NCBI GenBank assembly: GCA_903839535.1
Contig: CAIMCT010000568.1
Span: 1 to 32,659 of the forward strand
DNA from: an uncultured Desulfobacteraceae bacterium
GTDB taxonomy: Bacteria > Desulfobacterota > Desulfobacteria > Desulfobacterales > Desulfatirhabdiaceae
Reading direction: 5' to 3'
Length of the DNA stretch: 32,659 nt
Position numbers and translations under genes: made by a program. The notes below the pieces were generated by a model. It was given only the letters and a program-made list of their open reading frames with translations, made no database searches and had not been told where the DNA came from. Shown one piece after another: positions 1-32,659 of this stretch (position 1 is its first letter; every line of letters starts with the position of its first letter).

Positions 1-239
1 ACACGCTGGCGACAAGCGCCCAGCGCGCCTGCCGTCCCCAGCGCGACAATGGGGATGTTTTCAGTCACCACAATCCAGTCTCCCATGTCTGCATGAGGGG
101 TAAACAAAGGATTGCATTTCCCCCTGAGACGAGCGGCAATGGACGATGCCAGCCTTCCCAGCACGGCTTCTTTGGCATCAACCACAAACCATTTGCCCGG
201 GTTATCCGATTCTTTTGCACTATAAGTATATTTTTTCAC
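1..239 (-). pseudogene. rplM: 50S ribosomal protein L13, 5' part, broken at window edge
   Basis: A GTG start at 239 is preceded by an AGGAGA ribosome-binding site. The first 61 codons read as L13 of the large ribosomal subunit: the stretch [17 protein letters not shown], then RLRGK, FTPH and GDWIVV, match the conserved N-terminal half in order. From about position 56 to the window edge the frame stays open but the peptide ([18 protein letters not shown]) no longer resembles L13, which should continue with the (K)VxxTGNK region. The gene is therefore either truncated by a real rearrangement or the first ~56 bases are a chimeric contig end. rpsI would be expected downstream (to the left). Identity of the first 61 residues is seen directly; the cause of the break is inference. 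Confidence 0.8.
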
Positions 240-273
240 GGGTCTCTCCTGATATGATAATCTTAACTCGGCA

Positions 274-302
274 CTTCTATTGTATCGAGCCAATTCTGTC
301 AA
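274..302 (-). promoter_or_regulatory. Possible sigma70 promoter for rplM
   Basis: Read on the minus strand, TTGACA (302-297) is followed after 17 nt by TAGAAG (279-274). The -35 is perfect and the -10 matches four of six positions. It lies about 35 nt upstream of the GTG start of rplM. Confidence 0.4.
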
Positions 303-374
303 TATAAAAATTGATGGTACAGTAAAAAGTCCAACATCAGCGTTGCGTTTCCTACTTCACCGCCCTTGTCAACA

Positions 375-3083
375 TCATCCATTTTCAGTGCGGCTGGTGA
401 AAATTCGCAGGCCCAACTTGCCCGGCGCAAAAATTTGCTGAAACATGGACTTGGGAACCAGAGCTGGAACAACGTTGATCATGGATGTTAGCAGCGCAGC
501 CCCATAAGGCAGTGACTGAATTAGCATGACCCCGATCCAGAGAAGAATTTCGGGGTTATCGGTTCCATGTCTGCTGATGATAGTTGCAGATGACAAACAG
601 AATGTCAAAAAGATCAACATTTCTTCCCATGCCATCAGAACACCCTTGATTACAGCCCGCTGGTTTTCACATTTCGGAGTGCGTAAAAAAGGCTTGTCCG
701 AAGAGATCAGGCCAGTAAGCATGGCCTTTCCAATTGTGTGGCTCAGGGCCATTCCGGCGATTGCTGCGCCGATCCGCTGTTTCAGCGAGCAGCCGACCCG
801 AGACTTGTACAGCCAGAAAAAATGAAGCAGTCGGAAGACAAAAACGCCAACGGCCGGAAGCAGCAGAATATAAAGGGGCTGACCAAAATATCTTGGAAGG
901 ACGATGACCCCGGCAACCCAGAGCAGGGTGGCCCATGTAATGATGACATTAAACGCATCTCCGAACCAGGGAAACCAGCCCGTGGCAAAATGATATTTCT
1001 GCCCGGCGCTCAGACCAGATTGCGAATTCCATGGCAAGAAGGTTCTCCAGTGGCGCCTGATGATCTGAACTGCGCCATAAGCCCATCGAAACCGTTGCCT
1101 TTTGTAACCAGCAAAAGAATCTGGTGTAAGACCATGGCCAAAACTTTCGCTGACATAAACGGATTCAAACCCCGCATTCATCAGCCTCAAACCCAGCTCG
1201 GAATCCTCACAGATGCACCACTCCGCCCAGAGACCGACATCCAAAAGCGCCTGTTTTCGAATCAAGGTCATCGTTCCGTGCTGAATAATGGCATCTCGTT
1301 CATTCCGGTGAATCATTCCGATCTGAAAAAAACCATGATATTCAAAGTTTAGCATTTCCTTGAAGAAACTGCCCTGCCATTCACGGTGATCCTGGGGTGC
1401 CTGAACAAAACCTACTTTAGGATTGTCAAAATGGGGAATGAGTGATTTGAGCCAGTCCGGGCGGACAATGTAGTCGCTGTCAACAACTCCAACAATTGCA
1501 GCATCCGGGGCAGTTACGCTCAATCCAAAGTTCAGCGCCCCGGCCTTGAAACCCGGCCATTTTCCCAGATGAAAAAAACGGAATTTAGGGCCCAGTTTTT
1601 CGCAATAATCCCGAACCGGTTCCCATAAATCGGCATCCAGCGTGTTGTTGTCCAGCACCAGAACTTCATAATTCGGATAATCAAGCAGATTAAGGCTGTC
1701 CAGGGTTTTGGCGACCATATCCGGGGGTTCATTGCATATAGCCAAGTGCAATGAAACCTTGGGGAAATCCCTGCCATTTTCAGGAATCAGCGGATGAAAC
1801 AGGCGCTTCAGCCCCGCGGGCCACAGCATTTCCGCCATCTCAAATCCATTGATAAGAACCACCACCAGAAGCCCAGCCTGCAGCGGAAGCAAAAGCCCCC
1901 ATATCAGGGTTTCGGTCGGCAGCAACTCGTGAATCCAAGGCGTGGAAGCAATCCAAACCACGGCTGATATGCTCAGTTGAATGACCATGGCAAAGAAGAG
2001 CTGACCGTTAAACGGCTGATCTTGCTTATTGCGCAGATACATGGACAAGGGAATGATCGCCAGCAGAAAGGAAAGAACAAGCGGCATGGGAAGCGGCGAA
2101 ACATCTTTCACAGGACCTTCAAGAGCGATTTTAAGGTTTCGATCCTTGTCAAACAATCCCCAGTGAGCCCCCATGACTCCTTCCAGATCCACTTTCCAGG
2201 GTTGGTCAAAGGCTTCCATGATAAAATAATCAATCTTTAGTTCCGCCGCCACATTAAAAAATGCACGCAGAAAGAGAGATTCATTGACCGTACTGGGCTT
2301 TGCCGGACCCCGACGCTCCCCGTGGCTGGGCCAGCCCACTTCAGCCAGCAGAACATGTTTGTCCGGATAGGCCTGCTGAACCTGTCGATAGCGTTCCACT
2401 ACCCATTTCAAGGAATGTTCCAGGGGTATCTTTTCCCAGTAGGGCAGGATGTGAATGGCGATATAGTCCACATTTCTGGCCAGCTCCGGGTTATTGATCC
2501 ACACATCCCAAGGTTCGGCCGTGCTTACCGGACAAGGAACCTGCTCGCGCACTCTGCGGATGTATTCAATCAGTTCCTTAACCTTCAGGTCCCCCCGAAG
2601 AACAGATTCATTACCGACAATGACACGCGGAACGGTAGTCGTATAGGTTCGGGCGTTTCGAACCAGGTTTCGAATTTCCCTTTCATTTTTGTCCTTGTCC
2701 TGGTCCAACCAGGCGCCGGCCGTTACACTAAGCCCGTAGCGAACCGCCATCCCCGGAATATTTTCAAACCCGTCGATCGAAGAATAACTGCGAACGCTTC
2801 GCGTCACTCCTCTGATCATTTTCAGATCGCCATCAATCTGATCCGGAAATGGGTAAATTTTTTCCATAGGATTCTGCCCTTTATGATAAGGGCTGAAAGA
2901 GACTCCCTCAATCTTGTCGGTCCAGGAAGAAACCAGGGGGGCAGGGCGATTAAACGCCAGCCAGATAGCCATGTTAGCCAGAATAACCAGAAACAATACT
3001 TTTGTCTTTTGCATTGATTTCACCATTTTTACGACAGACGGGGTTCTGCAGCAGTGAGGGGGCAAAAACCATTGAAATTCCAT
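375..3083 (-). CDS. GH17-GT2 fusion, beta-(1,3)-glucan synthase-like membrane glycosyltransferase
   Basis: A processive inner-membrane glycosyltransferase fused to a glycoside hydrolase family 17 domain; this architecture is known from NdvB-type enzymes that make (cyclic) beta-1,3-glucans. Numbering from the most upstream ATG (3122): TM helix ~41-58; GH17 domain ~70-330 with candidate acid/base E172 (VGNES) and nucleophile E261 (LLAEVGWPSHG); paired TM helices ~347-425; GT2 domain ~455-720 with DxD at 548-550 (VVDSDY), the catalytic-base ED at 639-640 (CICEDSE) and QRFRW at 676-680; further TM helices to the C terminus. All catalytic motifs are intact. The start is uncertain: ATGs at 3122, 3083, 3026 and 3014 are in frame. 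A promoter-like pair ending at 3132 makes 3122 unlikely; 3083 has AAGGGGA 14 nt upstream; 3014 would give a normal signal-anchor. The polymer and linkage are inferred from the family. Confidence 0.85.
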   Translation of the reverse strand: MEFQWFLPPHCCRTPSVVKMVKSMQKTKVLFLVILANMAIWLAFNRPAPLVSSWTDKIEGVSFSPYHKGQNPMEKIYPFPDQIDGDLKMIRGVTRSVRSYSSIDGFENIPGMAVRYGLSVTAGAWLDQDKDKNEREIRNLVRNARTYTTTVPRVIVGNESVLRGDLKVKELIEYIRRVREQVPCPVSTAEPWDVWINNPELARNVDYIAIHILPYWEKIPLEHSLKWVVERYRQVQQAYPDKHVLLAEVGWPSHGERRGPAKPSTVNESLFLRAFFNVAAELKIDYFIMEAFDQPWKVDLEGVMGAHWGLFDKDRNLKIALEGPVKDVSPLPMPLVLSFLLAIIPLSMYLRNKQDQPFNGQLFFAMVIQLSISAVVWIASTPWIHELLPTETLIWGLLLPLQAGLLVVVLINGFEMAEMLWPAGLKRLFHPLIPENGRDFPKVSLHLAICNEPPDMVAKTLDSLNLLDYPNYEVLVLDNNTLDADLWEPVRDYCEKLGPKFRFFHLGKWPGFKAGALNFGLSVTAPDAAIVGVVDSDYIVRPDWLKSLIPHFDNPKVGFVQAPQDHREWQGSFFKEMLNFEYHGFFQIGMIHRNERDAIIQHGTMTLIRKQALLDVGLWAEWCICEDSELGLRLMNAGFESVYVSESFGHGLTPDSFAGYKRQRFRWAYGAVQIIRRHWRTFLPWNSQSGLSAGQKYHFATGWFPWFGDAFNVIITWATLLWVAGVIVLPRYFGQPLYILLLPAVGVFVFRLLHFFWLYKSRVGCSLKQRIGAAIAGMALSHTIGKAMLTGLISSDKPFLRTPKCENQRAVIKGVLMAWEEMLIFLTFCLSSATIISRHGTDNPEILLWIGVMLIQSLPYGAALLTSMINVVPALVPKSMFQQIFAPGKLGLRIFTSRTENG

Positions 3084-3131
3084 TGTTATGTTAGAATTCC
3101 CCTTGCCAGGATGCCATTTCATAAACCAAGT

Positions 3132-3160
3132 ATGTTATTCCAACAAAACAACATAGTCAA
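3132..3160 (-). promoter_or_regulatory. Sigma70-like promoter for the GH17-GT2 gene
   Basis: On the minus strand TTGACT (3160-3155), a 17-nt spacer and TAACAT (3137-3132) give a predicted start near 3125. This is almost on top of the most upstream ATG (3122), so it argues for one of the internal start codons. Confidence 0.5.
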
Positions 3161-3247
3161 GAATTCTGTGATGGCTTCTTACGAGTTCATCAAGAATACA
3201 TAAGGGTTCCCAAAATCCATCAAAATGAAAATACCTAAATCTGGTAA

Positions 3248-3276
3248 TTGACCCTGCTGATGGATTCAGCTATAAT
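3248..3276 (+). promoter_or_regulatory. Strong sigma70 promoter for the lipoprotein-waaA operon
   Basis: TTGACC (3248-3253), exactly 17 nt, then a perfect TATAAT (3271-3276). The predicted transcript starts near 3283 and has a ~150-nt leader before the ATG at 3437. Confidence 0.75.
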
Positions 3277-3380
3277 ATTTTCCAATTCTGGCGAAACAAC
3301 ACGCCAAACCTTATAAATCCAAGCGTATATATGTGCTCTTAATCACCCGGACATTCACCCTACGGATACAAAAATAACGT

Positions 3381-3420
3381 CCTCCTCGCCCCCCATTTCC
3401 AAAGGAGGGAAACCTTTTCA
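3381..3420. repeat. GC-rich hairpin in the lipoprotein leader, related to the 15461 palindrome
   Basis: CCTCCT (3381-3386) pairs with AGGAGG (3403-3408). The segment 3389-3418 resembles the right arm of the large palindrome at 15461-15550 (C-run, short T/C stretch, CAAAGG, G-run, then a CCTTTT-like end). It lies in the 5' leader of the lipoprotein mRNA, and the AGGAGG is too far (28 nt) from the ATG to be its ribosome-binding site. Confidence 0.5.
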
Positions 3421-3436
3421 AGGTAAAGATACCATT

Positions 3437-5392
3437 ATGAAATTTTGTCGATTCATGCTTTTTGTTCTACTGATAATGTTGATAGCCTCCTGCGCTTCCA
3501 AAAAAATAATTAAAACAGACAAACCCCCGAAACTCGACAAATCACCGCCAGTTGTCGCCGTCAGTCCTGGAGATGAACTCTTTTTTTCAGCCGAAAAAAG
3601 GTATTTTGAAAAAGCTTATCCGGAGGCGCTGAACGCCTTTCAGAAGTATTTATCCGCATTTCCAAACGGCTCATGGACCGCGGACACCCTTTTGCGAATC
3701 GGCGATATTTATATGACAACAGGGAAACCGTCCCAAGCCCTTCCCTATTATCAGCGCCTGGCCGCCCATTATCCCAAAAGCGCTTCGGCTCAAAAGGCTG
3801 AACTTGGCGTACTAACAGCGCTTTTCGCCATCGGAGATTACCAGAAAGTCACTGAGTTGGGACAAGTCTATGTGAAAAAATACAGGTCCTCCGATACTGT
3901 GCGCCACGCATTTGGAATACTGGCGGATGCCTATTCCCGCCTGAATCTTCCAGCGGAAGCCATAAATGCTTATTCCAATGTTCTGGAAAAATCCTCAGAA
4001 ACCGATTCGGCGCGAATCACCCAAAAGCTCAAAGAAATTATATCGCCTATGGCCATTTCTGATGTGTTTAACCTGCTAGCCCGCCTGGATTCATCTCAAG
4101 TAAAGGCAAAAATTCTGTTACTGGCGGGCCAGAAATATCTGGAATTGGAAAAACTGGAAGATGCTTACAGCGTACTGACCGTATTAACCGAACAATTTCC
4201 AAAACAAGATGAAGCAGCTCAGGCTTTACAAATGCTTCAGGACCTGAAAAAACATTCGGCCTATCAACATCAAACAATAGGATGCCTGCTGCCTCTTACC
4301 GGAACTTATGAAGCTTACGGGAAAAAAGCGCTAAAAGGAATTGAGCTGGCGCAAAATCAGTTTGTATCGCTTAACCCCGATCCGCCACTGACCATACTTA
4401 TCAAAGACACGGAATCTGACCCTGAAAAAACCATTGAAGCAGTAAAGGAGCTGGCTGAATCCGGCGTTGCCGCCATTATCGGTCCCGTAGCCACTGCCGA
4501 CATCGCCGCGGTGGAGGCCCAAAAATATGGCATTCCGATTATCACATTGACCCAGAAAGATCAAATCACCCAAATTGGACCCTCGGTTTTCCGAAACTTC
4601 ATGACACCAGGAACTCAGACAGATGCTCTGGTATCCTTTACCGTAAAGAAACTTGGTCTGAGCCGTTTTGCGATCCTTTATCCCGATGAGCCTTATGGCA
4701 TTAATTTTATGAATCTTTTCAAGGATCAGGTCGAGTCCGCAGGCGGCCGTGTGGTTGCGATTCAATCATATAATACCTCGCAGACCGATTTCAGGGAAAC
4801 CCTGCAAAAGCTTTCAAGCCGGTATTCGCCTGTTCCCGATAATTCAAAATCGTCCAGAGCAAGCAAACGCATGGAGCCAACTGCCGCAACCATAGATGCA
4901 ACCCCTTCAATTTCCGAGGACTTCGAAGCACTTTTTATTCCGGATTCACCTCAAAAAATAGCCGTTATTGTTCCCCAACTGGCTTATGGCAACCTTCGCC
5001 CATCTTATCTGCTCGGTACCAATCTGTGGCATTCTCTCAAACTGATTCATACTGGCGGCCCATCGATCCAGGGCTGCATTCTGCCAGACGGTTTTTTTGC
5101 CGAAAGCACATCTGAAACCGTACAGCAGTTTGTTCGGATATTTCAAAATGCCTACAAGGAATCCCCAGGATATATTGAAGCCGTCTCTTATGATACGGCA
5201 ATGATGATGTTTAACATTATCAGAAACCCGAATACTCTTTTTCGCAGTTCGATTATAAAAGAACTTCTCAGACCCGATGGCTATTTAGGCGTTACGGGAA
5301 ATTATCGCTTTGATAAGGACCGTGAAGCTCAGAAAAAACTGTTTCTACTCCAGATCAAAGGCGAAGCATTTGTTGAAATCACTACACCCTGA
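3437..5392 (+). CDS. Outer-membrane lipoprotein with TPR repeats and periplasmic-binding domain (LpoA-like)
   Basis: The protein begins with a lipoprotein signal (hydrophobic 7-17, lipobox IASC, Cys19), so it should be lipidated and periplasm-facing. Residues ~45-270 form TPR-like repeats of the YbgF/BamD style (SAEKRYFEKAYPEALNAFQK, GDIYMTTGKPSQALPYYQRL). Residues ~280-645 are a type I periplasmic-binding fold of the Peripla_BP_6 class (GCLLPLTGTYEAYGKKALKG; GVAAIIGPVATADIAAVEAQ). TPR plus this fold matches LpoA, the activator of penicillin-binding protein 1A, although the family also includes less well characterised proteins. A Ser/Pro-rich linker at ~470-500 interrupts the binding domain. 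waaA follows after 19 nt, so the two are probably co-transcribed from the promoter at 3248. Confidence 0.85.
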   Translation: MKFCRFMLFVLLIMLIASCASKKIIKTDKPPKLDKSPPVVAVSPGDELFFSAEKRYFEKAYPEALNAFQKYLSAFPNGSWTADTLLRIGDIYMTTGKPSQALPYYQRLAAHYPKSASAQKAELGVLTALFAIGDYQKVTELGQVYVKKYRSSDTVRHAFGILADAYSRLNLPAEAINAYSNVLEKSSETDSARITQKLKEIISPMAISDVFNLLARLDSSQVKAKILLLAGQKYLELEKLEDAYSVLTVLTEQFPKQDEAAQALQMLQDLKKHSAYQHQTIGCLLPLTGTYEAYGKKALKGIELAQNQFVSLNPDPPLTILIKDTESDPEKTIEAVKELAESGVAAIIGPVATADIAAVEAQKYGIPIITLTQKDQITQIGPSVFRNFMTPGTQTDALVSFTVKKLGLSRFAILYPDEPYGINFMNLFKDQVESAGGRVVAIQSYNTSQTDFRETLQKLSSRYSPVPDNSKSSRASKRMEPTAATIDATPSISEDFEALFIPDSPQKIAVIVPQLAYGNLRPSYLLGTNLWHSLKLIHTGGPSIQGCILPDGFFAESTSETVQQFVRIFQNAYKESPGYIEAVSYDTAMMMFNIIRNPNTLFRSSIIKELLRPDGYLGVTGNYRFDKDREAQKKLFLLQIKGEAFVEITTP

Positions 5393-5411
5393 AAAAGGGA
5401 GAACGCCTTTT

Positions 5412-6722
5412 ATGAACCCAGCCTGTTTGGGCTATATGGGACTAACATCCGGGCTGTTTTTGTTTACCTTGCCATACATCCTGTTGTACACGAGACTGAC
5501 CGGACGTTATCGCAGCAGCTTTTCGCAGCGCATCGGCGTTTATCCTGCCCTGAATCCTCCTTATGCGCGTTCTCCACGCTTATGGCTTCACGCTGTTTCA
5601 ATGGGAGAAGTGAATGCAGCAGTCCCAATCATTGAGGCGCTTCAGACACTGGAGCCCCGCTGCAACATTATCCTTTCCACCACAACAGAACATGGGCAAA
5701 AGCTTGCAAAAACCCGGCTACCCTCCGATGTTATCTGCATTTACGCCCCCATTGATTTTATTCTTTCCGTGACAAGCGCCCTCAGAAAAATAAAACCCGA
5801 CCTGCTGGTCTGTCTTGAAACAGAACTGTGGCCGAACTTGTTGATGATGGCTAACCTTATGGGTATAAAAACAGCCATTGTTAATGGTCGTATTTCGGGA
5901 AGGGCCATCAAGCGGTATAGGATGATCCGGCCACTGATGAAAGAAGTGCTTGGCAGTATGAGCTTTTTCAGCATGATTCAGGAGATTGATGCCAGAAGGA
6001 TTCATGAAATGGGAGCAGCGCCTGAAAAAATACAGGTCAATGGTAATGCAAAATATGATCTTTTGCTGCGCCAATCAGACAACTGGGTGCAGCCCGACCA
6101 GGTACGATATTGGCGGCAAATCTTCGGTATCAGGGAAAACGAGCCAGTTTTTCTGGCGGGGAGTACACGACATTCTGAAGAAGAAATTATTCTGGATGCT
6201 TATCAAAAAGTGGTTCAGAAAGCCCCTAATACCCTTCTGATTCTGGCGCCCCGACATCTTGAGCGGGTTCGGCGTATCGAAAAAATTATCAAAGCAAGGG
6301 AACTGAGCTGTCAATTGCGGACCTGTCTCGGAAATAACGGGGAGAACAGAACGGCCCCTGTCATCATTCTGGATACCATGGGAGAACTTCAAGCCATTTA
6401 CAGCATCGCTACGGTCGTTTTTTGCGGCGGTAGCCTGACACCGCTCGGCGGACAAAACATTCTTGAGCCGGCGGTATGGGCTAAACCCGTACTATACGGA
6501 CCATATATGGAAGACTTTCTGGATGCCAGAAGCCTGCTGGAAAGCGCCGGAGGCGGCATTGAAGTAAAAGATGGTAATGACCTTGCCGAAAAAGTCCTGT
6601 TTTTTGTCGCCCGACCGGACCGGGCCCAAAAAACAGGAAATTCAGCGCGAAGAGCCGTTGAAATGAACCAGGGCGCAGCCCAAAAGCACGCTGAAGCTAT
6701 CTACAGCCTGTTGCATTTCTAA
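5412..6722 (+). CDS. waaA: 3-deoxy-D-manno-octulosonic acid (Kdo) transferase
   Basis: Adds Kdo from CMP-Kdo to the lipid A precursor at the cytoplasmic face of the inner membrane. An N-terminal membrane anchor (~8-25) is followed by the GT-B fold typical of WaaA/KdtA. Visible signatures: WLHAVSMGEVNAAVPIIEAL, LLVCLETELWPNLL, the C-terminal donor-site regions FLAGSTRHSEEEIILDAY, LILAPRHLERV, and GGSLTPLGGQNILEPAVWAK. The ATG at 5412 is chosen because it has GGGAGAA just upstream, lies immediately after the lipoprotein stop, and gives the usual N terminus; an in-frame ATG at 5310 would add 34 residues overlapping the previous gene. Length of 436 aa is normal. kdsD, an earlier step of the same pathway, lies ~2.5 kb away on the opposite strand. 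Confidence 0.95.
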   Translation: MNPACLGYMGLTSGLFLFTLPYILLYTRLTGRYRSSFSQRIGVYPALNPPYARSPRLWLHAVSMGEVNAAVPIIEALQTLEPRCNIILSTTTEHGQKLAKTRLPSDVICIYAPIDFILSVTSALRKIKPDLLVCLETELWPNLLMMANLMGIKTAIVNGRISGRAIKRYRMIRPLMKEVLGSMSFFSMIQEIDARRIHEMGAAPEKIQVNGNAKYDLLLRQSDNWVQPDQVRYWRQIFGIRENEPVFLAGSTRHSEEEIILDAYQKVVQKAPNTLLILAPRHLERVRRIEKIIKARELSCQLRTCLGNNGENRTAPVIILDTMGELQAIYSIATVVFCGGSLTPLGGQNILEPAVWAKPVLYGPYMEDFLDARSLLESAGGGIEVKDGNDLAEKVLFFVARPDRAQKTGNSARRAVEMNQGAAQKHAEAIYSLLHF

Positions 6723-6783
6723 ATGATGAATTCCGCACGCTTCATTATCTTTTTTCATCGTTCATCATTATCTTTTTCATTGA
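6722..6783. terminator. Convergent-gene terminator region with heptad-like TTCATC repeats
   Basis: The 32-bp gap between waaA and the phosphofructokinase gene, plus flanks, holds an inverted pair AATGATGAA (6722-6730) / TTCATCATT (6761-6769), T-runs, and two adjacent heptads TTCATCG and TTCATCA at 6754-6767. It may end both transcripts. The hairpin loop is long, so terminator function is tentative. Confidence 0.35.
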
Positions 6784-8089
6784 GCAGTATTCCCTGCCCC
6801 GTTGACTCCAGCACACTTCGCCATAATTTCCCATTCGTATCCACTTGTTTTCGTTTTCCTGCCGACGCACTCATGGGAATATGAACAAAATGATTGTTCC
6901 AGTGGCCGATCAGCATCCTGGTTTTCCCCGCCATTCCCGCATGCACGGCATCCCGCCCAAGTACGCTGCAGAATGCATGGTCATTGGCATTGGCGGGAAG
7001 ACTGCGGATAATATAACTTGGATCAATGTACTTCAGCGAAATCTCCTCATTTTTTGCCTTGAAATGTGTCTGTATCGCCTCCTTCAAAAATAAACCGATA
7101 TCATTCAATTTGACATTCCCGGATTGATCCTTGTCCGGATTATCGTCTGTAAAATATTTTTGCCCGGCGCCTTCCGCCACCACGATAACCGCATGTTTCC
7201 GATCCTTCAGGCGTTTTTCCAGAGCTGCAAGAAGCCCTTTGGGGCCATCAAGATCAAAATCCACTTCCGGAATCAAAACAAAATTAACATCCTGCTGAGC
7301 AAGCACGACAGTTGAGGCAATGAACCCGGAATACCGGCCCATCAATTTGATAAGACCAATACCGTTTGGATATCCTTCAGCCTCGCTGTGAGCCGCTTTT
7401 ATAGCCAGAGTGGCGATGTCAACCGCCGTGTCAAATCCAAACGAACGGGATACCAGATAGATATCATTGTCAATGGTTTTGGGAATGCCTACGACGCTGA
7501 TCTTCAGCCCCCGCTCGGTTATGGAGTCTGCGATTTTTGTCGCCGCCTTCAGAGTTCCGTCTCCACCAATCATGAACAACACTCCGATATTCATGCGTTC
7601 AAGGCAGTCCACAATATCATCAATGGACTGAGGACCCCGGGAAGAGCCAAGAATAGATCCGCCGCGCTCCAAAATACCGGAAACATCCGCCGGGGTAAGC
7701 GGAAAAATATCATGACCATACTTTGGGATAAACCCCTGAAGCCCATATCGAATGCCATAAACATTGCTAACGCCATAAGCATAGAATAGTCCCAGAACAA
7801 TAGACCTGATTATGTCATTCAGCCCGGGACAAAGACCACCACAAGTAACCAGCGCGCACCGAACCTTGCTGGGATCAAAAAATATTTTCTCCCTAGGCCC
7901 CCCCATTTCAAAGGCCGGAACCTGTTTTCCCTCCAGAATCAAGGATTTCAGGTTGTCAAGATTGACATCAATTGTTACCTGATCGGCATCCGAAATAAAA
8001 ATATTTGTTTCTTCCCTGGTTTTAATGGGAGAAGTAATTCTGCTTTCCCCCAAAACAGGTATGGATGTATCAATATATTCGTTGTTCAT
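6755..8089 (-). CDS. 6-phosphofructokinase, group with PKTIDND motif
   Basis: Phosphorylates fructose 6-phosphate to fructose 1,6-bisphosphate. The family signatures are clear: CGGLCPGLNDIIR near the N terminus, RGGSILGSSRG, the donor-site GGDGTLKAA, and PKTIDNDI at the active site. The Gly after GGD points to ATP rather than pyrophosphate as donor, while the Lys of PKTIDND is common in the PPi-type branch. The mixture GGDG plus PKTIDND occurs in the long ATP-using clade also found in plants, so ATP use is inferred. At 444 aa it is longer than E. coli PfkA (320 aa) and has the extended N terminus of that clade. The start at 8089 has GGGGGAC directly upstream. It lies ~100 nt downstream of kdsD on the same strand. 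Confidence 0.9.
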   Translation of the reverse strand: MNNEYIDTSIPVLGESRITSPIKTREETNIFISDADQVTIDVNLDNLKSLILEGKQVPAFEMGGPREKIFFDPSKVRCALVTCGGLCPGLNDIIRSIVLGLFYAYGVSNVYGIRYGLQGFIPKYGHDIFPLTPADVSGILERGGSILGSSRGPQSIDDIVDCLERMNIGVLFMIGGDGTLKAATKIADSITERGLKISVVGIPKTIDNDIYLVSRSFGFDTAVDIATLAIKAAHSEAEGYPNGIGLIKLMGRYSGFIASTVVLAQQDVNFVLIPEVDFDLDGPKGLLAALEKRLKDRKHAVIVVAEGAGQKYFTDDNPDKDQSGNVKLNDIGLFLKEAIQTHFKAKNEEISLKYIDPSYIIRSLPANANDHAFCSVLGRDAVHAGMAGKTRMLIGHWNNHFVHIPMSASAGKRKQVDTNGKLWRSVLESTGQGILLNEKDNDER

Positions 8090-8193
8090 AGTCCCCCATA
8101 ATGGAATGTTTACGGCTCAAAGACAATAAGGCAGTTTTGTAAACCTGCCGTAAACCACAGTCCTCAGCCTTGTTAATGCCATAAGTGCTTCTG

Positions 8194-9174
8194 TTAATGG
8201 CCGTTAAATTTAAAATCGCCCTTACCCAGAATATCATGAAGGTGCAAAATACCTTGAACCTTTTCGTGACTGTCCACAATTGGCAGCACAGTAATCTGAT
8301 GTTTTTCCATGATATTCAAGGCATCACATGCCAGCGAGTCCAGAAACAGCATCCGTGGCCGGGTGGTCATGACTTCATCGACCGACACACCATACACAGG
8401 TAGCCGTCTGGCGATCAGCCTGCGGATGTCGCCGTCGGTAATAATTCCAGCCAGCGTCATATCAGGATACGCAACAAGGGTTGCCCCGATTTCCAGCCGG
8501 TTGATTTCATTTACTGCAGAATCCATGGAATCACCGGCAAAAACCATGGGAACCTGTGTATCTTTCAGCATTATATCCTGAACCCGACTTGTCAGACGCT
8601 GTCCCAGATTCCCGCCGGGGTGGACCCGCCTGAAATCGGAAGAATTAAAGTGTTTACGGTTGATAAGAACCACGGCTAAAGCATCTCCCATCGCCAAAAG
8701 CGCCGTGGTACTGGCAGTCGGTGCCAGACCCAGCGGGCATGCTTCCGCTTCAACGCTGACATCAATAACGATATCGCTGTGTTCCGCCAGGGTAGAATGA
8801 AGATTCCCGGTGAAGGCGATCACCTTGCATCCGATTTTTCGAATGCTTGGCACCAGCAGATTGAGTTCATCCGTTTCTCCGCTGTTGGAGAGCGCCAGAA
8901 AGACATCATCCGGGCTGACCATTCCCAAATCTCCGTGCATGGCCTCAACAGGATGCAAAAACAAAGAGCGGGTTCCCGTACTGTTCAATGTGGCGACAAT
9001 TTTTCTACCGACAATCCCGGACTTTCCGATACCGCTGATGATCAGCCTGCCGGTTGCCTTGCAGATGAGATCAACCATTTCTTCAAAATGGTGATTCAGC
9101 CGATCAGCGAGCTTTAATATGCCTTCTGCCTCAATTTTCAGGACTTCTATGGCCTGTTCAATACTTGATGTCAT
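8194..9174 (-). CDS. kdsD: D-arabinose 5-phosphate isomerase (KpsF/GutQ family)
   Basis: Converts ribulose 5-phosphate to arabinose 5-phosphate, the first committed step to Kdo. An SIS sugar-isomerase domain (~20-190) carries SGIGKSGIVGRKIVATLNS and the active-site stretch HPVEAMHGDLGMV; two CBS domains follow (~205-260 and ~270-325, with GIITDGDIRRLI and GILHLHDILG). The ATG at 9174 is selected because AAGGAA lies 7 nt upstream and the protein then begins at the usual place; an in-frame ATG at 9246 would add 24 residues without conserved sequence. It supports the same pathway as waaA nearby. Confidence 0.93.
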   Translation of the reverse strand: MTSSIEQAIEVLKIEAEGILKLADRLNHHFEEMVDLICKATGRLIISGIGKSGIVGRKIVATLNSTGTRSLFLHPVEAMHGDLGMVSPDDVFLALSNSGETDELNLLVPSIRKIGCKVIAFTGNLHSTLAEHSDIVIDVSVEAEACPLGLAPTASTTALLAMGDALAVVLINRKHFNSSDFRRVHPGGNLGQRLTSRVQDIMLKDTQVPMVFAGDSMDSAVNEINRLEIGATLVAYPDMTLAGIITDGDIRRLIARRLPVYGVSVDEVMTTRPRMLFLDSLACDALNIMEKHQITVLPIVDSHEKVQGILHLHDILGKGDFKFNGH

Positions 9175-9412
9175 TTGCAAATTCCTTAAAGCCGGGATCA
9201 ACTTGCCGGGAGCGGCGTTCGTCCTGTCGTTTTTCGCATAGCGCATGTCAGGTCTTGTTACTACAAAAATATATCCGTGAACACCGGTATTTCCCAGCTT
9301 TTATCATCTCATCATAATATGAAATGAAATTCAATATCAAGGTGGATTTCAGAATCCATTGGGATTTATTCAGTTGAAAAATGCCGATATTGCTTAAGTT
9401 CAGGGGAATTTA
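9175..9412. other. Intergenic region, nothing recognised
   Basis: AT-rich divergent spacer between kdsD (minus) and ppiD (plus). Apart from the ppiD promoter beginning at 9413, I see no ORF with a ribosome-binding site, no strong hairpin and no clear kdsD promoter. Confidence 0.5.
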
Positions 9413-9441
9413 TTGACAAATGTGACCATAAAAAATATAAT
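9413..9441 (+). promoter_or_regulatory. Perfect consensus sigma70 promoter for ppiD
   Basis: TTGACA (9413-9418), exactly 17 nt of AT-rich spacer, TATAAT (9436-9441): twelve of twelve consensus matches. The predicted start near 9448 leaves a ~130-nt AT-rich 5' leader before the ATG at 9578. Confidence 0.85.
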
Positions 9442-9577
9442 AAAAATTTTACGATTTTTGATCTGTTTTAAACTTGTAATAAATTATAAAAAATCTGTTT
9501 TTATGGGGATCGTATTTTATTTTATGAATAAAGTGTATATCCTGTTGAATATTTAAAAGATATAGTGAGGAAACATA

Positions 9578-11464
9578 ATGCTCAATTTAATGCGTAAAAA
9601 TGCAGGTACCTGGTTAATCAAAATTCTATTAGGCGCCATCGTTCTGGTATTTGTGTTCTGGGGGGTCGGCAGTTTTCGCGACCGGGAAGCTGGACGGGTC
9701 GCCATGGTCAATGGAGATCCGATCATGGTCGAAGAGTACAATGAAACCTATAACCGCCTTGTAGAACAAATGAAGCAGAAATACGGAAGTCGCCTGAATG
9801 ACGAAACACTTAAAATGCTCCAGGTTAAAAAACAGACCATTGATCAACTAATTGAAAAAAGGCTGCTATTGACTGAAGCAAAACGATTGAATTTTCAAGT
9901 AAGCGACGAAGAGCTGTCTTCCACCATAAAAGCCATTCCGGCTTTTATGGACAATGGCAGTTTTGATAGCCGAAGATACAGGGCTGTTTTATCCCAAAAC
10001 CGTCTTACACCGGAATCCTTCGAAATCAAACAACGCGAATTTGTTCTGATGGATAAAGTCCGGTATTTGGTTTCAGGCAGTGTCAAAGTATCCGACTCTG
10101 AGATTGAAGACTCGTATCAATGGAAAAATTCGCAGATCATGATCGACTATGCCTTGTTTGATCCATCACTGATCAACGACATTCGTCTTTCTGATGATGA
10201 GATTAAAGCCTATTTTGATGCCAATAAGAACACTTATAAAACCGAACCCAAACGCAAGACGGATTATCTGCAATTTACGCCTGAAATGTATCATTCCAAA
10301 GTGTCCCTGGCCGATTCCGAGATAAAGGATTATTTCGAATCCGCACCCGAAGAATTTGATACGCCCAAAACCGTTGAAGCCAGCCATATTCTGATTAAAT
10401 TAGACCAGGATGCCAGTGTGGAACTCACTGACAAAGGCAAAGAAAAAGCACTTTCAGTTCTGAAGATGGCAAAGGAAGGAAAGGATTTTGCAGAACTTGC
10501 CAAACAGTACTCTGATGATCCTGGCGGCAAAAACGGCGGACATCTTGGCGCTTTTAAACGAGATGCCATGGTGGAACCTTTTGGTGAAAAAGCCTTTTCC
10601 ATGAGTCCCGGAGAAATCAGTGATCCAGTCAGGACTCAGTTTGGATGGCACATCATTAGAGTTGAAAAGGTTAATGAGGCATCCACCTTCACCTTTGAAC
10701 AGGCCAGGCCTAAAATCGTAAAAAAACTAACCGATGAAAAAGCCAAAAACATGGCCAATGAAGATGCCTTCGCAACCTATAATGTCGCCCTGAATGCGGA
10801 ATCATTGTCCATGGTTGCTGCAACATTGAAACAGCAGATAATAACAACAGAACCTTTTGGTCGCAATGGTCCGACAGGGGTCAAAAATCCTGCCCAATTT
10901 GGGGCCGTCGCCTTTGAACTGTCACCCAATGCCATCAGCGATATCATTGATTCGCAAGGTGCCTACTATATCCTTCAGGTTGTTGAAGATATGCCTGAGT
11001 CGATCCCCGAATTCACACTGGTTGCTGACAAGGTTCGCGCAGATTTAACAAAGAAGCGACAGGACGAACAGGCGTTAAAAGATGCCAATCAATATCTGTC
11101 CGAAATAAAAAGCGGTAAATCGCAAAAAGAGTCTGCTGGAAAAAAGAATATTAAAACCGGATCAACCGACTTCTTTAAACGCAGCGACCGGATTCCGGAA
11201 ATAGGTTATGAGCGCGAAATGTCATCAGCCGCCTTTTTGCTCTCATCTGAAAAGAAATACACCGATGAGCCAATTAAAGGCCAGAAAGGATATTATGTCA
11301 TTGTGTTCAAAGAACGAAAAGCTGCCGACCCTGCTGGCTTAGCAGATGAAAAAGGACAAATCACCGAGACGCTGACCAACCAAAAACAGCGCCGTGTATT
11401 CGAAGACATGTTAACATCGCTTCGAAACAGCGGCAAGATTGTTGTTGAAAGCGGGTATTTGTAA
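9578..11464 (+). CDS. ppiD: Periplasmic folding chaperone / peptidyl-prolyl isomerase, PpiD type
   Basis: A membrane-anchored periplasmic chaperone that helps outer-membrane and secreted proteins fold. A short cytoplasmic N terminus and one TM helix (~13-31, LLGAIVLVFVFWGVGSF) are followed by a SurA-N-like chaperone domain (~40-180, starting VAMVNGDPIMVEEYNETYNRL), one parvulin rotamase domain at ~265-360 (ASHILIK, FAELAKQYSDDPGGKNGGHL, QFGWHIIRVEKV), and a C-terminal chaperone extension. At 628 aa it matches the ~620-aa PpiD family. The ATG has GAGGAAA upstream. The perfect promoter suggests high constitutive expression. Confidence 0.92.
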   Translation: MLNLMRKNAGTWLIKILLGAIVLVFVFWGVGSFRDREAGRVAMVNGDPIMVEEYNETYNRLVEQMKQKYGSRLNDETLKMLQVKKQTIDQLIEKRLLLTEAKRLNFQVSDEELSSTIKAIPAFMDNGSFDSRRYRAVLSQNRLTPESFEIKQREFVLMDKVRYLVSGSVKVSDSEIEDSYQWKNSQIMIDYALFDPSLINDIRLSDDEIKAYFDANKNTYKTEPKRKTDYLQFTPEMYHSKVSLADSEIKDYFESAPEEFDTPKTVEASHILIKLDQDASVELTDKGKEKALSVLKMAKEGKDFAELAKQYSDDPGGKNGGHLGAFKRDAMVEPFGEKAFSMSPGEISDPVRTQFGWHIIRVEKVNEASTFTFEQARPKIVKKLTDEKAKNMANEDAFATYNVALNAESLSMVAATLKQQIITTEPFGRNGPTGVKNPAQFGAVAFELSPNAISDIIDSQGAYYILQVVEDMPESIPEFTLVADKVRADLTKKRQDEQALKDANQYLSEIKSGKSQKESAGKKNIKTGSTDFFKRSDRIPEIGYEREMSSAAFLLSSEKKYTDEPIKGQKGYYVIVFKERKAADPAGLADEKGQITETLTNQKQRRVFEDMLTSLRNSGKIVVESGYL

Positions 11465-11471
11465 TCCATCG

Positions 11472-11514
11472 CAGAGGGTGGAAAACAACAGAGCATGGCG
11501 CTTTTCACCCTCTG
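11472..11514 (+). terminator. Hairpin between ppiD and the zinc-ribbon gene
   Basis: CAGAGGGTG (11472-11480) is perfectly complementary to CACCCTCTG (11506-11514), and adjoining A/T stretches extend the stem. No U-run follows, so it may be an attenuator or 3' stabiliser rather than a full terminator. Confidence 0.45.
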
Positions 11515-11554
11515 ATTTGCCAGGATTATCAATTCCGTTGAAGGATCAAATCTG

Positions 11555-11782
11555 ATGTCAGCACAACAGGATAATGCCTCCACGTTTACTTCAAAAAAAT
11601 GCCTGCATTGCGGAAATTATCTGGCCATTGATGAGCGGTTTTGTTTTTCCTGCAAAAAAAAAGTGGGGAAATTAAACAGAAAAACCGGCATGGCGCATCA
11701 GCCCATCAACTGGATTTCGTACATCATCTGCATTATATCCTGGACTTTTCTGGTGTTTTATATCTGGTGGGCTTTTTTGTAG
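11555..11782 (+). CDS. Small zinc-ribbon membrane protein
   Basis: A 75-aa protein with a treble-clef-style ribbon (CLHCGNYL at ~20-27 and CFSCKKK at ~34-40) followed by one C-terminal TM helix (~52-74, rich in Ile and Trp). GAAGGA lies about 9 nt before the ATG, which supports it as real despite its size. Such tail-anchored zinc ribbons are common in bacterial genomes without assigned roles. Its 3' end overlaps the convergent gene's end by ~50 nt. Function unknown. Confidence 0.6.
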   Translation: MSAQQDNASTFTSKKCLHCGNYLAIDERFCFSCKKKVGKLNRKTGMAHQPINWISYIICIISWTFLVFYIWWAFL

Positions 11783-13115
11783 CCGACATCACAAATGTCA
11801 TGGACCCTCCACCCTGCCCCCCTTCCTCCTGCGACAAACGATAGACCGTCTCCATTTCCTGAAGGGTTAGATCGAGAGCTATTCTGCTCAGATAATTGAC
11901 CGTTCCTTTCCGAACTAGCATCCATCCCATGCTGGTGGCTATGCCCGCTGGAGTTGTCTTTTTGATAAGGCGGTAAATGAGCAGTGGCCATTGCATACAT
12001 TTATAGACGTTCCAGGATTTTTTTGCGAAAGTTCCGGCCTGTCGAAAGAGGGGGTGTTCTGTGACTGCCTTGATGCTGTACAAATACCTGAGTTCAATTC
12101 GGTGAAGACGGTTAAAAATCGGCAGATTCTCCGTGTCGCAAACCGATTGCAGCCAGAATTGGCATCTGACCAGAATCTGCCCCAGCCTGGCTTCTTCTAC
12201 CGGTGCCGTACTTTCCGGAAAATAAGTTTCAGCGATCACCCTAAGCGCATCTTCAAAACCGGATTTCCATTCTGCGTACCCTGGAGATGAGAAAATAATG
12301 GTATTGGCGCCTACCAGACGATTTCGAATTTCCTGAATTCGGGGATCAGGTTGACGGTGTTCCGGTTCAGTCAGATTAGCCAGGTCAGACAGATCCTGTT
12401 CGATCTCCACTTCATCCTGATGAATCGCCTCATGTCGGGATTCATGGTCATAAGCCAGAATTGCCTGCTTACCGGCAAACAGATAAATATCCATTAAAAA
12501 GAAACGGGTCAGGGATAAAATAGTCAACTGATTGGAAAGATAGATCAGCCAGGAAAAAGGATCGGGCAGCAGGATGAGCCGTAGCACATTGGCGCGGTTG
12601 GTCCATCTGCGGTAGCGGATATATGCCTGAACCACCCGATACCTGCTGATTCTGTCATACCAATTCCAGGCCGTTCGGATATGCCGGACGCGAATATTTC
12701 GAAACCGTGAAAACCCCGGCCTACGCAGAATGTCCTGAAGTCGCTCGACAGCGCTGTGAGAGGCGCGGATCATGCTTCCGGAGGTCACACAAAGCTCCGG
12801 CTTTTCCTGGTCCGGATGAAATGCAGCGGCAATATCCCGCATATATTCAGCAAGCCCGGAAATCTCATTGATTTCCGGAAACCCCGCCCGCCAGATTCTC
12901 TTGCAGCGATCCAACACCACCTGAATCGCCTTTTGCCGACAAGGCTCGGCGGAATGAAGCTCACCTTTTAAATCCTTGAATTCATGTTTTAATGAGCGTT
13001 TCCACTGAAGCAGTCCGCGAAGACGCCACACTACGGTCAGGGTAGCCAGCGCAATCAGCAGCGCGGCGATACCAAGCACGCTGTGAAGGACATGATAGAA
13101 CCAGATTGTGTCCAC
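11733..13115 (-). CDS. Unrecognised membrane-anchored protein
   Basis: I do not recognise the family. The GTG at 13115 is chosen because AGAGGA lies 6 nt upstream and the protein then begins VDTIWFYHVLHSVLGIAALL, a plausible N-terminal signal-anchor (~8-27); the frame stays open further upstream, but only over the divergent K+ channel gene. The 460-aa product is basic and rich in Arg/Trp, with a second hydrophobic region (~180-215, around LILLPDPFSWLIYLSNQL) and possibly another near residue 385. A long region with charged segments (EVEIEQDLSDLANL) lies between. No catalytic motif is visible. It is divergent from the K+ channel gene, with starts ~50 nt apart, so shared control is likely. Confidence 0.7.
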   Translation of the reverse strand: MDTIWFYHVLHSVLGIAALLIALATLTVVWRLRGLLQWKRSLKHEFKDLKGELHSAEPCRQKAIQVVLDRCKRIWRAGFPEINEISGLAEYMRDIAAAFHPDQEKPELCVTSGSMIRASHSAVERLQDILRRPGFSRFRNIRVRHIRTAWNWYDRISRYRVVQAYIRYRRWTNRANVLRLILLPDPFSWLIYLSNQLTILSLTRFFLMDIYLFAGKQAILAYDHESRHEAIHQDEVEIEQDLSDLANLTEPEHRQPDPRIQEIRNRLVGANTIIFSSPGYAEWKSGFEDALRVIAETYFPESTAPVEEARLGQILVRCQFWLQSVCDTENLPIFNRLHRIELRYLYSIKAVTEHPLFRQAGTFAKKSWNVYKCMQWPLLIYRLIKKTTPAGIATSMGWMLVRKGTVNYLSRIALDLTLQEMETVYRLSQEEGGQGGGSMTFVMSATKKPTRYKTPEKSRI

Positions 13116-13163
13116 GGGAAATCCTCTTGCTTTCGATATCGAGTGTATCGTATATCCCCAGAA

Positions 13164-14165
13164 ATGGACAGCACCAGACAACTGATCATGTCCGTTCTGA
13201 TAATTCTTGCCATCATTTTGTGCGGAGCCTGGGGATTCATGGCCATTGAGGGCTGGAATTTCCTGGATGCCCTCTTTATGAGCGTGATCACCCTGACCAC
13301 CGTGGGTTTTGGGGAAGTCCATGAACTCAGCCCTATCGGCCGAATATATACCATACTCCTGATATTTGTTGGAGTTGGTTTTTTGGGATATGTGGGTGCT
13401 ACACTGATTCCGTACATGATCGAAGGACGGATTCGAATCATTCTGGGGAGGCGAAGGTTGGATAAAAAAATTACCCGACTGAAAAATCATTACATCGTTT
13501 GTGGTTATGGCCGCATCGGAAGAGTTCTGTGCATGAATCTTCGTCAAAAGCCAATTGATATTGTGGTGATTGAAAAAAATCCGGAATTGATACCGGTCAT
13601 GGAAGAAGACAAAATTCTGTACCTGTCCGGCGATACTGCGGACGAGATGATTCTTTTAAGCGCAGGGATTGAACGCGCCAAAGGTCTGATCGCCGTTCTG
13701 GGAACCGATGTGGACAACGTGTTTCTGGTTTTGACTGCCAGACAGCTTAATCCCAAGTTGTTTATCATGGCCAGGGCGATTTATAAGGAGTCAAAGTCCA
13801 AGTTGCTGGCTGCCGGCGCTTCAGCAGTTGAATCGCCTTACGAAGTCGGGGCGGTTAGCATGGCCCACCGAATTATTCGGCCCACGGTTACCAGCTTTCT
13901 GGATCTGGCCCTGACGTATGACCGCAAAGACATCCAGATGGAAGAAATTCCGATAAGCCATTTATCGATGCTGGCCAATGTGATGCTTAAGAATTCGGGA
14001 ATCCGCCAGGAATATAATTTGATCATCATCGCTATTAAACAGGTTGACGGCAGCATGATGTTCAACCCTTCCTTTGAGACCCGGCTGGAACCAGGAGCCA
14101 CGATCATTGCTGTGGGACAGGAACAGGACCTGCTGAAGCTGGAAAAAGTCCTATATCCGGTTTGA
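13164..14165 (+). CDS. Two-TM potassium channel with RCK (TrkA-N/TrkA-C) domains
   Basis: A ligand-gated K+ channel of the MthK/Kch-like class. TM1 (~6-28), the pore helix with the selectivity filter TTVGFGE, TM2 (~60-80, IYTILLIFVGVGFLGYVGATLI), then a Rossmann RCK domain with HYIVCGYGRIGRVLCMNL and VVIEKNP, and a TrkA-C lobe (~250-330). The filter is TVGFGE rather than TVGYGD, a known functional variant. The ATG at 13164 gives the usual short N terminus before TM1; the ATG at 13083 would add 27 residues overlapping the divergent gene. No strong ribosome-binding site is visible. The OleD-like gene follows after 30 nt. Confidence 0.9.
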   Translation: MDSTRQLIMSVLIILAIILCGAWGFMAIEGWNFLDALFMSVITLTTVGFGEVHELSPIGRIYTILLIFVGVGFLGYVGATLIPYMIEGRIRIILGRRRLDKKITRLKNHYIVCGYGRIGRVLCMNLRQKPIDIVVIEKNPELIPVMEEDKILYLSGDTADEMILLSAGIERAKGLIAVLGTDVDNVFLVLTARQLNPKLFIMARAIYKESKSKLLAAGASAVESPYEVGAVSMAHRIIRPTVTSFLDLALTYDRKDIQMEEIPISHLSMLANVMLKNSGIRQEYNLIIIAIKQVDGSMMFNPSFETRLEPGATIIAVGQEQDLLKLEKVLYPV

Positions 14166-14195
14166 CGGATATGTAATAAGAAAGGAGTTAGAAGA

Positions 14196-15263
14196 ATGAA
14201 ACATCAGGGGGATTCTATCCGAACCATTCTGGTTACTGGCGGCGGCGGTTTTCTGGGAAAGGCAATCGTCCGGCTGCTCATAAACCGGGGGGACAGGGTC
14301 ATCAGTTTTTCAAGGGGCTATTATTCGGAGCTTGAGGCATTGGGGGTCAAACAGGTTCGGGGCGATATTTCAAACACGGTCGCCATCGAAAATGCCGTCA
14401 AAGGTGTTGATACCGTATATCATCTTGCGGCCAAAGCCGGTGTCTGGGGAGATTACAAGGACTATTACCGGATCAACACCGAAGGAACCCGCCATGTTAT
14501 CGCCGCCTGTAAATCCTGCGGGGTTTTCCGCCTGATTTACACCAGCTCGCCAAGCGTTGTCTTTGACGGCGAAGATATGGAAGGCGTGGACGAAACCGTT
14601 CCCTATCCCGGCAGTTATCACGCCGCTTATCCGGAAACCAAAGCTCTGGGTGAGCAGGCTGTCCGGCAGGCTGGTGGCAGATCGCAGATGGCGAGCGGCA
14701 GGTGGCAGGGGGCGGAGAAGAGGTGGCAGGGGGCATGGGATGGCCTGAAAACCATCATCTTAAGACCTCATCTGATCTGGGGCCCGGGAGACAGTCACCT
14801 GGTTCCGCGAATCCTTACGCGGGCAAAACGCCTCCGACGAATCGGGGATGGCAAAAACATGGTGGATGTGACTTACATTGATAATGCAGCCAAGGCTCAT
14901 ATTCTGGCCGAAGAGGCCCTGATAAGGCAGCCAGAACTTTCTGGGAATGTGTATTTCATCAGTCAGGGAAAGCCGGTTTCTCTCTGGAAAATGATTGATG
15001 ATATTCTTCATGCGGGCAGGCTCTCTCCGGTGAATCGCTCGATATCTCCGGAGGCGGCCTTTCGGATCGGGGCGGTCCTGGAATGGTTTTACAAGGCATT
15101 TGCATTAAAGGGAGAGCCGCAGATGACCCGGTTTGTCGCCAGAGAGCTTTCAACCTCCCACTGGTTTGATATCAGCGCTGCACAAAGGGATCTGGGGTAT
15201 GTTCCGGAAATTTCCACAGAAGAAGGACTGCGCCGGTTGGTGGAGTATCTGAAAGCTCGATAG
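14196..15263 (+). CDS. Extended SDR, OleD / 3-beta-hydroxysteroid dehydrogenase-like reductase
   Basis: An NAD(P)-dependent extended short-chain dehydrogenase. The nucleotide-binding loop is TGGGGFLG (~14-21) and the catalytic pair is Y145-xxx-K149 (YPETK). The motifs AAKAGVWG and SSPSVVFDG are those I associate with OleD, which reduces 2-alkyl-3-ketoacids in long-chain olefin synthesis; no oleA, oleB or oleC lies in this window, so the substrate is open. AAAGGAG lies 8 nt before the ATG. Residues 160-180 are an in-frame block encoded by nine 7-nt units (14673-14735) that relatives should lack, located just before the conserved LRPHLIWGPGD. 355 aa is slightly long for the family. Confidence 0.85.
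   Translation: MKHQGDSIRTILVTGGGGFLGKAIVRLLINRGDRVISFSRGYYSELEALGVKQVRGDISNTVAIENAVKGVDTVYHLAAKAGVWGDYKDYYRINTEGTRHVIAACKSCGVFRLIYTSSPSVVFDGEDMEGVDETVPYPGSYHAAYPETKALGEQAVRQAGGRSQMASGRWQGAEKRWQGAWDGLKTIILRPHLIWGPGDSHLVPRILTRAKRLRRIGDGKNMVDVTYIDNAAKAHILAEEALIRQPELSGNVYFISQGKPVSLWKMIDDILHAGRLSPVNRSISPEAAFRIGAVLEWFYKAFALKGEPQMTRFVARELSTSHWFDISAAQRDLGYVPEISTEEGLRRLVEYLKAR
14673..14735 (+). repeat. Nine degenerate 7-nt repeats inside the OleD-like gene
   Basis: Sixty-three bases divide into nine exact heptads with consensus G-G-(T/G)-G-G-C-A; GGTGGCA occurs at 14673, 14701 and 14722, and GGGGGCA/GGGGGCG at 14708 and 14729. The block is in frame and encodes 21 residues with a repeated RWQGA motif. 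Confidence 0.8.
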
Positions 15264-15328
15264 ATGAGGGGGCAGGAGCAAACTCTGTTCCTTAATCCTG
15301 CTAAAAAGGCTATTTTGTCGTCATAATT

Positions 15329-15346
15329 GCCGCACTGGGGTGCGGC
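15329..15346. repeat. Perfect 7-bp hairpin
   Basis: GCCGCAC (15329-15335), loop TGGG, GTGCGGC (15340-15346). No T-run follows on either strand, so it is not a classical terminator. Confidence 0.5.
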
Positions 15347-15460
15347 GATCCCAGATGTTGGGGTGACGAAAGATCATCAAAGAACTGGTTTTGAATTTTT
15401 AAATTGATCCAATTTTTGTATTTTTTTAAATTCGAGCACCCCATATATGAAAATGATACT

Positions 15461-15550
15461 TCCTCCTTTGGAAAAGGGGGATCGAGGGGGATATTTCAGG
15501 TGGATAGCCTCTGAAATCCCCCTGGCCCCCTTTTTCAAAGGGGGGGAATC
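15461..15550. repeat. Large GC-rich imperfect palindrome
   Basis: The left arm (15461-15499) with CCTCCTTTGGAAAAGGGGG, then AGGGGGATATTTCAG, is the imperfect reverse complement of the right arm (15509-15550), which carries CTGAAATCCCCCT, then a C-run, T-run and CAAAGGGGGG. The predicted stem is near 38 bp with a ~9-nt loop. In my recollection, dispersed elements of this GGGGGATT/CAAAGGGGG type are frequent in Desulfobacterota genomes. A shortened relative lies at 3381-3420. Confidence 0.75.
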
Positions 15551-15694
15551 CTTTCGATTTTAGTATTTTAGATTAGCGGGCACAAGAGCGTTCGATGAAA
15601 TTTGAGAATGATACTTGATGTGTTTAAATCGTTGATACATGTTATGTACCTATTTCGATGTTATTGATAATTTACGTTTCTGTTCAGATACAAC

Positions 15695-16435
15695 TTATCC
15701 TTCTTTGATTTCGAGGATTTTTCCCTTGATGCTGACAATGACTTCGGTCAATGGTGTGGTTACGCCTGAAATCTGAAGCCCTTTCTTGACAATCATAGGC
15801 AGGCCGGAGCAGCAAGGGACTTCCATACTCAGAACCGTGATGCTCTTCAGCCCAGCTTGGGCGCATATTTGGGCGAATTTATCGATATAGCTTTGAGCAT
15901 CATCGAATTTGGGGCATCCCATCATGACGGCTCTGCCCTTCATGAAGTCCTTGTGGATGGATGGATAAGCCAAAGGAACGCAATCGGCCACAACCAAGAG
16001 ATCCGCCCCGTGAAGAAAAGGGGCATTGGGTGGAACCAGGCGGATCTGAACAGGCCAATGCGACAGGAAGGAATCTACTTCAGCTTCCTGGGATGAGGGT
16101 AGATTGGCTTTTTCACAGGCGCAGGGGGCCGAAAACATCTGAAGTCCGGCAGACGGACATCCACCAGCAGGCCTGGAAGCCGTTGCATGAGTTTTGCTCA
16201 GAAGGACTTCAACCGCAACCTCGTCAAATTCATCGGCTTCGCGTTCAATAATGGTCAACGCACCCGTCGGGCATTCTCCTATACAGGCTCCCAGACCGTC
16301 ACAATATCTGTCGGCGACAACGCGCGCCTTGCCATCAACAAGTTGAAGAGCGCCTTCCGCACATCCCGTGATGCACTGGCCGCAGCCGTCGCAAAGTTCT
16401 TCATCAATCCGAATTATTTTTCGCAGTACTTTCAT
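15695..16435 (-). CDS. Ferredoxin-domain iron-sulfur protein, hcp partner
   Basis: A 246-aa protein with an N-terminal bacterial ferredoxin domain. The first motif is complete (C15-x2-C18-x2-C21-x3-C25). The second is C45-x5-C51-x3-C55-P, with Leu at 48 where the second Cys normally sits (CDGLGACIGECP), so one cluster has three canonical Cys ligands and may be [3Fe-4S] or use another ligand. The C-terminal ~150 residues contain more Cys (GGCPSAG, ADCVPLAYPS, MMGCPKFDD, PCCSGLP) and may bind another centre. GAGGAA precedes the ATG. It starts 14 nt after the HD gene and is in the hcp operon; electron delivery to hybrid-cluster protein is inferred from this position. Confidence 0.85.
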   Translation of the reverse strand: MKVLRKIIRIDEELCDGCGQCITGCAEGALQLVDGKARVVADRYCDGLGACIGECPTGALTIIEREADEFDEVAVEVLLSKTHATASRPAGGCPSAGLQMFSAPCACEKANLPSSQEAEVDSFLSHWPVQIRLVPPNAPFLHGADLLVVADCVPLAYPSIHKDFMKGRAVMMGCPKFDDAQSYIDKFAQICAQAGLKSITVLSMEVPCCSGLPMIVKKGLQISGVTTPLTEVIVSIKGKILEIKEG

Positions 16436-16449
16436 GGGATCATTCCTCT

Positions 16450-17178
16450 TTATGACAGCAATGTTTCTCGGGCAACCTTGCGCCCGCTATCGGTTAAAAA
16501 TGATTTCTCTACCATTTGATTCAGTCGATCCGGAGAAGAAGGCGATTCCTTCTGGTTTTCTTCGATATTGGTGATTAGGTCGGCATCATAGAGAACCTGA
16601 AAATTGACGGTTTCCTCAATCCGTGGATGATGATGATGACCCACAATATCGCAAACTTCTTCAATCAATTCTGTTTTTGCGCCTAATTTTATCAGAATGG
16701 ATCTGGCAATGGGCGGGCCTTCCAGTTCCTGAAAACGTGCAGCCGTGCTGGCGTGTTTTCGCTCTGCTTCGTGAATTCCAATGTCGTGGAGAAACGCCGC
16801 ACACAGAATAACCGCCATATTGCCTTTTTCGGTCCTGGCAATCCGTTCGGCATAACGGGCCACCCTGGATGCATGACCGATCCGCTTGAAATCGCTTTTA
16901 AAATACCGCTTCATTTCGATGGCCACCCGGTCTTTCAGCAGGTCTTCCTTCTGGGCCAGGAGTTCGGTTGGCATTGTTCCCAGACATTGTTCAGCAAATT
17001 GGCAATATGAGGCGCATCCGAAATCCATATCTGGATTGATAAAACGGTGTTCGCAGTGCGGACATTTCCGGGTGGTGTCGTCCTTGAAAAATTCGACACT
17101 GCCTCCGCACTTGGGGCATAAGGTTTCAAAAATCGCTCCTGGCTTCCAGTACTGGGTATCTTGTCCCGGACATTTCAT
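16450..17178 (-). CDS. Zinc-ribbon HD-domain phosphohydrolase-like protein
   Basis: The N-terminal ~60 residues form a zinc ribbon (LCPKCGG and RKCPHCEHRF), followed by further Cys (FGCASYCQFAEQC). An HD domain (~100-200) has the metal-binding set: a first His in GHASRVARYAERIA, the HD pair in AAFLHDIGIHEAE, HHHHPR, and a distal Asp in VLYDADLI. HD proteins hydrolyse nucleotides or other phosphate esters; the substrate here is unknown. The ATG at 17178 is chosen because GGGAGGAC lies just upstream. It sits between hcp and the ferredoxin gene, so a role in the same stress response is inferred. Confidence 0.85.
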   Translation of the reverse strand: MKCPGQDTQYWKPGAIFETLCPKCGGSVEFFKDDTTRKCPHCEHRFINPDMDFGCASYCQFAEQCLGTMPTELLAQKEDLLKDRVAIEMKRYFKSDFKRIGHASRVARYAERIARTEKGNMAVILCAAFLHDIGIHEAERKHASTAARFQELEGPPIARSILIKLGAKTELIEEVCDIVGHHHHPRIEETVNFQVLYDADLITNIEENQKESPSSPDRLNQMVEKSFLTDSGRKVARETLLS

Positions 17179-17211
17179 ATTTTTGTCCTCCCAAAAAAAT
17201 TTGAGGCATTT

Positions 17212-17252
17212 GAGAAGGTTGAAGAAGATCGAGATAAATTTCAACCTTCCTC
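17212..17252 (-). promoter_or_regulatory. Intercistronic hairpin between hcp and the HD gene
   Basis: GAAGGTTGAA (17214-17223) is perfectly complementary to TTCAACCTTC (17240-17249), extendable by flanking GAG/CTC with a bulge. It lies in the ~90-nt gap after the hcp stop and could set relative expression by attenuation or mRNA protection. Confidence 0.5.
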
Positions 17253-17268
17253 AACCTGTATCTGTAAT

Positions 17269-18882
17269 TTATCCCAAAATCGCCTTCAGGTCTTCATCCG
17301 GCGTTTTGATGGGCATGAGGTTAAAGTTTTTCACCAGCACATCCAGCACAGTGGGGGTGATAAAAGCCGGAAGACTTGGTCCCAGACGAATATTCTTAAT
17401 CCCCAGATGCAGCAGGCTCAATAAAATTACACAGGCTTTCTGCTCGTACCAGGACAGAATCATGGAAAGCGGCAGATCGTTGACCCCGCACCCGAAAGCA
17501 TTGGCCAAGGCTACAGCGATCTGAATCGCCGAATAGGCATCGTTGCACTGTCCAACATCCAGAAGGCGGGGAATGCCGCCGATATTTCCAAGGTCCTTGT
17601 CAAAAAAACGGAATTTACCGCAGGCGAGTGTCAAAACCACACAATCGGAAGGTACTTTTTCCACAAATTCCGTGTAGTAATCCCTACCGGTTTTGGCCCC
17701 ATCACAGCCGCCGACCAGGAAAAAGTGACGAATGGCCTTGCTCTTTACTGCATCAATAACGGTGCCTGCCACACCCATAACCGCGTTTCTGGAAAAGCCG
17801 ACCATCACCGATTTGCCTGCAACATCTTCTGTAAAACCAGGAAGCGCAAGCGCTTTTTCTATCACCTGGCTGAAATCCTTGGATGCAGTGTGCGTTACGC
17901 CCGGCCATCCCACAAGTCCTGTTGTAAATATGTTGTCCTGGTAGGTTTCCCTCGGTTTTTGAATACAGTTGGTGGTCATTAAAATGGCACCAGGGAATGC
18001 TGCGAACTCTTTGGCCTGATTCTGCCATGCGGTTCCGTAGTGACCGAAAAAATGGGGGTATTTCTTGAGTCCCGGATACCCGTGGCAGGGAAGCATTTCT
18101 CCATGTGTATAAACATTGATGCCTTTACCCTGGGTTTGTTTGAGTATTTCCTCCAGGTCTTTCAGGTCATGGCCGGACACAAGAATGGCCTTGCCTTTTT
18201 TTGCACCCAGGGAAACTGAAGTGGGAACCGGATGTCCATAGATTCCAGTATTGCCTGCATCCAGAAGCTCCATAGCACGAAGGTTGACTTCGCCGCACTT
18301 CAAGGCCAGGCCCACCAGCTCGTTGATCCCCAGGCTCTTGTTCAGAGTTGCGGCCATGGCTTCCTGAATAAAAGCATAGACTTTGTCATCGGACTGCCCC
18401 AAAATGGCGGCATGATCGGTATATGCAGCCAGACCCTTGATGCCGTAAATCAACAACTGCTGAAGAGAAAGAATGTCTGGATTGGCGGCAGGATCAGACT
18501 TGACACCAACAGATTCACCTTGTTTCACCATACCTTCAAGGGTTGCAGCCGGAATGAAATCCGCAGGACCCACGGGAAGGGAAGCCTGAATTCTGGACTT
18601 CATTGCGTTTCGCTTGGCAATACATTCCTGAATCAGGTTGACAAACCGGTCCGGATCAAAATCCACATTTGTGAGCGTAGAAAAAATAGCTTCACAGGTG
18701 AAGCGGTTAATGCTATCATCCACGATGCCTGCCTTTCGGGCTGCAACAGCAACTTGAGACAGGCCTTTTACCGTATAAATCAACAAATCCTGAAGGGCTG
18801 CAACTTCTGGCTGCTTTCCACAAACTCCGATCTTGGTGCATCCTTCGCCTTTTGCCGTTTGTTCGCATTGAAAACAAAACAT
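17269..18882 (-). CDS. hcp: Hybrid-cluster protein (hydroxylamine reductase / NO reductase)
   Basis: A cytoplasmic Fe-S/hybrid-cluster enzyme that reduces hydroxylamine in vitro and is linked to nitric oxide detoxification. The N-terminal cluster motif C3-x2-C6-x8-C15-x5-C21 is the class I (Desulfovibrio-type) spacing. Downstream ligand regions are present, including THGEMLPCHGYPGL, LMTTNCIQKP, NRFTCEAIF and LACGKFRFF. AAAGGAG lies 7 nt before the ATG. It is the first gene of an operon with the HD protein and ferredoxin, and is divergent from an FNR-type regulator with a palindrome at 19031-19044. 537 aa is normal. Confidence 0.96.
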   Translation of the reverse strand: MFCFQCEQTAKGEGCTKIGVCGKQPEVAALQDLLIYTVKGLSQVAVAARKAGIVDDSINRFTCEAIFSTLTNVDFDPDRFVNLIQECIAKRNAMKSRIQASLPVGPADFIPAATLEGMVKQGESVGVKSDPAANPDILSLQQLLIYGIKGLAAYTDHAAILGQSDDKVYAFIQEAMAATLNKSLGINELVGLALKCGEVNLRAMELLDAGNTGIYGHPVPTSVSLGAKKGKAILVSGHDLKDLEEILKQTQGKGINVYTHGEMLPCHGYPGLKKYPHFFGHYGTAWQNQAKEFAAFPGAILMTTNCIQKPRETYQDNIFTTGLVGWPGVTHTASKDFSQVIEKALALPGFTEDVAGKSVMVGFSRNAVMGVAGTVIDAVKSKAIRHFFLVGGCDGAKTGRDYYTEFVEKVPSDCVVLTLACGKFRFFDKDLGNIGGIPRLLDVGQCNDAYSAIQIAVALANAFGCGVNDLPLSMILSWYEQKACVILLSLLHLGIKNIRLGPSLPAFITPTVLDVLVKNFNLMPIKTPDEDLKAILG

Positions 18883-19004
18883 TGATATCTCCTTTTACTA
18901 TGGTCTTATGGATTGGGGGTTCGTGCTTCAGGAGTTTGATTGGGTACAATCCTTCTCCTGCAGCCTGTTTTTGAACATTGGTTTTTGTTATTGTTGAGTC
19001 AGGT

Positions 19005-19044
19005 TTTATCCCAGTTTCAACGCAACTTCCTTGACTTAAGTCAA
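19005..19044 (-). promoter_or_regulatory. FNR/CRP-type operator and hcp promoter
   Basis: TTGACTTAAGTCAA at 19031-19044 is a perfect palindrome of the CRP/FNR form TTGAC-N4-GTCAA. On the minus strand a -10-like GATAAA lies at 19010-19005, giving a start near 18998 and placing the palindrome centre near -40, the class II activator position. The same site is ~32 nt upstream of the regulator's own ATG, so autoregulation is likely. Binding by the adjacent regulator is inferred. Confidence 0.7.
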
Positions 19045-19069
19045 CTTAACCCGAATAAAATAAAAATAA

Positions 19070-19762
19070 ATGAAAATTCCAATTGAGATTATTTCTAAAA
19101 CCCCGCTTTTCAGCGGACTTGACGAGGAAGCGCTGCAGAAGGTCTGTACAATTACGGTACGCAAGGAATACGATAAAGGACAGATCATTTTTTCAGAAGG
19201 GGATGCCGGCAATGGATTTTACACCATTGTCAGCGGCAGAGTGAAGATTTTTAAAGTTGCGCCCGAAGGAAAGGAGCATATCCTGCATATTTTCGGACCT
19301 GGAGAACCATTCGGAGAAGTCCCTGTTTTCACAGGCCGGCCATTTCCCGCAACTGCCCAGGCCATTGCAGTGACTGGCCTGTTGTTTTTTCCCAAGGCCG
19401 CTTTTGTGGCGCTGATTCATCAAAACCCATCTTTGGCCATGAGCATGATAGGTGTATTGTCTATGCGGCTTCGAGAGTTTACGGTTCAAATCGAGAATCT
19501 CTCGCTGAAGGAAGTGCCCGGACGCTTATCGTCTTATTTGCTGTACTTGTCAGATGAACAAGAAAACCCGAATACCGTTAAGCTGACCATTTCCAAAAGT
19601 CAGTTGGCGAGCTTGTTGGGAACGATTCCGGAAACGCTTTCCCGAATCTTCACCAAAATGGCGATTGCGCAGCTTATCAGGGTTCAGGGCGGTGAAATTC
19701 AACTTCTGGATCGCAGCGGACTGGATGATCTGGCGGAAAACGGCAAACTTCCGGAAAAATGA
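19070..19762 (+). CDS. CRP/FNR-family transcription regulator, HcpR-like
   Basis: An N-terminal cyclic-nucleotide-binding-fold sensor domain (~10-125, with GQIIFSEGDAGNGFYTIVSG and FGPGEPFGEVPVF), a dimerisation helix (~130-160) and a C-terminal winged HTH with ISKSQLASLLGTIPETLSR as recognition region (~180-205). There is no N-terminal Cys cluster for an FNR-type [4Fe-4S]. Position next to hcp and the ETLSR helix fit the HcpR group, reported to sense NO via haem in some members; sensing is not visible here. No clear ribosome-binding site precedes the ATG; the leader is AT-rich. Confidence 0.85.
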   Translation: MKIPIEIISKTPLFSGLDEEALQKVCTITVRKEYDKGQIIFSEGDAGNGFYTIVSGRVKIFKVAPEGKEHILHIFGPGEPFGEVPVFTGRPFPATAQAIAVTGLLFFPKAAFVALIHQNPSLAMSMIGVLSMRLREFTVQIENLSLKEVPGRLSSYLLYLSDEQENPNTVKLTISKSQLASLLGTIPETLSRIFTKMAIAQLIRVQGGEIQLLDRSGLDDLAENGKLPEK

Positions 19763-19778
19763 TCCGGGAATTGAACAG

Positions 19779-19816
19779 CCGTTGACCGTTCACCATTCAC
19801 GGTCAACGGTTTTATA
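19779..19816 (+). terminator. Inverted heptad repeat acting as terminator after the FNR-type gene
   Basis: CCGTTGACCGT (19779-19789) is the exact reverse complement of ACGGTCAACGG (19799-19809), with a 9-nt loop, followed by TTTTATAT. It is built of 7-nt units (CCGTTGA, CCGTTCA, CCATTCA, then CGGTCAA). It lies between convergent genes and shares GCCGTTGACCGTT with the recC/recB junction repeat. Confidence 0.7.
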
Positions 19817-19824
19817 TGCCTTGA

Positions 19825-20298
19825 TTATTTTAGAGCTACCAGCTCCTTGCTGAGAAGCCTGATATGCCCCATTTCTTCCTTGATGATTCCGTCTATCCGG
19901 TTTTTCCCCAAGCCTTCAGGAACTACTTCCTTCATGCCCAGATAAAACACGATGGAATCCTTTTCCGCCTCAATTGCGGCCTTCAGAATTTCCTTCATGG
20001 ATTTCAAATCAATCGTCTTTTGAAAAAATACGCGGGTATCGGCAAGAGCCCGAAGGTACAGCACGGCCTCATGTTCCGGATCAAAAATCGTGGCGACCTT
20101 TTCTTTTTCGTTCAGGCTGGCGCGCATCGATTGATAGGTTTTTTCATGCTGTTCTTCCATCTGAGACAACTGAATCAGAAATTTTTTGGACTGCGCATCC
20201 GCCACATTCCCGGATGCATCCCGATAAAATTTTGCGCCATTTCGTTCAAGCTGTTCGGCCATTTCAAAAATATCATCTGCATTGAAATCAAAGCTCAT
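19825..20298 (-). CDS. Rubrerythrin-like diiron protein (ferritin fold only)
   Basis: A ~157-aa four-helix-bundle protein of the rubrerythrin family without the C-terminal rubredoxin domain. Candidate iron ligands are the Glu of AEQLERNGAKFY, EEQHEKTY, AAIEAEKDSIVFY and KEEMGHIRLL, the pattern ExnExxHxnExnExxH. Likely role: peroxide or oxygen tolerance in an anaerobe. The ATG at 20298 is chosen because AAAGGAAAC lies upstream; an ATG at 20325 would place that ribosome-binding site inside the gene. It is convergent with the FNR-type regulator. Confidence 0.85.
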   Translation of the reverse strand: MSFDFNADDIFEMAEQLERNGAKFYRDASGNVADAQSKKFLIQLSQMEEQHEKTYQSMRASLNEKEKVATIFDPEHEAVLYLRALADTRVFFQKTIDLKSMKEILKAAIEAEKDSIVFYLGMKEVVPEGLGKNRIDGIIKEEMGHIRLLSKELVALK

Positions 20299-20338
20299 GG
20301 TGATGTTTCCTTTCAATAATATCATCTGGTTACTGGAG

Positions 20339-20387
20339 CAACGGAATTTTTTGCGGCAGTTTCAAAGGAGACTGTTTGCTTCCGTTG
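20339..20387. repeat. Inverted repeat upstream of the rubrerythrin-like gene
   Basis: CAACGGAA (20339-20346) and TTCCGTTG (20380-20387) are exact reverse complements 33 nt apart. It may be a regulator site or a hairpin in the leader; no promoter is obvious beside it. Confidence 0.35.
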
Positions 20388-20736
20388 GGGAATTGCGTTA
20401 ATCGGTCACGAACCTCATTTTCAATAATAATGGAATGTTCCCGTTTTGTAAAGTATCTCAAACCAGTTAAATTGGATGAGTGCGATCCCGATATCGCGGC
20501 ACTGATCCTGTTCAGCTTCATGGACAATATCTACCCGCACTTTGAACGCTGCGCCAAAATTCGAAAGACTTGGCAGTCTCAGGAACCCTACGTTGCATGC
20601 GCTGGGTACTCAGGTAGGAACGATGGATTCTTTTTGGGGCTATTGGTTTCACGATCCGAGCCGACACTATCCAGATCGCCAAGATCGACGAGTTCAAAAG
20701 CGCATGGCATCAGGGGTTGATCTTGGTGATTTTTGA
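20376..20736 (+). other. Region of possible degenerate coding sequence, unrecognised
   Basis: About 400 bp between the rubrerythrin-like and SYLF genes has no well-supported gene. Two overlapping open frames on the plus strand look partly protein-like: one with [20 protein letters not shown], the other with [19 protein letters not shown] decayed, frameshifted gene is possible. I recognise no family and see no ribosome-binding site. Confidence 0.2.
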
Positions 20737-21267
20737 TCCTTGAAGACCTATCCCTGCCATTAACCCCTTCTGACCGTAGAAGAAGGCATAAATACCTTCT
20801 TTGGTAGTCGAGGTTGTGATCGTTTTCGCCATCCCCTCATCAACAAAGACAATGCTGGGACCTACGCCAATTTCCCAGCCGCCACTTTTGTTAAGATACT
20901 CAAGAGATGCGGTATCCATGAAAAACATGGCATAGCCGAATTTCTGGGCACCCGCCTGCAAACCGTAGGAACCTGCGACGGTATTGTAGTAACCAACGGT
21001 TTTACCGTCAACTATAAGTGCGCCTTCTCCATAATGTCCACCAACAAGAAATCCCACCTTTATGACACTTGGGAAAATCAGAACTGCTTTTGCTACTTTG
21101 GCGAGTTCCACAGCGACAGGGGATTTGACATACAGTTTTTTCAGCGCTTTATCAACTGCGCGGTTCAACTTTGTTGTGTCACCAGCCATTACGGGTTGGA
21201 TAAAACAAACTGCAGTGAATATGGTCAGCATTATTGCAACAAGTGATAAACGAATCATGATACGCAT
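20710..21267 (-). CDS. SYLF-domain (DUF500/YSC84) exported protein
   Basis: A 185-aa protein with a signal peptide (~1-28, ending PVMAGD) and then a lipid-binding SYLF domain: [38 protein letters not shown], and [20 protein letters not shown] are the family's glycine-rich landmarks. Bacterial SYLF proteins are periplasmic or envelope proteins of unclear role; eukaryotic relatives bind phosphoinositides. AAAAGGAG lies 6-7 nt before the ATG and a TATAAT -10 box lies at 21304-21299. Monocistronic. Confidence 0.9.
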
Positions 21268-21298
21268 AATAATCTCCTTTTTTATTGATAGTAATGAT

Positions 21299-21304
21299 AT
21301 TATA
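21299..21304 (-). promoter_or_regulatory. -10 box for the SYLF gene
   Basis: TATAAT on the minus strand, about 32 nt upstream of the ATG at 21267. The -35 region 17 nt further (CTTCAG) is weak. Confidence 0.5.
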
Positions 21305-21494
21305 CAATTCTTTCTGCTGTCTGAAGCGAATGTTCACCAATTCGCGCCATCAGCCTCAATACGAATAGTACCAGATAACAACATGCCATTCATGCCTCAA
21401 TTTTGTTAATACTAGTACATAACTGTGATGGTTTTGTCAACGGCCCTTGATCCGGTTTACTTCGAAACAGGAATGTTCGCTGAACAGCCCCGAA

Positions 21495-21686
21495 TTAGAA
21501 TATGAATTTTAAACCGACATAGGGGCCGCTGAGATTGATTTGATCAAGCGGGCTGCTGCTACTGAAATCCCAGCTCAGATACCGATAGCCTGCAACCAAA
21601 ACGCATGGACTGAATCGATAACTGATGCCTGCGGCCGCTTGCCAGGTAAAATCACTGTTACCCGTGCCGATGTCCAGATACGACCA
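21495..21686 (-). pseudogene. C-terminal remnant of an outer-membrane beta-barrel protein
   Basis: An open minus-strand frame of 63 codons ends in TAA at 21497-21495. The peptide has alternating aromatic/small beta-strand character (WSYLDIGTGNSDFTWQAA; GISYRFSPCVLVAGYRYL; WDF) and ends GPYVGLKFIF, the terminal-Phe beta-strand that is the BAM signal of outer-membrane barrels. There is no start codon, ribosome-binding site or N-terminal strands upstream: the sequence changes character near 21690. It is most simply the tail of a gene cut by a rearrangement next to recD. Confidence 0.65.
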
Positions 21687-21689
21687 TTT

Positions 21690-21850
21690 CCCCTTTTTAA
21701 CGCATAGGATATGTATTGTCCCTCCCGATGGGGATTGCCCGACAAAGATGTCCGGGCTGACGTAATACGCCCCTTTGGGGCTAATGATCCAAATACATCG
21801 GGGTATTCTTTGTTGGCCGCCATATTTATATATTTTGGCATATCGGGCAC
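21690..21850. other. Unassigned segment between barrel remnant and recD
   Basis: This stretch joins the barrel remnant to the recD 3' end. It contains a perfect hairpin GCCCC-TTT-GGGGC at 21769-21781 and is open in more than one frame (for example a plus-strand frame with GYSLLAAIFIYFGISG), but no frame has a convincing start. It supplies the last ~6 codons and stop of recD. It may be an inserted element. Confidence 0.35.
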
Positions 21851-23883
21851 CTTAATAACTCTCCCAAGCCGGATGCCCGGTGGGTGCGACGCAGCACTGC
21901 CTGTTCCAGCAGATCCATGCGCGAGCTGACCAGTGTGAACCAATCGCGGGCCCGCGTAATACCGGTATAGACCAGTTCCCGTGTCAAAACCGGATTCATG
22001 GTGTCCGGCAGCACCATTGCAGTGTGTTCAAATTCAGATCCCTGGGATTTATGCACAGTCATGGCGTAGACTGTTTCTATATCACTCAGACGGGAAGGTA
22101 GCACTCTTTTCAATGCTCCGCCTGCCATGGGAAACACCACTCTTAAGACTTTTTGACCCGCACGGCGATCGTCTGTGACAGGCAATACGATACCGACATC
22201 GCCGTTCATCAGCTCCAGACTGTAATCGTTCCGGGTGACCAGTACCGGACGACCGGGATACCAGCCATCCGTGGCCCGGGTTAGCCCTGCGCGAAAAAGA
22301 ATTTTCGCTGTTTTTTCATTCAGACCTTCTACGCCCCATCTTCCCTTCCGGACTGCCGCTATCAACTGAAAGCGGCCAAAAGCTTTCAGCACCGCCCGCA
22401 GCCAGTCATTCTCCAATTCAAGTGTTGGCGGAGTTCCGGGATATTCCGGCGGACCCGCCTTCACACATTCCAGGTATGCACGATACCCGGCAGGCGTGTT
22501 GGATGAACCGGCACGGGTGAACGCACCTGGATTGCCATCCAGCACCAGACGGGCAAAGTTTTCATCGTCAAGGCTCTGTACGTTCAGTTGGGCGATATCT
22601 CCAAAGCCCTTACTCCAGATAGCGGCGACCTTTTCAGTATCTCCCGCGTTGACTGCTCTGGCCAGTTCTCCAATGCCGCTGTCTTTGCCAAAACGGTGAC
22701 TTCTGCGCAAGACGACAACATGTTGATCCAGTTCCGCACCAAGCCTGCATCCTGCCGACTCTACTTTTCCTGTAAAACTTTTCAAACAATATCCCGTGTT
22801 TTTTTCCAGCCATGCAAGGGTTGCCGGCAAATAATCAGCCTGTTCCGCATTGCTGCAAATATCGCCCAGCACAGACCCGGCTTCCACAGATGCCAGTTGA
22901 TCCTTATCGCCCAGCAGAACCAGCCTGGCCTTGGGCGGCAAAGCACCAAGAAGCGCCGCCATCATTTCCAGATCAATCATGGAGGCTTCATCCACAATCA
23001 GAAGATCGACATGCAGCGGGTTTTGAGAATTGTGAACAAAAAGCCGGGAATCCGGCCGACTTCCCAGCAACCGATGCAGGGTGGTAGCTTTAATGGGAAG
23101 TCTGTTCTGGATATCAGAAGGAAGGCGGCTTACCGCTATTCCGATGGATTCGGTCAACCTTGCTGCGGCTTTGCCAGTAGGCGCCGCCAGACATATCCGC
23201 AGGTTTTGCCCTTGTTCCAGCGCCAGCCCCTGAAGTAGTACCAACAACTGAACCACAGTGGTGGTTTTGCCGGTTCCAGGGCCGCCTGAAATTACGGTGA
23301 AAGCACTCGCCGCGGCAATAGCCGCCGCGATACTCTGCCAGTGTATCTCGGTTTTAGCCAGTTCTTCAGGACTGCGCAGCGGCTTAAACAAATCATCCAA
23401 CCGGTTGATTAGATTTTCAGGTAAAAACCCCACCCCGCCTAACGGTTTTGCTATTCTTTGTAAAATACCCTGCGCCACCTGCTGCGTGTATCGCCAGTAA
23501 CGGCGAAGGTATAAGCGGCCCGAAGATAAAACCAGCGGCGTATTTCCGGTACCTGCAGCAACCAGAGATGACGCACTCAGATTTTGCTCCCAAGTTTCCA
23601 GGGTCATTCCGGACAGCAGTTCCAACGGCTTGCTGGATTGTGTTTCCTCCCCTTCCGGCGGCAGAGACAGGGCCGCATCCGGATCTGCCAGCGCAGCCCG
23701 CAAATCAAGGCATATATGACCGCGCCCCAATTGATGACTGGCCAAAGCCGCAGCCAACAATACCCAGTCAGAGACGTTTGACTGTTGCTCATTCAGAAAG
23801 CTGACAAAGGCTAGGTCAAGAGCTCTGATCCATCCCCGTTCAACCCAATCACCAAGTACAAGTAACAGATTCTCAGACTGCAT
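21826..23883 (-). CDS. recD: Exodeoxyribonuclease V alpha subunit (RecD helicase)
   Basis: The 5'-3' helicase subunit of RecBCD. Walker A is ISGGPGTGKTTT (~199-210), Walker B LLIVDEASMIDLEMM (~295), and C-terminal helicase motifs are TVHKSQGSEF and ELVYTGITRARDW. The ATG at 23883 has AAGGAG upstream and overlaps the recB stop by ~11 nt, so translation is probably coupled; an in-frame ATG at 23925 would lie deeper inside recB. The normal C terminus near SGLGELL is followed by RCPICQNI, which comes from the unassigned segment, suggesting the native stop was displaced. Length of ~685 aa is somewhat above E. coli RecD (608 aa). Confidence 0.95.
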   Translation of the reverse strand: MQSENLLLVLGDWVERGWIRALDLAFVSFLNEQQSNVSDWVLLAAALASHQLGRGHICLDLRAALADPDAALSLPPEGEETQSSKPLELLSGMTLETWEQNLSASSLVAAGTGNTPLVLSSGRLYLRRYWRYTQQVAQGILQRIAKPLGGVGFLPENLINRLDDLFKPLRSPEELAKTEIHWQSIAAAIAAASAFTVISGGPGTGKTTTVVQLLVLLQGLALEQGQNLRICLAAPTGKAAARLTESIGIAVSRLPSDIQNRLPIKATTLHRLLGSRPDSRLFVHNSQNPLHVDLLIVDEASMIDLEMMAALLGALPPKARLVLLGDKDQLASVEAGSVLGDICSNAEQADYLPATLAWLEKNTGYCLKSFTGKVESAGCRLGAELDQHVVVLRRSHRFGKDSGIGELARAVNAGDTEKVAAIWSKGFGDIAQLNVQSLDDENFARLVLDGNPGAFTRAGSSNTPAGYRAYLECVKAGPPEYPGTPPTLELENDWLRAVLKAFGRFQLIAAVRKGRWGVEGLNEKTAKILFRAGLTRATDGWYPGRPVLVTRNDYSLELMNGDVGIVLPVTDDRRAGQKVLRVVFPMAGGALKRVLPSRLSDIETVYAMTVHKSQGSEFEHTAMVLPDTMNPVLTRELVYTGITRARDWFTLVSSRMDLLEQAVLRRTHRASGLGELLRCPICQNI

Positions 23884-26800
23884 GGTTTTTCTCCTTGCCG
23901 GCAAAAGCTTCATCCAGTGCTTCAATCAACGATTGCGGAGGTTTATCCAAATAGATACCCTGCCCCCTGTCATTTACCCCCCGCAGGAACAGATACACTG
24001 CTCCTCCCATATTTTGCTGGTAATCGTAGTCTGGCAATCTGGCTTTCAGCAGGCGGTGAAGCGCCAGGGTATAGAGTACATATTGAAGATCATAGCGATG
24101 TTCCAGCATGGCTTTTTTCATAGCTTTTTCCGAGTAAGCCGACTCGCTTTCTCCCAGGTGATTTGACTTATAGTCCAGAACATAATAGCGTTCCTGATAA
24201 CAGAAGACAAGGTCGATAAAGCCTTTGAGCATCCCGTTGACTACGTTCTTCCTAAGCCTGGGGCGGGGAGCCGCCGGCAGAATAGCGGCTATTACCGCAT
24301 CATCGAGTTCCAGGGTGTCAACCATATATGCGGCAAACAAGAATTCCAGCTCCGGCTGGTAGTCTTCCTTCGAGAGTTGCGCCAGAGTCATTTCGCCCAA
24401 TGCGTCCGGCAGCATTATCGGAGTCTGGAGCAGTTTCTGCAGCCAGTCTGTCAAAATCTCATCCCAGCCCTTCAAATCCCGACGCTCGCAAATATCCTTG
24501 ATCTTATTCAGGATGCGCTGACGATTGGGAGCCAGCGACGCAAAACCTTCACGTGCAGCCCACTCCAGCAGATCATGCAGAAAGGTTCCTGGCTCCGGCC
24601 CCCTGGGAAAGCCGTGAATGGAACGGGCGGAATCCTGGATTCCTGGTGCTGCGACAGGTTCGGTTTCCGTTTCCAACAACTGATCCTCTTCGGCGGAATA
24701 CGGCAAATGGGAAGAGTGATGGAGCGGAGGATCGGAAGATGGAAATAGCACAATTTCAGCTTTTGCCGAATCTTCATCTGACGACTCCACCATCTGTGCT
24801 AAGGCCAGCATTCCGGAATAGCTGGTAATCCACCAGTCACGTTGAATATTTCCGATAAACGTTAGCGCATGCATCAAATTAGCAGCTTCAGATCGCGGCT
24901 GATAGAGGGTATCACAGGGTTCAGGCAGATGTTCAATAGCAATAGGCTCGCAATTCCCTTTCATCTCTGCAAGCTTTTCGGCTAATGTAAGGGCGAGCGG
25001 CCGGTCGCCCTTACGTTCTGCCGGAATCGCTTCTCCTGCCGAAAGCAGGTAGCCCAGCCCGGACAGGTGCAAATTGCTGGCTGGTTTTCCCATAACGCCG
25101 ATGCCCAGCCAGCAGGCATATTGAGCACGGGTCAACGCTACATAGAGCATTCTAAGGTCTTCCGCCAGTCTTTCCCTATCCGCCGCCGCCAGGTCTTCTT
25201 CTCCCGGTTTCTGAATCAGGCGTATCTGACCCTTTTCATCGTGTATTTTCACCACCGGGGAATTCTTGGCCGTAACCTGACGGAAGCTGCAAATAAACGG
25301 CAAAAACACCAAGGGATATTCCAGTCCTTTGGATTTGTGGATCGTAATCACACGAATCAGTTCTTCATCGCTTTCCAGACGCAGTATCTGCTCCTCAACT
25401 CCGGGGCCGGGTTGCGCCACCTGTTCCGCCAGCCAGCGAATCAGAGCATGTTCCCCATTGAGCCCAGCCGCAGCAGTCTGAAGCATTTCCGCAATATGCA
25501 GCAGATTGGTCAGAGCCCTTTCGCCACCGGCCAAAGATAGCAGACGAGATGGAACACCGAATTCCTGAAGCAGCAACCGCAGCATGGGCAGTACGCCCTG
25601 ACGCCGCCAGATATTCTGATAGTTTCGAAAACGATCGACCTCGGCCTCCCAAGCCAGTTCGTCCTGAACCAACCGATCCAGCCTGCTAAAGGACAGAGCC
25701 AGAACATCCGTTGCCAACGCTGTTCTAAGAGCCTTTTCCCGCTCGGGTTCCGCGCAAGCGCTCAACAGATAAAGCAGGGATTTTGCCTCAGAACTTTCAA
25801 AGACGGAATCCTTGTCGGACAAATAGACGCTGCGCACCCGACGCTTGTTCAGAGCCTTACGAATCGCGTCGGCTTCGCTGCCAGTTCGAACAAGAATAGC
25901 AATATCCGCCGGTCGCAGGGCGGTAAACGCACCATCCGGTGCCAGAAATCCGGTCTGCGCCGGCTGTACTCCAGCCGAATTCAGCAAGAGAACAATTTCA
26001 CTGGCCGTGGATTCGGCTGTTTGGCCAATATAACCATCATCGCCATATTTGTTGAGAATTCCGGTTTGCTGAAGTTGCCAGAACGTCATGGCCTTAGCCG
26101 GTTTTCCATGAACTATGAGCTGATCCCTGCGTCCCTCTGCTGCTACTTCGACAAAGGGGATGCGATCCTTGAACAGAAACGCACCTTCGGAATGTCTGAC
26201 CCCTGCCCCGAACACCTGATTGACCGCTTTGACCAAACCTTCAGTGGAACGAAAATTCTTCCCCAGTGTGTAGGGCGCGCCGGAAGAGTCACCGCGCGCA
26301 TCCAGATATGTGTGAATATCCGCTCCGCGAAAAGCATAGATCGCCTGTTTGGGATCACCGATCATTAACAGCGCAGTATCCGGATGACAGGTGACAGATG
26401 ACGGATGACAGAAAAAGCTGTCGTCTGTCGTCTGTCCCCTGTCGTCTGCCGTCTGCCTTCTGTCCCCTGCCCTCTCTCCTATGTAGATTTTACTGAAGAT
26501 GTCGTACTGAACCGGGTCGGTATCCTGAAATTCGTCGATCAGCGCTGCTGGAAACTGTGCGCGAATGACCTGGGCCAGCCGTTCGTTTCCCTCTCTGTGC
26601 AGGGCATCATGCATACGGGTCAACAGATCGTCAAAACCCATTTTGGCGGTACGTTCCTTTTCCTTCCGGACACGCTGTCCGATGGCTTCCGCCGCATGAT
26701 TAAACAGCGCCGTATCAATTTCAAGCACGGCCAGCTCCTCATTGAGACGGTCAAGAGCCTTATAGGCCAGGTGTTCAGGTACGGATTTATTTTTGGATAG

Positions 26801-27697
26801 CCCCGCTTTAAGCCCTGTACCGGAAAATTTTTCCAGGGTCTGAGAATCGGGCAACGGACCTTTGTCTTTCACCCAGGAGCGTAGCGATTCCAACCATAAG
26901 GACAGAGAAGCGGTTCTGTATTTATTACCATTCAGGGTCTTATCAGCCTGAGCCTGCTGTACCCGTTCGATCGCAACCGCAAAATCGGAATCCCAGATTA
27001 GCCTGGCTTCTTCAATCGCCTGAAGGCGTTTTTCAATCAAGACAACAGGGTCATCCGGCGGACTCGGACGCTGCTTGAGCAAAAAACTGATCTCTTTCAG
27101 CAAAAATTTGATTTTTTTTAGCAATACCTGCGGTGTAGCGCACCAGATCATCAGCTCGGATAAAACCTCCTTGGGCTGGGGATAAAAATGGCTGCGCCAG
27201 TAGTCACATGCAGCTTCCTCCAATAGCTTCTGGTCGCGGGTCACCAGCTCCAGATCAAATAGACCACCACTGTCAAAGGCGTGCTGGCGGATCATTTTCT
27301 GACACCAGGCATGAATGGTATAGATCGCAGATTCATCCATCCATTGCGCCGCATGATCCAGTATCCGGGCGCAAGTCGGCCACTGGCCAGCATCGTAACT
27401 GCCTCTCAATGTCTGCAGGTACATATCACCCATGCCCTGTTCGCGAAAAAAAGCCGCAGCCTCGGTAAGCCGGCTGCGGATCCGATCCCGCAGTTCCTCT
27501 GTTGCAGCATTGGTAAAGGTCACCACAAGAATTTGCGGCGGGGTTAATTGCTTAAAAAAGGCATTTTCTCCCCCATGTCCCAGCACCAGCCGCAGATACA
27601 GGGCTGCAATTGTATAGGTCTTGCCGGTACCCGCGCTGGCCTCGATCAAACGAACGCCGTGCAAAGGAAAAGTCATAGTATCCAGTATATTTACCAA
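23873..27697 (-). CDS. recB: Exodeoxyribonuclease V beta subunit (RecB helicase-nuclease)
   Basis: The 3'-5' helicase and nuclease subunit that resects double-strand breaks. Visible: Walker A EASAGTGKTYT (~19-29), DEFQDTDP (~390), MIGDPKQAIYAFRGADI (~442), TIHKSKGLEYP (~783), YVALTRAQYA, and the C-terminal nuclease LKGFIDLVF and YYVLDYKSNHLG (~1155-1180). The start is TTG at 27697 with AAAAGGA upstream; an ATG at 27676 is the alternative. At 1274 aa it exceeds E. coli RecB (1180 aa). Residues ~407-439, just before the GDPKQA motif, are a 33-aa in-frame block made of inverted 7-nt repeats (26382-26480), and residues ~985-998 in the helicase-nuclease linker come from a second heptad-like run. 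Confidence 0.96.
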   Translation of the reverse strand: MVNILDTMTFPLHGVRLIEASAGTGKTYTIAALYLRLVLGHGGENAFFKQLTPPQILVVTFTNAATEELRDRIRSRLTEAAAFFREQGMGDMYLQTLRGSYDAGQWPTCARILDHAAQWMDESAIYTIHAWCQKMIRQHAFDSGGLFDLELVTRDQKLLEEAACDYWRSHFYPQPKEVLSELMIWCATPQVLLKKIKFLLKEISFLLKQRPSPPDDPVVLIEKRLQAIEEARLIWDSDFAVAIERVQQAQADKTLNGNKYRTASLSLWLESLRSWVKDKGPLPDSQTLEKFSGTGLKAGLSKNKSVPEHLAYKALDRLNEELAVLEIDTALFNHAAEAIGQRVRKEKERTAKMGFDDLLTRMHDALHREGNERLAQVIRAQFPAALIDEFQDTDPVQYDIFSKIYIGERAGDRRQTADDRGQTTDDSFFCHPSSVTCHPDTALLMIGDPKQAIYAFRGADIHTYLDARGDSSGAPYTLGKNFRSTEGLVKAVNQVFGAGVRHSEGAFLFKDRIPFVEVAAEGRRDQLIVHGKPAKAMTFWQLQQTGILNKYGDDGYIGQTAESTASEIVLLLNSAGVQPAQTGFLAPDGAFTALRPADIAILVRTGSEADAIRKALNKRRVRSVYLSDKDSVFESSEAKSLLYLLSACAEPEREKALRTALATDVLALSFSRLDRLVQDELAWEAEVDRFRNYQNIWRRQGVLPMLRLLLQEFGVPSRLLSLAGGERALTNLLHIAEMLQTAAAGLNGEHALIRWLAEQVAQPGPGVEEQILRLESDEELIRVITIHKSKGLEYPLVFLPFICSFRQVTAKNSPVVKIHDEKGQIRLIQKPGEEDLAAADRERLAEDLRMLYVALTRAQYACWLGIGVMGKPASNLHLSGLGYLLSAGEAIPAERKGDRPLALTLAEKLAEMKGNCEPIAIEHLPEPCDTLYQPRSEAANLMHALTFIGNIQRDWWITSYSGMLALAQMVESSDEDSAKAEIVLFPSSDPPLHHSSHLPYSAEEDQLLETETEPVAAPGIQDSARSIHGFPRGPEPGTFLHDLLEWAAREGFASLAPNRQRILNKIKDICERRDLKGWDEILTDWLQKLLQTPIMLPDALGEMTLAQLSKEDYQPELEFLFAAYMVDTLELDDAVIAAILPAAPRPRLRKNVVNGMLKGFIDLVFCYQERYYVLDYKSNHLGESESAYSEKAMKKAMLEHRYDLQYVLYTLALHRLLKARLPDYDYQQNMGGAVYLFLRGVNDRGQGIYLDKPPQSLIEALDEAFAGKEKNHAV
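24703..24744 (-). repeat. Possible heptad run in the recB linker
   Basis: Six 7-nt units can be phased here, the clearest being GATGGAA, ATCGGAA and TGATGGA on the plus strand. It encodes a Pro/Ser/His-rich linker. The similarity between units is weak. Confidence 0.35.
26382..26480 (-). repeat. Inverted heptad-repeat insertion within recB
   Basis: Four heptads of type GGATGAC (26382-26409) are followed by an 8-nt hinge (AGAAAAAG) and nine heptads of type CTGTCGT (26418-26480), all in exact phase. The two sets are near reverse complements (ATGACAG versus CTGTCGT), so the transcript can fold. The block is 99 bp, in frame, and encodes a DRRQTADDRGQTTDD-type low-complexity peptide. Confidence 0.85.
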
Positions 27698-27727
27698 TAT
27701 GTTGTTCCTTTTGATGATGGTTGAAAA

Positions 27728-27788
27728 GCCGTTGACCGTTTACCTTTCACAGTCAACAGTCAATGGCCAACAGTCAACGGTCAACGGC
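27728..27788 (-). repeat. Inverted heptad repeat at the recC/recB junction
   Basis: GCCGTTGACCGTT (27728-27740) is the exact reverse complement of AACGGTCAACGGC (27776-27788). The whole span divides into 7-nt units (CCGTTGA, CCGTTTA, CCTTTCA, then CAGTCAA, CAGTCAA, TGGCCAA, CAGTCAA, CGGTCAA). The recC stop codon lies inside one arm, and CTTTTC follows the hairpin in the recB direction, so it could attenuate recB. Confidence 0.85.
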
Positions 27789-30700
27789 TTGCTTGTAGCA
27801 AAGGCGCATAGAGGGACGTTGCCAAACAATCAAATTGATTTCCGTCAGTCTGCCAGATATCGCTAAAATCAGGATAGATTCGTGCAAGATAGAGACTATA
27901 TCCCAACTCTCCTGAAGTATTGAAGCCATTCCCCTGATAAGCTATGCGGGCGGCATCCACAGCTTTCTGTCGTTTCATTTCGGGCGTGTCCTTTGGATTA
28001 TCGGACTGCATCGCCGCCAGATATGCCAGCGCTGTCTTGGCTGTCACAGGCAGTGGATACTGAAGTCCTGACCACCAGCGATTAATGATTTCAGTCAGCC
28101 ATTTTTCGGCGCAATCCTGATCCAACTGGCACAGCTCAGCAAAACCGTCCGGTGCCACCAGATAACTGGTCAGGGGAATTCCTTGCGCACAACCGGCAAG
28201 ATGCTTCACCCAGGCACTCACCAAACTGGTCAATCGTGAGACTTCGCCCTTTGTATCCATAATATTGTCGCAATAAAACTCCCAGCGAGCATATCGTTCT
28301 GATGACGACGGGCGACATTTATCTTTTTTTGAGGCTGGGATATCTTTTGGCGGTTGCCCTGAATCTGCTCTATGTAACCCGTCCAGCCAGTCTTCCAGAT
28401 ACAGGACCGATAACGCAGAGTTGTTTTCAACCGTCTGTTGATTCTGAACCTGCAAGCGGATTTCCATCGCCGCTGCCGCATCCGGCCACTGATTGACCAG
28501 GTTATGATGATATTGAATCATTCGCAGCACTGGCTCAGCCAGTGCTGCGGCGGCCAGCTCACCAAAACCATTTAGCGGCAGACTGCCGGTGCGGCGAAGT
28601 CGTTCCACCTCTTCATGAACGGCCTCCCGGCATTTACCCGTTTCAGCGGCCAGCCCCGCGGCAAGCAATTGAGCCCCAAAGTTAAAAGGTGCCAATCGAT
28701 CCAGGGCAAATGGTTCCTGGTCATCCGCCGTGACATCTATTTGATCGAAATAGACTTTTAGGCGCCTATTAAAAAAAACCTGCACCGGATTCTTCATAAA
28801 TCGAATCAAGTCGTTCAACTGCAAGGCACCTTCGATTTGGTACGCCAAAATATCTCTGGGCAGCGGGATATCAGCGGCCAGGACTGTCCGCAGATTCAGA
28901 ATTTCTCGCCATTCATGGGCGTAGGTGAACAGTCTCATGTCATGACTGGACATAAAGTATGCTTTACTGAAGGGCTGGAGCGGGTACAGGCAGGTAAGAT
29001 GGTCCAGAAGCTCCGTCCCCAACTCTTCGGCTACCATCAACTGGCAGGATGCCGGCTCTACACTATCTCTTGGCCGCCATCCTGCCGCCAGATAGTCTCG
29101 AAGCTGGCCAACCAGCACCGAAGGCATAAACTCGCTATTATCCCGGACACTACGACCGATGTAGGAGATATAGAGCTTTTCCCGCGCCGATAACAGGGCT
29201 TCGAGAAACAGATAGCGGTCATCTTCCCGGCGGGAACGATCTCCTGGTCGATAGGCACCAGAAACTGCCATCAGATCGAAATCCAGCGGTGAGTGGCTTC
29301 GCGGGTACTGCCCATCGTTCATGCCAAGCAGGCAAACCACTTTAAACGGAATAGCCCGCATTGGCATCAGAGTGCAGAAATTGACCATTCCGGCAAGGAA
29401 TCGCTGAGACATGCCGGATTCCTGCATTGCTCCCAAAAATGCTTCACGCACTACCGTCAAGGGCAACGCTTCTTCCAGACCAACATCCTTGCAGGCGCTC
29501 TGCCACTTTTCCAGCACCGATCCCACCCGGCCCAGAGTCAACCGGTCAGAACTGTCAATCGGCAGAAAGAAATCTTTCGAAATATCCCGGATACGACTGA
29601 ACCAATTTTCAACGGTAGCCGGCTGAGCAAGCTCCCGGCAGTACTTCTCAAGTTTTTCCAGCATGGCAGCCAGTGGGCCGACCAGCGCGGCTTCCAAACC
29701 ACCGACTTCGTTGTATGGTTCAATCCCATGCCAAGGTTCGCCCGAACCCGCCGCATACCCAAGAATCATGCGACGCAGACCAAACAACCAGGTATTTTGT
29801 TCCAGACCGGCAGGAAGCCCAAACGATATCCGCTGCTCTGCGCTCAGTCCCCAGCGAATACCGGAGCCTTCAATCCACTGTCGCAGTCTGGGCAGATCCG
29901 CCTCCACCAGGCCAAAACGCGCACGGAGGGCTGGAACATCCAGCAGCTCCATCACATCACTTACCGCCATGCGCGAATCCGGCAAGTGAAGGAGTTTATC
30001 CAGAGCCTGCAGAATGGGAACGCCGGCGCGCTCCGGGCTGTCTGCAATCGTAAACGGAATATACCGCGCATCATGTAGCCGGATGTTGCCAAAGACGGCT
30101 TCAATGTGGGGTGCGTAGATATCAATGTCCGGGGTCATGACAATGATATCTCGTGGCCTTAGATCCGGAATTTCAATAAAGAATGACAGCAATTGATCTT
30201 GAAGGATTTCCACTTCGCGCTGACGGCTATGGGCCAGATGAAAGCGGATCGACCCATCGCCTGGATCAATGCACTGCCTGTCTTCCAAAGAGGCGGGTAA
30301 AGGCTGTAAGTCCAGAATCGCCTGCTGAACCTGTTGCAGAAGACCAGCCCTGGAGCCATCCGGAACAATATCACGAAAGAGATCAATTTCGGCAAAGTTT
30401 TCCCGGTATGCCTCCGGCCGGTCATAGCTGCAAAGTAGTCCCATATAGTCGCGTCCCTGCTTGCCCCATGCAGCCAGAAGCGGATTGGCGTGCTGGTGCA
30501 AAAGATCAGGATTCATATCTTCTGGTGTATGCGTCTTTCGCGGATGTCTGGCGCGCTCAATTCGCAGCAAGTCCCTATCTTCGATAATATCCGCCCAATA
30601 ATGTCGGCAGGGGTTGTGAACGAATACCATCACTTGGCTAAGGTGGGACACAGCATGCAGCGCCTCCAGCGCCTGTTTGGGCAGGGAGCAGATGCCAAAG

Positions 30701-31410
30701 ACAATCACGCGGCGCGGCAGGTCGGTAGGCCTGTTTGTCAGGCTTTCAGCGGCTGTCAAGAACTGGCGATGCAGATTGGAGCGGCTGTTTTCGCGTTGAT
30801 TCTGGGGAATGCTCTGCTGAATTCTTCGCCAAAGTTCGGCCTGCCAGAGCAGCTTTTCCGGCATTTCAGCCGGCTCGCCCCTGGCGTTTAGAATCCGGTC
30901 AAGGCCGCTCGTCCAGTCTTCCAGCCAGTCGGCCCGGTAAACCTGATACTGATCAAAAAGATCCGCAAGATGACAGGCCAACTGGTATCGCTTGCGCAGA
31001 TCGTGATCGTCGGACAGATATTGTGCAAGCGGCGCGAAACAATTCTCTTTTAGCAGGGACGGCAACAACTGCAGGAGACACCAGGTCAGGCGGTCTTTGT
31101 CATAAGGCGATTCCCTGGGGATTGCCTCTGTACCCAGGACCGCACGGTATGCGCTCCATATAAAGCGCGCCGGCAGCTCAATATCCACCGCAGCACTAAT
31201 GCCGCACCCGTCGTTTTCCGCAAGAGCCAGCTTTAGCCACTGGGCCATGCCATTGCTCTGGACAAGAAACAACTCGTTTTCCAGCGGCTTCAGCGGCCTG
31301 CGCTGGATCCACTGCACCACCACCTGCCGCAGGTCTTCGATATGATTGGCATGAATCATCGAAAGGCCTGGGGTTAAGACATTATTACTATTCTCTGCTC
31401 GAATGTCCAA
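27781..31410 (-). CDS. recC: Exodeoxyribonuclease V gamma subunit (RecC)
   Basis: The RecBCD subunit that holds RecB and RecD and recognises Chi. Family landmarks: FLVQSNGMAQWLKLALA near the N terminus, DIIVMTPDIDIYAPHIEAVFG, VCLLGMNDGQYPRSHSPLDF and DRSRREDDRYLFLEALL. About 1209 aa versus 1122 in E. coli. The start is unclear: TTG at 31410 has AGGAG at a 6-nt spacing; ATG at 31416 would abut AGGAG; ATG at 31359 is closest to the conserved N terminus but lacks a good site. The last codons and TGA stop (27783-27781) lie in the heptad repeat. First gene of recC-recB-recD. Confidence 0.93.
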   Translation of the reverse strand: MDIRAENSNNVLTPGLSMIHANHIEDLRQVVVQWIQRRPLKPLENELFLVQSNGMAQWLKLALAENDGCGISAAVDIELPARFIWSAYRAVLGTEAIPRESPYDKDRLTWCLLQLLPSLLKENCFAPLAQYLSDDHDLRKRYQLACHLADLFDQYQVYRADWLEDWTSGLDRILNARGEPAEMPEKLLWQAELWRRIQQSIPQNQRENSRSNLHRQFLTAAESLTNRPTDLPRRVIVFGICSLPKQALEALHAVSHLSQVMVFVHNPCRHYWADIIEDRDLLRIERARHPRKTHTPEDMNPDLLHQHANPLLAAWGKQGRDYMGLLCSYDRPEAYRENFAEIDLFRDIVPDGSRAGLLQQVQQAILDLQPLPASLEDRQCIDPGDGSIRFHLAHSRQREVEILQDQLLSFFIEIPDLRPRDIIVMTPDIDIYAPHIEAVFGNIRLHDARYIPFTIADSPERAGVPILQALDKLLHLPDSRMAVSDVMELLDVPALRARFGLVEADLPRLRQWIEGSGIRWGLSAEQRISFGLPAGLEQNTWLFGLRRMILGYAAGSGEPWHGIEPYNEVGGLEAALVGPLAAMLEKLEKYCRELAQPATVENWFSRIRDISKDFFLPIDSSDRLTLGRVGSVLEKWQSACKDVGLEEALPLTVVREAFLGAMQESGMSQRFLAGMVNFCTLMPMRAIPFKVVCLLGMNDGQYPRSHSPLDFDLMAVSGAYRPGDRSRREDDRYLFLEALLSAREKLYISYIGRSVRDNSEFMPSVLVGQLRDYLAAGWRPRDSVEPASCQLMVAEELGTELLDHLTCLYPLQPFSKAYFMSSHDMRLFTYAHEWREILNLRTVLAADIPLPRDILAYQIEGALQLNDLIRFMKNPVQVFFNRRLKVYFDQIDVTADDQEPFALDRLAPFNFGAQLLAAGLAAETGKCREAVHEEVERLRRTGSLPLNGFGELAAAALAEPVLRMIQYHHNLVNQWPDAAAAMEIRLQVQNQQTVENNSALSVLYLEDWLDGLHRADSGQPPKDIPASKKDKCRPSSSERYARWEFYCDNIMDTKGEVSRLTSLVSAWVKHLAGCAQGIPLTSYLVAPDGFAELCQLDQDCAEKWLTEIINRWWSGLQYPLPVTAKTALAYLAAMQSDNPKDTPEMKRQKAVDAARIAYQGNGFNTSGELGYSLYLARIYPDFSDIWQTDGNQFDCLATSLYAPLLQASR

Positions 31411-31473
31411 GGGCATCTCCTGTGAAAACCGACCACATGTTTCTTAGGTTCTTTGATACAGCTAAATCATGAA

Positions 31474-31579
31474 TATACTGCAAAAGGGCATAATCTGCAC
31501 TTTCCTTATGCTCCCTCTCCCAGCGGGGGAGGGTTGGGGTGGGGGTCCAAAAGTGCAGATTGTGACAGTTGGCAGTATA
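31474..31579. repeat. Nested inverted-repeat element with G-quadruplex motif upstream of recC
   Basis: Three concentric palindromes: TATACTGC (31474-31481) with GCAGTATA (31572-31579); AATCTGCACTTT (31492-31503) with AAAGTGCAGATT (31550-31561); and a core hairpin CCCTCTCCC / GGGGGAGGG (31513-31534). The plus-strand core also has four G-tracts (GGGGG-A-GGG-TT-GGGG-T-GGGGG). The 106-bp size and structure resemble a MITE. It lies 58 nt upstream of recC. Confidence 0.75.
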
Positions 31580-31733
31580 GCTTTGATCAGCTAGTTTTTT
31601 ACAAGCGTTGTCTTATTATCCATAAAGAAGTTTCCCCTGTGTTTTGGACTTTGGACAAAACTATCCTATAAGCCCCGGATAGGCTCTTCAAAATGGCTAC
31701 TTTTCGCATGATTTTCTAAACAAAAACTACTTT
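31580..31733. other. Intergenic remainder, nothing recognised
   Basis: AT-rich spacer between the nested palindrome and the mobile-element remnants. No ORF, promoter or repeat that I can support. Confidence 0.4.
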
Positions 31734-31946
31734 TTAAGGGGAGCGATTGTATTTTTGACCTTTTTTGGTACTCTTTATGATCAGTGGAAAGCGATTCCTT
31801 TTGCCGGGAGACTGCCCTTTCAGCCTCCCGTGGGATATACCACGAGGTTTGGGCAATCTGGCAGGCATCCCAATCTCCCGAATTATTGTCGGCATGTCTC
31901 GCTGTACCATTGAGGGGGACGGAAGTACCCCTGTTTTTTGTTCTTT
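31734..31946 (-). pseudogene. Possible C-terminal tail of a transposase
   Basis: The open frame continues from the CHAT fragment into a basic tail with LPKPRGISHGRLKGQSPGKR and FPLIIKSTKKGQK before a stop. Tails of the form PRGxSxGRxKG...K(R)xxFPxxxK recur, as I remember, at the C termini of some DDE transposases. It has no start of its own. Low confidence. Confidence 0.25.
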
Positions 31947-32150
31947 GACCTCAGGCAGTTTACCGCGACCGGTAAGGCAGGCAGAAAGAACAACCATGTC
32001 TGCCATCAACTCAAGGCCAAGAACTTTGCTCATGGTAAGGAAACCGTCACTATCTTTTCGCTTGTCCACCTGCCCGGGGAGTATGAATGGCTCGTTTACC
32101 CCCTGCACACTTCCCGGAAGATCCGCATGGGTGGCAAAGTGCACATAACT
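31947..32150 (-). pseudogene. CHAT (caspase-like) protease domain fragment
   Basis: About 68 codons match the catalytic core of CHAT domains: YVHFATHADLPG with the catalytic His, a PFILPG strand, SDGFLTMSKVLGLELMADM, and VVLSACLTGRGK with the catalytic Cys. The usual continuation (GEG...ARAF..AGA) is absent, and upstream the frame runs antiphase over istB, so both ends are cut. The intact parent would be a CHAT protease, often fused to TPRs and sometimes used in bacterial defence. As it stands it is a remnant between transposase pieces. Confidence 0.65.
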
Positions 32151-32242
32151 TGACGCAAAAGTCCATCCAGGTTCCGGGCCATTTGGGATAAATTCAATGC
32201 CTTGAGGTTTGCTTGCAACTCTATCAGCGTCCCGATTGTCAT
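32149..32242 (-). pseudogene. istB: Truncated IS21-family helper ATPase IstB
   Basis: The ATG at 32242 overlaps the istA stop (ATGA), the normal IS21 arrangement. The first ~31 residues (TIGTLIELQANLKALNLSQ, then MARNLDGLLRQ) are a typical IstB N terminus; after Gln31 the sequence switches to the CHAT fragment and the frame stops at 32096. The whole AAA+ ATPase domain is missing. Confidence 0.8.
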
Positions 32243-32659
32243 TGCACACCTCCCAGTTGTCCATATGCCGCGACATCAGGGGCAGGAAGACTCGACCAGT
32301 TGGATAAAGGGGCAGTCGTTTTGCCGGTGTCTCCGGTATAAGTGAGAATGTGACGCACCCCATCGCTGGCACTGATACCATTTTCTATGGCCAGTTCAAC
32401 TGCAGCGTTAACCTCGCATATCTTATAATTCCTGTAAAACATCAAAACAGTAATAAAATCCTTGATCCCTTTTGTTTCACCCTGGACGTGGCAAAATCGC
32501 TCCAGTAGAAGGTGAAGTGATTTGGGTCAGCTTTTTTGCCATTGCCGGATGGGCCGGGCGCTGTTAAATGCCATGGGCCGTTGTTGCAACAATTCAAGAT
32601 AATGATCAGGATCAAGACCCCATTTGTTGTTGCCGTACAGCCGCTCATGAGTGGCAATC
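32239..32659 (-). pseudogene. istA: IS21-family transposase IstA, C-terminal part with in-frame TGA
   Basis: Read on the minus strand from the edge: ATHERLYGNNKWGLDPDHYL, then RPMAFNSARPIRQWQKS, a TGA (32529-32527), then PKSLHLLLERF, QGETKGIKDFITVLMFYR, VNAAVELAIENGISASDG. This is the C-terminal region of IstA (FNSARPIRQW; AVELAxxxGI). The TGA replaces what is normally Trp (QWxxxWP), a TGG-to-TGA change with the frame otherwise open, so the gene is inactivated by a single nonsense mutation. The 5' part is outside the window. Confidence 0.8.

Follow-up and report, generated by a model that had tools for sequence, protein, structure and literature searches.

A palindromic heptad-repeat insert in frame within recB of a Desulfobacteraceae genome, probably one copy of a scattered heptad-hairpin family

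Introduction

Rickettsia palindromic elements (RPEs) are described as palindromes of about 100–150 bp that occupy spacers and also lie in frame within conserved genes; for some classes every Rickettsia orthologue is reported to carry an insert at one shared site, with sequences that differ. The places occupied are solvent-exposed, and the classes RPE-4, RPE-6 and RPE-7 are rich in ATGAC (PMC2229807, PMC3767692). The cyanobacterial STRR sequences are usually degenerate, hairpin-capable 7-bp repeats; P6b of the Nostoc trnL intron is such a heptad hairpin, and Nostoc genotypes differ in heptad copy number and units (PMC2670836, PMC3488679). Among other bacteria, Geobacter metallireducens has 49 elements that each consist of four heptads in tandem and lie both within genes and between them; a further class of 16 sites, of which 15 contain five tandem heptads, is drawn as looping between strands (PMC2700814). 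More generally, heptameric repeats are said to be over-represented in many bacterial genomes and little studied (PMC4692102).

Here we describe a 99-bp heptad hairpin inside recB, found in a window of 32,659 nucleotides (the whole stretch of DNA analysed) from an uncultured Desulfobacteraceae bacterium. Like the RPEs, it is an in-frame palindrome in a conserved gene that occurs at the same site across orthologues with diverged sequence, and its length is close to that of the RPEs within conserved genes; the ATGAC of RPE-4, RPE-6 and RPE-7 is also contained in its GGATGAC unit. However, the RPE accounts cited here describe no 7-nt period, and Rickettsia belongs to another lineage. With the STRR and P6b sequences it shares the degenerate 7-bp hairpin of varying units, whereas those are described from a promoter region, a spacer and an intron and the present one is an in-frame part of a gene for a core protein in a Desulfobacteria-like genome. 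The looping class of G. metallireducens may also have an inverted layout, but the units there are GGACCGG and MTYCTGA and the elements are read by the authors as regulatory (PMC2700814). The TAACTGA repeats of Beggiatoaceae are likewise heptads with one strand stop-free in all frames, 11 frames being reported with such reverse repeats, but they comprise 169 direct sets and a single inverted one and lie mostly upstream of start codons (PMC4679880). The GGGNATC repeats of Xanthomonas and Nostoc are dispersed heptads too, but are described as G-rich direct arrays under-represented in coding regions (PMC4692102). Finally, the reading-frame tandem repeats of Borgs change fast and create disordered protein stretches, but are direct and have in-gene unit lengths that are multiples of three (PMC9879509).

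Going by these published descriptions, the recB insert would be best explained, by analogy, as working like Rickettsia palindromic elements and as being built like cyanobacterial heptad hairpins. The sources cited provide separate precedents for an excess of heptads, for hairpins made of heptads and for palindromes within coding genes; heptads and in-gene palindromes combined, in Desulfobacteria, were not found in the open-licence literature covered. The case brings together two long-standing puzzles, namely that 7-base repeats abound in bacteria for reasons little explained and that palindromes lie within Rickettsia genes.

Layout of the heptad hairpin in recB

The host gene was identified by its Pfam domains (UvrD helicase and PD-(D/E)XK nuclease) and by its match to E. 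coli RecB (1w36_B, the best solved match). The features that matter here, in window coordinates, are:

21826..23925, minus strand: recD, downstream neighbour of recB
23873..27697, minus strand: recB, 1274 aa as listed, with an uncertain TTG start (from Pfam and the E. coli match)
26324..26359, minus strand: GDPKQAIYAFRG motif, C-terminal of the insert (from the motif)
26382..26480, sense on the minus strand: heptad hairpin insert in recB, 99 bp or 33 codons, coding for about GERAGDRRQTADDRGQTTDDSFFCHPSSVTCHP
26382..26409, plus strand: arm 1, four 7-nt units of type GGATGAC (read from the sequence)
26410..26417, plus strand: hinge AGAAAAAG, 8 nt (CTTTTTCT on the sense strand)
26418..26480, plus strand: arm 2, nine 7-nt units of type CTGTCGT (read from the sequence)
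26513..26536, minus strand: helicase motif DEFQDTDP, N-terminal of the insert (from the motif)
27781..31416, minus strand: recC, upstream neighbour of recB

The two arms and the hinge make up the full length (4 × 7 + 8 + 9 × 7 = 99). On the plus strand, the units of arm 1 are GGATGAC, AGGTGAC, AGATGAC and GGATGAC; those of arm 2 are CTGTCGT, CTGTCGT, CTGTCCC, CTGTCGT and CTGCCGT, followed by CTGCCTT, CTGTCCC, CTGCCCT and CTCTCCT, and its inner four or so pair with arm 1. The original prediction of exact 7-nt units holds for the spacing but not for the units themselves, since only two of the four equal GGATGAC and three of the nine equal CTGTCGT exactly. Lag-7 identity is 63/91 (positions 26383–26480, 98 of the 99 bases), whereas 20,000 dinucleotide shuffles gave a mean of 23.5 and a maximum of 42, so the 7-nt phasing is clearly better than in shuffled sequence; lags 4–6 and 8–13 gave 13–33 matches, and lag 14 gave 52/84. 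The inverted-repeat score is 16.5, compared with a maximum of 11.5 in 2,000 shuffles. On the plus strand, which is antisense to recB, the hairpin has 30 pairs including G.T and one 1×1 mismatch, with a DNA fold of −23.3 kcal/mol (z −7.48, 0/200 shuffles as good); the mRNA-strand fold is less striking (z −3.13, 1/200 shuffles as good). We searched the window with Rfam and found no family at the gathering score. Hinges made of T or A runs are present in several further elements besides that of recB.

The reading frame of recB is open across the insert, which makes an intron or a frameshift at this place unneeded. As had been proposed from the sequence, the insert codes for a charged low-complexity loop. 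In a ColabFold model of residues 1–868 (mean pLDDT 84, 23 sequences), the longest stretch with pLDDT below 50 covers residues 410–434, a coil between helix 395–405 and strand 442–447; this low confidence suggests that the loop is disordered.

Two other repeats were noted nearby. Between recC and recB, at 27726–27793, lies a second heptad hairpin, which belongs to a different family (GTTGACC / GGTCAAC plus AACAGTC units), and a 21-bp tandem duplication within recB at 27078–27124 (KFLLKEISFLLK) is three heptads long without being heptadic.

Distribution of the insert among RecB proteins

Comparison with other RecB proteins confirms the prediction that some 30 residues have been inserted in frame ahead of GDPKQA. 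The phmmer alignment with E. coli RecB is interrupted at 405|438 in the window protein versus 401|404 in E. coli, so that 32 residues stand where E. coli RecB has 2. The spacing between DEFQDTD and GDPKQAI was further determined for 110 loci (80 out of 581 confirmed ones and 30 from a second search), of which 109, the window itself included, matched the motif pair and one (L099) failed. The distance is 66 residues in the window and 33–43 in 104 of the 108 other loci; many of the 80 loci belong to Pseudomonas, and the 104 do not stand for 104 independent lineages. The remaining four loci are L119, with 49 residues, from a genome of another lineage (G013), and L064, L112 and L116, with 60, 61 and 75 residues, respectively, which carry an insert at the same place as the window. 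The relatives, therefore, do not all have a non-repetitive loop of the same length here. Three same-genus genomes (G006, G004 and G003) encode RecB without the insert. Assembly error or contamination was rejected as the source because three further genomes or MAGs also carry an insert here.

The near named relatives of the window protein are the Desulfobacteraceae MAG locus L064 (75% identity over residues 3–633) and Desulfobulbus alkaliphilus (56%), from which the host would be an uncultured bacterium of Desulfobacteria-like affinity. The L064 insert is likewise an inverted heptad array but has other units, GGAGGACGGATGACGG...GTCCTCCGTCCTCC, and the lag-7 identity over the insert and near flanks is 0.58 in the window and 0.48 in L064; the inserts of L112 and L116 are degenerate, with traces of the period (0.31 and 0.34). 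The units thus differ between species. In a FastTree phylogeny of 15 RecB proteins, computed with the insert columns removed, the four carriers form one clade (0.976), next to which the insert-free G006 branches, and two nodes inside the carrier clade have values of 0.599 and 0.891. On this sequence evidence, the insert would most simply predate the split of the carrier species and have been kept in frame; separate insertions at one favoured spot of recB are a possible alternative. Nei–Gojobori estimates to the window outside the insert are dN 0.131 and dS 0.677 for G001, dN 0.125 and dS 0.567 for G002 (a fragment), and dN 0.144 and dS 0.730 for L064. The resulting dN/dS of 0.19–0.22 indicates that RecB is under purifying selection.

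Heptad hairpins in other open reading frames

Such an insert is not a peculiarity of recB in this genome: the three relatives carry one at the same place, and hairpins of the same family occur in at least five further open frames here. They were found between the membrane and ATPase domains of an ABC transporter, before the receiver domain of a hybrid histidine kinase, between the carrier domain and ketosynthase of a PKS, inside the adenylation domain of an NRPS, and in a long frame of contig 109. A further family member lies at the start of a frame that we take to encode an amidohydrolase.

Since seven is not a multiple of three, the frames of a heptad repeat are either all open or all closed, and an array without stops in one frame has none in the other two. 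This is a simple rule for which repeats can enter genes, and the mark it predicts is a strand bias in coding copies, with few stop triplets in sense while the antisense strand retains them. Such a sense-strand shortage was observed in recB (0 sense and 4 antisense) and in the sum of seven coding elements, but not in each of them. Over all frames the seven elements, with bounds set by hand, have 17 stop triplets in sense versus 37 in antisense (p 0.009), a deficit that is partly forced, as a kept frame cannot hold an in-frame stop and the open frame defines the coding copies. The NRPS element goes against the trend (sense 5 versus antisense 3, or three of each when the bounds are set differently). 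In recB, T precedes G(A/G)C at 0/12 places of the sense arm (off-phase ones included) and at 4/4 of the other arm (p 0.0005). Among transition mismatches between the arms of the seven coding copies, C.A on the sense strand outnumbers G.T (45 vs 21, p 0.004), whereas eight other copies, whose coding state is unchecked, have 27 versus 23 (p 0.67). Loss of TGA from the sense strand would be expected to give the summed bias seen here; in the kinase copy alone the bias is reversed (C.A 2 vs G.T 6).

The linker of the ABC transporter was compared across its 16 best-matching loci, G000 included, from 38 genomes searched. In 13 of the 16 it has 24–26 residues and no clear heptads (lag-7 0.17–0.37). 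The G006 linker, with 25 residues, has heptads of one arm (lag-7 0.50), and two-armed linkers are present in G001 (45 residues, lag-7 0.46) and G000 (58 residues, lag-7 0.50). A second gene, with no Pfam family at 1e-5, has at one spot period-7 stretches whose units differ between G000 and G001; over a longer stretch its lag-7 identity is only 0.33–0.34 in G000, G001 and G002.

Heptad arrays in the genome and its relatives

We counted period-7 arrays in 345,233 N-free bases of this genome (40 contigs picked by number) and in 20 second-order Markov simulations. The genome sample has 19 arrays, compared with a simulated mean of 2.2 and maximum of 6. Periods 4, 5, 8, 10, 11 and 13 gave 3–7 arrays each in the same sample, and periods 6, 9 and 12 gave 19, 12 and 20; the tandem 7-bp excess, a feature of STRR sequences, is thus seen only when periods divisible by three are left out of the comparison. 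When the window and partly chosen stretches are added to the sample, the density is 55.9 per Mb for period 7, 9.3–15.5 for periods 5, 8, 10, 11 and 13, and 57.5 for period 12. Among samples of relatives, period 7 reached 17.8 per Mb in G001 (other such periods 3.6–14.3), 35.7 in G006 (5.9–17.8) and 99.7 in G021 (18.7–24.9), and the G017 sample has no period-7 excess (30.0 per Mb, period 8 also 30.0).

Inverted arms, scored as present at a score of at least 10, accompany 15 of the 36 period-7 arrays here (6/18 in contigs picked by number), as opposed to 32 of 1,440 random places of equal length. In relatives they are few (G001 0/5, G006 1/6, G021 1/16 and G017 0/6), so hairpins are a habit of this genome and not of every heptad-rich genome.

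The GACRGAN family and arm order

The pattern GACRGANGACRGANGAC has 12 exact hits in this genome versus 1 for its reversed control, and 37 versus 9 with up to three mismatches. It was found in 15 of 57 genomes, and the unit is also present in 51 stretches of viral contigs. It should be noted that the pattern is not specific everywhere, since in 9 of the 57 genomes (G007, G009, G010, G015, G016, G023, G028, G032 and G051) control hits outnumber true ones; the reversed control is itself a heptad.

At sites found two-armed by strict patterns the order of the arms is constant, 32/32 over three families with none opposite, although most pattern sites are one-armed, some viral contigs are near copies, and the 32 are not 32 independent events. 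The unit always lies on the 5' side of its complement: GACRGAN at 6 sites in this genome, 1 in G002 and 16 in viral contigs, and GTTGACC and AATTATG at 8 sites and 1 site, respectively, in this genome; no two-armed site was found by these patterns in the other sampled stretches of G001, G006, G021 and G017. Such constancy within a family speaks for descent or a directed process and against chance pairing of arrays. Inverted heptads of other units but the same period do occur at other loci, as predicted; the period in common and the constant order of the arms hint at the common generating mechanism proposed for them but do not demonstrate it.

Origin of the recB insert

We favour, with a probability of roughly 0.6, the reading of the 99 bp as a palindromic repeat that codes for protein, is a passenger and represents one copy of a scattered family of heptad hairpins. 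In this scenario, one copy of the family, whose members lie in spacers and genes across this genome, entered recB once, in the ancestor of the carrier clade. The insert sits at a tight turn leading from DEFQDTDP to the strand before GDPKQA, where a floppy loop may do little harm; it has been kept in frame because RecB is under purifying selection, and its units probably turn over by slippage or by copying between arms, giving each species its own version. The two arms of one element resemble each other barely more than they resemble those of other elements (0.69 vs 0.67, and the choice of hairpins itself favours own arms), which lends little support to copying between arms. We infer that the insert is a passenger and not a working part of RecB. 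Against the entry of a ready-made element, empty sites were seen only in other species and none was found within one species, and no transposase tied to the heptad family was found, the genome having one Y1 transposase gene. The REP/RAYT idea was dropped, as the 3,324-base locus of this sole PF01797 gene contains no period-7 array.

Growth in place, with replication slippage producing a 7-nt array in the recB loop, fold-back copying by template switch adding the inverted arm and nothing having moved, seems to us unlikely but is a serious rival because of the ABC transporter linkers. Against the passenger-copy reading, these can be read as a series grown in place, from none to one arm (G006), a short hairpin (G001) and a longer one (G000). 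The different units at one site across species, in recB and, weakly heptadic, in the second gene, fit local growth as well, as does the excess of heptads relative to other periods not divisible by three. However, local birth would be expected to give arbitrary units in both arm orders, whereas the order is constant and the GACRGAN unit recurs at unrelated loci well above its control, viral contigs included. The recB and ABC transporter site histories (none, one arm, two arms) make the birth and turnover of such repeats testable in close strains. A doubtful further option is a heptad-writing process, in which an enzyme measuring seven bases would lay down or renew hairpins of fixed order at the same sites, with units free to differ between species, in spacers and, where the sense strand is stop-free, in genes such as recB.

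It is improbable that the hairpin acts as nucleic acid in the recBCD operon (as a terminator, attenuator, protein-binding site or Chi-like signal) with the peptide merely tolerated. The strong plus-strand fold and the second hairpin between recC and recB agree with such a role, but the best fold is the antisense one and the mRNA strand folds more weakly, arm mismatches in coding copies are more often sense-strand C.A than G.T, the arrays have decayed in two of the three other carriers, and Rfam has no match at gathering score in the window. Least credible, in our judgement, is a peptide loop selected as part of RecB, for example as a new contact surface: it has stayed in frame in four species at a dS of 0.57–0.73 to the window, but its sequence and length differ in each carrier (60, 61, 66 and 75 residues between the motifs), the model has its lowest RecB confidence there, and similar peptides occur in unrelated proteins.

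Additional heptad elements

Several other elements were recorded in the course of this analysis. A direct heptad array of GGCAGGT type (window 14655–14740) runs in frame through a gene of the 3-beta-HSD/epimerase family, and a short palindromic GTTGACC element directly follows an open reading frame (window 19775–19814). One PKS gene of this genome contains, within a single open frame, two heptad elements that belong to different families (L214:11581–11628 and L214:12213–12253). Among the arrays of five sampled genomes, 38 of 69 consensus heptads contain TGA or TCA, compared with 17.2 expected from permuted units, the families not being independent. Finally, one GACRGAN hairpin with similar GC-rich flanks is common to eight viral contigs (L323, L330, L331, L334, L347, L348, L349 and L354) and is perhaps a fixed site of one virus group.
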